A stretch of DNA of 58,593 nucleotides from Armatimonadota bacterium (GTDB lineage Bacteria > Armatimonadota > UBA5829): positions 1-58,593 of the forward strand of contig JAAYKE010000078.1 of assembly GCA_012522575.1 (NCBI GenBank). Direction: 5' to 3'. The notes under the pieces are model-generated. The model was not told the DNA's origin, searched no databases, and was given only the letters and a program-made list of their open reading frames with translations. The translations under genes were made by a program, and so were the position numbers. Numbering within the stretch: position 1 is the stretch's first letter; each line of letters begins with the position of its first letter. Shown here in pieces: positions 1-58,593 of this stretch.

Positions 1-142
1 AATTAACGAAACCCAGAAATGGGAAGGGAAAAAGCAGATTCCTCGGCATTCGCCTCGGAATGACAAAAATTGGAAGCTACGCATGACCCTCTCAATAATC
101 CTTCTAACCTCTAACTTCCAACCTCTAGACCTGAGCTGTTAC
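1..142 (-). mobile_element. MITE-like element, copy 1 (cut by window edge)
   Basis: Non-coding dispersed repeat. Its inner ~125 bp are almost identical, inverted, to 5954-6090. The end at 131-142 reads CTGAGCTGTTAC, the complement of the family terminal repeat GTAACAGCTCAC. The other end lies outside the window. The element abuts phnE so closely that the G of the phnE TAG stop (position 142) is the first base of the terminal repeat. The small reading frames inside it are repeat artefacts. Confidence 0.75.
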
Positions 143-1497
143 TAGATGACCTTCTCTCGAATGATCGCGCTTGTATAGTCCATCTCCATAACCACCCCGG
201 CAATCATCCAAATCGCGGTGGCAGCCTGACGCCATTGCAGCAGGTTCATATACTGAATCAGTTGATACCCTATGCCGCCTCCCCCAACAAGCCCGATCAC
301 CGTCGCCATTCTCACGTTTATATCCCAACGATAGAGCGTGAACGCTATGAACTGCGGCACGACCTGCGGGATAACGCCGAACAATACCACCTGAAACTCA
401 TTTGCGCCGGTCGCCCGCACCGCCTCAATAGGGCCGTGTTCTATGCTTTCGATAGCCTCGGAATAGAGCTTGCCGACGGCTCCTATGCCGTGAATCGCAA
501 GAGCAAGCACGCCCGCAAATGGCCCGATTCCAACCGCAGCGACCGCTATTACAGCAAATATCAGCACCTCCACCGAGCGCAATATGGTAAACACTGCTCG
601 AGTGATGCCATAAAGAGCCTTTAACAGCAGCGAGTGCAGCATCAAATTGCGCGCGCCAAAAAAGCTTAAAGGAATGGCAAACAGAACCGAAATTGCGGTT
701 CCCAGCAACGCCAGGTAGATCGTCTCCAGCATCTTGGGAGCGGCGTCCCTCAAAGTGTCGCTTAACGCATAACCTCGATGTGGAACCGTTACCCTTGCCT
801 GCACATAATAATCTCCGACGATGTCCCTTTCATTGATGAACGATTTGGAAAAATTGCCTTTGCCGTCAGTTGTGATCCTGCCTATATCGATCTCCGCGCC
901 GCCCAGCAACACAAGTGACCCGGAGGCATTGGGCGCAAATCCACTGCCGGTAACGTGGATGCGGTCCCCTTTATGTGCAATAGCGGGATCAAGTGTCAGG
1001 ACCGGCTCATCCGGCTTGGTTGCGACAGCCGGGCGGTGAGGGTCGCTCTGGTTTTCTTCGGCAACGACATATATTCCCGTTGCAATTTGTGTGGTAGACT
1101 TGGGAATCAAAAAGTCAGGTTTGGCCATGCCTCCGATAATCTGGCCAATGACGCTTCGTTGTTCCGGTTGGAGTTGCGGAACGTGAATATCGGTCACCTT
1201 GCCTGCCGCCACCACGTTCAGCGTCAGAATCAGCAGTATCGGCACAAATGCTGACGTCACCCTGCCACGTGCTATAATCACTGCGTCAAAGATGTTCCAC
1301 ACCCAAACCAGCGCCATCCATAGCGCCAGCCATCGCAGGTTCATTCCATAAAAAATGGCGGCCTGCACAGGCAGTCCCAGCAATAAAGTGAAGCCGCGAC
1401 GCATCGAACCGGCATATATTTGACCTAAACCGGGAATTATGGCCGATAGCGCACCTGCGATCAACGCTCGTTTCATTGATGTCGATTCAGCTCTCAT
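142..1497 (-). CDS. phnE: phosphonate/phosphite ABC transporter permease PhnE, with N-terminal extension
   Basis: Membrane subunit of a PhnCDE-type importer (451 aa). Residues about 250-450 are the binding-protein-dependent permease domain: several membrane helices and a cytoplasmic EAA-like loop near 348-370 (IEHGPIEAVRATGANEF). Before it come about 100 residues with a TM2-like hairpin (GLGQIYAGSMRRGF) and two more hydrophobic stretches, then an Ig/IPT-like beta segment at about 165-240 (VTGSGFAP). PhnE proteins are usually around 260-290 aa, so the front half is extra. The start ATG overlaps the phnC stop by 4 bp, implying translational coupling. The stop codon touches a MITE-like element, yet the C-terminus (IIREKVI) looks natural. 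No C-P lyase genes are in the window, so the ligand (phosphonate, phosphite or phosphate ester) is not fixed. Confidence 0.85.
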   Translation of the reverse strand: MRAESTSMKRALIAGALSAIIPGLGQIYAGSMRRGFTLLLGLPVQAAIFYGMNLRWLALWMALVWVWNIFDAVIIARGRVTSAFVPILLILTLNVVAAGKVTDIHVPQLQPEQRSVIGQIIGGMAKPDFLIPKSTTQIATGIYVVAEENQSDPHRPAVATKPDEPVLTLDPAIAHKGDRIHVTGSGFAPNASGSLVLLGGAEIDIGRITTDGKGNFSKSFINERDIVGDYYVQARVTVPHRGYALSDTLRDAAPKMLETIYLALLGTAISVLFAIPLSFFGARNLMLHSLLLKALYGITRAVFTILRSVEVLIFAVIAVAAVGIGPFAGVLALAIHGIGAVGKLYSEAIESIEHGPIEAVRATGANEFQVVLFGVIPQVVPQFIAFTLYRWDINVRMATVIGLVGGGGIGYQLIQYMNLLQWRQAATAIWMIAGVVMEMDYTSAIIREKVI

Positions 1498-2246
1498 GCA
1501 ATCTCCACCTGCACGGCATCCTCGCCATATATTTCCCTGAACCTGTCGTTGTCAATTTCCGCCGGAGCGCCATCGAAGACAAGCTCTCCCGCCTTCAAGC
1601 CTATGACTCTGTCTGCATATTGTCTGGCAAGGCTGAGAAAGTGGAGGTTGCAAAGCACGGTCATGCCATCTCTTTTATTCATTTCCTCAAGATGATTGAG
1701 CACCGAATGCGCGGTCGCGGGATCCAGCGAGGCCACAGGCTCATCGGCCAGAATCACCTGCGGTTTTTGCATTAGGGCGCGAGCTATGCCAACTCGCTGC
1801 TGCTGGCCTCCGGAGAGCGTATCCGCTCGCTGCGATTCCTTGTCAGCAAGACCAACCCGCGCAAGGCTCGCCCGGGCATCTGCATAGTCCTCCGGTTTGA
1901 AGTGATGAAACAGGCTGGCCCATGAAGAAGTGTAGCCCAACCGACCGCTGAGCACATTTGTAAGCACGTTGGAGCGGCTGACCAAATTGAAGTGCTGAAA
2001 TATCATGCCGATCCGCCTGCGAACGCAACGCAGGTCGGATGTCGCCGTAATCTCTATGTCATCGAGAAATATGCGACCTGCAGTCGGCGCGATAAGGCGA
2101 TTCACCGATCGAAGCAATGTGCTCTTGCCCGAACCGGACAGGCCGATAACCGCCACAAACTGTCCCGTCGGAATCTCAAGAGAGATATTATACAGCGCGC
2201 GGGTTCCGTTGGGATATATTTTAGTCAGATTCTCAATGCGTAACAT
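1494..2246 (-). CDS. phnC: phosphonate ABC transporter ATP-binding protein PhnC
   Basis: Cytoplasmic ATPase of the importer (250 aa, normal for PhnC). It has Walker [10 protein letters not shown] at about 35-43, the Q-loop region MIFQHFNLV, the ABC signature [15 protein letters not shown], Walker [13 protein letters not shown], and a switch His in [10 protein letters not shown]. The [18 protein letters not shown] stretch after the Q-loop is typical of PhnC. It is the middle gene of phnD-phnC-phnE, 11 bp after phnD and overlapping phnE by 4 bp. Confidence 0.93.
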
Positions 2247-2257
2247 ACGGGTTCGTT

Positions 2258-3166
2258 CTACTTATCAAGTTGTTCGATCTGGATATTTTCGGCCTTTGCG
2301 ACGCTTCGCACTGAGTCATAATCGCTATCATTAGTCCGCTCGAAGCCGTCTATGCCATACAGGCTCATAATCGTAATCCGACCCTCATCAGAAGCCGCTA
2401 CTTTGATCAATCCATCGGTGATCTTCTTCACTATATCGGCGGGCAGTCCTTTGCGAACGCTCACCGTGTCATTGGGAATCTCAATGCTTTTTGCGATAAC
2501 GTGCGTCTTTTCCATCACATCAGGCAGGGAGTTGACCACTTTTTCTCGTGCATCAGTTCCGACTCCTCCGTAGATCGCGCCTCCGTCTACCTGTTTATTG
2601 TAGACTGCCATTATCACGCGGTCGTGCGCTCCGGCGTAGATAACGTTACTGAAATAGGTGTCCGGGTCATCTCCGCTGGTGCGAATCAAATGTTTGGGAT
2701 ATATGGTTCCCGTAGTGGACACGGGATCGCCATAGGCAAATCGCTTGCCTTTCAAGTCTGCCAGGCTGTTTATTCCCGTGTCGGTTCGGGCGATGATGAA
2801 ACCCCAATACTTGGCAGATTTATTGCGAACGGTCACCAGCGCGACTTCGACGCCATATTTATCGTGCGCCATAACGTATGGGATTGGAGGCAGCCAACCC
2901 ACATCTACCGTGCCCGACCCCATTGCCGTTATTACTGCGGTATAGCTGGCCGGAACGCTCACATCATACTTCAATCCGGTTTCTTTTTCCATCAACTCAG
3001 CAAGCTTATTGCCGCTCAGTATCAGCTTGTTTGTATCCAGAGACGGCACCATCGCCATCTTAATAGGGTTAGACTCAGACCCCAACTCCCCGGTTTGTTC
3101 TGCGCAGCCGCTTAATACCGCAATCACAGCCAGCAATATCCAAATCAATCTCAAATGCGAAAACAT
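2258..3166 (-). CDS. phnD: phosphate/phosphite/phosphonate-binding lipoprotein PhnD
   Basis: Periplasmic solute-binding protein of the PhnD/PtxB family, first gene of the operon. The N-terminus is a lipoprotein signal (hydrophobic IWILLAVIAVL, lipobox LSGC). Family-typical segments include DVGWLPPIPYVMAH, the GINSLADLKGKRFAYGDP stretch and the STTG motif. An ATG four codons upstream (3178) is in frame, but GGAGG sits 5 bp before the ATG at 3166, so the shorter start (302 aa) is preferred. The neighbours phnC and phnE make uptake of a phosphorus oxyanion or organophosphonate the likely role. Confidence 0.9.
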   Translation of the reverse strand: MFSHLRLIWILLAVIAVLSGCAEQTGELGSESNPIKMAMVPSLDTNKLILSGNKLAELMEKETGLKYDVSVPASYTAVITAMGSGTVDVGWLPPIPYVMAHDKYGVEVALVTVRNKSAKYWGFIIARTDTGINSLADLKGKRFAYGDPVSTTGTIYPKHLIRTSGDDPDTYFSNVIYAGAHDRVIMAVYNKQVDGGAIYGGVGTDAREKVVNSLPDVMEKTHVIAKSIEIPNDTVSVRKGLPADIVKKITDGLIKVAASDEGRITIMSLYGIDGFERTNDSDYDSVRSVAKAENIQIEQLDK

Positions 3167-3189
3167 GTTATCCTCCAAACAGCGATTAC

Positions 3190-3205
3190 ACCAATATCAA
3201 TTGGT
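3190..3205. promoter_or_regulatory. palindrome upstream of phnD, candidate operator
   Basis: Perfect inverted repeat ACCAAT-ATCA-ATTGGT, 24-39 bp upstream of the phnD start, in the gap between divergent phnD and the glycosidase gene. Position and symmetry fit a dimeric repressor site. It does not resemble a Pho box (direct repeats), and the regulator is unknown. Confidence 0.4.
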
Positions 3206-3360
3206 CGTAACATCCTCATTATCCTTCGCTATCAGAAACGAGACGATCTTCAAATGCGATTCGCCCCAAAAATCTGCATCCGCAGAGTCGATTTTCTTTG
3301 ACCTATATGCCATCAGATGGTAGACTCAGTGAAAGCATATGCGGAGGCCGCATCGTCGAT

Positions 3361-4095
3361 ATGTTCAGCAAATCCAGGTTGGGAGCTTATTTTATATTGT
3401 TTTTGGCGGCGGCATGCATAGCCGGAACGGCGGCGCATTATACAGTCAAAAAGCCCGCCGGGATTCTGCAAAATCTTGAGCACGATTCGATTATCATTGA
3501 CCTGCCCTCCGGCGGCTACCGCGCAACCCCTGTGCTGGCCGACATCGCCCGTCATGAGCATTTTGATGAGATGATGACACGAATCAAACCGCACGCGGCA
3601 ATAATCGGCACATATTACGGAGCCGATATGCAGCCTATCGGTGACATTTTAATCAATGGAAAGCTACTGCGACGCGGCGGCCAGCGACAGGGAATCGGGT
3701 TCACATCGTCCGGCAAGGTCGTTTTCAGGGAGCGGCGCGGTTCTTCGCGAATGGACTGGAGCGGTTGTGAGAACGGGATTGCCTGTGGCCCCAGGCTTCT
3801 GAGGGACGGCCAAATAAGCATAGATGTAGTTGCGGACGGGTTCAAACCGGGGGCTAATACCCTGGAGGCAAGGCGCTGTGCCGTTGGAGCGACTGTCCAG
3901 GGCAAACTTGTAATGCTGTGTGTGCGCGAGGCCGTGACGCTAAATACTCTTGCGCAAGCAATGCTGGAGCTTGGAGCGGTAGATGCGATAAACCTCGATG
4001 GCGGCGGGCTTTGCGGGCTCTATGCCAAAAATAAATGCCTTGTCCAACCGGTCTTGCCGGTCAGCAGTGTATTGGCGGTATATAAGACAAAATAG
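3361..4095 (+). CDS. NAGPA-type phosphodiester glycosidase domain protein
   Basis: Exported or membrane-anchored protein (244 aa) of the phosphodiester glycosidase family (formerly DUF2233; relatives uncover mannose-6-phosphate or act in spore/cell-wall biology). An N-terminal hydrophobic segment (LGAYFILFLAAACIAGTAA) is a signal/anchor. Family signatures are GTYYGADMQPIGDILINGKLL, the RCAVGATVQGKLVML strand, and INLDGGG near the C-terminus. The ATG at 3361 has GGAGG 13 bp upstream, rather far; the frame is open to 3298 but that extra N-terminus is not hydrophobic. It is divergent from phnD. The substrate cannot be told from sequence. Confidence 0.8.
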   Translation: MFSKSRLGAYFILFLAAACIAGTAAHYTVKKPAGILQNLEHDSIIIDLPSGGYRATPVLADIARHEHFDEMMTRIKPHAAIIGTYYGADMQPIGDILINGKLLRRGGQRQGIGFTSSGKVVFRERRGSSRMDWSGCENGIACGPRLLRDGQISIDVVADGFKPGANTLEARRCAVGATVQGKLVMLCVREAVTLNTLAQAMLELGAVDAINLDGGGLCGLYAKNKCLVQPVLPVSSVLAVYKTK

Positions 4096-4100
4096 AAAAA

Positions 4101-4124
4101 GGGCGGGGTATTTCGACCCCGCCC
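4101..4124. terminator. bidirectional intrinsic terminator
   Basis: Perfect 9-bp hairpin GGGCGGGGT-ATTTCG-ACCCCGCCC between convergent genes. On the minus strand it is followed by TTTTTCTATTTT, a strong terminator for the zinc-ribbon gene. The plus-strand tail is weaker. Confidence 0.85.
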
Positions 4125-4143
4125 GATATGTCATTCGTAGTTA

Positions 4144-4344
4144 CTACCAGCCTCGGCGACCACCGCCACCGAAACCACCGCCGCCAAACCCTTGCTCGGC
4201 CTTCTCAGCCTTGCGTTTGTCGCGGCATGTCTTACAGCGGATCGGCTCGCTGAAACCGCGAGATTGGAAGAACTCTTGCTCACCGGCTGTGAATACAAAA
4301 GTCTCTCCGCATTCTTTACAGGTCAGATCCTTGTCCTGGGACAT
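4144..4344 (-). CDS. small zinc-ribbon protein with Gly-rich tail
   Basis: 66 aa. Two CxxC pairs (CKEC near residue 9, CKTC near 37) form a zinc ribbon of the type annotated as probable zinc-ribbon/zf-trcl domain; the ETFVFTAGEQEFFQSRGF stretch between the knuckles is typical of that family. The C-terminus is a low-complexity FGGGGFGGGGRRGW tail. AGGGGG lies 9 bp before the ATG, which supports translation. Single gene with its own strong terminator. Function unknown; a nucleic-acid-associated role is only a guess. Confidence 0.8.
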   Translation of the reverse strand: MSQDKDLTCKECGETFVFTAGEQEFFQSRGFSEPIRCKTCRDKRKAEKAEQGFGGGGFGGGGRRGW

Positions 4345-4638
4345 CTAGCTATACCCCCTTGTCTTGCTTGCACTTTCACTTCTGTTGACTTTTAGGACCA
4401 TTGAATGGGGGCGTGAATGTACCCAAGGCAACTGTTTCCTTCTTTTCCGATTCTTTCAGTCCGGCCCACAAAGCTATCGACCATGCCATGTGGACAGCAG
4501 AAGCCACATCCATTATACCTTATGTGAAGCTTTTTCAAAACGAAAAATGCAATTAATAGTAAAAAACACCATGCAGGAACGTCTAATCAATATGTAGAAT
4601 CTATACAAATAGGGAATGAACATAGGAGAGGCCCAAAA

Positions 4639-5055
4639 ATGCCTTCTGGCGGGAAAGGTATGTCAAACGAAGATAAGGATATAGAACGCGGCATAGATGC
4701 CTTTAAGCAGGGTGATTTTGATAACGCGGCGCAGTTGCTGGAGGATTCATCACGACGATATCCCAACAGCTACGATGCCTTCGTCTACCTTGGCGCGGCA
4801 TACGCTCAGCAGGGGCGACATAACGCCGCCATCGGCGCATTCAAAAGAGCCTCCGACATAAAACCCGATTCCCCAAGAATTCACTACAACCTCGGCCAGG
4901 CATACGAAGCCGCCGGAGTGCCCAGAGAAGCGTGGTTCGAATATAAAAAAGCTCTGGAAATAGATCCTAAATACGGGCTTGCTCGCGGAGCCTTGATCTC
5001 TCTGACTCAACGTCTGCCCAAACTCCTTGCCCCCGGTATCGAAGTGGCGGCCTGA
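4639..5055 (+). CDS. tetratricopeptide repeat protein
   Basis: 138 aa, cytoplasmic by appearance (no signal peptide). Three consecutive TPRs cover about residues 15-120: FKQGDFDNAAQLLEDSSRRYP, AYAQQGRHNAAIGAFKRASDI and AYEAAGVPREAWFEYKKALEI, with the usual G/A/Y spacing. AGGAGAGG lies 7-9 bp before the ATG at 4639; an in-frame ATG at 4660 is possible. TPR modules mediate protein contacts; no partner is evident from neighbours. Confidence 0.85.
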   Translation: MPSGGKGMSNEDKDIERGIDAFKQGDFDNAAQLLEDSSRRYPNSYDAFVYLGAAYAQQGRHNAAIGAFKRASDIKPDSPRIHYNLGQAYEAAGVPREAWFEYKKALEIDPKYGLARGALISLTQRLPKLLAPGIEVAA

Positions 5056-5221
5056 TACCGTCGACTGCACCCACGGTCACATAAAACTCACTTCGTAACA
5101 AATATATGAGCATTATCATGCCGCATGGCACGAATTCTGCACTGATTACATTAGAATGCTGAAAAATAGGCCAGTGTTTAAGAGTAAGCGTATTGGCAGC
5201 GGATAAATAACAATTTTCCAC

Positions 5222-5350
5222 GGATAGGGCTATGCTCCAGCTCTATCCGGCAAAGCCCGCATAAGACGGGCTGCTTACTCCAAAGGCGGGTAACTGCCAC
5301 GGCACTGGCGTCGCCCCGGACATAGCTACTATGCTCGGGGCGATTTTATT
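5222..5350 (+). promoter_or_regulatory. structured leader RNA ending in an intrinsic terminator (candidate riboswitch/attenuator)
   Basis: Stacked hairpins on the plus strand. First, GGATAGGGC / GCTCTATCC at 5222-5248. Next, AGCCCG / CGGGCT at 5254-5272. Then GGCGG-GTAA-CTGCC with a GNRA loop at 5285-5298. Last is a terminator TCGCCCCG...CGGGGCGA (5311-5343, inner CATAG/CTATG stem) followed by TTTTATTT. The CGGGGC half of the terminator can alternatively pair with GCCCCG at 5366-5371, an attenuation-type geometry. It contains GGCAAA and CCAAAGGC strings loosely like a c-di-GMP-I aptamer, but I cannot match it to a known class. Only a 22-codon ORF follows before a minus-strand gene. Confidence 0.5.
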
Positions 5351-5364
5351 TCATCCAAAACAAA

Positions 5365-5388
5365 GGCCCCGCTCAAATCTGTGGGGCC
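5365..5388 (+). promoter_or_regulatory. GC-rich hairpin before small ORF
   Basis: GGCCCC...GGGGCC stem (loop GCTCAAATCTGT) 12 bp before AAGGAG. Its 5' arm competes with the preceding terminator for the same partner, so it may be the alternative fold of the leader RNA. Confidence 0.45.
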
Positions 5389-5410
5389 GTTATACAAGGA
5401 AAGGAGAAAA

Positions 5411-5479
5411 ATGGATCTGCTGCTATCTGCATTTTACCCGTCTCAAAACTGCGTTAAACCGACAAAATGCCTTTTATAA
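5411..5479 (+). CDS. possible 22-aa small ORF (leader peptide?)
   Basis: Frame ATG GAT CTG CTG ... TTA TAA encodes MDLLLSAFYPSQNCVKPTKC plus two residues. It is supported only by an excellent AAGGAG four bases upstream and by its position just after the attenuator-like RNA. No similarity is recognised and no gene follows on this strand. It could be a leader peptide, a small protein, or chance. Confidence 0.3.
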   Translation: MDLLLSAFYPSQNCVKPTKCLL

Positions 5480-5524
5480 TCCTGAGTCGTGTAATACAAT
5501 ACCGCCCAAAGCTATACAAAGTTG

Positions 5525-5562
5525 AGCTATATGGATCCGGCGTGGGCCAAATCCACATAGCT
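5525..5562. terminator. long hairpin, possible terminator
   Basis: AGCTAT-a-TGGAT ... ATCCA-c-ATAGCT: an 11-bp stem with one mismatch and a 14-nt loop. It is placed downstream of the minus-strand DUF2795 gene and of the plus-strand small ORF. There is no T-tract on either side, so termination is uncertain. Confidence 0.35.
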
Positions 5563-5643
5563 ATCTGCTATCAGCATGGGACTTGCTTATTGACGATATC
5601 GGCATATATGCAACCAGAAGAACCGGTTGTGCGATACGTGGGA

Positions 5644-5838
5644 TCAGAGATTGCCGAGAATTTCGGTAAGGCTGCAGTATCTTTGTTCAGGAAGGTTTTC
5701 TATTGCATCCAGAATTGAATCGGGGGCTTCACTATCTTCAGCGCAGCGGAGTATTTCCATCCTGGAGCACGGGAAAACAATATCCTCAAAATACGCTCCC
5801 ATCTGATCCTGTGTTCTTGTGCTTACGCGAATATCCAC
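5644..5838 (-). CDS. DUF2795 domain protein
   Basis: 64 aa with a GTG start preceded by AAAGGAGG at 6-7 bp. The body (YFEDIVFPCSRMEILRCAEDS, then APDSILDAIENLPEQRYCSL) fits the short DUF2795 fold: a small helical domain with a conserved LP-x-x-x-Y motif followed by S-x-x-E-[IV]. Function is unknown for the family. Single gene, no membrane segment. Confidence 0.75.
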   Translation of the reverse strand: MDIRVSTRTQDQMGAYFEDIVFPCSRMEILRCAEDSEAPDSILDAIENLPEQRYCSLTEILGNL

Positions 5839-5932
5839 TGCGTTCCTCCTTTTAGAGCATCCCTGTTTGGAAGAGTCACACTAGATAAGCATACCCATAT
5901 ACGCGGCGTTTCAATCCGAAGGGCGATATCGC

Positions 5933-6206
5933 GTAACAGCTCACGAATGATGAGGTCTAGAGGGTAAAGGTTGGAAGTTAGAGGTTAGAGGGATTATTGA
6001 GAGGGTCATGCGTAGCTTCCAATTTTTGTCATTCCGAGGCGAACGCCGAGGAATCTGCTTTTCCCTTCCCATTTCAGGGTTTCATTAATTTCGGGCTTTC
6101 GCGATTTTCGGAAAATCAGATTTCTCACTTCGTTCGAAATGACATAGCTTGTGTGGGTGGGACATAGGCCAGCAGCTACAACCACTCACGAAGAGTGAGT
6201 TGTTAC
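5933..6206 (+). mobile_element. MITE-like element, copy 2
   Basis: Terminal repeats GTAACAGCTCAC (5933-5944) and GTGAGTTGTTAC (6195-6206), with the subterminal hairpin CTCAC-GAAGA-GTGAG at the right end. Flanks GATATCGC (5925-5932) and AATATCGC (6207-6214) match in 7 of 8 bases, a likely target duplication. It ends 11 bp after the metal ATPase stop. The inner 5954-6090 is the inverted near-copy of 1-128. Confidence 0.8.
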
Positions 6207-6217
6207 AATATCGCGAC

Positions 6218-8548
6218 CTAAGTCAGGGCGGAATCGCGCTTCAATAGTCTCATGCTGTTGGCGATGACGAGCAGCGCGCTGCCCTCGTGGCCGAGCACTC
6301 CTGCAGCGAGGCTGATATGGCTGGAGAGCGCGCCGACGACTAGCAACGCGACAATGAGCAGCGAGAATAATATATTTTGAGCGATTATTTTCCGGGCCTT
6401 TTTACTTAGGGAGATCGCGTATGGCAGCATCGCAATATCGTCCGCCATCAACGCCACATCGGCAGCTTCAATGGCAGCAGGACTGCCGACACCGCCCATT
6501 GCAATGCCGATATCTGCGGCTGCAAGCGCAGGGGAATCATTTATCCCGTCTCCAACCATCGCCACCTTATCTCCCTGTTGCCGCAGTCTGCGAATCATCT
6601 TTAGCTTATCCTCAGGAAGAAGCTCTGCGTGTTCCTCATCGATGCCGAGTTTTTTTGCAATCGCACGACCGCTCTGGGCCGTATCACCGGTCAGCATAAC
6701 TGTCTTTTGTATGCCGACTTCCTTTAATCTGCCAAGCGCTTCTGCGGTGCCGTCTTTGAGCGTATCCGCCGCGCCGATTGCGCCCCATAGCGTTTTTTCG
6801 TTGCAAAGATAGACTACGCTGCAGCCCTGCATCTGCATCTCGGCCATTGCAGTCGTACCCGGCACATCTACTCCGAGTTCCTTCATAAACCTCGGACTGC
6901 CGATATAGTACGCCTCTCCTTCTACCACGGCGCGAGCGCCCTTGCCGGGGAAAGCCTCAAAAAACTGAACTTTATGCTCAGGCAAACCCGCCTGTCTTGC
7001 CGCATCGACAATAGCATCGGCTAGCGGGTGTTCCGATCGACTTTCGATTGCGGCGGCAACGGCCAGCACTTTGTCAGCGGTATATGAATTGAACGGAATC
7101 ACCCCGCATATCGAGAGCTTGCCCTGCGTGAGCGTCCCGGTCTTATCGAATGCCGCTACGGTGACTCCGCTGAGCATCTCCAGATGTGCGCCTCCGCGTA
7201 TCAGCACTCCCGATTTAGCGGCATTGCCGATGGCGGCGACAATGGCAACCGGCGTAGAGATAACCAGAGCACACGGACAACTCACCACCAACAGCGTAAG
7301 CGCGCGCCCGAACCAGTCTTTATAATCTCCGCCCAGCCATAACGGCCCTAAAACAGCCACCAGCCCTGCAAGCGCGATCACGATAGGGGAATAGTATCTG
7401 CCAAACTTTTCACTGAATTGCTGTGTGGGAGCTTTCTGCGCTTGCGCCTGCTCAACCAAATGCACTATGCGCGCCAGCGTATTGTCATCAGCCGGGCTTG
7501 ACGTTCGAACTTCGACCGAGCCTCGGCCATTGATCGAGCCGGCGTATACCGTATCGCCGACTACCTTGGATACCGGCACCGACTCACCCGTAATAGGGGA
7601 TTGATCCACCCCGGATTCTCCCTCGACAATCGTGCCATCAACAGGAATCTTATCTCCCGGTTTGATCAGCACAATCTCTCCAACCTCGATTTCATCAACT
7701 CGAGCAGGCGCAAAGTGTCCATTTCGTTTCACCAGAGCCGATGTCGGGGCGGAGTCGATGAGGGTCATAATCGACTTGCGTGTTTTTTCCACCGTATATG
7801 CTTCCAGGGTTCCGCCAAGTGAAAATAGAAACATAACCGCAGCCGCTTCCGCGTATTCCTGCAGCGCGATGGCTCCGATAGCGGCGACTGTGACCAACAG
7901 ATTGGTGTCTAAGATCAGGCCGCGAATGCTTAACAAAGCTGTATGCGCAGTAAAGACTCCGCCGACAATAGCAGCCGATATAAACAGAGCAGTCGTAAGC
8001 GCAGATGGGCCAGATGTGAGCCACGCCAGCCCGCCAATGCCCAGCAAAGCTCCCGAAACAGCGGTAGCAACCAGCCTCGCATTTCGTCTGGATCGAGTCC
8101 TAAGGTTTGCGTCACCCTCTATTTCGTAGCCGAATTCCCGCACCTTGCGGATTATGGCGTCCATCGATGTAGTATGCGGTTCGAATTCCACGATAAGAGC
8201 AGAGGTGGCATAGTTGAGTGACGCCCATGCGACGCCGCGGATTCGACGAATGGCGGTCTCCAGCTTTTGCGCGCAGTCCGGGCAGTCCAGACCGGAGATC
8301 CTGACGGTCCGGTGTTTATAGTGCTCGGCAACCTCGACGCCCAGCATCCTTGCCCGCTCTTTGATCTCCCCAAATGTGAGCAGATTTGTATCGTAGGAAA
8401 TGCTCAGGGTGCGATGGTCGGCATTTATGGAGACGCTGCGAACGCCATCAAGCCCTTCGAGCATATCCTGCAATCGGTCGATGCAGTGTCCGCAGTCTTC
8501 GAAGTAGTCCGGCCATACGACCGGTATATCCAGAGTTTGTTCTTCCAC
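6218..8548 (-). CDS. heavy-metal P1B-type ATPase
   Basis: Inner-membrane metal efflux pump (776 aa). Two N-terminal HMA domains carry CGHC (19-22) and CPDC (89-92). The pump core has TGES (320-323, actuator), CPC in the sixth transmembrane helix (424-426), DKTGT (468-472, phosphorylated Asp), HPLADAIV and GDGINDSPAL. CPC points to Zn/Cd/Pb or Cu/Ag export. The last helix has HEGS (754-757), which is instead characteristic of the P1B-4 (Co/Zn/Fe) group; ZntA-like pumps have an Asp there. The specificity is therefore uncertain. The start is GTG with a weak SD. Single gene behind a large inverted repeat. Confidence 0.92.
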   Translation of the reverse strand: MEEQTLDIPVVWPDYFEDCGHCIDRLQDMLEGLDGVRSVSINADHRTLSISYDTNLLTFGEIKERARMLGVEVAEHYKHRTVRISGLDCPDCAQKLETAIRRIRGVAWASLNYATSALIVEFEPHTTSMDAIIRKVREFGYEIEGDANLRTRSRRNARLVATAVSGALLGIGGLAWLTSGPSALTTALFISAAIVGGVFTAHTALLSIRGLILDTNLLVTVAAIGAIALQEYAEAAAVMFLFSLGGTLEAYTVEKTRKSIMTLIDSAPTSALVKRNGHFAPARVDEIEVGEIVLIKPGDKIPVDGTIVEGESGVDQSPITGESVPVSKVVGDTVYAGSINGRGSVEVRTSSPADDNTLARIVHLVEQAQAQKAPTQQFSEKFGRYYSPIVIALAGLVAVLGPLWLGGDYKDWFGRALTLLVVSCPCALVISTPVAIVAAIGNAAKSGVLIRGGAHLEMLSGVTVAAFDKTGTLTQGKLSICGVIPFNSYTADKVLAVAAAIESRSEHPLADAIVDAARQAGLPEHKVQFFEAFPGKGARAVVEGEAYYIGSPRFMKELGVDVPGTTAMAEMQMQGCSVVYLCNEKTLWGAIGAADTLKDGTAEALGRLKEVGIQKTVMLTGDTAQSGRAIAKKLGIDEEHAELLPEDKLKMIRRLRQQGDKVAMVGDGINDSPALAAADIGIAMGGVGSPAAIEAADVALMADDIAMLPYAISLSKKARKIIAQNILFSLLIVALLVVGALSSHISLAAGVLGHEGSALLVIANSMRLLKRDSALT

Positions 8549-8651
8549 GAGCCATCACCCGACATCCGACAGTTCTCTTTTATAGTTGATACCTGTACGT
8601 TATGCGGGATCAAACAATTCTTCCGATCAGAGCCTGTTTCATACAAAACGA

Positions 8652-8715
8652 TTGCCCGGTTAGCTGCATTTATCTGATCGTCCATCCGACAGCCAACATC
8701 TGCACAACCGGGCAA
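8652..8715 (-). terminator. 10-bp inverted repeat between degT and ATPase
   Basis: TTGCCCGGTT (8652-8661) and AACCGGGCAA (8706-8715) are perfect complements separated by 44 nt. On the minus strand the structure starts 10 bp after the degT stop and is followed by TCGTTTTG, so a terminator with a long loop is the simplest reading. A leader element for the metal pump gene is an alternative. Confidence 0.45.
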
Positions 8716-8724
8716 CCTGACAGA

Positions 8725-9969
8725 TTATTTCGTGTACGCCTTTGCTACCTTGGCAACGGCGTTGTATATGTCATCGATGTCGGATTCTGTAAACCGCTCG
8801 TTACAGGGCAATATCAGCAGTCTCCTCAAGATTTCCAGAGCGTTCGGGCAATCCTCAGGCTTGTAGACCAGCTCTTTGCCATAGTGCGGGCAACTGAACG
8901 GGCACTGACTTTTGCCGTATGTGGCTTTTTCCTGCAGAATCTGTCCCATATAAATCGGCTGTCCGATATATCCGTGGCCGACTCCCACTCCCTCCGCGCT
9001 GACGGCTGCCGCGAACTCTTTGGGAGATACGCTGAATACATTTTCATCGATCATAAACGGATACAGCCACCAGGAGTGCTCGCATCCCTCTCGAACCTTT
9101 GGAACGACAATGCCGGGAATGCTCGCCAGCTTTTCCGTCATTGCCTTCGCTACTGCCCTGCGGCTGTGAACGGTATTGTCTACCTTGCCGACCTGTGCGC
9201 TTGCGACTGCTCCGGTTAGCTCATTCATTCGATAATTTATGCCCAAAAAGACATATTGCCTCACATCTCCGCCTCTCGGCCATCCCTTATCGGCGAACAG
9301 CCGGGCGCGCCGTGCCAGTTCATCATCATTGGTGACTATAATGCCGCCGTCTCCGCTGGCGATGTGTTTGGACTGCTGCAAACTAAAGCAGCCGATATCA
9401 CCCATAGTCCCGACCAGCTTGCCATTATATTGCGCGAGATAAGCCTGGCAGCAGTCCTCGATGACCGGAATGTTATATTTTTTACCAATCGCAAGAATCG
9501 CATCCATATTCGCCGGCTGGCCAAACAAATGCACAACGATAATGGCCGCAGTCTTATCGGTGATCTGCGCTTCGATGCTTTCCGGCAGCAGATTAAAATA
9601 TTCGGGTTCAAGGTCAGCGAAGATCGGGATGCAGTTCTGGAACATAATCGGCGCGATTGTGCCCATATCGGTGATGGGAGTGGTGATCATCTCTTTGGCG
9701 ATGTCGCAGTTAAGCGCGCCCAAAGCGGTATGGATAGCCGCCGTTCCGGAAGTTACTGCCACGGCATGTTTTACATTCAGCATAGCCGCAAAATCCTGTT
9801 CGAATTTCTCGACAAATTTGCCGCCAAACCGGAATAACTTGCCCGACCGAATCACTTCAGTCAAGTTAGCGATTTCTTCATCGCCAAAAGTCCGTCCGCT
9901 GATGTCACCAACATTGGGCAGAGGCGTGGATCTTACGCGTTGTGCGCCGTCGATAGCCAAATCACTCAT
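8725..9969 (-). CDS. DegT/DnrJ/EryC1/StrS-family aminotransferase
   Basis: PLP-dependent sugar (or cyclitol) aminotransferase, 414 aa. Family marks are VTSGTAAIHTALGAL (cofactor phosphate site), the FADLEPEYFNL and VIEDCCQAYLAQYNG segments, and SLQQSKHIASGDGG with the Schiff-base Lys, followed by a DNxxR-like NYRMNELTGAVASAQ. GGGAGG lies about 9 bp before the ATG. Members make amino sugars for surface polysaccharides or secondary metabolites; the neighbouring kinase and lyxose-isomerase-like gene fit a sugar theme, but no gene cluster is apparent. Confidence 0.9.
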   Translation of the reverse strand: MSDLAIDGAQRVRSTPLPNVGDISGRTFGDEEIANLTEVIRSGKLFRFGGKFVEKFEQDFAAMLNVKHAVAVTSGTAAIHTALGALNCDIAKEMITTPITDMGTIAPIMFQNCIPIFADLEPEYFNLLPESIEAQITDKTAAIIVVHLFGQPANMDAILAIGKKYNIPVIEDCCQAYLAQYNGKLVGTMGDIGCFSLQQSKHIASGDGGIIVTNDDELARRARLFADKGWPRGGDVRQYVFLGINYRMNELTGAVASAQVGKVDNTVHSRRAVAKAMTEKLASIPGIVVPKVREGCEHSWWLYPFMIDENVFSVSPKEFAAAVSAEGVGVGHGYIGQPIYMGQILQEKATYGKSQCPFSCPHYGKELVYKPEDCPNALEILRRLLILPCNERFTESDIDDIYNAVAKVAKAYTK

Positions 9970-10209
9970 TAATCTTTCCTCCCGATTGTATGTCTACGCG
10001 ATATCGTGATAGATTGCCGAGGCCGATTTCAAATATCCATAGCAGACAGAATCGCGCCGCCAACAACCATAAGCCGATCTATGTCTCCTACGGCAACGGG
10101 CACATTCTACTATGGCGAGTCTATATTGTAAACAGGGTTCCGAAATGAATGCTAAAATGATAGAATATACCCGCCCAAGGAAAAACTTCGGTTTCTGCTG
10201 GCATATTCT

Positions 10210-10890
10210 ATGACAATACCATCCCGCACAGATATAGAACGGCTTACAAAAAAATACCTGCGTCGGGCAGGCGGCACTCGTCCTGACCTGCGCGTAGTCG
10301 ATATGCCCGATGGCAAAATTGTTGTCAAGGACTATAAACACAGCGATAAACTCTTTCGCCTGTTAATAGGCCCGATATTGATTCACAGAGAAGCCGGCGC
10401 ACTGAAAATACTCAAAGGCGTATCCGGCGTCCCGCAGTTTATCGGCAAAATAGATCGCTATGCATTTGCAATGCAATATGTGCCCGGCACCAGCCTTGCA
10501 GATGATTTAGACCACCCGCCCGCACAGGAATTCTACGACGAACTGCGCCGGGTTGTCGATGATATCCACTCCCGCGGAGTCGCGCATTGTGACCTGTTCA
10601 GCACCGGCAATATAATGTATGGCGATGACGACCAGCCCTATGTTGTCGATTTTGCTGCCAGTGTCTTTCGCGGAAAAGGAATCAACCCATTCACGCGAAA
10701 ACTGCACTCCTCGTTTGTCAGCGCCGACAGAATCGCAGTGCTAAAAGCCAAAAAGCGCCTGTCCCCGCATTTGCTTACGGACAAGGAACTTGAAAAAGTG
10801 GAAACGCCCCTGCCATTTGAAAAGCCTGCGCGCGCATTCGGTTCATTTATCCGAAAGGTCACTCGCGCGTTGCTGACAAAAAAACGATGA
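10210..10890 (+). CDS. small Kdo/RIO-like protein kinase fold
   Basis: 226 aa, kinase-like fold of the WaaP/KdkA/Bud32/RIO group. Visible are Lys40 (VVKDY, ATP-binding), Glu61 (REAGAL), the hinge-like MQYVPGTSLAD, the catalytic loop HCDLFSTGN (His126, Asp128, Asn134) and the metal motif VVDFA (Asp147; DFA instead of DFG). The C-terminal 70 residues are basic. In diderm bacteria such proteins phosphorylate LPS-core sugars; serine kinase activity is an alternative. The SD is weak. It converges with the isomerase-like gene, 6 bp apart. Confidence 0.75.
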   Translation: MTIPSRTDIERLTKKYLRRAGGTRPDLRVVDMPDGKIVVKDYKHSDKLFRLLIGPILIHREAGALKILKGVSGVPQFIGKIDRYAFAMQYVPGTSLADDLDHPPAQEFYDELRRVVDDIHSRGVAHCDLFSTGNIMYGDDDQPYVVDFAASVFRGKGINPFTRKLHSSFVSADRIAVLKAKKRLSPHLLTDKELEKVETPLPFEKPARAFGSFIRKVTRALLTKKR

Positions 10891-10896
10891 CCTCTG

Positions 10897-11484
<588 letters not shown>

Positions 11485-11529
11485 TTAGCCGGATGCGTCT
11501 ATTTTACCTCTTGAGTTGTGTCAATTTCA

Positions 11530-11979
11530 GTTATTGCTCACGAGTGATGATTACCCCTGCCCGTAGTGTCCGATCTCCGTCTCGGACAGCTAGTGTTCAT
11601 TGATAGATTATCTGGCTGGGACAGAGGCCAGCAACTACGGTTTAGAGGTTAGAAGTTGGAGGTTAGAGCTTGGGAATGGGTTGGCGATACCGGCTCGAAC
11701 TTCGGACATCTGACCTCGGATATCGAAAAAAGCAGATTTCTCACTGCGTTCGAAATGACATAGTTTGCTTGGCTGGGGCAGAGGCCAGCAACTACGATTT
11801 AGAGGTTAGAAGTTGGAGGTTAGAGCTTGGGAATGGGTTGGCGATACCGTCTCGAACTTCGGACATCTGACCTCGGACATCGAAAAAAGCAGATTTCTCA
11901 CTTCGTTCGAAATGACATAGTTCGTGTGGCTGGGACACAGGCCAGTCACTACAATCACTCACGAAGAGTGAGATGTTAC
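11530..11979 (+). mobile_element. MITE-like element, copy 3, with perfect 9-bp target duplication
   Basis: Flanked by TCAATTTCA at 11521-11529 and again at 11980-11988. The right terminal repeat is GTGAGATGTTAC (11968-11979); the left is the diverged GTTATTGCTCAC (11530-11541). At 450 bp it is the longest copy, because of an internal tandem duplication (11641-11954). It fills the gap between the isomerase-like gene and glnN. Apparent reading frames inside it are repeat artefacts. Confidence 0.85.
11641..11954 (+). repeat. 157-bp tandem duplication inside MITE copy 3
   Basis: Two adjacent units (11641-11797 and 11798-11954) differ at only a few positions. Each starts TTTAGAGGTTAGAAGTTGG and contains the module AGATTTCTCACTKCGTTCG shared by other copies. 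Confidence 0.85.
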
Positions 11980-12001
11980 TCAATTTCAAAGCCGCTTATG
12001 C

Positions 12002-12030
12002 TTGCAGGGCAGAGTCTGGTAGAATAATAT
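12002..12030 (+). promoter_or_regulatory. glnN promoter
   Basis: TTGCAG-N17-TAATAT, 67 bp before the preferred glnN start and just outside the MITE target duplication. Confidence 0.5.
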
Positions 12031-12096
12031 ATAGTGCACATCAAGGGCGCTGTGCGCCGATAATGGATAATGAGTACGACCAGGAGGCTTGCCGGT

Positions 12097-14208
12097 ATGT
12101 GTAGCGAGTCAAAAGATCCGGTAACCAGTATATTCGGTTCCAACGTTTTCAGCGAGGCCGTTATGAGAGAACGGCTGCCTGAGGATGTATATAAGGCTCT
12201 AAAGCCGACAATAAGCGAGGGACGTCCGCTTGATGCGTCCATTGCCGGCGTGGTGGCCAACGCTATGAAAGACTGGGCCATTGAGAAGGGCGCCACGCAT
12301 TTTTGCCATTGGTTCCAGCCAATGACCGGCGTCACTGCCGAAAAGCACGATTCATTTATTTCTCCAACTTCCGACGGGCGCACGATTATGGAGTTCAGCG
12401 GAAAAGAGCTTATCCAGGGAGAGCCGGATGCGTCTTCGTTTCCATGTGGCGGATTGCGCGCAACATTCGAGGCGCGCGGCTACACCGAGTGGGACTGCAC
12501 ATCCCCTGTTTTCGTCAAAGAAAACGGCTCCAACGTCACCTTATACATCCCCAGCGCATTTTGCTCCTACACAAGCGAGGCTCTCGATAAAAAGACACCC
12601 CTGCTGCGGTCGATAGATGCGCTGAGCTATCAGTGTCTTCGAGTCCTGCGCGCACTCGGCAACAACACTTCCAAGCGCGTCATTGGCACTCTTGGCCCGG
12701 AGCAGGAATATTTCCTGGTTGATGCGGAGTTTGTAAAAAAACGGCTCGACCTCGTCTTAGCCGGGCGCACCCTTTTCGGCGCACCTCCTCCAAAAGGGCA
12801 GGAGATGGAGGATCACTACTACGGCGCTTTGCACGAGCGCGTGGCCTGCTTTATGAACGAGCTTAATGTAGAGCTATGGAAACTTGGCGTATCCGCACGA
12901 ACCCAGCACAACGAGGTTGCACCTGCGCAATATGAACTCGCTCCGGTCTTTGGAACCGTAAACGTGGCAACGGATCATAACCAGTTGTGCATGGAGACAA
13001 TGCAGAAGGTAGCTCTCCGCCACGGGTTCGTATGCTTGCTGCACGAAAAACCATTCGCAGGGGTCAGTGGCTCCGGCAAACATAACAACTGGAGCATGAT
13101 GACCAGTGACGGCATCAATCTGCTCGACCCCGGCACTACTCCGCACGACAATGAGCAGTTCCTTATAATGTTGTGCGCGGTGGTAAGGGCGGTGGACAAA
13201 TACGCAGGGCTTCTGCGCGCCAGTGTCGCATCCGCCGGCAACGATCACCGCCTCGGCGCAAATGAGGCCCCGCCGGCTATTATCTCGATCTTCCTTGGAG
13301 ACCAGCTCACCGATATTTTCGAACAACTGGAAAAGGGTGGGGCAAAGACATCTCGACAGAGCGGCGAACTCAAACTCGGCATAAACACCATGCCCTCCAT
13401 TCCAAAGGACTGCACCGACCGCAACCGCACCTCGCCGTTTGCCTTCACCGGCAACAAATTCGAGTTCAGAATGGTCGGCTCTTCCCAGTCAACTGCAGGG
13501 CCGACGTTTGTCCTCAATACAATTGTAGCCGACGTGCTCGGAGAGATCGCCGACGAACTGGAGAAATCTACTGACGTACATGCGGCGGCTCAAGCGCTTC
13601 TGCAGAGAATCGCTACCCAGCACAAAAAAATTATATTTAATGGCGACAGTTACGCCCCGCAATGGGAGGCGGAAGCCGAAAGACGCGGGCTGCTCAATAT
13701 CCGCAATTCCGTAGACGGGCTGCGACCGATGCTCGATACCGAAGTTGAGACGCTGTTCGAAAAGCACGGAGTATTATCCAAACACGAGCTTCACGCCCGC
13801 TACGAGATTTTACTGGAAAGATACTGCAAAGAAATAAATGTAGAAGCGTTGACCACACTGCAAATGGCAAACCGCCAGATTATGCCCGCGGCAATTGAGT
13901 ATTCCGGGAAAATAGCCGATACGGTTGTAGCTATCAAGTCCGCCGGCGCATCGGCTAACAGTCCGCGTGGAATACTCAGCGACCTCTGCGAACTAATCGA
14001 CACCCTGCAAGTCAACATTATCGCTCTGAAGCAGGCTGTGCGCGTTGCTTCCGACATCGATGCTGTCACCGTGCAGGCGGAAGCCTATCGCGATTCAGTC
14101 GTGCCTGCTATGAACTCCGTTCGAGAAGTGGTCGACCAACTAGAAAATATGGTGGATGCCTCAATTTGGCCTCTGCCGACGTATGCGGAAATGCTTTTTT
14201 TGAGATAG
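12097..14208 (+). CDS. glnN: glutamine synthetase type III
   Basis: ATP-dependent ammonia assimilation, glutamate to glutamine. About 703 aa, the GSIII size (GSI and GSII are about 450 and 350). Motifs include the N-terminal [23 protein letters not shown] (metal-binding Glu), [15 protein letters not shown], the [10 protein letters not shown] loop, [10 protein letters not shown], and the C-terminal [18 protein letters not shown]. The upstream ATG (12070) is in frame, but AGGAGG lies 9 bp before the ATG at 12097. It has its own promoter. No PII or GSI gene is in the window. Confidence 0.95.
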
Positions 14209-14261
14209 GATATATTTACCGGCAATAAAATTATTTTTCTTACCGCGCTTAGAGGGCTTTT

Positions 14262-14282
14262 GCGCAAAGTGCGCGATTCTTG
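14262..14282 (+). terminator. weak hairpin after glnN
   Basis: GCGCA-AAG-TGCGC followed by GATTCTTG. A short stem and poor T-tract make it a weak terminator candidate. Confidence 0.25.
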
Positions 14283-14296
14283 AACTGATGTGCAGT

Positions 14297-14326
14297 TTGA
14301 CAAGTAGTTCCTATAGGCGATATACT
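14297..14326 (+). promoter_or_regulatory. promoter of STAS gene
   Basis: TTGACA-N18-TATACT, 25 bp before the ATG. Confidence 0.6.
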
Positions 14327-14350
14327 GCTTGCACTGCGAGCCGGGAGGTT

Positions 14351-14710
14351 ATGGTGGAAGGCATTCGACTGGAGATTGAAATAAAAGATATGCAGGGCGT
14401 TAAGATACTGGAAGCAGCAGGGGAGATTGATATCTACACCGCACCCCAGTTCAAGGATGCCATCAACTCTATACTGGAGACAGGGCAGAAGCACCTTGTC
14501 ATCGAAATGGCCGCCGTGACCTATATGGACAGCAGTGGATTTGGCGCGCTGCTATCCGCAACCAGAAGACTTCGCCCGGATGGCGGAACCATAAATCTGG
14601 TGAAATGCAGCGCCGCCATTGACAGAATACTAACGATCACTCGGCTCGATACCGTATTTGTAAAACACGACAGCATAGATGACGCTCTAAAAGCGGTGCA
14701 GCAGGGCTAA
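14351..14710 (+). CDS. STAS-domain anti-sigma-factor antagonist
   Basis: 119 aa, a single SpoIIAA/RsbV-like STAS domain. The beta-strand GEIDIYTAPQFKDAI and the phospho-acceptor loop MDSSGFGALL (Ser61/62) are diagnostic. In the family the serine is phosphorylated by an anti-sigma kinase and the free form releases a sigma factor. No kinase or sigma gene is adjacent. GGGAGG is only 2 bp from the ATG; the next codon, GTG, may be the true start. Its stop overlaps the convergent lexA stop. Confidence 0.88.
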   Translation: MVEGIRLEIEIKDMQGVKILEAAGEIDIYTAPQFKDAINSILETGQKHLVIEMAAVTYMDSSGFGALLSATRRLRPDGGTINLVKCSAAIDRILTITRLDTVFVKHDSIDDALKAVQQG

Positions 14711-15327
14711 TTGGCCCCATAGCTGCGCACAAGCCCCATTACTTTGCCTAATATGCGCACGTCATCTCGAGCTAGTTCTATTGGCGCATAATTGGCATTA
14801 GATGCCAGCAGACGGGCAGGGCGCGTAGAAAAATCCAGCCTTTTAACCGTAGCCTCGTCTCCGATCAACACCGCGACGATTTCCCCGTTATCCGCAGAGG
14901 GCTGGCTGTGGACGATTATTGTGTCGCCATCCAATATGCCATCGCCGATCATGCTGTCCCCTTTTACCTTTAACGCAAACAATTCCTTTGCGTTTGCGGC
15001 CATCTCCAAAGGCACAGGCACATAAGACTCTATATTTTCAACTGCAAGCAGGGGAAGCCCGGCGGCAATCGAGCCTAGCAGAGGGGCTGATACATGGTTT
15101 AGGTCGTCATCCTGAGCTACAAGCAGGCGAATGCTGCGAGAGGTGCTTTCTCTTTTGATGAATCCTTTTTTGCTGAGCGCATCGAGGTGAAGGGTGGCGC
15201 CGCGAAGGCTGGAAATGCCAAGGATTTTGCCAAGCTCGCGAATAGATGGCGGGTAGCCCTTGCGTGCGATATATTCGCGGATGGCCTCCAGCGCCTCGCG
15301 TTGTCTTGAGGTGAGACCTTTACTCAC
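14707..15327 (-). CDS. lexA: LexA repressor
   Basis: SOS repressor/self-protease, 206 aa. An N-terminal winged helix-turn-helix (SIRELGKILGISSLRGATLHL) differs from the Gram-positive recognition helix. Cleavage would be at Ala89-Gly90 (GSIAAGLP). The S24 catalytic dyad is Ser125 (KGDSM) and Lys162 (TVKRL). GTG start with GGGAGG 8 bp upstream. A palindromic operator lies inside the promoter. Target SOS genes such as imuB or dnaE2 are not in the window. Confidence 0.95.
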   Translation of the reverse strand: MSKGLTSRQREALEAIREYIARKGYPPSIRELGKILGISSLRGATLHLDALSKKGFIKRESTSRSIRLLVAQDDDLNHVSAPLLGSIAAGLPLLAVENIESYVPVPLEMAANAKELFALKVKGDSMIGDGILDGDTIIVHSQPSADNGEIVAVLIGDEATVKRLDFSTRPARLLASNANYAPIELARDDVRILGKVMGLVRSYGAN

Positions 15328-15357
15328 GAGTGCACCTCCCTGCGAAGATAATATCAG

Positions 15358-15385
15358 TGTATAATAGACATCGGTCTACTGTCAA
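15358..15385 (-). promoter_or_regulatory. lexA promoter with internal operator
   Basis: -35 TTGACA (15380-15385), 16-bp spacer, -10 TATACA (15358-15363). The spacer holds a perfect palindrome TAGAC-ATCG-GTCTA (15365-15378), the expected place for autorepression by LexA. The box differs from the Gram-positive GAAC-N4-GTTC. Confidence 0.7.
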
Positions 15386-15425
15386 GTATCAATCGCCGCA
15401 ATAGCAAGTCGGCACAGTGAATCTC

Positions 15426-15626
15426 TTATCCTCCGAGAGCAGCCCACAAACCCGCAGTGATAACAATGCCGACAACTCCAACCAACAGCGTAATGCATCC
15501 CATCGCGGCCCCAAGCTTTCTTTGTCGGCCGGATCGGGTAAGCGGGATGCCGATCTTTCGTGATATATTAGATTTCACCCTGGTAATGCCCAAAAGCCGT
15601 TTCCAGGAAAACCCGCCTTTATTCAT
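15426..15626 (-). CDS. small single-helix membrane protein
   Basis: 66 aa. A basic N-terminal half (KRLLGITRVKSNISRKIGIP, then TRSGRQRKLG) is followed by one membrane helix (MGCITLLVGVVGIVITAGLWAALGG). AGGAG lies 7 bp before the ATG. It sits 36 bp after the nitroreductase on the same strand and upstream of lexA. No family recognised; the basic stretch suggests a cytoplasmic N-terminus. Confidence 0.65.
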   Translation of the reverse strand: MNKGGFSWKRLLGITRVKSNISRKIGIPLTRSGRQRKLGAAMGCITLLVGVVGIVITAGLWAALGG

Positions 15627-15662
15627 AATTGCTCCTCATAAATGGACTGCAGTCGAGCGAAG

Positions 15663-16235
15663 CTATCTCTGTAAAATGATGTCATCGAGCTTCCGTTTCG
15701 GCACGTGGTGGACACCCTCGGAGTCTCGGTAGTATTTTATGCTTCCCTCATCTCCCACCTGCTCCAAAACGACTTTCTCCGCCGGTTTGCCAAGGGCGAT
15801 GACGAGCAGTATTTCCAGGTGTTCATCAATGCAAAGCTCTTCGCGCAGCTTATCGCGATCAATAGAGCCGAATATGCAGCCACCCAATCCAAGTTCCGCG
15901 GCTCCCAATAATATGGTTTGTGCGGCGATTCCTTGATCACAGCCGACGCTTGGGCAGATGAGCGTATCGCCAAGCAGTACGATATATCCTGATGGCCTTT
16001 CGTCTTCTGTCGGGCCGCCCCATTCGGTAAGATAACCTGCCCAGCTTAAGGTAGAAAACACGGTTGCATTGCGCTGTGGCGTCCAACTCAAAATATACTT
16101 CAGCGGCTGCAGATTGGCCGCTGACGGCGTCTGTCTGGCTAAATCGACCAATGAGCGCAGGGTGTTCTCGTCAATTGATTCTGTCTGTGCGAACCTGCGA
16201 TAACTCCTGTTTGTCAAAACGAGATCACGAAACAT
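15663..16235 (-). CDS. nitroreductase-family FMN protein
   Basis: 190 aa oxidoreductase of the nitroreductase family: the FMN-binding N-terminus NRSYRRFAQTESI, ARQTPSAANLQPLKYI, the middle QGIAAQTILLGAAELGLGGCIFGS and the C-terminal IALGKPAEKV are typical. GGGAGG lies 7-8 bp before the ATG at 16235; an in-frame ATG nine codons earlier (16262) lacks an SD. Substrate unknown. Probably co-transcribed with the small membrane protein. Confidence 0.88.
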   Translation of the reverse strand: MFRDLVLTNRSYRRFAQTESIDENTLRSLVDLARQTPSAANLQPLKYILSWTPQRNATVFSTLSWAGYLTEWGGPTEDERPSGYIVLLGDTLICPSVGCDQGIAAQTILLGAAELGLGGCIFGSIDRDKLREELCIDEHLEILLVIALGKPAEKVVLEQVGDEGSIKYYRDSEGVHHVPKRKLDDIILQR

Positions 16236-16289
16236 ATCCCATGCCTCCCGAGCTATAATCATAAAACTGATGTCTGTCTATATCGCCTG

Positions 16290-16319
16290 ACTCTAACACG
16301 CCGCCGCAGGTCTCGTCAA
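16290..16319 (-). promoter_or_regulatory. promoter of nitroreductase gene
   Basis: TTGACG-N18-TAGAGT on the minus strand, about 55 bp upstream of the preferred start. Confidence 0.4.
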
Positions 16320-16432
16320 GAATTTCCGCCCGCCCATACTCTTATTGACCCAACTGCGCATAGTCGAAATAACCGGCAAAAATTATTTATTTTTTAATAA
16401 TGAGCTTATTTATATGGGGATCTGCCGATAAT

Positions 16433-16487
16433 TGGGGCATAATACCCCAAGTGCCGGGTTGACACAGCGGGTAATACCCGTTAAAAT
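16433..16487 (+). promoter_or_regulatory. NlpC/P60 promoter with paired operator-like repeats
   Basis: TTGACA (16459-16464), 17 bp, TAAAAT (16482-16487). An inverted repeat CGGGT-AAT-ACCCG fills the spacer, and another, TGGGG-CATAATA-CCCCA, lies just upstream of the -35. Both contain TAATACCC, suggesting two sites for one regulator. Confidence 0.6.
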
Positions 16488-16556
16488 GACCGGCGGTAAC
16501 TAGGATACGCGAAAACTCAACAGTTATTGTATCCCTTAAGGAAAGAGAATCAGTTT

Positions 16557-17438
16557 ATGACACGACGACTTAACGTTGCGGCGTGTTTTTTAGTAGTAGC
16601 GCTTTTAACAACTTGCATTCCCGTATTCGCTGCCACTCACACTATTAAGAAGGGCGATACGCTCTCCTCTATAGCCGCAAAAAACAAAACTACCGTTTCT
16701 AAGCTTGCTAAGGCGAATGGTCTCAAAGAGACATCCATATTAAACATTGGCAAAACAATCACCATCCCCGGAACTGCCACTGCCAAAAAGCAGCCAAACA
16801 GGGCTACTACGGTCACTCGGCAGACTACCACCGCTGTCCATACGCATTCGAGCAGCGCGTGTCTGAGGGAAGGACCAAGCACTAATGCCCGCAAAGTTGC
16901 AGTTCTGCCCATCGGCACTTCACTAAAGCTGATATCTAGGAACGGCAAGTGGGCCAAGGTCGCGCTGCCAAACGGCGTCTGCGGATTTGTCTACAGACCG
17001 CTGCTTTCGGTCGGCGCAAGCCCGTCACCCAAACAGACAGCCAAGGCTGCTCCGGCAGAATCTGCTGCATGTGCGGACAGCACGCTCATCCAAACCGCGC
17101 TTGCCTGTCGCGGAACGGTCTATCGACGCGGCGGGACGAGTCGTGGCGGATTTGACTGCTCCGGCTTTACCAGATACGTCTACGCGAAGTATGGCGTCGC
17201 ACTGCCGCACTCATCAGCGGCGCAGGCCAGCAAGGGAGCTGCAGTATCCAAAAGCGACCTCCAGCCGGGGGATCTGGTCTTCTTCCAGACAAGCAGCCGA
17301 GGGATTTCCCACGTCGGCATCTACATCGGCAATGGGAACTTCGTGCACGCGGCGAGTCGGGGCAGGGGAGTGACTGTGGATTCCATCAATTCCAGCTACT
17401 ACGGCCCGCGCTATCGCGGTGCAAGGCGCGTGGGTTAA
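16557..17438 (+). CDS. secreted LysM-SH3b-NlpC/P60 peptidoglycan hydrolase
   Basis: 293 aa. Signal peptide (VAACFLVVALLTTCIPVFA), LysM (about 28-72, KKGDTLSSIAAKNKTTVSKL), Thr-rich linker, SH3b (about 99-152, CLREGPSTNARKVAVLPIG), and an NlpC/P60 cysteine peptidase (175-293) with Cys201 (DCSGF), His252 (SHVGIYIG) and His264 (FVHAA). Such enzymes cut the gamma-D-Glu-diaminopimelate bond in wall peptides. The ATG at 16557 gives an ideal signal peptide; a TTG ten codons earlier is less likely. Promoter and operator-like repeats lie upstream. Confidence 0.92.
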   Translation: MTRRLNVAACFLVVALLTTCIPVFAATHTIKKGDTLSSIAAKNKTTVSKLAKANGLKETSILNIGKTITIPGTATAKKQPNRATTVTRQTTTAVHTHSSSACLREGPSTNARKVAVLPIGTSLKLISRNGKWAKVALPNGVCGFVYRPLLSVGASPSPKQTAKAAPAESAACADSTLIQTALACRGTVYRRGGTSRGGFDCSGFTRYVYAKYGVALPHSSAAQASKGAAVSKSDLQPGDLVFFQTSSRGISHVGIYIGNGNFVHAASRGRGVTVDSINSSYYGPRYRGARRVG

Positions 17439-17443
17439 TCTCG

Positions 17444-17761
17444 CTAAGTCTTCCTTTTGCCGCCCGCAAGCAGCGCAATATAGGACAAAATCAGCAGCAG
17501 GCTCAACAACTCCAGCGAGTATCCCGCTTCGCGGTAGCTCCTGAATACTCCTGCAACCAATAGATGCACAAATAGTCCGATCCCGACCACCAGAAACACC
17601 AGGGCATACAGCCAGTACATCCATCTGCGGGACGATGTGGCCTGTTCGGCCTCGCGTATATGCGCCCGGTAGGCGTGCGCGCCGAAACCGATATCCAGGG
17701 CAAACACCACTATCAGCTTGGTGGCCTGAAACCAGTCAGGCCAAATTATCGGATCAGGCAT
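17444..17761 (-). CDS. small integral membrane protein
   Basis: 105 aa with three predicted helices: about 14-30 (KLIVVFALDIGFGAHAY), 48-72 (MYWLYALVFLVVGIGLFVHLL) and 82-100 (LELLSLLLILSYIALLAGG). No family recognised. The SD is weak (GGGG). It converges on the NlpC/P60 gene 5 bp away and lies downstream of hemB on the same strand with a 48-bp gap. Confidence 0.55.
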   Translation of the reverse strand: MPDPIIWPDWFQATKLIVVFALDIGFGAHAYRAHIREAEQATSSRRWMYWLYALVFLVVGIGLFVHLLVAGVFRSYREAGYSLELLSLLLILSYIALLAGGKRKT

Positions 17762-17790
17762 CGCAACCCCGCAATCGCTCCGCTTGAGAT

Positions 17791-17804
17791 GAGTTGATCA
17801 ACTC
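17791..17804 (-). terminator. short palindrome after hemB
   Basis: GAGTT-GATC-AACTC just past the hemB stop, no T-tract. Weak candidate terminator. Confidence 0.2.
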
Positions 17805-17809
17805 TTGAC

Positions 17810-18787
17810 TTAAGCCTCATTTCGCCACATTGCAAAATCTTTGGCGCTGTAGGTGATTATTATATCGGCTCCTGCGCGCTTGATCGACACCAGAATCTCC
17901 TCGACGATCCTTCGCTCATCAACAAAACCCCGTTGGGCAGCCAATTTAACCATACTATATTCGCCGGATACGTTATATGCGGCCACCGGGACGTCGAACG
18001 ACTCTTTTGCGTCGCTTATAATGTCGAGATACGAAAGGGCCGGCTTCACCATAACGATATCGGCTCCTTCGTCTATATCCATCGCGATCTCCCTCATCGC
18101 TTCGCGGCGGTTGGGAGGATCCATCTGATACGTCGAGCGATCACCGAACTGCGGAGCGCAGTCGGCCGCTTCTCTGAAAGGGCCATAAAACGCCGAAGCA
18201 TACTTAGCCGAATATGCCATAATCGGCGTATCCTCAAAGTCATTTTCATCGAGCATCTCGCGAATTGCCAACACTCGACCGTCCATCATGTCAGAAGGCG
18301 CTAACATATCTGCGCCTGCCTGCGCGTGGGATAACGCGCTGCGCGCAATCAACTCGACGGTCGCGTCATTAGCAACTCCGCCTTCGCGAACGACTCCGCA
18401 ATGACCATGCGAAGTATATTCGCATAAGCATACATCCGTGATGACGACAAGCTCCGGCAGAGCTTGCTTTAAGGCGCGGACGGCTCTTTGCACTATCCCG
18501 TCATCAGCATAGGTCTCAGAACCGACCTCGTCCTTGCTAGCAGGCAATCCAAAAAGCAGCACGGCAGGAATGCCAAGATCAGAGAGTTTACGGGCCTCTT
18601 CGACCAAAAGATCAATTGAGTAGTGATATACTCCGGGCATCGACGGGATTTGCACCTTCACATCCAGCCCGTTGGTCACAAATAGAGGACATACCAGATC
18701 ATCTACACAAACGCTGACTTCGCGCACCATTTTTCGGAGCATACCGGATCGCCGCAGTCGTCTCATACGATTGATGGGATAGGCCAT
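17810..18787 (-). CDS. hemB: delta-aminolevulinic acid dehydratase (porphobilinogen synthase)
   Basis: Condenses two 5-aminolevulinate to porphobilinogen in tetrapyrrole synthesis. About 325 aa. Zinc-type active site: Cys120, Cys122, Cys130 (VCLCEYTSHGHC). Schiff-base lysines are at 195 (AYSAKYASAFYGPFR) and 248 (MVKPALSYLD). GAGGG lies 8 bp before the ATG at 18787, preferred over an ATG at 18793 and a TTG at 18802. No other hem gene is nearby. An extended -10 promoter lies upstream. Confidence 0.96.
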   Translation of the reverse strand: MAYPINRMRRLRRSGMLRKMVREVSVCVDDLVCPLFVTNGLDVKVQIPSMPGVYHYSIDLLVEEARKLSDLGIPAVLLFGLPASKDEVGSETYADDGIVQRAVRALKQALPELVVITDVCLCEYTSHGHCGVVREGGVANDATVELIARSALSHAQAGADMLAPSDMMDGRVLAIREMLDENDFEDTPIMAYSAKYASAFYGPFREAADCAPQFGDRSTYQMDPPNRREAMREIAMDIDEGADIVMVKPALSYLDIISDAKESFDVPVAAYNVSGEYSMVKLAAQRGFVDERRIVEEILVSIKRAGADIIITYSAKDFAMWRNEA

Positions 18788-18905
18788 ATACATTACCCTC
18801 AAAAATTACCGGCTGATATAGAAAGAAAAAGCCAATCCATAAGGAAATTGCCGGCGTCACGTAGAAGAAATAAACTGGATTGGCACAAAAACCATTCCTG
18901 TGGAC

Positions 18906-18914
18906 ATTATACCA
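18906..18914 (-). promoter_or_regulatory. extended -10 promoter of hemB
   Basis: TGGTATAAT (TGn extended -10) on the minus strand about 120 bp before hemB; no good -35. Confidence 0.4.
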
Positions 18915-18979
18915 CGCATGAAATATACTCGTTTTGTGCAATAACTCATTTTTATGATGCCGTTTCAAGGAGGATCACT

Positions 18980-19693
18980 TTGAAAACACTAAGATTGATT
19001 GCTCTAATTGCAGCGATCACTGCACTTGCTTTGCCGATTTTTGCGGCGGACTGCTCCAAGACCACGACTACTCCCGACAATACTCTCAGCGCGTTTGAAA
19101 AATCCACCGGATGGCAATTGCTTTTCGACGGAAAGACCCTTGATGGATGGGGCTTCACCGATCCGACGCCGGGCGGATGGATCATTGAGAATAATTCCAT
19201 GTTCTACACGGTAAAGGGCAGCGGCTATGCCTATACCAAAAAAACTTTCGGCAATTATCAGTTCAAATGCGACTTTATGGTCGATAAAGGCTCCAACAGC
19301 GGAGTATTCTTCCGATGGGAGAATCTTAACGACCCGGTTGAGACCGGATTCGAGATGCAGGTTTACGATACCGCGGACAAAACAACAATGAGCAAGAACG
19401 ACAGCGGCGCTCTCTATGATGCGGTGGCTCCCAGCGTGAATGCCATGAAACCCGCTATGCAGTGGAATACTGCCGAGATCACCTGCAAAGACAGTATGAT
19501 AATAATCACTATGAACGACAAGCGCATAGTGGTGGCCAATCTCGACAGATGGACGGTCGCAGGGCAAAACCCGGATGGCACGCCAAACAAGTATAAACGG
19601 CCGCTGAAGGACTGGGCGCGGTCCGGTCACATAGGATTCCAGGCTCACGGCGGCAAGGTGTGGTACAAAAACATCAAGATTCGGGAGCTTTAA
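18980..19693 (+). CDS. exported DUF1080 (3-keto-disaccharide hydrolase-like) protein
   Basis: 237 aa. TTG start with AAGGAGG 6-7 bp upstream, then a clean signal peptide (TLRLIALIAAITALALPIFA). The mature domain has DUF1080/concanavalin-fold marks: WQLLFDGKTLDGW, GGWIIENNSMFYT, NYQFKCDFMV, NSGVFFRW, GFEMQVYD, and the C-terminal GHIGFQAHGGKVWYKNIKI. Members bind or hydrolyse (3-keto)glycosides outside the cytoplasm. It sits just upstream of a GH78 gene, with a terminator between. Confidence 0.87.
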   Translation: MKTLRLIALIAAITALALPIFAADCSKTTTTPDNTLSAFEKSTGWQLLFDGKTLDGWGFTDPTPGGWIIENNSMFYTVKGSGYAYTKKTFGNYQFKCDFMVDKGSNSGVFFRWENLNDPVETGFEMQVYDTADKTTMSKNDSGALYDAVAPSVNAMKPAMQWNTAEITCKDSMIIITMNDKRIVVANLDRWTVAGQNPDGTPNKYKRPLKDWARSGHIGFQAHGGKVWYKNIKIREL

Positions 19694-19723
19694 CCCGAAC
19701 GACGCTCTGATAAATGAACTAAT

Positions 19724-19757
19724 GTGGGGTCGGCTTCGGCCCCACTTAATATTATTT
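19724..19757 (+). terminator. intrinsic terminator after DUF1080 gene
   Basis: GTGGGGTCG-GCTT-CGGCCCCAC followed by TTAATATTATTTT. Confidence 0.8.
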
Positions 19758-19797
19758 TGCAAATTCGCATCCTCTAATCCCCAAGGAGACCTGCCCA

Positions 19798-21966
19798 ATG
19801 CCTGCTCAATACGGTGTTCAAGCGCCAATCGGGTTAATCTGCGAACTGCTCGCGCATCCCGAATTGACCGTGATCACAAACCCGCGTCCGGCGTTCGGAT
19901 GGATCGTAAATGATACGAGAAAAGGCGCCGCGCAAACGGCATATCAGATCATGGTCTCCTCCGGCGGCAGGTCATTGACCGGGGATATGTGGGATTCAGG
20001 CAAGATAAAATCAGATAATTCAATCAATGTTCGCTATGAAGGATCGCCTCTCAAGCCCGGCGATATATGCTGGTGGGCTGTAAGAACCTGGGATTGCGAT
20101 GACCTGCCAAGCCCGTGGAGCAAACCGCAGAAGCTGTTTATACACGCTGCCGACCCTGCCGGCGTATTTTATTCGGACAAATGGGTCGAAACCACTCCCG
20201 GAATTGTTCGCGCAAATCAGCATCCCCTTGAAGTTAATGCGGTTGCGCCCAGACAAATCATATCCAAAGGCTCAGGGAGCTATTTTATCGACTTCGGCAA
20301 GGCTGCGTTTGGCGTATTGGAACTTGACATTAACAGCAGCGATGAACGCAGCATCGAGATCAGCCTTGGAGAGAAGCGCTCAGGCGATGCGGTGGATGCT
20401 GCTCCCGGCGGGTCGGTTGTGTATATAAAGACTCAACTGCAATTAAAACCCGGCGCACACAGATACAAACTCGAGTTGCCGGTCTTCGAACGTGGAATCC
20501 GCATGCCCAAACACATAGGCGAAGTTGCCCCGTTTCGATATTGCGAGATCGCCAACAGCCCTTGTCAGATCAATGCCTCCAACATTCGACAGCTTGCCGT
20601 ATGGTACCGCTTCGACGACAGCGCATCGTCTTTTTCTTCGTCCGATATCGCGCTCAATGACATTTGGGAGTTATGCAAATACTCAATCAAAGCCACCAGT
20701 TTTCTGGGCATATATGTCGATGGCCAACGGGAGCGCCTGCCCTATGAGGCCGACGCCTACATTAACCAGCTTGGGCACTACTACACCGACCGCGAATATG
20801 CGATGGGACGTCATACCCATGAGCATCTTATCAAGCATCCCACATGGCCGACGGAGTGGATACTGTTTTCCGTATTGATCGCCTGGGAGGATTATCTGCA
20901 CACCGGCAACGCCGATTCCATCAAGCGACATTATGACGACCTGGCCGCCAAAACTTTGATTGCGCTGTCACGTGAGGATGGCTTAATAAGCGCTCGCACA
21001 GGGCTTGTAACCAAAGATGTCCTCGAATCGGTCCACTTTGCCGGCGGCAATTTGCGGGATATAGTAGACTGGCCACACGGCAGCGAGACCGACGGTTATG
21101 ATTTCACGGATATTAACACCGTGGTCAATGCGTTTCACTATCGAGCCTTGGTTCTTATGGCTGAAATGGCCTCAGCGATCGGACGGGAAGCCGATAGCCA
21201 AAAATATATCGAACAAGCCGGCAAGGTCTATGCATCGTTCAACAAACTCCTCTACGACGATTCCAAGGCAGCTTACATCGACGGCGAGACCAGCAGCCAC
21301 GCTTCCCTGCATGCAAATATGTTCGCACTGGCCTTTGGGCTGGTTGATGAGTCACGCAAGCCCTCGGTGATCAAGTTTATAAAGAGCCGAGGGATGGCCT
21401 GCAGCGTCTATGGCGCGCAATTCCTGCTTGAGGCGTTATATCGCGAGGGTGAGGACGCCTATGCGCTGGATTTGATCACCAACTCCGGCGATCGCAGTTG
21501 GCCGCATATGATATCCAATATCGGCACAACAATCACTCTGGAGGCGTGGGACCCAAAATATAAACCCAACCTCGATTGGAACCACGCCTGGGGAGCAGCT
21601 CCGGCCAACATTATACCCAGATTTATAGTCGGCCTGGAGCCAATAGAGCCGGGCTTTTCTGTAGTGCGAATCAAACCGCGCATAGCCTCTCTGCGCAGCC
21701 TCAACTCCATAACTCCGACAATTCGCGGCCCCGTCAAAATATCGATCAAGCTCGACGAGTCGGAATATCGGCTCAACTGCTCTATACCTGCCAATATGTC
21801 TGCCGAAGTGCATATACCCGCATCGGACATATCACAGGTGTTTCAAGCCGGAAAGAGCCTGTCGAGTTCGAGATTTGTGGAGTATATCGGAAAGCGCGAC
21901 GGCAGGATCATACTCAAAGTCGCCTCCGGCTCGTATGAATTCTCAACCAGAATGCCCGGTTTGTAG
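19798..21966 (+). CDS. alpha-L-rhamnosidase-like glycoside hydrolase (GH78)
   Basis: 722 aa, no signal peptide, so cytoplasmic. It begins with a fibronectin-like domain (PRPAFGWIV, WWAVRTWD), then jelly-roll segments and an (alpha/alpha)6 barrel with YVDGQRERLPYEADAYI (Asp/Glu-rich active-site region of GH78), PTEWILFSVLIAWEDYL and TSSHASLHANMFALAFGLV. A C-terminal beta domain starts at about 620 (GFSVVRIKPRIASL). AAGGAGA lies 7-8 bp before the ATG. With DUF1080 it suggests use of rhamnose-containing plant or microbial glycans; other GH families of this fold are possible. A MITE-like element begins 3 bp after the stop. Confidence 0.85.
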   Translation: MPAQYGVQAPIGLICELLAHPELTVITNPRPAFGWIVNDTRKGAAQTAYQIMVSSGGRSLTGDMWDSGKIKSDNSINVRYEGSPLKPGDICWWAVRTWDCDDLPSPWSKPQKLFIHAADPAGVFYSDKWVETTPGIVRANQHPLEVNAVAPRQIISKGSGSYFIDFGKAAFGVLELDINSSDERSIEISLGEKRSGDAVDAAPGGSVVYIKTQLQLKPGAHRYKLELPVFERGIRMPKHIGEVAPFRYCEIANSPCQINASNIRQLAVWYRFDDSASSFSSSDIALNDIWELCKYSIKATSFLGIYVDGQRERLPYEADAYINQLGHYYTDREYAMGRHTHEHLIKHPTWPTEWILFSVLIAWEDYLHTGNADSIKRHYDDLAAKTLIALSREDGLISARTGLVTKDVLESVHFAGGNLRDIVDWPHGSETDGYDFTDINTVVNAFHYRALVLMAEMASAIGREADSQKYIEQAGKVYASFNKLLYDDSKAAYIDGETSSHASLHANMFALAFGLVDESRKPSVIKFIKSRGMACSVYGAQFLLEALYREGEDAYALDLITNSGDRSWPHMISNIGTTITLEAWDPKYKPNLDWNHAWGAAPANIIPRFIVGLEPIEPGFSVVRIKPRIASLRSLNSITPTIRGPVKISIKLDESEYRLNCSIPANMSAEVHIPASDISQVFQAGKSLSSSRFVEYIGKRDGRIILKVASGSYEFSTRMPGL

Positions 21967-21969
21967 ATA

Positions 21970-22186
21970 GTTACAGATCACGAATGAAGATTACCCCTGC
22001 CCGTAGTGTCCGATCTCCGTCTTAGAAGTTGGAAGTTAGAGGTTAGAGGTTGGGAATAGGGTGGCGATACCGGCTCGAACTTCGGACATCAAAAAAAGCA
22101 GATTTCTCACTTCGTTCGAAATGACATAGTTTATGTGGCTGGGACATAGGCCAGCCACTGATAACTCACGAAGAGTGAGTTGTTAC
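21970..22186 (+). mobile_element. MITE-like element, copy 4
   Basis: Left end GTTACAGATCAC (21970-21981), right end CTCACGAAGAGTGAG and GTGAGTTGTTAC (22175-22186). It starts 3 bp after the GH78 stop. No clear target duplication remains. Confidence 0.75.
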
Positions 22187-22199
22187 TATAGAAATGAAA

Positions 22200-22232
22200 T
22201 AGCCCGCCATAAAAATCTATGACGGGTTGCGT
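22200..22232 (-). terminator. terminator of PEP-CTERM gene
   Basis: Minus-strand hairpin CCCG-t-CATA-gattttt-TATG-g-CGGG followed by CTATTTCATTT. Confidence 0.55.
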
Positions 22233-22249
22233 TTCGGTTATATTATATT

Positions 22250-22906
22250 CTAGCGTCGTCGTCTGAGTCTGAAGAATATGGGTATCATTCCCGCCAAAAG
22301 AGCCGGCAGACTGGCCGGTTCAGGAACCGCGGTGGCCACAATCTTAGGCCCGTTGCCCGATTCCGCCGAGGAGATTTGTCCCATAGAATCCCCTGTTGCA
22401 GATAATACGAACGTCGAATACGAGCGCCCGGCGGCCAGGTCGTCGAGGACAAAGCTGAGAACGTCGAAGTTCATTGGCCCTGCAGATTGGGAAGTGTTGC
22501 TATCCCAGAGCGTGAAATGTTTAGGCAAAGCCATGCTAGCGGGTCCCAGATCATCTGCCTGCACGTCACCTGTCAGCGCGGTCGTGCCCGTATCCAGCCA
22601 ACCAATATTGATTTCACCGTACCCGTCAAATGTATTGCCTTCCTCGAAGTTTACGAACAGCGTGGCCGAATTCAACGACATACCGTAAAGAGGCAGGATG
22701 GGTATTTCGAATATAGACACTTCGGTGAAGAGCATATCGGGGAAGTTTACCGCTGAAAGAAAACCGACTCCCACCCCGTAAGTAACGCCATTATACGAAG
22801 CATCTCCATCTTCAGGAGCATAAAGGTCAAATGTCTGCGCCTGGGCTGCCACGCCAATGGCCAGTAGCGCAATCGTGATGAAAATAGCAGCAAATTTCCG
22901 TGTCAT
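22250..22906 (-). CDS. PEP-CTERM sorting-signal protein
   Basis: 218 aa exported protein. Signal peptide (FAAIFITIALLAIGVAAQA), a beta-rich Asp/Gly/Ser/Thr mature region, and a C-terminal PEP-CTERM tripartite signal: VPEPASLP, a hydrophobic helix and RLRRRR. In the exosortase system this tail is cleaved and the protein is attached to or released at the surface with exopolysaccharide. Exosortase (EpsH) is not in the window. AAGGAAGG lies about 9 bp before the ATG. The function of the mature part is unknown. Confidence 0.85.
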   Translation of the reverse strand: MTRKFAAIFITIALLAIGVAAQAQTFDLYAPEDGDASYNGVTYGVGVGFLSAVNFPDMLFTEVSIFEIPILPLYGMSLNSATLFVNFEEGNTFDGYGEINIGWLDTGTTALTGDVQADDLGPASMALPKHFTLWDSNTSQSAGPMNFDVLSFVLDDLAAGRSYSTFVLSATGDSMGQISSAESGNGPKIVATAVPEPASLPALLAGMIPIFFRLRRRR

Positions 22907-22930
22907 TATGGTTTCCTTCCTTCAGAACTC

Positions 22931-22959
22931 TTATAAAAAAAGCTAGAGCACAGGGTCAA
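22931..22959 (-). promoter_or_regulatory. promoter of PEP-CTERM gene
   Basis: TTGACC-N17-TTATAA on the minus strand, ending 25 bp before the start codon. Confidence 0.5.
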
Positions 22960-23065
22960 TATATTTAGTGCACATTGTATGCCAGTTGTGCATTACTGAC
23001 TGATTGATGTTTCAGCAAGTGCCGCTATATTGTAGTTTCGGCTATTGTTGCAGGTTAATCCAGGT

Positions 23066-23094
23066 AAAAAAAGCGGCGATATCGCTACCGCCGC
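23066..23094 (-). terminator. clpB terminator
   Basis: Minus-strand GCGGCG-GTAGCGATAT-CGCCGC followed by seven T. Confidence 0.8.
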
Positions 23095-23127
23095 CAGGTT
23101 TTATTTGCATATTGCCTTGTTATTGCG

Positions 23128-25758
23128 TCATATCGACACTGCTGTATCCTTGCGCTCAAAGACGATCGCGCCGTCTTCATCCGCGTCAACGGTGATCTTG
23201 TCGCCTTCTTTGAACTTGCCTTCGAGCAGATCCATAGCAAGCTTGTCCTGAATCTCACGCTGAATAGCGCGCTTCAGCGGTCGCGCTCCATAGACAGGAT
23301 CGAAGCCCTGTTTGGCAAGAGATTTCTTGGCGGCCTGGGTCAATTCAAGTTCGAATCGCTTATCCGCAAGCCGACGTTTGAGATACGCGATCTGAATATC
23401 GACTATCCTTTCAATGTCAGATTCAGACAGAGAGTTAAAGACCACGATCTCATCAACTCGATTTAAAAACTCCGGCCTGAACTGCTGTCTCAGCGCTTCC
23501 AGCACCAGTTTGGACAGTTCTTCCTGGTTCATTTTATGCTCGGTGCTCTGCCGGAAGCCCAAAATATTGTGTTCCCGAATCAACTCCGATCCGATGTTGC
23601 TGGTCATAATAATCACAACATTTCGGAAGTCTACCGTCCGTCCCTGGCCGTCAGTCAGCCGACCGTCCTCAAGAATCTGCAGCAGCACGTTAAAGACATC
23701 AGGGTGCGCCTTTTCTATCTCATCAAATAGAACTACGCTGTAAGGCCTTCTGCGCACGTGCTCGGTAAGATAGCCCCCTTCTTCATAGCCGACATAGCCG
23801 GGAGGCGCTCCCAGCATTCTCGCCACTGAGTGCTTCTCCATATATTCGCTCATATCAATGCGCACCATCGCGCGCTCGTCATCGAACATAAACTCCGCCA
23901 ATGCGCGGGCAAGCTCGGTTTTGCCTACTCCAGTCGGCCCCATGAAAATGAAGCTTCCGATAGGCCTGTTGGGGTCCTGCAACCCGGCACGCGCCCTTCG
24001 CACCGCATTGGATATTGCGCTGACCGCAGGGTTCTGGCCGACTACCCGCTCCTCCAGTCGCTTCTCCATGTGTATAAGTTTAGCGGTCTCTCCTTCTACT
24101 AACCTGGTCACAGGAATGCCGGTCCACTTGCCGACCACCTCGGCGATATCCTCTTCATCGACCTCTTCTTTTAGCATCTTTTTCTGAGCTTGCAGGGCGG
24201 ACAGCTTGTCCCCTTGATCCTGCAGTTCACGTGTCAAGTCCGGAATAATGCCGTGTCGCAGTTCGGCGGCGCGTGCAAGGTCTCCGGCCCTCTCAGCGTT
24301 GCTTTCGTCAACTTTGGCCGTCTCCAGGCGGGATTTTATTTCGCGAATATGCGTTATGGCGTCCTTTTCGAGCTGCCAGTGCGCCTTCATCTCGTCTGAG
24401 CGTTCTCGTAGATCCGCTGCTTCCTGTTCAAGTTTCTCCAAACGTCTTATACAAGCTTCGTCAGTTTCTTTCTTAAGAGCCTCTCTTTCGATTTCGAGTT
24501 GTCGTATGCGCCTTTCCACTTCATCTATTTCAGTGGGCATGCTGTCGATCTCGATTCTCAGACGAGAAGCCGCCTCGTCAATGAGGTCAATCGCTTTGTC
24601 GGGCAGGAATCTATCCGTGATATACCGATCCGACATCACCGCAGCGCTCACCAGCGCGGAGTCATTAATTCGCACGCCATGATGCGCCTCATAACGCTCC
24701 TTGAGACCGCGCAAAATGGCAATTGTGTCATCTACGCTTGGCGGCTCCACCATCACCGGCTGGAATCTTCGCTCCAGTGCCGCATCTTTTTCTATGTGCT
24801 TGCGATATTCATCAAGAGTGGTGGCTCCCACGCACTTGAGTTCCCCTCTGGCCAGCATCGGTTTGAGCAGATTGGCCGCATCCATTGCGCCCTCCGCTCC
24901 TCCTGCGCCGACGATTGTATGAAGCTCATCGATAAACAATATGATTTGTCCCTGCGCCTCCTGGATCTCTTTGAGAACCGCCTTCAGCCTGTCCTCAAAC
25001 TCCCCGCGATATTTGGTTCCGGCGATCAATCCCCCCAAATCAAGGGCGATCACCAGTTTATTTTTGAGGCTCTCCGGCACATCACCGCTGACCACACGCT
25101 GTGCCAGCCCCTCGACAATCGCGGTCTTGCCTACGCCAGGCTCGCCAATTAGCACAGGATTATTTTTGGTCCTGCGCGAAAGCACCTGAATTATGCGGCG
25201 AATCTCTTCGTCGCGTCCGATTACCGGGTCAAGGCTGCCTTTGCGAGCCTCCTCGGTCAGGTCACGGCCATATTTTTCCAGAGCCTGATATTTATCTTCC
25301 GGGTTCTGATCGGTGACCCTTTGCGTGCCGCGCACCTCGGCCATCGCCGCATAAATGTTATCCCTGCTCGCGCCGGCTTTCGCCAACACTTCAGCGGCCG
25401 CCCCGCCCTCGGATGCAATCCCTATAAGCAGATGTTCCGTGCTGAGATACTCATCCTTTAGCCGCTCGGCTTCCTGAGTTGCTGCCTCAAATACTCGACT
25501 CAGCCTTGGCCCGATATGAACTCCGGCAGCACCGGACACCTTGGGCATTTTATCGACCTCAGATTTAACCTGCTCAACCAGTACGGCAGGGCTGGCTCCC
25601 AACTTTTGCAGGATAGGGCCGACAACTCCGCCTTGCTGAGCTAGCAGCGCAAGCAGAAGGTGCTCCGGTTCGAGTTGCTGCTGGCGGCTTTCTTCGGATA
25701 TGTGCTGCGCATCCTGAAGGGCGTCCTGCGCTTTGATCGTAAGTTTATCCATTCTCAT
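23128..25758 (-). CDS. clpB: ClpB disaggregase (Hsp100)
   Basis: ATP-driven protein disaggregase working with DnaK, 876 aa. N-terminal Clp-N repeats (about 1-145, [12 protein letters not shown] and [14 protein letters not shown]), AAA-1 with GEPGVGKT near 204, the M-domain coiled coil (about 400-530, rich in E/K/R), and AAA-2 with GPTGVGKT near 606, plus the C-terminal [13 protein letters not shown]. The ATG at 25758 is 7 bp after GAGG; a GTG one codon earlier is too close to it. Promoter with a HAIR-like operator. dnaK and hspR are not in the window. Confidence 0.97.
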
Positions 25759-25855
25759 CACACCACCTCATTAGGCTCGTGTCTACTTCGCCGCGTTATT
25801 AGTCTGCACCAAACGAAATGTTACCCATTTTCGGCGCAGATGCTACACTGATAAT

Positions 25856-25885
25856 AGTCTAACACCTGAGTCTATCAATGTCAAG
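25856..25885 (-). promoter_or_regulatory. clpB promoter overlapped by HAIR-like repeat
   Basis: TTGACA (25879-25884), 17 bp, TAGACT (25856-25861). Overlapping it, CTTGACA-N7-ACTCAGG (25865-25885) matches the HspR repeat CTTGAGT-N7-ACTCAAG at 11 of 14 positions with exact spacing. Confidence 0.65.
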
Positions 25886-25934
25886 TGCCTTGCTGCACTA
25901 TATAGTATGTTACCACGCGCTCTTTATAATTATG

Positions 25935-25969
25935 CACAAAAAAGGGCGTAACTCCGCAGTTGCGCCCTT
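25935..25969 (-). terminator. terminator of transaldolase-like gene
   Basis: Minus-strand AAGGGCG-c-AACT...AGTT-a-CGCCCTT followed by TTTTTTG. Confidence 0.85.
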
Positions 25970-25994
25970 GTCATCATTTTATTGGCGAGTGTCC

Positions 25995-27986
25995 TTATTT
26001 GTTTCTCGACGCGCTCTGCTGATCTGCCGCAACTTTTGCTCGAGCCACGTTGTCGTTCCACATCCCAATGAACTGCTTGAGAGTAGGCGCAACATAGATG
26101 GCGGTCTCATACTCCGATGCAGCGACCCCGTCAGTGGAGTCAAATACCCTGTTCCAGTCCGGCCAAATGCGGCTCAGAGTCTTGCGCCGCCTGTCCCAAA
26201 TGCTGCCCTCAACGGGATAACCGTCGGCGTCCATATCCTCCGCCAGCGTCCTCCAATCGTCGATTTCCAGCGGCATTACGTCCAGATACATACGCTGAAT
26301 GTTGCCAAAGTCAGTGGAAAACGGAACATCAAGCAGCTCGGTGTTCTGGAAGAAGTTGCGCTTGGAAGCGGTCAGAATACGAGGATGCATTGGCGCACGG
26401 CCATCTTTAGGGTTCTCCAGCAGCATCATAACGCGCTTGGTGCACAACGTGCCAGCACGGTCGATGGCGTCCTCTTCGATCTCTGCTTCGAACTCTATTC
26501 CATTTGCGCGAACAGCGGCAGCGAATTCCGGGCTTGTCAGCCTTTCATCGGTCAGCTTTTTCACGGTGGCGGGATCGATGTCGGATTTGACTCCACTTAG
26601 AACAGCCTTGACGCGGTAGTCGCGAATCGCGTCATTAAACCTACCGATCATACTCGTCACAACCGATCCGCCCTCGCCATCGTCGACTTTCTCGCCGGTC
26701 CTCTTTTCGTAGTCTCGAATGCCGTCCTCAGTAGCCGCCGATGCCGCATACATCTGAGGAACCTCATAGCTGAGCGTCACATTTGTAAACATTCGCTCCT
26801 TCACAGCATCCGGACAGGCTTCGGATTTGCCTGCGTTGAAGCTGCGGATCGTGTTGAGAGCGGCCTGGCCGGTGCAGGCTATTTTGAAGTGATTGTTCGA
26901 TTTTCCAACGCGCGAAGCTGCCACTTTCGCATAGATTTCATCTGCGCCATCAAGCAAAATATCGTCGAATAGCTTTACCCGCTTGCACAGAATCTCATAT
27001 ATCTGCCCGCCTGCGCAGGTAAGTTTTTCCTCATCGTCGTGCCAGTCCGGTCGAAGCTGAAACGCAACGCGGCCGAGTCCTCTGAGCAAAAATACGGACC
27101 TCAGACCCAGCATCGCATCCACCACGACCCATTCGGTGAACTTAACCGCTCCCCAATCGTCATCTTCATTCGCCGCCACTTGCTGCGCAGCGATAATTTT
27201 GCGCACCTCATGCCACTTGTTGGGAAATTGCAAAATGAAATCGGAGGCGTCCTGACCCCATATATTTCCCTTGCCGGACATATCATCTTCTCCGAGCACT
27301 GCAATGGCAGGGTTCGTCGTCCCTCCCAGGCTGCCCATTCGACGACACCTGACGGCCTGCATGCCATAGTCGTTGAAGAACTGCGTTCTCGTTTTCCCTT
27401 GTTCTCTGGCGAAGTAAAGATCCGGGTAGTACATTCCCCTTTGATATAGCGCGCTGAAGCACGCCAGATAATTGCTCGGATTCGCGTATGGATCCAGGTC
27501 CTGTTCTGACTGATATTTTCGCGCCCATGCAGCGAAGAGATTGTCGCCTTTATTGGCGGCTGTGTCTTCGAGTTTTATTTGAGCCAACACCGCCTTCGAT
27601 GCCTCAGTATCAATTTCGTCCCATTTCTGCACAAGCTCCACTGCGGTCCCCGTTATAACGCCGATCGTCTCTGAGGCAAAGACTGCTCGGCCATGCAATC
27701 GCTGTGAGCAAAGATTCTGATCCAACTCGACCGGGGATACCAAAGATTCGGCTATGCCGAGCATAAATGAGAATGCGCGCTGTCGCAATTCCGGCTCGAA
27801 AGACTCATAATTAGAATCCAGAGCTATCCCCACATCTGCAAAATCGATCGCGAAATCGTTTGGAGTGGTAAAAAAGAGCATTTTCTGTCGTGCAAGCTCA
27901 ATATCCCAACCGGGCATCATTCCGGCGGTTCGCTTATCGTCATTCATAATGAGGCTCAGTATTGCTTGGGCGTTGGCAGACGGCAT
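25995..27986 (-). CDS. large transaldolase-family protein
   Basis: 663 aa, twice the size of ordinary transaldolases (about 220-380). Transaldolase signatures are spread through residues 215-460: GGTTNPAI (221-228, like the ATTNPS strand), FKIACTG (367-373; Lys368 is the candidate Schiff-base lysine), NVTLSYEVPQM (402-412, like NxTLxFS), and MIGRFNDAIRDY (446-457, like the phosphate-binding GR-D loop). The first 200 and last 200 residues are not recognised. AGGAG lies 6 bp before the ATG at 27986; the longer frame to 28088 lacks an SD. Single gene with clear promoter and terminator. A pentose-phosphate or sugar-aldol role is inferred. Confidence 0.75.
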   Translation of the reverse strand: MPSANAQAILSLIMNDDKRTAGMMPGWDIELARQKMLFFTTPNDFAIDFADVGIALDSNYESFEPELRQRAFSFMLGIAESLVSPVELDQNLCSQRLHGRAVFASETIGVITGTAVELVQKWDEIDTEASKAVLAQIKLEDTAANKGDNLFAAWARKYQSEQDLDPYANPSNYLACFSALYQRGMYYPDLYFAREQGKTRTQFFNDYGMQAVRCRRMGSLGGTTNPAIAVLGEDDMSGKGNIWGQDASDFILQFPNKWHEVRKIIAAQQVAANEDDDWGAVKFTEWVVVDAMLGLRSVFLLRGLGRVAFQLRPDWHDDEEKLTCAGGQIYEILCKRVKLFDDILLDGADEIYAKVAASRVGKSNNHFKIACTGQAALNTIRSFNAGKSEACPDAVKERMFTNVTLSYEVPQMYAASAATEDGIRDYEKRTGEKVDDGEGGSVVTSMIGRFNDAIRDYRVKAVLSGVKSDIDPATVKKLTDERLTSPEFAAAVRANGIEFEAEIEEDAIDRAGTLCTKRVMMLLENPKDGRAPMHPRILTASKRNFFQNTELLDVPFSTDFGNIQRMYLDVMPLEIDDWRTLAEDMDADGYPVEGSIWDRRRKTLSRIWPDWNRVFDSTDGVAASEYETAIYVAPTLKQFIGMWNDNVARAKVAADQQSASRNK

Positions 27987-28088
27987 ATTAATCTCCTGAG
28001 GAAAAAGTTTGCAAAGCGCCGAATATCCAAAAAGAACGAATTGCCCGCTGCTCTTCATCAGACTCGGCTCTGTGCATCTACACCGCAT

Positions 28089-28117
28089 ATTGTAGTGCTG
28101 TAGTATGGGGTCGTCAA
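28089..28117 (-). promoter_or_regulatory. promoter of transaldolase-like gene
   Basis: TTGACG-N17-TACAAT on the minus strand. Confidence 0.65.
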
Positions 28118-28223
28118 CCTGATGCGCAACCGCTTATGGCCGCAAAAATTATGCAGATTCCCGTTCATTGGATATGTCGTGCCAAAACTGAGCCTGTCTG
28201 CGGCACGATACGCTCATAATCCG

Positions 28224-28252
28224 TTGACTGAGAGTGTGCGAAGTGTTAGTAT
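28224..28252 (+). promoter_or_regulatory. promoter of S55 peptidase gene
   Basis: TTGACT-N17-TAGTAT, about 60 bp before the preferred TTG start. It is divergent from the transaldolase promoter, 107 bp apart. Confidence 0.65.
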
Positions 28253-28313
28253 TATGCCTGTACAAACCACAATAAACAGGCCGACCGGCGTTTTGGTTTT
28301 CGGAGGAACAAGC

Positions 28314-31300
28314 TTGAGCAACTACCGCAGATCGATCGGATGCATCATCGCCCTGATATTTTTATTGATATCCATTGGAACGTCGGCTTATGCGGCCGCC
28401 TGGCCTGATATATCCCCAGTTGATGCAAAAAATATAATGCCGCTCTCCGAAGTAAAGCGCGGGATGCGCGGATATGGACTTACTGTCTTTCAGGGCGACA
28501 AAATCGAGCAGTTTGATGTGCTTGTTTTGGGCGTGCTGAAGAAGATGAACACCGGTCGAGACCTGATAATGGTAAGGGTGGGAGGCGGGCCGATTACCGC
28601 CCGCAACACCGGCATTCTCAGCGGTATGAGCGGAAGCCCAATCTATATCGCAGGCAAGCTTGTCGGCGCGATCAGCTATGGAGCTACCTTTTCCAGAGAG
28701 CCTGTAGGGATGGTCACGCCGATTGCAGATATGCTCGAAGCGTGGGACCCGAACCTGCCCAAACACGCATCGGGTTATTCCAGCGCACAATCGCTGCCGG
28801 AGCCGATCACAGTCGACGGCAAGACGGTAAATAAAGTAGAAATCGACCCGTTCGGAAGCCAACCCAAAGGAATCGATAACGGCACTATCTATATGCAGCC
28901 GCTGGGCACTCCTCTGATGGTCAGCGGTATGTCACAGCGCGGAATCGACAAATTGGCCGGTATTTTGAGGCCATACAACATTCGCCCTATGGCAGGTCCC
29001 GGCAGCGGCGCAGCTTCGGATATCGAAGTCAACTCCAATCTCAAGGCGGGATCGGCGATAGGGATGTCGATAGCTGCGGGAGATATCGATCTCACCGGCA
29101 TCGGCACTGTAACATATAACCGCGACGGCAGGATACTGGCGTTTGGCCACCCAATGCTTGGAGTCGGAGCTATCGACGCGCCGATGACCACCGCCTATAT
29201 TACCGATTTAATGTCGAGTTATTATTCATCGTTCAAAATGGGCTATGCCGTCGCTACTGTGGGACGCATTTTCCAGGACAGGCCGTGGTGCATTGCGGGA
29301 GCCATTGGCCCTAAGCCGAAGATGATCCCCGTGACCATCAGCGTAAACGACGAGTCATTCAAACGCGACCGCGTCTATCGAATCGGAGTCATAAATCATC
29401 CGATACTTGCCTCGCTTTTGGTTTCAATGGTTACGGAGGAGGCCATATACGAGATGCACTCCACGCCCGGAGACGCGACTGCGGAGGTCAGCTATGACGT
29501 GGTCGCCGATCAGGTCGGCAAAATATCTCGATCCAATGTGTTCTTCGATCCTGTCGCGGTAGATATGTCCGCTGCTTCAGATATATTGTCATTGCTGCGG
29601 ATATTGAGCGTCAACAAATTCCACCCTCTGGATGTTCACTCCGTCAACGTCAAAGTGCGGATTATGAGCAAACGTAACACAGCAACAATAGACCGCATTT
29701 TCGTTAAGAAGAGCGAGTTTGAGCCGGGAGAAACGGTCGATGTGGGAGTAGTGCTGCGACCGTATAAATCCCAGCGCATCACCCGAACCTGTCAGGTCAA
29801 GATTCCTTTCACCGCTCCTGATGGAAAGATTATTCTTAATGTTCGAGGCGGCGCGACTCCAGCAGGGCTGTTGATGGCGTCCTCCGCGGCGTCAATGGGT
29901 CCCAATTCTTCAGATGACGACGACGATGTCCCGATACTGATGGCGTTGCCGGGCAGTTCCGGGATGGCAAATGCGGACGACGTTCATCAGCTTGTTGCCA
30001 GGTTCCTCGAACGGGAGAAAAATAACGATATTGTCGTGCAGTTGATGATGCGTGGAACGGCGATGAATATCGCAGGGGAGAAGCTCGACGGCCTGCCGAG
30101 CGCCATTGCCGATGTCATGAGGTCCTCTCGCAACTCCGGCCTTCGGATGGAGCGCGAAGAGGTCAAGGAAATCTATGCGGATGATTCGATCATCTCCGGA
30201 ACCGCGCGATTGATGATAGATGTCAAAAAGAAGAGTTTCAAAGAAGGCAAACCCGCTCCCAAGCGTGATCTTCCCACTCTGAGCACGGTTTCCAGCTCTG
30301 GTTCTATGCCGTCGCCGGATAGTATCGACTCCCTGGATTTATCAGACCTATCAGATTATTTTGTATCTACTGCAACGGACGATTCGGCGGATGATGATGA
30401 GGACGATACCACATCTTCTGACGATGCCAAACCCGAAGAAGAGAAGCCGGTCGCTAAAAGCGAGGAATCCAAGGATTCTGCGGATAGTAAGGCCAGCGAA
30501 AAGAAAAGCCCTGCCGACAAACCTGCGCTCGACAAACCCACCTTGACCTCAAAATCAAACGTAAAAACGGTAGTGCGACAAATGCAGACCTGGACGCATA
30601 AGTCTCAGACCGATTTCGCCAACGGAATCTTTGCGGGAGTGTCGGCATCCAGTGAGAATAAATTGGAAATGGCTCCCAGGCTCAAGCGACTCGTCGAGAC
30701 TCCTGACGAATTTGTGTGGTGCGTGGCAGCCACAAAGGGCGGGGTCTATGCGGGAACGGGTAACTCAGGCAAGATATACAAAGTGTCGGAGTCCGGCGAA
30801 AGCAATGTGTTTTTCGAGACCGGCGAGCTTGAAGTGCACTCCATCGTATGCGACTCAGCAGGCAATGTCTACGCAGGCACGTCTCCACGCGGCAAAGTAT
30901 ATAAAATAAGTCCGGACGGAACCGGGTCATTGTTCTTTGAGACTGCCGAAAAATATGTTCTAGCCCTTGCTTTGGACGATGACGGCAACCTCTATGCTGG
31001 AGTTGGGGATGCAGGAATAGTGTATAAAATCCTGCCGGGTGGCTTCGGAGCGCCGTTTGTCACCGTCAACGAGCAGCATATTCTCAGCCTGCATTGGGAT
31101 AAAAAAGGCTCTCTATTGATCGGCACAGGCATAAATGGAGTAGTCTACCGGGCAACAAAATCCGGCAGTGTTCGACCGATTTTCGACGCTGAGGAGCCTT
31201 CGATTACCGCTGTGGTCGCCGATAACGAGGGCAATGTCTACGTCGGCACATCGCCAAAAGGAGTGATTTATAAGATCAATCCCGGCGGCAGATCCAAGCC

Positions 31301-32606
31301 CGTGTATTCAAAAGCAACCAGGGTTATGTCTATGGTTTGCGACTCCAAAAATAATATTTATGCCGTCTCAGACAACACCATTCTAAAGATCACTCCGGAC
31401 GATGCCGTGGCCGGATTGGATTCCTCAAGCGACAAGGTGAGCTATCTCTCCATTGCATTAAATGAGGAGACCAACGACCTGTATGCAGGCACCGGCAACG
31501 TCGGCTCAGTTTACGCTGGCAAGCGCAATGATGCAAAAGGGACATACGAATCTCCGGTTCACGACGCAAAAATGATCTCGAAATGGGGCAGGATCAAATG
31601 GGTCGCAGATACTCCCGAAGGCTCTGCCGTTGAGCTTAGAATCCGCACCGGCAACGTGGATACTCCTGATTCGACCTGGACCGATTGGTCTGAGCCGTTT
31701 AAGGATTCAAACGGAGAGGCTATAAAGATCGCGCCGGGCAGATATATCCAATATCAGGTCAGTCTTTCGACCAGCAAGCCCGATGTATCCCCTAATGTGT
31801 CAGTCGTGTCTATCACATATCTCACTCCGAACCAGCCTCCCACGGTGAAGCTTACCGCGCCTGCCGGAGATGAAGTGTGGGCGGGCAATCAGACTATCAA
31901 GTGGTCAGGGGTCGATCCGGACAAGGACAAGCTCAGTTACGATATCTCATACTCAAACGATGCGGGGAAAACCTGGACGACGCTGGCTGGCGCGCTGGCT
32001 GACGACAAGGCAGAGACGAAGACGGCAGGCGAAATTGAGGCCAAAATCAAATCAGAGCTGGAGAAATCAAAGGACATTCCGGAGGATATGAAGAGCCAAT
32101 TCATTATGGATCCCAAATCTGAATTGAAAATTACCTCCGATCCCTTAAGCAGACCTGCTGCCGTCTCTTCGACGAGCACGTCACATAGTTGGAACACATC
32201 CACCGTAAAAGACGGCACATACATCATTAAGATAGTTGCCTCCGATAAGATCAGCAATGCGGACGATCCTCTCACCGACACGTTCATATCCGACCCAATC
32301 ATCGTTTGCAACAAGGCTCCAAAGATCAAGTTAACGCGAAAAAGTTTGACTGCCAAAGAGCAATCGCCTGTGACTGTCGCCGGCGTTGCAAGCAGCGAAC
32401 TGGTGGCGATTGTAGGAGTGCAATACCGTGTTGACACAGGAGAGTGGTCGGCAGCATCACCGGGCAACGGCATGTTCGATGAACTGACCGAGGACTTCTC
32501 ATTCACCATACCAAAGCTCATCAGGGGAAAACACTCAATCGAAGTGCAGGCCATTGATGCGGCGGGCAACGCAGCAACCGAAATTGTGAGCGTGGACGTC
32601 GGTTGA
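28314..32606 (+). CDS. exported SpoIVB-type (S55) peptidase fused to seven-bladed propeller and Ig-like domains
   Basis: 1430 aa from a TTG start with CGGAGG 7 bp upstream, which gives a signal peptide (IGCIIALIFLLISIGTSAYA). Residues about 35-470 are an S55 peptidase: MPLSEVKRGMRGYGLTVFQG, GMSGSPI (104-110, nucleophile Ser108) and ILAFGHPMLG. An acidic Ser/Asp/Lys linker lies at about 675-750. From about 793 to 1072 come seven repeats of the form VYAGTGNSGKIYKVSESG, i.e. a seven-bladed propeller. Then a beta-sandwich (about 1080-1165), an Ig-like repeat (IKWSGVDPDKDKLSYDISYS) and a final Ig-like domain. SpoIVB signals across a membrane in sporulation; here sporulation genes are absent, so an envelope signalling or processing role is inferred. 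Confidence 0.85.
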   Translation: MSNYRRSIGCIIALIFLLISIGTSAYAAAWPDISPVDAKNIMPLSEVKRGMRGYGLTVFQGDKIEQFDVLVLGVLKKMNTGRDLIMVRVGGGPITARNTGILSGMSGSPIYIAGKLVGAISYGATFSREPVGMVTPIADMLEAWDPNLPKHASGYSSAQSLPEPITVDGKTVNKVEIDPFGSQPKGIDNGTIYMQPLGTPLMVSGMSQRGIDKLAGILRPYNIRPMAGPGSGAASDIEVNSNLKAGSAIGMSIAAGDIDLTGIGTVTYNRDGRILAFGHPMLGVGAIDAPMTTAYITDLMSSYYSSFKMGYAVATVGRIFQDRPWCIAGAIGPKPKMIPVTISVNDESFKRDRVYRIGVINHPILASLLVSMVTEEAIYEMHSTPGDATAEVSYDVVADQVGKISRSNVFFDPVAVDMSAASDILSLLRILSVNKFHPLDVHSVNVKVRIMSKRNTATIDRIFVKKSEFEPGETVDVGVVLRPYKSQRITRTCQVKIPFTAPDGKIILNVRGGATPAGLLMASSAASMGPNSSDDDDDVPILMALPGSSGMANADDVHQLVARFLEREKNNDIVVQLMMRGTAMNIAGEKLDGLPSAIADVMRSSRNSGLRMEREEVKEIYADDSIISGTARLMIDVKKKSFKEGKPAPKRDLPTLSTVSSSGSMPSPDSIDSLDLSDLSDYFVSTATDDSADDDEDDTTSSDDAKPEEEKPVAKSEESKDSADSKASEKKSPADKPALDKPTLTSKSNVKTVVRQMQTWTHKSQTDFANGIFAGVSASSENKLEMAPRLKRLVETPDEFVWCVAATKGGVYAGTGNSGKIYKVSESGESNVFFETGELEVHSIVCDSAGNVYAGTSPRGKVYKISPDGTGSLFFETAEKYVLALALDDDGNLYAGVGDAGIVYKILPGGFGAPFVTVNEQHILSLHWDKKGSLLIGTGINGVVYRATKSGSVRPIFDAEEPSITAVVADNEGNVYVGTSPKGVIYKINPGGRSKPVYSKATRVMSMVCDSKNNIYAVSDNTILKITPDDAVAGLDSSSDKVSYLSIALNEETNDLYAGTGNVGSVYAGKRNDAKGTYESPVHDAKMISKWGRIKWVADTPEGSAVELRIRTGNVDTPDSTWTDWSEPFKDSNGEAIKIAPGRYIQYQVSLSTSKPDVSPNVSVVSITYLTPNQPPTVKLTAPAGDEVWAGNQTIKWSGVDPDKDKLSYDISYSNDAGKTWTTLAGALADDKAETKTAGEIEAKIKSELEKSKDIPEDMKSQFIMDPKSELKITSDPLSRPAAVSSTSTSHSWNTSTVKDGTYIIKIVASDKISNADDPLTDTFISDPIIVCNKAPKIKLTRKSLTAKEQSPVTVAGVASSELVAIVGVQYRVDTGEWSAASPGNGMFDELTEDFSFTIPKLIRGKHSIEVQAIDAAGNAATEIVSVDVG

Positions 32607-32619
32607 TGCTGTGAAATCG

Positions 32620-32636
32620 GAATATTTGAAATATTC
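32620..32636. repeat. AT-rich palindrome after S55 gene
   Basis: GAATATTT-G-AAATATTC, perfect, 14 bp after the stop. No T-tract. It may be a weak terminator or a regulatory site for the next gene. Confidence 0.3.
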
Positions 32637-32716
32637 GCTTAAACAAATTGCTTCGGCGACTGATATGTGCGCGATTGTGCGATAAATAGCGTCGCGTGCT
32701 GACAGGGGGACATATA

Positions 32717-33793
32717 ATGATTGATTCGCATATTCATCTGAGATGGCCGAACGATCTGGAGAATCTGGATATGCTGAGGCAGAGCATCGGCGCGCAGAAC
32801 CTGGGCGTGGTCTCGGTCATCGGCAAGGGAGATATCAACGATAATCCGGCTCTGTACGCTGCCAAGGCCGCATATCCGGACGAATTATATATATTCCCGG
32901 CTTTGGATCACGCCGCGCATTTCTCCGGCGGCAAGCTTTCGACTCCGACTATGGCCCGGCAGATAGATGAAATGGTTGCCATTGGCGCGGACGGGCTTAA
33001 ATTGATCGAATCCAAGCCGACTCATAGAAGACTGGTCGATATTCCTATAGACAGCGATCATTATGAGGAGATGTTTGCGAGGCTGGAGGAGATCGGCCTG
33101 CCGATTGTGTGGCACGTTGCCGACCCGGAGGAGTTCTGGTATCCGGAGTTGACCCCTTCGTGGGCGAGCGGAAGAGGGTGGGGCTACGACAGGACCTGGC
33201 CATCTAAAGAGAGCTTCTACGCCGAGGTGGATTCGGTTCTGCGCCGCCATCCCAAATTAAAAGTAATATTCGCGCATTTCTACTTCCTGTCGGCTGATTT
33301 GGCCAGTGCCGCGCAACTTCTGGATTCGTATGAAGGAGTCTGCCTGGATCTCGCTCCCGGAATTGAGATGTTCTACAATATGTCCAAAGACCCCGACGCG
33401 GCTCGCGATTTCTTCGTCAAATACTCCCATCGCATAGTGTTCGGCACGGATATCGAGGCCGGTTCATCTGAGCAGGAAGCCGTCATAAGGGCCGGAATCG
33501 TTACGAGGTGGCTTGAGACCGAAGATGAATACAGGGTGCCGGAGGATGCCGATTACACGCTTGGCCCGCCGGAAGACGGCATTATGCGCGGTATAAGATT
33601 GCCCAAAGATTCTTTAGCAAACATATACATAAATAACTTCGAACGCTTGGCCGGGCCGCAACCCAAACCCTTGAATGCAGAGCTTGCGCTGGAGCAGTCG
33701 CACAGGATACTCGAAGAAATTGAGGCTATAGAAGGGGACTCCGAAGCTGCTTCGGACTCCATCAAAAGACTCGAGGCCGTGGTGAAAAAATAG
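32717..33793 (+). CDS. TIM-barrel amidohydrolase (amidohydrolase-2 family)
   Basis: 358 aa metal-dependent hydrolase or decarboxylase. Metal-ligand pattern: HIH at residues 5-7 (MIDSHIHL), a second-half His in IVWHVADPEE, His in VIFAHFYFL, and Asp in VFGTDIEAG. AGGGGGA lies 7-8 bp before the ATG. The C-terminal 40 residues are charged and helical. Substrate unknown. Confidence 0.8.
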   Translation: MIDSHIHLRWPNDLENLDMLRQSIGAQNLGVVSVIGKGDINDNPALYAAKAAYPDELYIFPALDHAAHFSGGKLSTPTMARQIDEMVAIGADGLKLIESKPTHRRLVDIPIDSDHYEEMFARLEEIGLPIVWHVADPEEFWYPELTPSWASGRGWGYDRTWPSKESFYAEVDSVLRRHPKLKVIFAHFYFLSADLASAAQLLDSYEGVCLDLAPGIEMFYNMSKDPDAARDFFVKYSHRIVFGTDIEAGSSEQEAVIRAGIVTRWLETEDEYRVPEDADYTLGPPEDGIMRGIRLPKDSLANIYINNFERLAGPQPKPLNAELALEQSHRILEEIEAIEGDSEAASDSIKRLEAVVKK

Positions 33794-33863
33794 AACTTAG
33801 GCGCATCGGCGTTGTCGACGGAGTAAATAACAACAGAAGTTAGGCAAAATGCGCGCTGAGTAG

Positions 33864-33891
33864 TTGATATTTCTGCTGCTTGGGGTATATT
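33864..33891 (+). promoter_or_regulatory. promoter of small zinc-finger gene
   Basis: TTGATA-N16-TATATT, 40 bp before the start codon. Confidence 0.5.
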
Positions 33892-33931
33892 GAGTGTAGC
33901 TGTCCGAGAACCGTTTTCGGAGGTGCGGGAT

Positions 33932-34120
33932 ATGGAGCGTAACTTCAGAGTTGGCCCGATGACCAAGCCCGGCGGAGGTCTCAAGGATAGACCTCTGTGT
34001 GAGATGTGCGGCAGGCCGGTGAAAATCTCCAGCGACGACTACGAGCGAGTGGAAATACTATGCGCTCATTGCGCAGCAGAAGAAAGAGTTGCGGAAATGC
34101 ATGAAGATGAGCCTGCCTGA
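33932..34120 (+). CDS. small zinc-finger protein
   Basis: 62 aa. CEMC and CAHC knuckles separated by about 20 residues form one zinc ribbon; the N-terminus has a Gly/Pro-rich RVGPMTKPGGGLKDRP. GGAGG lies 8-9 bp before the ATG at 33932; a longer frame to 33890 exists. No family assigned; a DNA-, RNA- or protein-binding role is a guess. Confidence 0.65.
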   Translation: MERNFRVGPMTKPGGGLKDRPLCEMCGRPVKISSDDYERVEILCAHCAAEERVAEMHEDEPA

Positions 34121-34165
34121 TTAGCACAGGCCAATATATCTTGCTGCAGGCGCAGTTTGTCAGGC

Positions 34166-34822
34166 TCAGCTCCGTCTGGCAAGCATATATATCACGTGAT
34201 GTTCGGTGTTGCGGATTCCACGTTCGTGCATCAGCTTTCGATGTATGTCCTTGATCAACTCAGCGTCTTTGGAAGCGTCGAAATCGGCAGCGATGGCGGA
34301 TGTTTCCAGGAGTTTTGTAAAATCGTCGACATCAGGGCAGTAGCTGGCGCCAAAATACTCCGGCGTCATCAGGATTTCAAAGCTGCTGTTTTCAATTGCG
34401 TGTGAAATAGCCTTTATCGAACACTGAGGCGGCATCCATTCAGGCGTGCGGCGGAATATCTCCTGCGTTTCAATATAGTGAAGCCTGCTGGTTGTGATAC
34501 CGACCACCAACCCGTCGGCTGCCAGCACGCGGTCAAGTTGTTCTATCACAGGCAACCCTGCGCACGAGCAGATCAGGTCGAAAGTGTCATCGACGTCCGA
34601 TGCTGACTTCGCTTTAATCCAGGTCGATCCATCTGTTGTCTGGCAGTCGGTGTCTTCTGAGCAGCAGCCCACTTGCAATACTCGTCTGGCGGAGGAGGCA
34701 TACTGATCCGCCAGGGACATAAACAACCATTCCGGGTTTTCCGTATCCCATTCGACCACGCATCCGGCACGCTTGCTTGCCCACCATTCGATTGTAGATT
34801 TCCATCGATCCGAACTCTGCAT
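34166..34822 (-). CDS. SAM-methyltransferase-like protein, degenerate
   Basis: 218 aa. The order of a class I methyltransferase is recognisable: RRVLQVGCCSED (motif I, but VGCCSE instead of hGxGxG), DDTFDLICSCAGLPVIEQLDRVLAADGLVVGIT (motifs II-IV). The glycine-rich loop is poorly kept, so SAM binding is doubtful. AGGAG lies 6 bp before the ATG at 34822; a GTG at 34840 is possible. It converges on the zinc-finger gene. Confidence 0.55.
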   Translation of the reverse strand: MQSSDRWKSTIEWWASKRAGCVVEWDTENPEWLFMSLADQYASSARRVLQVGCCSEDTDCQTTDGSTWIKAKSASDVDDTFDLICSCAGLPVIEQLDRVLAADGLVVGITTSRLHYIETQEIFRRTPEWMPPQCSIKAISHAIENSSFEILMTPEYFGASYCPDVDDFTKLLETSAIAADFDASKDAELIKDIHRKLMHERGIRNTEHHVIYMLARRS

Positions 34823-34886
34823 CTGTCGCTCCTGAAGCACGGGTGAGTATTATACCAGATTGATAACTTTGCCATCGCCATTTTTG

Positions 34887-34916
34887 TTGCACCTGGCAAG
34901 TGAGCTGTGGTATAAT
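34887..34916 (+). promoter_or_regulatory. tRNA-Pro promoter
   Basis: TTGCAC-N18-TATAAT with an extended TGG before the -10, 12 bp upstream of the tRNA. Confidence 0.65.
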
Positions 34917-34928
34917 TCCTTTGGTCGG

Positions 34929-35005
<77 letters not shown>

Positions 35006-35238
35006 CTTCAACTCACTCTTCGTGAGCGATAGTAGTGGCTGGTCTCTGTCCCAGCCACACAACCCAGTCATTTCGAACGTAGTGAGAAATCTGCTTTTTT
35101 CGATGTCCGAGGTCAGATGTCCGAGGTTCGAGCAGGTATCGCCACCCCATTCCCAACCTCTAACATCCAACTTCCAACCTCTAAGACGGAGATCGGACAC
35201 TACAGGCAGAGGCGCTCATCATTCGTGATCCCCTTGAC
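35006..35238 (-). mobile_element. MITE-like element, copy 5 (diverged)
   Basis: Inverted copy whose right end (CAACTCAC, then TCTTCGTGAG) directly follows the CCA of tRNA-Pro. The other end (CATCATTCGTGA...TTGAC) is diverged and stops 4 bp before the comEC -35. No target duplication seen. Confidence 0.65.
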
Positions 35239-35241
35239 ACC

Positions 35242-35270
35242 TTGTCGATGCGGCAAATCAACTGTAAAAT
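35242..35270 (+). promoter_or_regulatory. promoter of comEC genes
   Basis: TTGTCG-N17-TAAAAT, 58 bp before the GTG start. Confidence 0.45.
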
Positions 35271-35328
35271 AATGCCTGGCTGTCTGGCCTTTGGCGATAG
35301 TGAATAATTATGTGATGAGGAGGTCTGC

Positions 35329-36894
35329 GTGCCTGATAAACCCATGGCCGTTGTGGCGGTAGCGTTTGCGATTGGCATTGTGTTCGCAGATAACGTATCG
35401 CCGATATGGATTGGGTTGGCGCTGGTTTCAATTCTGGCCGTTGGTTATTTCGCGCTCCCGACGCGATTGCACACCACTCTGCCATTGATTCTACTGCTGA
35501 CTGCGGGCGGCGCGTGCCGATATTGGAACGCCAATATCATCGCTGCCGACGACATCTCCCGATACGCTTCTAAGGTGCAGGAATTTGAGGGCCGGGTGGT
35601 CTCAGATGTGACCGGGATGCCGGGTTATGTGCGAATGATTCTCAAAGTCGATCGCGCAAAATATGATGAAAGATGGCGGCCTGTGAGTGGGCGGCTGATG
35701 CTGAATCTATATTCTCAGTCAGATGGTGAAATCCCACAGGTTGGCTATGGGGACCGCCTGAGGATAACAACACGACTTTACCTGCCTCCGGAACCCTCCA
35801 ATCCGGGCACGTTTTCCTGGAAAAACTACCTGGCCAGGCAGGGCATTTACTCGTGTGCGTATGTATATGATCCCTCCCTTGTCAAAACGCTGCGCCGATG
35901 CGGATCAAAAAATATAATCGGAGCCGCGCTTGCCGCCAAACAATACCTTGTTCGCTCGATTAACCGGGTTCATCCTGCCAGGGAAGCATCTGTAATGGCG
36001 GGAGTCGTATTGGGCACATACGCATATCTGGACGACGACGTTCTATTGAACTTTCAGCGCTCCGGCACTCTGCACATAGTGGCAGCATCGGGTTACAATT
36101 GTTTCATTATCTTGTTGCTTGCGACCCCTGTTCTCAAGTTGTTCAGAATTGCCCCTACATGCCGCGGTCTGTGGATAATCGCCCTCATCGTGTTCTATGT
36201 GATGATGGTAGGGACCGTTCCATCAATGACGCGCGCTGCAATCATGTCGATATTGTTATTGCTGGCGGCTCCATTGGGCAGGGTGGCGGACTATCGAAAC
36301 CTGTTCTTTGTCGCGGCATTTATCCTGATGTTATATAAGCCGTCGAATCTGTTTGATATCGGCTTTCAGCTTTCATTTTTAGCGGTGTGGGCGTTGATTT
36401 GGGCTGGTCCGATTCTGGAAAGTGTCTTACGTAAATCAAGCTCGGAGGCATCCGACGATAAGCCGCACCGCAACTCCGGCCTTCTATCAACCCTGTCTAC
36501 GCTATTCACTTCCCGACTGCCTCGCGAATTGCTGTCTGTTACGATTGCGACCGTCGCCATCAGCCTTGTAACCGCGCCTGTTATCGCCTATTATTTCAAC
36601 TACATATCACTGGTGTGTGTGCCTGCCAATTTGGCGGTGGTGTTTGCGGTGCCGGTGATATTTATCGACAGCCTGCTGTCGGCCTTGACTGCCCTCATCC
36701 CGCACGGAGCCGAGTTCGCAGGTGCGATCGGCACAATGGTTACTCGCGCTATGTTATGGTCAGTGTGCAATTTGGGCTCTATGAAATATGGAGCAGTATC
36801 GGTCCAATCTCCGGGAGTGTTGTGGATTGCAGGCTATTATATTATTCTCTATGCCGCAATGTCTTATGTGAGAATGCGATATGCTGCGCGATAG
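35329..36894 (+). CDS. comEC: ComEC N-terminal part: DNA-uptake channel (OB + Competence domains)
   Basis: 521 aa inner-membrane protein. GTG start with GAGGAGG 6 bp upstream. Two N-terminal helices, then an OB-like DUF4131 domain (about 80-185, FEGRVVSDVTG, PGTFSWKNYLARQGIYS), then the multi-helix Competence domain (about 215-515) with SGTLHIVAASGYNC, TRAAIMSILLLLAAPLGR and FDIGFQLSFLAVWALI. Full ComEC has a metallo-beta-lactamase domain at the C-terminus; here it is a separate gene overlapping by 14 bp. Role: passage of single-stranded DNA in transformation. Confidence 0.9.
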   Translation: MPDKPMAVVAVAFAIGIVFADNVSPIWIGLALVSILAVGYFALPTRLHTTLPLILLLTAGGACRYWNANIIAADDISRYASKVQEFEGRVVSDVTGMPGYVRMILKVDRAKYDERWRPVSGRLMLNLYSQSDGEIPQVGYGDRLRITTRLYLPPEPSNPGTFSWKNYLARQGIYSCAYVYDPSLVKTLRRCGSKNIIGAALAAKQYLVRSINRVHPAREASVMAGVVLGTYAYLDDDVLLNFQRSGTLHIVAASGYNCFIILLLATPVLKLFRIAPTCRGLWIIALIVFYVMMVGTVPSMTRAAIMSILLLLAAPLGRVADYRNLFFVAAFILMLYKPSNLFDIGFQLSFLAVWALIWAGPILESVLRKSSSEASDDKPHRNSGLLSTLSTLFTSRLPRELLSVTIATVAISLVTAPVIAYYFNYISLVCVPANLAVVFAVPVIFIDSLLSALTALIPHGAEFAGAIGTMVTRAMLWSVCNLGSMKYGAVSVQSPGVLWIAGYYIILYAAMSYVRMRYAAR

Positions 36895-37762
36895 TCGAAA
36901 TCGAATTATCGCTGTTGCCGCTGTGGTCGCCGTTGCGGTTTGGCTCAGCCTCGCGTTTTCAAGCCAACAACTGCTAGAGATTACATTTTTCGATGTCGGC
37001 GACGGGTTATGCGTGCTGATATATACTCCTTCGGGAAAAAGTATGGTAATGGACTGCGGCACACAGGGTAGGCGAGGCGATTTCAGCGTCGGCCAAAGGA
37101 TTGTCGCGCCATACATACAGAGCCTTGGTCTCGACAGCATCGACGTAGCGGTATTATCCCACCCTCACGCCGACCACATGAACGGTTTTCCGGGATTGCT
37201 GAAATCAAAACCGGCCAGGTTGGTATTGGAATGCGGCGCGGATTATGCCAGCGCGGAGCATGAGGAATTTGTAAAAGCAGTAAAGGCATGTAAAGCAAAA
37301 CGGCGAATAGTTAGACGCGGTCAGGTTCTGGATATGGGCGACGGGGTGCGCGCTGAGATACTAAACCCATCCCCGAAAATACGCTATTCCGACCTCAATG
37401 ACAACTCAATCGTGATGCGCGTGGTATATAAGAAAGTTATGGTAATGCTCACGGCGGACGCCGGTGAGTTCGCCGAAAAAGATATGCTCGATTCCGGCGT
37501 AAATGTTAAAGCTCAAGTGCTGCAAGTTGGACACCACGGCTCTAAAACGGCGACAAGCCCGCGTTGGCTGGCCGAGGTAGAACCGTCAGTTGCCGTGATA
37601 TCGTGCGCAAAAAACAGTCGTTACAAGTTCCCTGCAAAAAAGATAACCGAGCGATTGGACGCCTATAAGGTGCATACCTATGTGACGGGTCGGTGCGGAG
37701 CGGTCACAGTCAGCACCGATGGCAGCGGTTTCAAGGTGCGCACGCTCAGAAAACCCACATAA
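36881..37762 (+). CDS. ComEC C-terminal part: metallo-beta-lactamase-fold nuclease domain
   Basis: 293 aa with one N-terminal helix (IIAVAAVVAVAVWLSLAF) that would tether it to the membrane. The fold is that of the ComEC C-terminal domain: ITFFDVGDGLCVLI, SHPHADHMNG (HxHxDH), MVMLTADAGEFAEKD and LQVGHHGSKTA. Its start lies within the end of the channel gene (14-bp overlap, other frame), so the two are translationally coupled and probably form one complex that degrades one DNA strand. Both halves are intact and all metal ligands are present. Confidence 0.9.
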   Translation: MLRDSRNRIIAVAAVVAVAVWLSLAFSSQQLLEITFFDVGDGLCVLIYTPSGKSMVMDCGTQGRRGDFSVGQRIVAPYIQSLGLDSIDVAVLSHPHADHMNGFPGLLKSKPARLVLECGADYASAEHEEFVKAVKACKAKRRIVRRGQVLDMGDGVRAEILNPSPKIRYSDLNDNSIVMRVVYKKVMVMLTADAGEFAEKDMLDSGVNVKAQVLQVGHHGSKTATSPRWLAEVEPSVAVISCAKNSRYKFPAKKITERLDAYKVHTYVTGRCGAVTVSTDGSGFKVRTLRKPT

Positions 37763-37849
37763 TCATACTCAAATCCACTTCTAAGCCTGCGTTTTGCGCC
37801 TCGATTTACCCATAATAAACATGACAGCATTCAAGGAGCGTTTTCGTCT

Positions 37850-39001
37850 ATGGAAATGATCGATCTCCAGTTGATCGCGCCTGCCGCCGACCAGCCGCGC
37901 AAAACCTTCGACCAGGGCACTTTGTTAGAATTGGCCATGTCAATTCGTGAACGAGGCGTCCTCGAACCCATAGTTGTCCGTCCGATAGCCGACGGCAGAT
38001 ATGAGATCGTCATGGGGGAGCGCCGGTGGAGAGCCTCGCAGATGGCGGGTCTGACACATATACCTGCCATCATACGCGAACTCAGCGACGAAGACGCCAG
38101 CACCGATGCTTTGCTCGAAAACTTCCAGCGCGAAGACCTTAATCCGGTGGAGAGAGCGCGCGCCATCAAAAAACTTTTGGAGTTTATGAGTTGGGAAAAG
38201 TGCCTCAAAACATTAGGGGTGGCGGATTCCACTATGCGGCGATATCTCGACCTGCTGGAGCTTCCGGAAGCCATCCTCAACGAAATACTGACCAAAGCCG
38301 GGGAAGGTGAAGGGGAGTTTCTTGAGGGACACGCCTATGCGCTGCGGCCAATAAATGACAACGCCAAGCTCCAAATTCGACTGGCAAAAAAAGTGCGGGC
38401 GGAAAAACTCTCGGTCGATGACCTCAAAAAAGTTATAGCTGCCATAGCTGAGGTCCCGTCAAAGACGGAAGCGTTCCTGCGGGTTCCTCTGCACGTCACA
38501 GAAGAGATTCTACGCAGCATAGGCCGGCAAAACAAGAAGAAAAAACCCTATCAGCCGAAAACCGCCGAACAACACCTCAAAGCAATGCAGAAGGCGAGCA
38601 CATCGGTGTTGGACCTGCTTGACGAGCGCGTATCCGAATTTTTGACGATAGAGCAGACAAACCAGATGCTCAGCGCCACAGCGGACCTCGCAGAGCAAAT
38701 CACTAAGTTCAACAAGGCAATGCGCGAATCGCTGCAACAAAACGACCGCACATTCCGCGAGATATACGTTCACTGCTCGCTGTGTGGCCGAATTGAACTG
38801 ATAGGAAGCCTGCGATGCAGCGTTTGCTGGAGCGTATTGCGCAGATGTCTGGATTGCGCGAACTACGATCAATCCTATCAAAAATGCACAAAGTTGGGTT
38901 ACGCGATATTTATGTCCGACGCGGACAGTCCCGACGAAAAATCGCACTCATTCAACTGCGAGCACTATTCCCCGCGCTTCGACGTGGAAGCAGCGGCCTA
39001 G
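37850..39001 (+). CDS. ParB-family protein with C-terminal Cys-rich zinc region
   Basis: 383 aa. ParB N-domain (about 1-100) with the CTP/nuclease-type motif GERRWRA (56-62) and LLENFQREDLNPVERARAI, then a helix-turn-helix (about 110-140, TLGVADSTMRRYLDLLELP). A middle helical region runs to 300. Residues about 307-375 hold CSLC, CSVC, CLDC, QKC and FNCEHY (10 Cys), likely two zinc knuckles, replacing the usual ParB dimer domain. No parA gene and no run of parS-like sites is adjacent. AAGGAG is 12 bp before the ATG. Confidence 0.8.
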   Translation: MEMIDLQLIAPAADQPRKTFDQGTLLELAMSIRERGVLEPIVVRPIADGRYEIVMGERRWRASQMAGLTHIPAIIRELSDEDASTDALLENFQREDLNPVERARAIKKLLEFMSWEKCLKTLGVADSTMRRYLDLLELPEAILNEILTKAGEGEGEFLEGHAYALRPINDNAKLQIRLAKKVRAEKLSVDDLKKVIAAIAEVPSKTEAFLRVPLHVTEEILRSIGRQNKKKKPYQPKTAEQHLKAMQKASTSVLDLLDERVSEFLTIEQTNQMLSATADLAEQITKFNKAMRESLQQNDRTFREIYVHCSLCGRIELIGSLRCSVCWSVLRRCLDCANYDQSYQKCTKLGYAIFMSDADSPDEKSHSFNCEHYSPRFDVEAAA

Positions 39002-39025
39002 CGTTCACGCACCAGCCCGCGTGCG

Positions 39026-39688
39026 CTAGAACTTGCCGCCAAATAGAGCGACGATCAGCAGTCCGTTAAGGATTAAAATGATCAATCCGGACACGATCAT
39101 AAGCGCGTTTTCGACTTTTCCGTTCGCATATTTGCCCATTACCCGCTTGCTGCTGGTCAAAAGAAGCAGCGGCAGCATCGTCAGAGGCAGTTGGACGCTC
39201 AAACAAGCCTGGCTGACAATCAGCGCCTTGAAGGTGTCATTGATCAACAGGATCAGAGCACATGCTGGCAGCAGGGTTATTATGACTCCCAATCGGAACC
39301 AGTTATTCTCCGTGTTAGTAGGCTGACCGATGAATCCGGTGAATGCGATGCCGCCCGATAGAGCGGCAGTCACCGATGATGCAATGCCGGCAAGCAGCAA
39401 CCCAAGCCCGAATATGAGGCTGGCCAGGTTTCCTACAAGTGGCCGCAATGTCTTTGACGCCTCCACAAGATCATCGATGTGGTAGCCGTTGCTATGAAAT
39501 ACTGCGGCAGAGACGATCACCATAGCGGCGTTGATCGCCAGACCTACCAGCATAGCAAGCAGAGTATCGACAAATTCAAAGCGCAAAAGTCGCTTGGTCT
39601 CAGCTTCTGATTTGCCCTGCCATTGCCGGTTCTGAATCACCTCGGAGTGAAGATACATATTATGCGGCATCACAACCGCTCCGAGCAC
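39026..39688 (-). pseudogene. Nramp metal transporter, C-terminal part after an in-frame stop
   Basis: 220 aa if started at the internal ATG. Begins near TM6 with the conserved VVMPHNMYLHS motif, then TM7-11 of a proton-coupled Mn/Fe importer. It is in the same frame as the upstream 39722-40309 part; between them the frame reads straight through, apart from one TAA (39722-39724), as ...HMVVP, stop, LDSNSILVAVGVLG. In intact relatives this position holds an ordinary residue (for example Ser: VPSL), so one substitution explains the break. No SD precedes the internal ATG. Confidence 0.8.
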
Positions 39689-39721
39689 CCCTACCGCAAC
39701 CAGAATGCTGTTTGAATCCAG

Positions 39722-40309
39722 TTACGGAACCACCATGTGGTAGGCGGCGGCAGCCCAATCCGGCTTAACCAGATACAATTCGACCAGATAGCACACTCCC
39801 ACCGCACTGACCAGCGCAACGATCACTTTTTCCAGGGTGGCATGACGACGAAACCAGATCGCCAGACCGGATATAACCGCAGATACGGCCATCCCCACAA
39901 CGATTGGAACGCGGAACAGAATATATAGCCCGATGGCCGCGCCAAGTAGCTCGGCAAGCGCGGTAGCCGATATCGCAGCCATAGCGGTGATGCCGTAGAT
40001 CGCCGACGGAACCCGCTTCACATTATCTCGTATAGATTCGGCCAGACATTTGCCTGTTACCACGCCGAGGTGAGCGGACATATGCTGCCATAAAATCAAA
40101 ATCAGCGTGCCGAGTCCAACCACCCACAGCAAACGATAGCCATAGTAGCTTCCCGCAGCGACGTTGGTAGCCCAGTTACCGGGATCGATAAAACCGACTG
40201 TGACAAAAAATCCCGGCCCAAGATAACCCAGAATCTGTTTCAGAGACCGACTTTTGCTTCGGATGCGCTCGGTATGTCGATCGATCATAGATGGCAGAGT
40301 GATCTTCAT
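39722..40309 (-). pseudogene. Nramp metal transporter, N-terminal part before an in-frame stop
   Basis: 195 residues, TM1-TM5. The TM1 metal-binding motif is intact (VGFIDPGNWATNVAAGS). The product would lack the TM6 MPH motif and so could not transport on its own. Together with the downstream part it makes a normal length protein (about 428 aa). A start further upstream (40357) is possible; no good SD at either. Alternatives to a pseudogene are a sequencing error or stop readthrough. Confidence 0.8.
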
Positions 40310-40600
40310 AGTTCTACTATAATAACCCATACCGCACATTGGAATCCAGACCATCATCTGCGGATTCGAAATACGAAAATATCACCGCCGGCCAATCTCC
40401 GTCACACATCGATCATCGAGAGTGAACGATTGTGTCCCTTGACATACTCAAATACATGGAGCACAATGCAATATGATGGATATTGATGCAAACCTGGCAG
40501 GCATACCAGGTGTTTGATGTGATGGAGTGGGGTATATATAAGCCATAGTCTATGGGCTGAACGCTTTTGTCGGATAGGGCTTACAAAGGGGGCGAACTCT

Positions 40601-40897
40601 ATGTCAGTCGTAGATTCCGCAATGACCCGGGAAGTACTCCGAGACATCTCAAAGCGTCCGCTGGACATCAGCAGACTAAATGTCCATGTGATGCGTGGGG
40701 TGGTGCATCTTACCGGTCGTGTCGATAAGGTGCGAGGGAATGCAGGTTTTCTGGATCTGCAAGAGGAAATGAACATAGTTGTCAGAATACTCAGGCAGAA
40801 GCCGGGAGTCCGCGACGTGTGCTGCGAAGTTGACTTCGCCGAACTTCCCGTGCCGGACAAGCTTACGAAAATCAGGAAAAGAAGGCGCTGGTATTAG
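40601..40897 (+). CDS. BON-like domain protein
   Basis: 98 aa, no signal peptide. The middle (ISRLNVHVMRGVVHLTGRVDKV, then VRILRQKPGVRDVCCEVDF) matches the alpha/beta BON pattern in which a GxVxLxGxV strand precedes a helix and a final strand. The tail is basic (KIRKRRRWY). AAAGGGGGCG lies about 10 bp before the ATG. BON domains bind phospholipid or serve as scaffold; here probably cytoplasmic. Followed by a terminator. Confidence 0.65.
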   Translation: MSVVDSAMTREVLRDISKRPLDISRLNVHVMRGVVHLTGRVDKVRGNAGFLDLQEEMNIVVRILRQKPGVRDVCCEVDFAELPVPDKLTKIRKRRRWY

Positions 40898-40969
40898 GTT
40901 TGCACAAGGCCAGAGGCCAACCGGTGTTCTGCCGTTCGCATAGCGACCGGACAATTTAATTCGTGCGTC

Positions 40970-41004
40970 AGCCTCCCGGGAGCGATCTCAGGAGGCTTTT
41001 ATTA
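40970..41004 (+). terminator. terminator of BON gene
   Basis: AGCCTCC ... GGAGGCT (14-nt loop) followed by TTTATTAT. Confidence 0.75.
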
Positions 41005-41030
41005 TCACAACACGCTTAGTATAAAAAAAT

Positions 41031-41055
41031 GGCTTCGCAAGGTGTCTGCGAAGCC
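41031..41055 (+). promoter_or_regulatory. hairpin before small ORF
   Basis: Perfect GGCTTCGCA-AGGTGTC-TGCGAAGCC stem, 7 bp before AAGGAGG. It lacks a T-tract, so it is not a terminator; TATAAA at 41020 could be a -10. Confidence 0.45.
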
Positions 41056-41075
41056 CGGAGAGAAGGAGGAAAAAG

Positions 41076-41150
41076 ATGTTGCGTCTTGTGCCACTTATAA
41101 TGTTCCACGGCAATTGCGCAGTATCACATCTTTTTTTGAAAAATAAATAG
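41076..41150 (+). CDS. possible 24-aa small ORF
   Basis: Encodes MLRLVPLIMFHGNCAVSHLF plus four residues (LKNK). Support is a perfect AAGGAGG 6 bp upstream and a hairpin just before it. The arrangement (hairpin, strong SD, 22-24-codon ORF) resembles 5365-5479. No similarity is recognised and no gene follows on this strand. Confidence 0.3.
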   Translation: MLRLVPLIMFHGNCAVSHLFLKNK

Positions 41151-41208
41151 CCGGCAGGAAAAGATGATGCGGGCGCGGGCGAAGACACACGTTGCATTGC
41201 CGAACGGC

Positions 41209-41343
41209 GTAATAGATCGCAAATGATAAGTATCCTGCCCGTAGTGTCCGATCTCCGTCTCGGACAGCTAGTGTTCGTTGATAGATTATCTGGCTGGGAC
41301 AGAGGCCAGCCTCTAATATCATTCACCAAGAGTGGGTTGTTGC
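41209..41343 (+). mobile_element. MITE-like element, copy 6, with 8-bp target duplication
   Basis: Short copy (135 bp) with diverged ends (GTAATAGATCGC, GTGGGTTGTTGC) flanked by CGAACGGC at 41201-41208 and 41344-41351. Its right end is 12 bp past the stop of the isomerase-like gene. Confidence 0.8.
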
Positions 41344-41355
41344 CGAACGGCGGCT

Positions 41356-42147
41356 CTATTCGCCGAGAGTGGCGCGGAAGCTCTGGAACACTTCAGACCA
41401 CACCATACCCTCCGGCAGCTTGCATTCGAGCATGATTCTGGCTTTGCATCCCAGCACCTTATATATATAAGCAAATGCCGGCCAGTCGATGTTTCCCAAT
41501 CCCGGCAGCAGATGCTGATCTCCGGAGCCGTCATTATCGTGCAGGTGGGTAGTCACGGCAATCGGAAGCAGCGCGCTGGCAAACTCTGCAAAATGGCCGG
41601 AAAGGTTCGCATGGCCGCTGTCAAAGCAAACCGCCACAGATTCGCGATTGGCTCCATTAAGCAGACTCAGGATTTCTTCGGGCGTATGTCCGAGATATCC
41701 GGGCGGAAGGTTTTCCAGCGCGAGAATAATGCCGGATTCCGAGGCAATAGCTCCCATCTCCCTGAGCACTCCCCTGGCTCGTTCCATTTGACGCGCAGCA
41801 TCGCCTTTGACTCGATCGCTCGCATGCACTATGACCTTATCCGCATCAATGACGCTGGCTAGTTCAATGGCGTCGATCAACGCGCTGACGCCGCGTTCGT
41901 GGATAGAATCATCGGGATCGGATATATCAAGGGCCGGGCCAAATGGCGCGTGAATGGAGTGTACGCGCACTCCCGACGACCCTATCACCTGCAGCAATTT
42001 TTGAAGTTCCGCTACATTGCGATAGTCGAATTCGTCAGGATTACCGATTCCGACTTCGATTGCAGTAACGCCCTGGTCAGCTAACCCAGGTACGGCTTCG
42101 ATGAGTTTCTCAAGGTTTGGATACCAGGCAGGGCAGACAATCTCCAA
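41356..42147 (-). CDS. sugar phosphate isomerase/epimerase-like TIM barrel
   Basis: About 263 aa of the xylose-isomerase-like TIM barrel (AP endonuclease 2 fold). Candidate metal ligands in order: His in VHSIHAPFG and VIVHASD, Glu in ILALENLPP, Asp/His in VCFDSGHAN, His/Asp in THLHDNDG, Glu in IMLECKLPEG. The frame opens with a TTG at 42168; a TTG at 42147 with GGAG 6 bp upstream is preferred. Members act on keto-sugars, inosose or hydroxypyruvate. A MITE-like element ends just downstream. Confidence 0.82.
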   Translation of the reverse strand: MEIVCPAWYPNLEKLIEAVPGLADQGVTAIEVGIGNPDEFDYRNVAELQKLLQVIGSSGVRVHSIHAPFGPALDISDPDDSIHERGVSALIDAIELASVIDADKVIVHASDRVKGDAARQMERARGVLREMGAIASESGIILALENLPPGYLGHTPEEILSLLNGANRESVAVCFDSGHANLSGHFAEFASALLPIAVTTHLHDNDGSGDQHLLPGLGNIDWPAFAYIYKVLGCKARIMLECKLPEGMVWSEVFQSFRATLGE

Positions 42148-42235
42148 TTCCGACTCCAATCTATACAATAGAACAACACCTCTGCATTAGACTCAGGGGC
42201 TCAATGTTCCTCTATATATTTTTGTTGAGTCAGAA

Positions 42236-45200
42236 TCAATCGAAGAGAAATTTCAAATCCACTCGACCAACCGTATCGCCTTCCCAGTCATTAATTGACC
42301 CTTTTTCGATGCCGGTCTTGCGCTGCAGCGAAAGGCTGATATGGTTGTCAGCTTTGAGTTTGGTGTCGTATTTCAAGCGGAAAATCGGCTTATTATCTGT
42401 GCTTTTGCCTTCGTCTATTGTGCACCAGCCATAATAAAACTCATAACTGGTAGCATCTTTCACCTGCCGGGAAATCCCCAGCCCGATGACATTCGCGTGC
42501 CTGAATGTGTCTGTATTGGTGGAAGTCGTGTAGTCAGCCGTTAGCTTCATCGCTTTGCTGATCGCATGATCGAGCTTTATTACAGTGCCCCCAACCGGTA
42601 TCACAGCCCCGTTTTGTCCATCTTTGCCAAGGAATGAAGTGAACGTCACGGCAGTGCCACCGGAGAACTTATAGTCAAAGGAATAGTTCTGCTTGTTTGT
42701 TTGGACACCCTGCGGCGTGGTCAACGATTGTCGTTGGAGAGCCAGATGATAGGGCTTTTTTGGGTCCTTGTCCGAGACGTACTGGAATATGCGCGATGCG
42801 TAGTAGATGCCGTTTTTAGGATTGAGCTTGTCCGTGGTATCAAGCATCAATTGCCCGCCCAGTAGCCCGGCATTGAGCTTGAACGCATCATCACATACCG
42901 TCTGCTTGCCTCGAAGCGATGTATGGTTCATAGCCGATGCAATGGTAACGTTGTCCAGCAGCAACAGCTTTTTGGCAAGCAGTCCGTTAAGGGAGAATGA
43001 CGACGAGTTTTGATCGCCTTTGGGGCCGCCATCGCGATTAGCCATGCTATATGTCATCTTCAGGTCTTTGCGCGCCGTCCATTCGAAACCAAACATACTA
43101 TTTGTCTCAGAATTGCCTGAATCTCTATCGGTAGCGGAATAGCCGCCAACCAAGGCAATATTGCGCATCGCGGCGGTCTTCAGGCCGATTGATTGGGTGT
43201 TGTCATACTTGCCCTCGCCGAAGTCCATATTCACAATGTCCGCCGTAAAGGAGGTTCTGGCTTTCTGATCAGACTCTATGTGGTTTTCGAACACCGTTGT
43301 CGTCTGCGGCGCATCCGAACCTTCCTGAGTCGTATGAACGTCATTGCGCCCTTTAATAGACAACCCGCCCAGCATATTCAGCTTATGATCATACTTTATC
43401 TCCTGATGAGAATAGCTGGCGATATTGCCTGTCTCGGCTATATATGTATAGTCGTCGGTCAGCAGGTTAATCTTTGGGCCGCGGTTAGGGGCATAGGCGA
43501 TTTTATGTCTGTTCTGATCCCTGGCCTGTCCTGCGGTGAGATTAGTCGAATCATATATATACGAATCAAGACTCAGGCTCTTTGTCGCCTTGAACTTAAC
43601 GGTGTAGTCCGCGCGCCTGAAGCCCCTGTCCAGCATCAGCTTTTCTCTTTCCGGGTTAGACAGATCCATTATTCTGCTGAATCCCTCGTCAATATCCTGG
43701 AAATTAGCAACCACATTGAGTCTGGAGTTTTTCAGCGTAAACTTTTCTTTGTGGAATCCTGCGCCAGCGTTGTCCACAACGTTAGCGGTATCAAGGGTCA
43801 GATCGGATTTCCAGATCTTGAGATTGCCGCCCATTTCCGTTCGAGTCATGCCGCGCTCATTGCCGAAATGCGTCTTTTCGATCGGCTGCAACGCTGCAAG
43901 CTTATCGAATTCGGAATCTATATTCTGAGTGCCCCAGTAAGCGGAGAAGTTGCCCGTTTTCATGCCCAGCGACCGTCTAGTTATCCCGCCGGCTTGCGAC
44001 TCGATATTAGACATAGACATCCATGTGTCCAGTCGAGAGCCATCGAACTGCACCAGATATGTCGACCGATCCAGCCCCTTCTCATTGGCGATTTGCGCTT
44101 TGTCCTCGGCTGTTACCTGTCCTGCGGTCGGATCAAATTGCCGACGAGCCATCAGCGCCATACGAGACCGTTCCTCATCACTCAGCGCGCTCAGCCTGCC
44201 AAAGTCAGCGTCGCTTGTTCGCACATCGGCTACTATCTTAACGCCGCCCATCTGAATATCCGCCTGGCGATAGCTGAGGTCTGCACCTCCGTCACTGAGG
44301 TCAGTGAAATTAATACCGCTCCAAATCGGCTTTTTATCCGCGCTTACGGCAGTTTTGAACTGCATGCTGAAGCTCTGCCTGCTCATTCCCTGCTCGGCAG
44401 CCATCTGTGCGCGGTCGGCTTCCCTGATTTCCTTGAAATGGGCAAATTGCTTGCCGACATCGCGAGCGCTGTAGTTAAATGCGAAGGAGTCTGTCTTATA
44501 GCCAACGTTGCGGGACAATATCTCGTCGTCCTTGTCGCCGATTCGGTTGACTGCGAAATTAAGCCCCTGGCCTTCACCTGCCACGCTCATCCGGCGAATG
44601 CCCTTTTCTTTTTCGAGTTGGCTGAGTATTTCGTTTGAAGCAACCTTGGAATCCTTCAGCGAGGAAAACCCTACGAAGTCCTGCCCGACGTCCTGATAGC
44701 CCAGTTTCAGCCTGAACTTGCCGGCTTGCAGGTCAGCATCCTGAACGATCAAATGATCCCTTTTCAGCTTCTTGTCAGATGCTTTGGCGGGTGCGCCCAG
44801 AGCATTGAGGGTGATTCTATTGCTTGCCTGAGGGGAGGTCACATAGAACATACCCTTGAGGCTGGATGCGCCCGATGCGCCGAACTGGCTGGTGTTGCTC
44901 AATCCGTATGTCAACACGTCCTGGCCGTTCAGCCCCGGCGTCGACTCGGCGGTTCGCAGCGAATAAAGCATGTTTGTCTGCAGCCCGGTTCCGAATCTCA
45001 TAGACACCAGAGACGGAGCCGCAGCGTTGCGCTCAGATCCGGCAGCGGTGGAATAGCGATAGTCCACCTGCACAGTGTTCATTGTCGATACCGGCTCGGT
45101 GAAGAAGAGCGATCCCGACGAATAATCGATAGTATAATCTCTGTTCCGTGAAGCGTGTTTGGCTCCGATAGACACCCATTCGCTGCCTGGGACCACGTTG

Positions 45201-45394
45201 CCGTGTCCGAGCATATACCCGGCGCGAGTCCCGTTGCCCGGCAGCAATTCGCTGGTCATTGCGCTGGCATTGCTGGATTCCGATTGCGATTTTTGCACAG
45301 CAGAGCTATCAACAAGCGCAGTCGCCACCTGGGCGGATGCACTAATTGCAAATGCAAAAACCAATATTAGAACTATGAGAGCTGTTTTCCTCAT
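42236..45394 (-). CDS. large outer-membrane beta-barrel protein with internal repeat
   Basis: 1052 aa. Signal peptide (TALIVLILVFAFAISASA), a small domain at about 70-115 (RDYTIDYSSGSLFFTEPV... VQVDYRYS), then alternating amphipathic strands to the end (VGRVDLKFLFD). Inside the first half are five imperfect repeats at about 234-271, 311-346, 393-449, 491-526 and 567-601 of the form D-[IV]-x3-F-x3-x-L-x4-[ER]-x5-E-[RK]-G-[MLF]-x-R. The start is 14 bp after an anti-sigma-like gene, so both are probably one operon. The same N-terminal domain occurs in the barrel protein at 51.2 kb. No family recognised. Confidence 0.75.
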   Translation of the reverse strand: MRKTALIVLILVFAFAISASAQVATALVDSSAVQKSQSESSNASAMTSELLPGNGTRAGYMLGHGNVVPGSEWVSIGAKHASRNRDYTIDYSSGSLFFTEPVSTMNTVQVDYRYSTAAGSERNAAAPSLVSMRFGTGLQTNMLYSLRTAESTPGLNGQDVLTYGLSNTSQFGASGASSLKGMFYVTSPQASNRITLNALGAPAKASDKKLKRDHLIVQDADLQAGKFRLKLGYQDVGQDFVGFSSLKDSKVASNEILSQLEKEKGIRRMSVAGEGQGLNFAVNRIGDKDDEILSRNVGYKTDSFAFNYSARDVGKQFAHFKEIREADRAQMAAEQGMSRQSFSMQFKTAVSADKKPIWSGINFTDLSDGGADLSYRQADIQMGGVKIVADVRTSDADFGRLSALSDEERSRMALMARRQFDPTAGQVTAEDKAQIANEKGLDRSTYLVQFDGSRLDTWMSMSNIESQAGGITRRSLGMKTGNFSAYWGTQNIDSEFDKLAALQPIEKTHFGNERGMTRTEMGGNLKIWKSDLTLDTANVVDNAGAGFHKEKFTLKNSRLNVVANFQDIDEGFSRIMDLSNPEREKLMLDRGFRRADYTVKFKATKSLSLDSYIYDSTNLTAGQARDQNRHKIAYAPNRGPKINLLTDDYTYIAETGNIASYSHQEIKYDHKLNMLGGLSIKGRNDVHTTQEGSDAPQTTTVFENHIESDQKARTSFTADIVNMDFGEGKYDNTQSIGLKTAAMRNIALVGGYSATDRDSGNSETNSMFGFEWTARKDLKMTYSMANRDGGPKGDQNSSSFSLNGLLAKKLLLLDNVTIASAMNHTSLRGKQTVCDDAFKLNAGLLGGQLMLDTTDKLNPKNGIYYASRIFQYVSDKDPKKPYHLALQRQSLTTPQGVQTNKQNYSFDYKFSGGTAVTFTSFLGKDGQNGAVIPVGGTVIKLDHAISKAMKLTADYTTSTNTDTFRHANVIGLGISRQVKDATSYEFYYGWCTIDEGKSTDNKPIFRLKYDTKLKADNHISLSLQRKTGIEKGSINDWEGDTVGRVDLKFLFD

Positions 45395-45408
45395 ATCATT
45401 CCAACAAA

Positions 45409-46293
45409 TCAGAATCGGGCGTTAATCACGCTCACTCCATTATGAACGCTGCCCTTGCGATGCATAGCCGCTTCATTCTTCATCTCTTCCATCCACTGCT
45501 CTGCATTATCGTTCGACACAGCCGGCGACGAGGCTATCCTTGCAGGCTCAGTGTTCAATTGTTCAATGGTCGTATCAACTGCCTCCGTAGCTGGTTGCGC
45601 AATCGTGATCATATCCACCGTCCGCGCAGAAGTGGTATTATCAATCGCGTCAATCACAATCGAATCTTCCATTCCTAGGTCAGCTGTATCAGTATATATA
45701 TCCGATTCTCTGGTCGATTTAATCTTTGGCTGTATGCCTGTTTCAGGCACGAGGGCTACCGAGACAGCGCGCTTGGAAGTTTTGTTAGTCACGATGCGCG
45801 ATGTTCGGTTTGCAGGAGATGTTTTGACTGCATCATCTGCAACCGGCTCTGCAGCCATCGTCTCGACCTCGGCTTGTGTTGCAACGGCAGGGGAAGCCGC
45901 GGGAGTTGCGGCCTTAGTTGCAGTTGTGATCTCGTTGACGGGTTCGCCAACTCGACCAAACATTACGAATAATACAATCGCAACCGCTGCACAGGCTGCG
46001 CCGCCGGCCAACAGAAAAGATCGAACAGGCGCAATGCGCTCAAGGATTGAAGTGCGGAGGTTAAATACAGGCTTGTGCGTAGTGGCGGCGGCAATGCGGG
46101 TTCTCAACTCCGACGGCGGATCGACGGCTTCGATTTCATTTGTTGCGGTGATGAGCATTTTGAGAACCGCCAATTCCTGCCGGCACTGGCTGCATTCGTC
46201 AAGGTGCTTCTCTACCTCGTCAGAATCGTTTTTCGGCAGTTCCCCATCAATATATGCGCTAACAATATCTAATACTCTGCTGCAGTCCGCCAT
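45409..46293 (-). CDS. zinc-finger anti-sigma-factor-like membrane protein
   Basis: 294 aa. N-terminal zf-HC2/ZAS motif His30-x3-Cys34-x2-Cys37 (EKHLDECSQCRQEL), one membrane helix (about 92-113, LLAGGAACAAVAIVLFVMFG), and a long Thr/Ala/Val-rich periplasmic tail. Family members hold an ECF sigma factor at the membrane, but no sigma gene is next to it; the only partner is the downstream barrel gene. The ATG at 46293 has GGAGG 8-9 bp upstream; the frame is open to 46428. It may sense envelope state. Confidence 0.82.
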   Translation of the reverse strand: MADCSRVLDIVSAYIDGELPKNDSDEVEKHLDECSQCRQELAVLKMLITATNEIEAVDPPSELRTRIAAATTHKPVFNLRTSILERIAPVRSFLLAGGAACAAVAIVLFVMFGRVGEPVNEITTATKAATPAASPAVATQAEVETMAAEPVADDAVKTSPANRTSRIVTNKTSKRAVSVALVPETGIQPKIKSTRESDIYTDTADLGMEDSIVIDAIDNTTSARTVDMITIAQPATEAVDTTIEQLNTEPARIASSPAVSNDNAEQWMEEMKNEAAMHRKGSVHNGVSVINARF

Positions 46294-46369
46294 AACTTTG
46301 CCTCCATCGCCTCCGTGGTCGCGCTTTGAACCGCGCCCCATATTTGTTCGACACGCAGGAAAGGCAAAA

Positions 46370-46558
46370 GTAACAACTATTTCAGAAAAACTTTTTCCGA
46401 TGTCCGAGGTTCGAGCCGGTATCGCCACCCAATTCCCAACCTCTAACCTCTAAACCGTGGCTGGTCTCGGTCCCAGCCAGATAATCTATCAACACACAAC
46501 TGCTGTCCGAGACGGAGATCGGACACTACGGGCAGGAGCATCATTTGTGAGCTGTTAC
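46370..46558 (-). mobile_element. MITE-like element, copy 7
   Basis: Inverted copy: GTAACAACTAT at 46370-46380 and GTGAGCTGTTAC at 46547-46558. It ends one base past the stop of the Feo-associated gene (46560). No clear target duplication. It separates the iron operon from the anti-sigma gene. Confidence 0.8.
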
Positions 46559-46559
46559 C

Positions 46560-46766
46560 TCACTCCGAAGATTTATCTGAGCGGGACATTTTTTCGCGAA
46601 GATCGGGCGCGCTGCATTCCGTCGAATGAGATGACGCCGCGCCACACGCGCCGGCGTACGGACAACTCGAGCAGCCCTTATTTGTCGGCCTCAATCGCTT
46701 GACAAGGAAAACCACCGCGACCACCACCAGCACGCCGACTATGATTGATTGTATTAGTGTACTCAT
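46560..46766 (-). CDS. FeoB-associated Cys-rich membrane protein
   Basis: 68 aa: one N-terminal helix (SIIVGVLVVVAVVFLVKRL) and a Cys-rich tail GCSSCPYAGACGAASSHSTEC, as in the FeoB-associated Cys-rich family thought to help ferrous iron uptake. Its ATG overlaps the feoB stop by 4 bp; AGGA lies 5 bp upstream. Last gene of the iron operon. Confidence 0.85.
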   Translation of the reverse strand: MSTLIQSIIVGVLVVVAVVFLVKRLRPTNKGCSSCPYAGACGAASSHSTECSAPDLREKMSRSDKSSE

Positions 46767-48808
46767 ATCATTCCTATTAATAACCCAAGGCGATAGACAA
46801 TAAAACCTACCAGATAGGCCAGTCCGATCGAATATCCAACGGAAAACATCGTCCATTTCCAGGAGTTCGTCTCACGTTTGATCGCTGCAACCGTGGCAAT
46901 GCAGGGCACATAGATCAGGCTCACTACCATAAACGTATACGCAGTCAGCGAGGTGAACGACTCCGACAGAGCAGTATTCAAATCGCCGGACGGATGGCTG
47001 CCTCCATAGAGCACTCCCAGCGTGCTGACTACGATTTCTTTGGCTCCTATGCCAAAAAGCAGGGCTACGGCAGCACGCCAGTCCAGCCCCAGCGGCTTCA
47101 CTACCGGCTCGATCGCCCGTCCAAGATAACCGACCAAACTTTCTGAACTGGAGAACTCAACTCCCCACGGCAATGATCCCAAAGCCCAGATCACAATAGA
47201 CGCCGCAAGTATTACCGTTCCGGCCTTGCTTAAAAACAGCCAGGTTCGTTCCCATACGTGATGCAAAGTGCCCTTCAGCGTAGGCATTCGATAGGGCGGC
47301 AGTTCCATAACAAAGGGCGATGCGGCCTTTGGGAACAGCACCTTTCTGAACAGCTTGCCGGACAATACCGCCAGCAGCACGCCCAGAACGTAGATCGAAA
47401 AAATCACCATAGCTCCGTGAGCAGAAAAGAATATCCCCGTAAACAGAATATAAATCGGCAGTCGAGCGGCGCAGCTCATCAGCGGGTTGATAAGTATGGT
47501 CAGCAGTCGATCCTCGCGTGTTTCCAGGGTTCGCGTTGCCATAACCGCGGGCACGTTGCAGCCAAATCCCATCAACATAGGTATGAATGACTTGCCGTGA
47601 AGGCCGATAACGTGCATCGATCGATCCATCAAAAATGCTGCGCGCGCCATATACCCGGAATCTTCCAGAAACGAAATAATCAAAAATATGATCGCTATAT
47701 TAGGGACAAATACCACAACGCCCCCAACTCCGGCTATGACCCCGTCTATGATCAACGAAGACAAAGGGCCGGCGGGCAGCAAAGCCTCCAACCACGCGCC
47801 GAAAGCCGATATGCCGATCTCAATCCACTCGGTAAAAACGCCTCCGACATCGAATGTCAGCTTGAATGTCAGCCACATCAGCCCCAAAAATATCGGGATT
47901 CCCAGCCACCTGTGCAGCAGCACATCATCTATGCGATCGGAGGTAGCGATCCTATCCACCGAAGGCGTCCTGGTGACCACCTCCCGTAATAACCCTCCGA
48001 TAAACCCATATCGACCGTCGGCTATGACCGTTTCCGGGTCATCTCCAAAGCCTTCGGCCAAATGCCTCTTGGTCTCATCGACTTTGTTGAGGGTGTCCTG
48101 CGGGTCGGTCGAGCATTCCGCCAGCTTCTGACGAGCGACAGAGTCACCTTCCAGGGTCTTTATCACAAGCCATCGAGCGGGCATTGATCCCGCGCATCGC
48201 CCCTCATCGTTGACGATGATGGGCAGCTCATCGAGCAGTTTGGAAACCTCTATTTCCACCTCGGGATTATGTCGCGTGCTTCGCGGCGCTTCGTAACCCG
48301 TTTCCGCCAGTTTAAGGACAGTATCGAGAATCTCCCTCATTCCCTCGCCTTTGGCGGCCACCGTCGGCACAATTTCAACCCCCATCAACCCTGCCAGCTT
48401 GTCAAGGTCAAGCCTTTGGCCCATGCCCTCGGCGACATCGATCATGTTCAATGCGACGACTACCGGCAGCCCCAGTTCCAGAAGTTGAGTGGTAAGGTAG
48501 AGGTTACGTTCCAGGTTGCTGGCATCCACGATATTTACGATGACATCGATAGGCTCATTGAGCAGAAAATCTCGCGCTATTATTTCTTCCTGCGAATAAG
48601 CCGACAGGCTGTAGATGCCGGGCAGGTCGATAACCCGGAACTCATGCCCGTCCCTTCGAAGAGTGCCTTCCTTATGTTCTACGGTCACGCCCGGCCAGTT
48701 GCCTACGTGCTGGTGGGAGCCGGTGAGTTCGTTGAATACGGTGGTTTTCCCGGAGTTGGGATTTCCTGCAAGTGCAATAACGATATTGGTCTTAGAGCTA
48801 TTCTTCAT
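46763..48808 (-). CDS. feoB: ferrous iron transporter FeoB
   Basis: 681 aa. N-terminal G domain with GNPNSGKTT (15-23), the switch region HVGNWPGVTVEHKEG, DLPGIYSL (G3) and NMID (G4), then two Gate domains with the conserved NPLMSCAARLPIYI, plus FeoB core helices; it imports Fe2+ across the inner membrane. Slightly shorter than the E. coli protein (773). 41 bp downstream of the DtxR-FeoA gene. No separate feoA gene is present; the FeoA domain is fused to the regulator. Confidence 0.96.
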   Translation of the reverse strand: MKNSSKTNIVIALAGNPNSGKTTVFNELTGSHQHVGNWPGVTVEHKEGTLRRDGHEFRVIDLPGIYSLSAYSQEEIIARDFLLNEPIDVIVNIVDASNLERNLYLTTQLLELGLPVVVALNMIDVAEGMGQRLDLDKLAGLMGVEIVPTVAAKGEGMREILDTVLKLAETGYEAPRSTRHNPEVEIEVSKLLDELPIIVNDEGRCAGSMPARWLVIKTLEGDSVARQKLAECSTDPQDTLNKVDETKRHLAEGFGDDPETVIADGRYGFIGGLLREVVTRTPSVDRIATSDRIDDVLLHRWLGIPIFLGLMWLTFKLTFDVGGVFTEWIEIGISAFGAWLEALLPAGPLSSLIIDGVIAGVGGVVVFVPNIAIIFLIISFLEDSGYMARAAFLMDRSMHVIGLHGKSFIPMLMGFGCNVPAVMATRTLETREDRLLTILINPLMSCAARLPIYILFTGIFFSAHGAMVIFSIYVLGVLLAVLSGKLFRKVLFPKAASPFVMELPPYRMPTLKGTLHHVWERTWLFLSKAGTVILAASIVIWALGSLPWGVEFSSSESLVGYLGRAIEPVVKPLGLDWRAAVALLFGIGAKEIVVSTLGVLYGGSHPSGDLNTALSESFTSLTAYTFMVVSLIYVPCIATVAAIKRETNSWKWTMFSVGYSIGLAYLVGFIVYRLGLLIGMI

Positions 48809-48849
48809 TTATGATATTCCATTGTGCCGGCGGTTGGGTCCAAGCCGGG

Positions 48850-49602
48850 TCAGTCGTTTATTACTTCTACCTCGACGTGTTCTGCCTCGCTTCTTCTCAG
48901 GGACAGATTATATCCCCTGATCTTAATCTCTATCGGGTCACCGAACGGAGCGGTGCGCAATACCTCGAAGTGTGTGTCTGAGGTCATCCCCATTTCCACC
49001 AGCCGTTTTCGTATAGGCTTGCGGCCGGAGACAAATGCTATGCGCCCTTTCATTCCGGGACAAAGCTCACTGAGCCGGGTGGATTTGATAGTAGCCGGCA
49101 AATAGCACACATCCGCTGACATATCCCCGTCAGGGTCGGAGCCATCCTTGAGAAAGCTCTGAAAGTCGCTCAGGCGAAATGCCTTATCATCCCCATGCGC
49201 GCCGATAAAGTCCACAAGTTTAAGCAGCCTGTCGAGGGTTTCAGGACTGATCGCGTGTTCAAGCCCGCACGCTTCCTGTTCTACGTCCTCTTCAGGCAAG
49301 CCCAGCACGCTCGTCAAAAACTCCCTGACAGCGGTGTGCCTGTGAGCAATGCCTCGAGCATGATCAAGTCCGGCCTGCGTCAACTCGACGCTTTCATAAG
49401 GCTGATATATCACCAGACCTTTATCCGCAAGGGCTTTCAAAGCACCTGTCACGGACGGCATCCGAACGTTCATCTCACGAGATATATCCTTGACACGGGC
49501 TACCTGATTGCGGACCTTGATGTTGTATATCGCCTCAAGGTAGTCCTCCATAGAATGGGAGAGGTTCATATCTTGCCGGTTAAAAGGGCGGCCTCTTTGC
49601 AT
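48850..49602 (-). CDS. DtxR/IdeR-type iron repressor with C-terminal FeoA domain
   Basis: 250 aa. Winged helix (about 14-75, MEDYLEAIYNIKVRNQVARV), dimer/metal domain (80-165) with ACGLEHAIS: Cys112, Glu115 and His116 correspond to the DtxR primary iron site, favouring iron over manganese sensing. Residues about 172-250 are a FeoA/SH3-like domain (RLSELCPGMKGRIAFV... IKIRGYNLSLRRSEAEHVEVE). AAGG lies 8-9 bp before the ATG. First gene of the feo operon with an iron box over its own promoter. Confidence 0.92.
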   Translation of the reverse strand: MQRGRPFNRQDMNLSHSMEDYLEAIYNIKVRNQVARVKDISREMNVRMPSVTGALKALADKGLVIYQPYESVELTQAGLDHARGIAHRHTAVREFLTSVLGLPEEDVEQEACGLEHAISPETLDRLLKLVDFIGAHGDDKAFRLSDFQSFLKDGSDPDGDMSADVCYLPATIKSTRLSELCPGMKGRIAFVSGRKPIRKRLVEMGMTSDTHFEVLRTAPFGDPIEIKIRGYNLSLRRSEAEHVEVEVIND

Positions 49603-49614
49603 AATATCGCCTTC

Positions 49615-49633
49615 TTAAGTTAGTCTAGCCTAA
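49615..49633 (-). promoter_or_regulatory. iron box (DtxR/IdeR operator)
   Basis: TTAGGCTAGACTAACTTAA matches the DtxR/IdeR consensus (TTAGGTTAGSCTAACCTAA) at 16 of 19 positions. It touches the -10 and covers the start-site region. Confidence 0.85.
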
Positions 49634-49661
49634 CTATAACGCTGCCTGCTGCTTTTGTCAA
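49633..49661 (-). promoter_or_regulatory. feo operon promoter
   Basis: TTGACA (49656-49661), 17 bp, TATAGT (49633-49638) on the minus strand. Confidence 0.8.
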
Positions 49662-49808
49662 CCCCGGCGTTATACTTATTTTTTAACGCCTGCCAGCCAT
49701 CAAAAAGTCAACTGAGATACTGTCAGATACCCGCTTTTTGAGGCGCGCAGGAATATCGGGCAGGCCGTCGAACAATTTAGCAGGCAACTAAACGGGAGGG
49801 GATTTGCT

Positions 49809-50210
49809 TTGGACACCATCGCTGTCAGAACGTCTCAAAGAAGTCAGTTTATCGAGATCACCCGACAGGTGCAGGATAGCATCTCAAAATCCGGCATAAA
49901 AGACGGCCTCGTATGCGTATTCGCTCCGCACACCACAGCCGGGATAACCATAAACGAAAACGCCGATCCGGATGTAGCAAGCGATATGATCGATATTCTC
50001 ACGCAAGTCGTGCCGGAGCGCGCAGGCTACCGTCATCGAGAAGGCAACTCAGACGGCCACGCCAAATCCAGCCTCATATCCCCGTCCATTACCGTCATTG
50101 TAGAGAACGGCCGCCTGTGCCTTGGCACGTGGCAGGGTATTTATTTTGCCGAATTCGACGGCCCCAGGCAGCGTCAGTGCTGGATAAAGATAATCGCCTC
50201 AGAACCCTGA
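49809..50210 (+). CDS. YjbQ (UPF0047) family protein
   Basis: 133 aa, the full family length. Conserved [17 protein letters not shown] (40-54), [14 protein letters not shown] (77-90, His84) and [19 protein letters not shown]. YjbQ proteins show weak thiamine-phosphate synthase activity; the true role is unsettled. TTG start with GGGAGGGG about 8 bp upstream. It is divergent from the feo promoter. Confidence 0.92.
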
Positions 50211-50211
50211 T

Positions 50212-50248
50212 ATACCAAACGATATATCATCTCAAACTAGTTTGGTAT
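50212..50248. terminator. hairpin between convergent yjbQ and DUF169 genes
   Basis: ATACCAAAC ... GTTTGGTAT (9-bp stem, 19-nt loop) immediately after the yjbQ stop and overlapping the DUF169 stop. Poor T-tract. Confidence 0.45.
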
Positions 50249-50977
50249 TCTATCGCGCACTTTCTTCCAGTCCGGCTTTTCCAAAAAGCTGCCGGGCACA
50301 TCGGCTTCCATTCCTTTGAACATATCAAACGGAACCGTAAATGAAAGCACATTTTGGTCCACCATCGGACGCGCGCTGATATCGGTTATGCCGACCACGG
50401 CTCTCGGTTTTTCCTCTTTGCTTTGAGCATAAGGAATCAGGCACACGGTGTGGCATCCTGCGCCAAACGGAATTATCACATTGTCGCTGCCCGGCCTTCC
50501 ATAGTTTGCCAGCGCCACCAGCGCCGAAAGCTGGTCAGGCTCGCAGAAAAACACAACCATAGCCGGGGTTTCGACCTCGACATCAACATCATCAATTGGC
50601 TTCACCACGACATATTTGGTGGGAATGCAAGCCAGCGGCAACTGGTCGGCAAATTCGCGAGCCAGCTCCGGAGTCTTTATATATGCCTCCCCTTCGGGAT
50701 ATCCTTCACCCCGGCCATGAGAAAGAAAATATTCTATCCCACCCGGCACGTGGTCATAACTATCGGTAAACCCAAGGCCGACTCTGGCTCCCGGGCAGCC
50801 GCATGTATCCTTGCTAAAGACAGCAACCTTGCCCAAAGATGCCGCGGTGAACAGTGATATCACGCAATTTCTGTCCCCTTTGGCAAATTCGATCGCCTGT
50901 TCAGGCTTCTCATCAGCAAATATCAAAGCCACCGGTCGATACCGCAGCTTTAGCTCCTGTGCAATTCGGCTATCCAT
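50237..50977 (-). CDS. DUF169 family protein
   Basis: 246 aa, cytoplasmic. DUF169 hallmarks: LRYRPVALIFADEKPE, KDTCGCPGARVGLGF (the CxCPG motif), a mid-region GGIEYFLSHG, and the C-terminal GCHTVCLIPYAQ. The conserved cysteines suggest a metal or cofactor site. Function unknown. AGGAGG lies 7-8 bp before the ATG at 50977. Confidence 0.85.
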   Translation of the reverse strand: MDSRIAQELKLRYRPVALIFADEKPEQAIEFAKGDRNCVISLFTAASLGKVAVFSKDTCGCPGARVGLGFTDSYDHVPGGIEYFLSHGRGEGYPEGEAYIKTPELAREFADQLPLACIPTKYVVVKPIDDVDVEVETPAMVVFFCEPDQLSALVALANYGRPGSDNVIIPFGAGCHTVCLIPYAQSKEEKPRAVVGITDISARPMVDQNVLSFTVPFDMFKGMEADVPGSFLEKPDWKKVRDRIPN

Positions 50978-51216
50978 AGTAATGCCTCCTGGTATAATAT
51001 ATGGTAGATTATACACCGAGTTATCGATCAGCTATGCACGGTTGTATGAGTAATCACACGACTTTGCAAGGAAATTGCGTGTGCGGCGTAGAATAACAAC
51101 TGATAGATGCAGTCGATTTGCTTGTGCGGTAAAGATAACCTGAACGCAGATGGGAACCTGCGGATGCTTGCCTCGTCTATATATTAGTGGAAATTGATCA
51201 GGCGAGAGGATGCCAA

Positions 51217-53250
51217 TTGCGCTTAACTGTTGAGTATAAACTGGTCGCGGCCTTGTCTGTCGTCGCCCTTATCCTAGGGTTGGCGACGCCTTGTCACGTC
51301 CGGGCAGCGACAGGAACCGAACTGGGAGCGGTTGACTCCATCGGAGGGGTCACCGATGTCATCGTTGGCCGCAACATGCGCGGGCCATATTCTCTGTCCT
51401 GGACGAACTTCAGCGCAGATGATATTTCGGTTGTTATAAATGGAAGATCGTTGAAGAAGGGATCAGACTACAATATCGATGTCGCGAAGGGTCTGGTTTC
51501 TTTCAATTCAGTTCTGGTAAATGACGCGATCGTTCGGGTATCGTATAGAACCGTGCCCGGAAAATCGCAGCGGGCCTCCAGCGGTGGGAGTATTCCCGTA
51601 ACCCTCAGCCTGCACAACAGCTCCGCAGGCAATCTGAAAATGATGGGCTTGTATGCCCAGAGCGATCCCAAAAACCCGACTGCGGGCAAATCCGTAATCG
51701 GACTTGGCGGAGACAGAGCGTGGAGATCGGGCAAAATAGACTCCATGTTTCTTATCAGCCAGGACGAAGCGAGCAAGGATACTGCCAGTATGTGGGAGAG
51801 GGCTGCGATGAAATTCGGAGGGGATACAAGTATAGGTAAGTTAAAGTTAACCGGCTCATACTTGCACTCCGGCCAATCGTTTAGCGGCGGAAAAGAATAC
51901 GGCACCGATGTCGGCAAAGACCAAATGAGTTTTGCCGCATCGTTCGCTGCCGCCAAAAATTTGCAGACAAGCGCTTCGTTTAGGTCCTCGGAGGATACCG
52001 TCGGGGAGAAAAAGGGAGTCCGCACGGTGGTAAACGAACAAAACGTAGTTTACACCCCCGGCAAATCTACAAAGGTCTCACTTATGCGTTCCGATACTGA
52101 GTTGACCTCAAAGGATGGCGCGAAGGACAACATACAAACCAGCGGATTGCAACTGACCAGCAATGCGTTCAAACGCACCACGCTGCGCACTTCGCTGACA
52201 CAAAAAGACTCAGACTCTGCCGGAGCCGAGCGCGGGTTTTCGACGGGGATGACCGCGAAACCCAGCGACCGGATCGACTTCGACATAGATTATGCTACCC
52301 TGGAAAACAAAACTGTCGGACACCAGACCAGCACGGCTATTAAAGTTGCCGCAAAGCCAAACAAACAATTGGCGGTTCAAGCCGGCTATTCGGGTCAGGA
52401 TTCCACCGTAAAGGGGGACCTTACTAAAACCAACATAGCTATTCAAGCTACCCCCCGCGCTAATCTGCAAATAAAGGGGACGATGACCGACACGACCGAA
52501 AACGAAAACCAGCAATACACCAGGGATATCAGCCTGACCAGCACACCGTTGCAATATGCCAGCTTGACTGCGATGTATTCGCAAAAAGGAGTCAATGATC
52601 TCGACGATGTAATAAAGGGAGCGGAGTTGAAATTGACGCCATCCAAGCGCACCAATTTGATGGCTGGCTACAAATATACAGAGACGGGTCCCAGCGTGCT
52701 CACGGTGCAGGACTTCGGTGCGGACACCAAACCGTGGGACTTTTTACATTTCGCAGGCAACTATAGACGACGCGACCTGCGATCGAGCAGCATCGCCGAC
52801 TCAAGCTATCTGTCGCTGGAATTGAGTCCTTCAAAACTATTCGCCCTGACAGGCAGCTATCAATCAAACCCGGAGGATAAAAAAGGCAATATACAGTACT
52901 TCAATAGCGCTTCTCTCGGGTTCAAGACGAGCATCGGCTCTGTAGGGCTGGAGACGGCGTTTGCCCAAAAAGATCAGTATGCCATAGACACATTTACCGA
53001 TGAGCGCAGCCTGGGAATTGCCATGCCGATGTTTGGCCGCGGCAAGCTTACGACCGGCTGCAAGCTGAGCAGGACAATGGGAGTGGCGTCTCTGGAAAGC
53101 AGAAGATATCAACTCGGATACAGTCATTCCATAGGGTCGGATTTCAGCCTGGCGCTAAACAACTACTATACGCAGTATCTGCAAAACAAGATGCATCAGC
53201 CGGAGAGAAACGAAATATCCACCGAGCTGAGCCTTGGAGCCAGGTTCTAA
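51217..53250 (+). CDS. outer-membrane beta-barrel protein
   Basis: 677 aa from a TTG start with AGAGGA 6 bp upstream (GTG at 51187 also possible). Signal peptide (LVAALSVVALILGLATPCHVRA), a small domain (about 35-115, GSDYNIDVAKGLVSFNSVLV... VRVSYRT) shared with the 42-45 kb barrel protein, then about 550 residues of alternating strands rich in S/T/K/D. It ends LSLGARF, a C-terminal Phe typical of BAM-inserted barrels. No repeats of the kind in its paralogue. Function unknown. Confidence 0.75.
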   Translation: MRLTVEYKLVAALSVVALILGLATPCHVRAATGTELGAVDSIGGVTDVIVGRNMRGPYSLSWTNFSADDISVVINGRSLKKGSDYNIDVAKGLVSFNSVLVNDAIVRVSYRTVPGKSQRASSGGSIPVTLSLHNSSAGNLKMMGLYAQSDPKNPTAGKSVIGLGGDRAWRSGKIDSMFLISQDEASKDTASMWERAAMKFGGDTSIGKLKLTGSYLHSGQSFSGGKEYGTDVGKDQMSFAASFAAAKNLQTSASFRSSEDTVGEKKGVRTVVNEQNVVYTPGKSTKVSLMRSDTELTSKDGAKDNIQTSGLQLTSNAFKRTTLRTSLTQKDSDSAGAERGFSTGMTAKPSDRIDFDIDYATLENKTVGHQTSTAIKVAAKPNKQLAVQAGYSGQDSTVKGDLTKTNIAIQATPRANLQIKGTMTDTTENENQQYTRDISLTSTPLQYASLTAMYSQKGVNDLDDVIKGAELKLTPSKRTNLMAGYKYTETGPSVLTVQDFGADTKPWDFLHFAGNYRRRDLRSSSIADSSYLSLELSPSKLFALTGSYQSNPEDKKGNIQYFNSASLGFKTSIGSVGLETAFAQKDQYAIDTFTDERSLGIAMPMFGRGKLTTGCKLSRTMGVASLESRRYQLGYSHSIGSDFSLALNNYYTQYLQNKMHQPERNEISTELSLGARF

Positions 53251-53292
53251 AGTACAATCAAGCTACGGCTCTCATAACAGGAGGTTACATAT

Positions 53293-53499
53293 ATGTCGCA
53301 GACTGAAGTACAGCCAATCCAGGGCGCGTGTCAACATATGCGCGGTCGCTATAAACTCCAGCCTTCACGCAAGTCGCCGTTCCCTGAAAAGAGATTTATT
53401 CGATATGAGTGCGAACGGGGACATGAGATCGCCGAGCAAAGCGAAGAAGACATGGAGAAATGCTTCAACCAGCAGACCGGCTGCTGGAAAGAAGAGTGA
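53293..53499 (+). CDS. small conserved Cys-containing protein
   Basis: 68 aa, AGGAGG 8 bp before the ATG. Four Cys (QGACQHM, YECERGH, EKCFNQ, TGCWKE), charged, no membrane segment. The spacing could bind a metal, but no named family is recognised. Probably co-transcribed with the barrel gene 42 bp upstream; followed by a hairpin. Confidence 0.65.
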   Translation: MSQTEVQPIQGACQHMRGRYKLQPSRKSPFPEKRFIRYECERGHEIAEQSEEDMEKCFNQQTGCWKEE

Positions 53500-53519
53500 G
53501 CGGCAGATAATCTAAATAG

Positions 53520-53547
53520 AACAGACCCCGCCGAGGCAGGGTCTGTT
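53520..53547. terminator. bidirectional terminator
   Basis: AACAGACCC-CGCCGAGGCA-GGGTCTGTT between convergent genes; the minus-strand tail TCTATTTAG is the better one. Confidence 0.65.
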
Positions 53548-53575
53548 CGGTAGTTCTAGCGCTTGCGTATGTCGA

Positions 53576-54622
53576 CTACCTTGTGGGAGTGGGGATTATC
53601 GAATCGGGCATCGGGCTATCGCGCCTTTGCTCCACATTTTGCGCAGCAAGCTCACCGACTATCACAGTGTTGGCTACCTCGGTATCCGACCATATAGTCG
53701 CGCTGCCGCCTATCACACTCCGAGCTATGCTTGCGCCATCCTGAATACGCGCATTTGCTCCTATTATCGTATTTCCGCCAATCACTACATCGCGCCCTAT
53801 GGACGCGCCGCTGCCGATAAAGACCGGCGCAGCAAGCTGTGCGCTTGGATGCACATCGACACCGTCGCCGACCCAGATACCTTCTCCGGCATATACGGCG
53901 GGCAGATCAATTTGGAGCTTGCCCTGCAGCGCATCAAAGTGGGCGTTGCGATATTGCAGGGCATCTCCCAAATCGCACCAGTATCCCGGAAGATGGCAGG
54001 CCGATATGGGATCGCCGTTTCTCAGCAGCAAAGGGAAAGTGTCTCGGGCGAAATCCTGGCTCACAAAGGGTGCGATGCTGCTGATAACTTCCGGTTGCAA
54101 AATATAAATACCGGCGCTTACTGTGTCGGAAAATATCTCCGTTGACCGTGGCTTCTCGACGAACCTGGTAATTCGATTTTCCTGATCATAACTTACCGTT
54201 CCAAAACGAGTGGGATCATCGGCAGTGTGAACTAGCACCGTTGCCAGCGATCCGGATGATTCGTGCGCCCGGATCGCAGCGGAGATATCCAGATCGGTAA
54301 CGATGTCGGACGATATAACCAGGAAGCTGTCCGATATCATCGATCCGAGTCGCCGTACCGCGCCGGCCGTTCCGGCGGGTTCGTTTTCGATGGAATAACG
54401 TATATTCACATTCAGATGTGAGCCTGTTCCGAAGTGACGCGCTATATCCCGCGATTGAGGGGAGGTGGCGATGATGAGATCCCTGATCTCGTGTCGTGCC
54501 AGCAACCGTATGATGTGTTCTATCACCGGTCGGTCGAAGAAGGGCAATAGAGGCTTGGGCGCGCAGGGAGTCCACGGATGAAGCTGAGCCGAGGTCCCGC
54601 CGGCTAATATCACTGCTTGCAT
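53576..54622 (-). CDS. sugar-nucleotide pyrophosphorylase-like protein (nucleotidyltransferase + left-handed beta helix)
   Basis: 348 aa. Rossmann nucleotidyltransferase domain (1-235): MQAVILAGG start, KPLLPFFDRPVIEHII, PAGTAGAVRRLG, VISSDIVTDLD, ITRFVEKP, PGYWCDLGD. Then a hexapeptide left-handed helix (255-325, SAQLAAPVFIGSGASIGRDV). The family is mannose-1-P guanylyl- or glucose-1-P thymidylyltransferase. Unusually, the glycine loop reads GGTSAQLHP rather than GGxGTRLxP, losing the conserved Arg. AAGGAGG lies about 9 bp before the ATG. Confidence 0.85.
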   Translation of the reverse strand: MQAVILAGGTSAQLHPWTPCAPKPLLPFFDRPVIEHIIRLLARHEIRDLIIATSPQSRDIARHFGTGSHLNVNIRYSIENEPAGTAGAVRRLGSMISDSFLVISSDIVTDLDISAAIRAHESSGSLATVLVHTADDPTRFGTVSYDQENRITRFVEKPRSTEIFSDTVSAGIYILQPEVISSIAPFVSQDFARDTFPLLLRNGDPISACHLPGYWCDLGDALQYRNAHFDALQGKLQIDLPAVYAGEGIWVGDGVDVHPSAQLAAPVFIGSGASIGRDVVIGGNTIIGANARIQDGASIARSVIGGSATIWSDTEVANTVIVGELAAQNVEQRRDSPMPDSIIPTPTR

Positions 54623-54784
54623 ATACCAATGCCTCCTTTCGGTCTGTTAGAGATTATCGGGTTTATACCAGGTAAAACTATAGGGTGTACCTAAGTATGC
54701 ATTGGCGACAACTAATTGAGGTTGCCGGGTTGTCTGCGCAGTTGTCTTGCGTCTGGAAATACTGAGAGCAGGAAGGAACCTGGG

Positions 54785-57598
54785 ATGAATAATTTGCGAC
54801 GATATATCGGCCCGATAATATTGGCCGTCATTGCCTTGTTGACAATTTTTGGCGGAGCTTTGGTCACGTTTTACACGGATTATCTGTGGTTTAAGGACCT
54901 TGGCTATCAGAAGGTGTTTACAACCAGGCTGCTGACTCAGATCAAGATCGGCGTTTTGTTCGGCCTGATGTTTTTTGCCATAATATACGGCAACCTCTGG
55001 TATGCGCGCCGAATAGCTCCTCCGTCTCCCACAATGGGAATCGAGCAGCAACTGCTAGAGAGACTGGGCAGGCTTGCGCGCAGAGGATTGGGGTTGCTGC
55101 TGTTCGCGGGAAGCGTGGTCGTATCGGTGATGGTAGGTCTGGAGGCGGCCACTCACTGGCGGCAGTGGCTGATGTGCTTCCATTCCACTCCATTTGCCAG
55201 CGCGGACCCGGTCTTTGGCAAGGATATCGGCTTCTTTGTTTTTCAGTTGCCGTTTCTCACCTATTTATATTACTGGCTGTTTTTTGCTCTGGCGGCGTCT
55301 ACTATCGCCTCAATCGGTCTGCATTATGCTGATGAGGCCATAGAAATGTTCGGCAATAATTTGCAGTTTGCACCTAAGGTCAAGGCGCATATCTGCACGC
55401 TTGTTGCCGCTATGTTCTTCCTGAAGGCGTGGGGATACAGGCTTGCGATGTATAATTTGCTGTTCTCCAAGGGCAGCCTTTTTGACGGAGCCGGCCATAC
55501 GGAAATTAAGGCAACCCTGCCCGCGCTTTGGATATTGCTGATAGCGGCTCTGATTGGCGGATTGCTGGTATTGGCTAATATCCGGCGCAGAGGCATAGGA
55601 TATTCGGTCGGAGCCTTTGCGAGTTTGATCGGGTTGTCCATAGTTGTCGGCAGCGCTTATCCCGCGTTTGTGCAACGCTACAGCGTGCAGCCTAACGAGT
55701 TGGAATACCAGTCGAAGTATATATCACGCGCGGTGAAGGCCACGCAAACGGCCTATGGTCTGACACAAGTCTCCACGCAGGCATTTGCCGCCGAAAACGA
55801 TCTCACCGCACAGCAGATCCACGAAAACCGGGCCACCGTTGAAAATATCCGGCTGTGGGGAAAGAAGCCGCTTCAGGATCAGAACAATCAACTCCAGACT
55901 GTGCAGCAATACTACCATTTCGAGGATATCGACGTAGATCGATATTGGCTGGCCGATAAGAATACTGGAGAAAAGCGATACAGGCAGGTTTGGCTGGGCG
56001 CAAGGGAAATGTCACAGGCGCAATTGCCCGATACCGCCAAAACCTGGATCAACCAGCACCTGAAATATACCCACGGATACGCCTATTGTATGAGTCCGGT
56101 CAACGAAATCAGCGAAGAAGGCAAACCGCTGTTTTTTGTAAAGGATATGCCGCCACGCGCTACTGTGGATATGCCGATTGAGCGGATGGGCGTGTATTTC
56201 GGGGAGCTTACTCATGAATATGTGATCGTAAAAACCAGCGCCGAAGAATATGATTATCCCAGCGGCAGCGGCACGGTTCCCACCAAATACGAGGCTGACG
56301 CGGGCATCAGGGTAGGGGATTTTTGGAGAAAGTTTCTATTCTCGCTCAGATTCCAGGATATTAACCTTTTGCTCAACGAGAATATCCGGCCTGAGAGCAG
56401 GCTGCTGTTTAGAAGAGAGATCGACGACCGCATATCAACGCTGCTGCCATTCATCGAATTCGACCAGGACCCATATCTGGTTACTGCGGATGGCGGGCTG
56501 TATTGGATGCGCGACGGATACACTATCAGCGATTCCTATCCCTATGCAAAATACTTTGGAATGCAGGGGACTCCGTTTAACTACATTCGCAACTCGGTCA
56601 AAGTCGTAGTAGATGCATACACCGGAAAAGTGGACGCCTATATAATAGAAGATCCGCTGCCCGATCCTCTGATACGCACATACGATAAGATATTTCCCGG
56701 CATATTCAAACCCATCGACCAGATGCCCGATGAATTGCGCGAACATATACGGTATCCCGAGGACCTTTTCCGCATTCAAACTGCGGTTTACACTCGCTAC
56801 CACTACAGCGCAGACCGGCCGCAGGATTTTTATGGCAACAGTGACCTTTGGGAGATTCCAAAAACCGCGAGCCTTGCCGGACTCTCCAGCGAGCCGACCT
56901 ATATGGAGCCTTACTATGTAATAATGAAGCTGCCGAACGGCTCCTCTGAGGAGTTTATCCTTATGACTCCGTATGTCCACTCCGGCGCGCGAAAAAATAT
57001 GGTGGCCTGGATGTGCGCCAAATGCGATCAACCGAACTACGGCCAACTCGTGTTATATCAACTTCCGACCAAAAACGTGAACGGCCCGCAGCAGGTGGGC
57101 ACATTTGCCAGTCAGGACCCGACGATTTCATCTCAGTTGACTCTGTGGAACAAAGAAGGATCGTCGGCAGACACCGGGGATATGCTGATCATCCCTGTCG
57201 AGTCGACATTCCTTTATGTCGTGCCCGTGTATCTCAGCTCCACTACATCAGGCACGCAGATACCGGAGATCAAGCGGGTAGTGGTGGCATTGGGAGACCG
57301 CGTGGCGATGATGCCGACGCTCAATGATTCGCTGTCAACCCTTGTTGGGCAGACTATTTCTGTGCCCACTCAGACCGGAATGGTTGCTGGAGCGCTCGCA
57401 ACGAAGGCGCCCGGAGTTACCACAAAGCCTGCGATCGTTGCCACGCCAGATACCGCTCAGTTGGTCGATCAGGCAAACAACAACTACGCAAAGGCTCAAG
57501 AGGCCCTGAGAAACGGCGACTGGAACGAATATGGGAAACGGATGAGTGCGCTGGAGAAGGACCTCAAGGATCTTAAGGAGAAGTTAAAGCGCAAATAA
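54785..57598 (+). CDS. UPF0182 (COG1615) family membrane protein
   Basis: 937 aa. About seven transmembrane helices in the first 320 residues (for example ILAVIALLTIFGGALVTFYTDYLWF), then a large extracytoplasmic domain with the family-typical PNELEYQSKYI, WDxxPL-like RLWGKKPLQDQNNQLQTVQQYYHFEDIDVDRYW and GTPFNYIRNSVKVVVDAYTG segments, and a charged helical C-terminus. The ATG at 54785 follows AAGGAA by 7 bp; the frame is open to 54716. Function is unknown; such proteins occur in Actinobacteria, cyanobacteria and some Firmicutes. Confidence 0.92.
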   Translation: MNNLRRYIGPIILAVIALLTIFGGALVTFYTDYLWFKDLGYQKVFTTRLLTQIKIGVLFGLMFFAIIYGNLWYARRIAPPSPTMGIEQQLLERLGRLARRGLGLLLFAGSVVVSVMVGLEAATHWRQWLMCFHSTPFASADPVFGKDIGFFVFQLPFLTYLYYWLFFALAASTIASIGLHYADEAIEMFGNNLQFAPKVKAHICTLVAAMFFLKAWGYRLAMYNLLFSKGSLFDGAGHTEIKATLPALWILLIAALIGGLLVLANIRRRGIGYSVGAFASLIGLSIVVGSAYPAFVQRYSVQPNELEYQSKYISRAVKATQTAYGLTQVSTQAFAAENDLTAQQIHENRATVENIRLWGKKPLQDQNNQLQTVQQYYHFEDIDVDRYWLADKNTGEKRYRQVWLGAREMSQAQLPDTAKTWINQHLKYTHGYAYCMSPVNEISEEGKPLFFVKDMPPRATVDMPIERMGVYFGELTHEYVIVKTSAEEYDYPSGSGTVPTKYEADAGIRVGDFWRKFLFSLRFQDINLLLNENIRPESRLLFRREIDDRISTLLPFIEFDQDPYLVTADGGLYWMRDGYTISDSYPYAKYFGMQGTPFNYIRNSVKVVVDAYTGKVDAYIIEDPLPDPLIRTYDKIFPGIFKPIDQMPDELREHIRYPEDLFRIQTAVYTRYHYSADRPQDFYGNSDLWEIPKTASLAGLSSEPTYMEPYYVIMKLPNGSSEEFILMTPYVHSGARKNMVAWMCAKCDQPNYGQLVLYQLPTKNVNGPQQVGTFASQDPTISSQLTLWNKEGSSADTGDMLIIPVESTFLYVVPVYLSSTTSGTQIPEIKRVVVALGDRVAMMPTLNDSLSTLVGQTISVPTQTGMVAGALATKAPGVTTKPAIVATPDTAQLVDQANNNYAKAQEALRNGDWNEYGKRMSALEKDLKDLKEKLKRK

Positions 57599-57693
57599 AC
57601 AGCGCCGCTAATATATGTTAGCAGCACGTCTGCGTCAAGATGAAGCGGGCGCATCGGAGTCTGCGGGTTTTGCTCTGCTTTGGAGATGAGGCT

Positions 57694-58521
57694 ATGCGAA
57701 AAATAACAATTCTGCTGTTGATTTTAATGGCTACGCCGCTGCGTGCCGCCGATACTCCGGCGAAGGAAGCCGAAAACAAAGATGTCTCTGCGGCAAAAGT
57801 TACAATCAAAATGAATGTGCAGCCCAATGAGGCGCGAAACTACAATGTATCCGTGGAGCTAAAGGGCAAAACCGTATCGGAGTCCTCCAGCGAACCGATC
57901 GACCTGGAAGCGACATACACGCTCAAGATGCAGCACAAATACGGCATAAGGGAAGGCGATGGCTTGCTGCCGCTGGATGTTGTGTCTTCCGATGCAAAGG
58001 CTACTCTGGATGGCCAGCAGTTCGCCATGCCATCGGGTGAGTTTCCTAGATATACGCTTCTTATTGATAATGCATGGAAAGTGCACAGCGCATTCGGCAT
58101 TTCCCGCACCAGATACGCCCAGCAATCTCCCGGTCTCAATTACGCAAACCTGATTCTGGTGTATCTTATTCCGGATATCGACAAGGAGCATGCACTCGGA
58201 GAAAGCTGGCAGAGCAAGGTCAAACTGCCCGGGTTTGCCGACGAATGCAGCGTCACCACTGTTTACAAATCCGTCGAGGACAAAAAAGGCGTCAAGATCG
58301 TCAACGTGCATCAGGACTACGTCTGGACGGAGCAGAAACTGCCCGATGGCGTGCTGGTAAACAGCAAGACCTCGGTGGATTCGGCCCTTGCAATTGATGG
58401 CGGCAGGCTGATAAATGCGCATGCCCAGAGCGATATAGTGTTCAAAAACCCCGCATCTGCAGACAAAGGGTCCGAAGAGGTGAAGGCAAAAATGACGATT
58501 GATGTTTCGCAGGCAAAATAG
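57694..58521 (+). CDS. exported protein of unknown function
   Basis: 275 aa. Signal peptide (ITILLLILMATPLRA), then a soluble beta-rich domain (VTIKMNVQPNEARNYNVSVELKG... LEATYTLKMQHKYG... VHQDYVWTEQKLPDG) resembling barrel- or lipocalin-like folds, but no family recognised. GGAG lies 8 bp before the ATG at 57694; an ATG at 57640 is in frame but spoils the signal peptide. 95 bp after the UPF0182 gene, possibly co-transcribed. Confidence 0.7.
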   Translation: MRKITILLLILMATPLRAADTPAKEAENKDVSAAKVTIKMNVQPNEARNYNVSVELKGKTVSESSSEPIDLEATYTLKMQHKYGIREGDGLLPLDVVSSDAKATLDGQQFAMPSGEFPRYTLLIDNAWKVHSAFGISRTRYAQQSPGLNYANLILVYLIPDIDKEHALGESWQSKVKLPGFADECSVTTVYKSVEDKKGVKIVNVHQDYVWTEQKLPDGVLVNSKTSVDSALAIDGGRLINAHAQSDIVFKNPASADKGSEEVKAKMTIDVSQAK

Positions 58522-58585
58522 AACGCTTAGCTGTCGTTGAAGCCGACGATGAAGTGATTTCGTAGCAGATATATTGGAGAGATAT

Positions 58586-58593
58586 ATGCAAGC
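58586..58593 (+). CDS. possible start of a gene cut by the window end
   Basis: ATGCAAGC with GGAGAG about 5 bp upstream at the last bases of the window. Too short to identify. Confidence 0.25.

Follow-up and report, generated by a model that had tools for sequence, protein, structure and literature searches.

The window analyzed here is the whole 58,593-nucleotide stretch of DNA from an Armatimonadota bacterium, and it carries on its reverse strand a gene for a large putative outer-membrane beta-barrel protein and, directly upstream, a gene for an anti-sigma-type partner. The barrel gene, which is present in one copy in its own genome, is organized as follows:

42236..45394 (-), ORF of the large putative outer-membrane beta-barrel, 1052 aa, with a Sec signal peptide
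45329..45394 (-), signal peptide, approximately aa 1-22, MRKTALIVLILVFAFAISASAQ, assigned by reading the sequence
45047..45253 (-), N-terminal hairpin domain, aa 48-116, GYxLxHGNVIPxSE...DYxIDYxxGxLxF, common to a second barrel family
44555..44725 (-), repeat unit 1, aa 224-280
44339..44497 (-), repeat unit 2, aa 300-352
44030..44248 (-), repeat unit 3, aa 383-455, with a conserved extra helical insert
43805..43957 (-), repeat unit 4, aa 480-530
43577..43729 (-), repeat unit 5, aa 556-606
42239..43537 (-), C-terminal unit-free beta meander, aa 620-1052, with ~24-26 strands according to a low-confidence model

In its sequence and in the two-unit structure model described below, the protein displays the general features of outer-membrane beta-barrels, i.e., a signal peptide and an antiparallel strand meander like that of solved pores, and we infer that it is located in the outer membrane. 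The first-pass annotation had proposed a barrel-type protein, and these features support that proposal. It had also recognized no known family, and indeed the window protein had no Pfam match up to E 5, and neither Pfam nor NCBIfam holds a family that fits the barrel proteins as a group. Candidate matches to tail-tube and DUF2460 families were rejected, as they covered the N-terminal hairpin only and fell below the cut-off (E >1e-4), and PDB sequence matches to designed Pizza proteins were attributed to chance, as were profile matches at E 0.04-0.09. The Deinococcus SlpA barrel (SlpA_C, PF21620) was matched weakly (E 4.9e-6) by one of 20 members; its 25.7 bits fell short of the 35-bit cut-off, the remaining 19, window protein included, had no match, and membership was rejected.

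A k-mer scan of the genome contigs with the window protein alone gave no match. The barrel proteins form a real, phylum-wide and uncharacterized family with a modular repeat: we collected 40 of them from Armatimonadota genomes for a family alignment, and some barrel match was found in 77 of 101 genomes, many of the weaker matches being to the N-terminal hairpin domain only. The second large barrel family, which has the same hairpin domain, is represented in the window by a 687-aa protein (51187-53250, forward strand) that ends in ELSLGARF and has no Pfam match. At one locus (L051), a second-family homologue lies directly upstream of a zf-HC2 gene.

The five units of the window protein are homologous to each other. 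In hhalign comparisons of unit profiles, which were segments cut from the 40-member family alignment, all ten pairs were significant (E 2.8e-7 to 1.6e-16, scores 32.3-72.2), whereas 60 decoy comparisons of unit with non-unit segments of the same alignment scored 15.1 at most, with a median of 9. The five-fold repeat claimed in the first-pass annotation is thus borne out, and its proposed spacing of 75-95 aa agrees with the intervals between the anchor phenylalanines (77, 81, 98, and 76 aa for F240, F317, F398, F496, and F572). A unit HMM detected repeats in 40 of 40 relatives, where the commonest spacing was 76 aa (43 adjacent pairs), with most of the others at 75-88. The consensus unit consists of a strand, Q/D-x-I-D-x-x-F-x-R, L-x-D-x-D-R, a helix, A-x-E-x-G-[M/F/I]-x-R, and a further strand; unit 3 additionally has the conserved helical stretch MALxxRRQFDPxA...VTxxDK. 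The E-x-G-hydrophobic-x-R end resembles a helix C-cap, and the S/D-x-x-D/E start an N-cap; these two caps would account for much of the conserved motif (S/D..DR ... E-x-G-[MF]-x-R), which is the helical loop of the unit together with its caps. Relatives contain approximately 2-6 units each: six are found in L039 and L051, among others, owing to an additional unit behind unit 2, and fewer in L044, L054, and L047. Judged by leaf order alone, the units cluster largely by position across the phylum in a FastTree tree, and therefore most of the duplications look older than the radiation.

An AlphaFold model of units 4-5, computed from six alignment rows, reached a pLDDT of 85.9 and a pTM of 0.73. 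It places strands at D4-13, A16-25, B49-60, and C63-74, with the helices between A and B, after which the same pattern begins again. The motif is thus helical, lies between strands, and recurs at regular positions, as had been suggested earlier. The repeat extends beyond the ~36-aa motif, however, and is a 76-aa module of four strands and a helical loop; both this module and a barrel built from such repeats are well supported. The strands are 10-12 aa long, the D-A and B-C turns have 2 residues, and the A-B loop of ~23 residues between the second and third strand shares the opposite edge with the C-D turns. Outer-membrane proteins have their tight turns, and also their C-terminus, on the periplasmic side. 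Because the tight D-A and B-C turns are presumably periplasmic as well, and because the strand count to the C-terminus agrees, the model suggests that the helical loops point outward, where they might act as extracellular lids or inward-folded loops; the count crosses a poorly modelled stretch (616-664), which keeps the side assignment inferential.

Structural comparison is consistent with a pore. VIA-align of the two-unit model returned PapC with a Z of 10.4 (rmsd 4.0, 117 aligned), VDAC with 9.9, and OprD/Occ porins with 7-9; Foldseek alone, with the same model, gave nothing below E 0.001. The full-length model, built from three full-length rows because an alignment scan had yielded only two loci, is poor (pLDDT 43, pTM 0.35) and forms a continuous meander of ~45 modelled strands, or 46-49 by eye when unmodelled ones are included. 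At this quality, the strand total and closure into a single barrel are unproven, and the whole protein could be either one giant barrel or two barrels. The best Foldseek matches of the full-length model were LptD, SprA, SlpA, FimD, and ApoB, with TM-scores of ~0.10-0.17 that amount to a pattern match only. The presence of ApoB lipid-sheet structures among the structural matches is what would favor a periplasmic beta-sheet groove over transmembrane strands; given the strand length of 10-12 aa, the tight alternate turns, and the better match to pores, we regard such a groove as very improbable. SprA of type 9 secretion and LptD resemble the barrel as large beta meanders with local Foldseek matches, but no sequence relation between them and the barrel was found in Pfam or PDB searches, the TM-scores are as low as 0.1-0.17, and we know of no helical-loop repeat described for either protein.

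The upstream partner, which was not part of the first-pass annotation, ends 14 bp before the barrel gene and has the following features:

45409..46428 (-), zf-HC2 anti-sigma-type protein with one transmembrane helix and a low-complexity linker, its true start likely the ATG at 46293
46180..46284 (-), zf-HC2 domain (Pfam)
45961..46017 (-), single transmembrane segment (hydropathy)
45412..45435 (-), conserved outer-membrane-type C-terminus, VSVINARF

The window partner matches Pfam zf-HC2 above the cut-off (E 1.4e-11) and NCBIfam anti-sigma models below theirs, and its designation as anti-sigma-type refers to this domain similarity. Among the 40 barrel loci with readable upstream sequence, 31 have a zf-HC2-type ORF directly upstream on the same strand, separated from the barrel gene by -1 to 128 bp and once by 282 bp. 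These 31 partners share a single hydrophobic segment and a variable linker of 155-263 aa, 53-74% of which is P/A/E/T/S/K/Q/D/N, a composition that would suit a long flexible or disordered tether. Some variation was observed among the partners. Those of L035 and L069 are among some that carry two zf-HC2 stretches in tandem, and those of L050, L056, and L057, which belong to one family, lack recognizable zinc ligands and keep the F-ending tail. Behind the barrel gene of the latter three loci, there are two conserved genes of ~1085 aa (with a CxxCH haem-type motif near the N-terminus) and ~586 aa.

In the remaining nine loci (L048, L049, and L058-L064), the barrel is kept without an adjacent partner, and it therefore has a partner-independent role. 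Such persistence is also what one would expect if the barrel were simply a large channel for transport or secretion, in which the helical loops serve as lids or make up a selectivity ring and the zf-HC2 neighbor only controls expression. The fold matches to OprD/Occ porins, LptD, and PapC/FimD agree with a channel, as do the metal-transport genes nearby (FeoB, DtxR-FeoA, Nramp). However, Feo genes adjoin in the same genus only and not in other families, and the conserved OMP-like tail of the partner is left unexplained; we consider this explanation unlikely.

As for the metal genes themselves, FeoB lies upstream of the partner gene (46763-49602, reverse strand) next to a gene in which a DtxR-type repressor and a FeoA domain are fused. 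Within the fetched flanks, only the sister species keeps this order, and an iron-uptake role based on this neighborhood was dropped for that reason. On the other side, an Nramp transporter is split over two ORFs (39026-40357, reverse strand; PF01566 positions 166-356 and 1-152), and the matching place in the sister genome (L031) holds a single 457-aa Nramp ORF. The split may reflect either a frameshift or an assembly error.

The partner tail was conserved across the 31 sequences: Phe is the last residue in 29, and all have V/I/L at -8 and V/I/L/F at -6. The C-terminal pattern [VIL].[VILF][VILFWA]...[FYL] occurs in 30 of 31 partners, whereas among 420 other ORFs of these loci with a length of 150 aa or more it occurs in 1. 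Because the partners are related, these counts are not independent, and the pattern was defined with the tails already in view. The partner C-terminus resembles, at the sequence level, those of Armatimonadota outer-membrane proteins. Indeed, all 30 Omp85 proteins read from the phylum end in Phe (e.g., THFSIGHAF), as do all 24 readable second-family barrels, mostly with L-G-[VLAI]-[RK]-F, and one of the latter ends in INARF, like the window partner. The spacing differs, in that the partner tail is hydrophobic at -1, -5, -6, and -8, whereas Omp85 tails show plain alternation. The tail was sought on other zf-HC2 proteins found in the window's own genome and on those found in five genomes without a barrel-adjacent partner, and none carried it.

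In E. coli, OMP C-termini activate DegS. An OMP-like C-terminus on an anti-sigma-type protein might likewise be a ligand for a DegS-type periplasmic PDZ protease, mimicking or competing with unfolded OMP C-termini, with the barrel being a co-transcribed product under supply regulation. In five same-family genomes (L032, L034, L035, L040, and L043), an operon of an ECF sigma factor, a short RseA-like zf-HC2 protein, and MucB/RseB lies close by in divergent orientation, which fits an envelope-stress setting and lends this explanation some support. On the other hand, the tail was found only beside the barrel gene, the other zf-HC2 proteins read here lacking it, and a sensor of OMP stress in general should have no need of one particular neighboring barrel. 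We therefore find the protease-ligand explanation rather unlikely. Although the locus resembles Sigma-E/RseA/RseB systems in these RseA-like proteins and in the full divergent operon of the five genomes, it differs from them in the 155-263 aa linker and OMP-like tail of the barrel partner, and the window's own genome has no MucB/RseB match. No sigma factor gene adjoins the locus within the window.

FecA/FecR-type TonB-dependent signalling is similar in that an outer-membrane barrel and an inner-membrane anti-sigma protein are encoded together. The present partner is instead a zf-HC2 protein with a flexible linker, and Pfam detected neither a TonB plug nor a TonB-dependent receptor or FecR domain (window protein to E 5; 20 members). 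The closest described design is Dma, a single chain that combines an anti-sigma domain, a TM helix, a disordered tether, and a C-terminal barrel. It is encoded next to an ECF21 sigma factor or, in the case of Dma3, contains its own sigma, and has been reported solely in Bacteroidota (PMC13088901). The partner likewise has an N-terminal anti-sigma-type domain, one TM helix, a long tether, and a C-terminal outer-membrane-type beta element, and regulation from the outer membrane to the cytosol, known for Dma, is proposed here for a pair known from sequence. By contrast, the partner chain ends in an 8-residue strand-like motif, the barrel is a separate, much larger and repeat-built ORF, and a divergent ECF operon is found in five other genomes only. 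Since the pair has neither the single-chain barrel nor the adjacent sigma gene, we do not file it as Dma, although in outline it would work in a similar way.

Given the observed repeat module, family, synteny, and conserved tail, we postulate with a probability of about one half that the pair is a split, two-gene counterpart of Dma, in which a modular barrel and a tethered anti-sigma-type partner docking at the outer membrane would act in signalling. The nearby ECF operons of the five same-family genomes count in favor of this proposal; counting against it are the lack of an adjoining sigma gene in the window and of a MucB/RseB match in its own genome, the three loci without recognizable zinc ligands, the nine loci with a barrel alone, the low quality of the full-length model, and the hydrophobic spacing of the tail. 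The barrel has probably grown through duplication of the 76-aa module, which runs from strand D through strand A, the helical loop, and strand B to strand C. Each copy adds two more hairpins to the wall and contributes one helical loop, probably on the outer face. The five helical loops, similar to one another, could then encircle the pore mouth or lie over it as a ring. In the partner sequence, a cytoplasmic zf-HC2 domain is followed by one helix for the inner membrane, a long flexible linker for the periplasm, and, at the C-terminus, a strand with an OMP-like end. This strand might dock at the outer membrane, with either the barrel itself or the BAM assembly machine as its site. The state or assembly of the barrel would decide whether the anti-sigma domain is protected or released or cleaved. 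This arrangement suggests a two-gene device reporting the state of the outer membrane to the cell. In a bolder version that we deem quite improbable, the tail strand pairs with or completes a single barrel of ~46-49 strands, resized by four-strand helical-loop modules, as a two-gene trans-envelope sensor. The SprA barrel has 36 strands, which a single 46-49-strand barrel would exceed, if true.

Armatimonadota envelopes are little studied, and our searches of a limited collection of papers for their envelope proteins found nothing relevant to the barrel/partner system. The present analysis names a phylum-wide outer-membrane protein family that is without a Pfam or NCBIfam model, and shows how a barrel wall has grown via duplication of a defined four-strand module. 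In addition, it provides a candidate, open to experimental testing, for an anti-sigma-type protein outside Bacteroidota that would reach the outer membrane.
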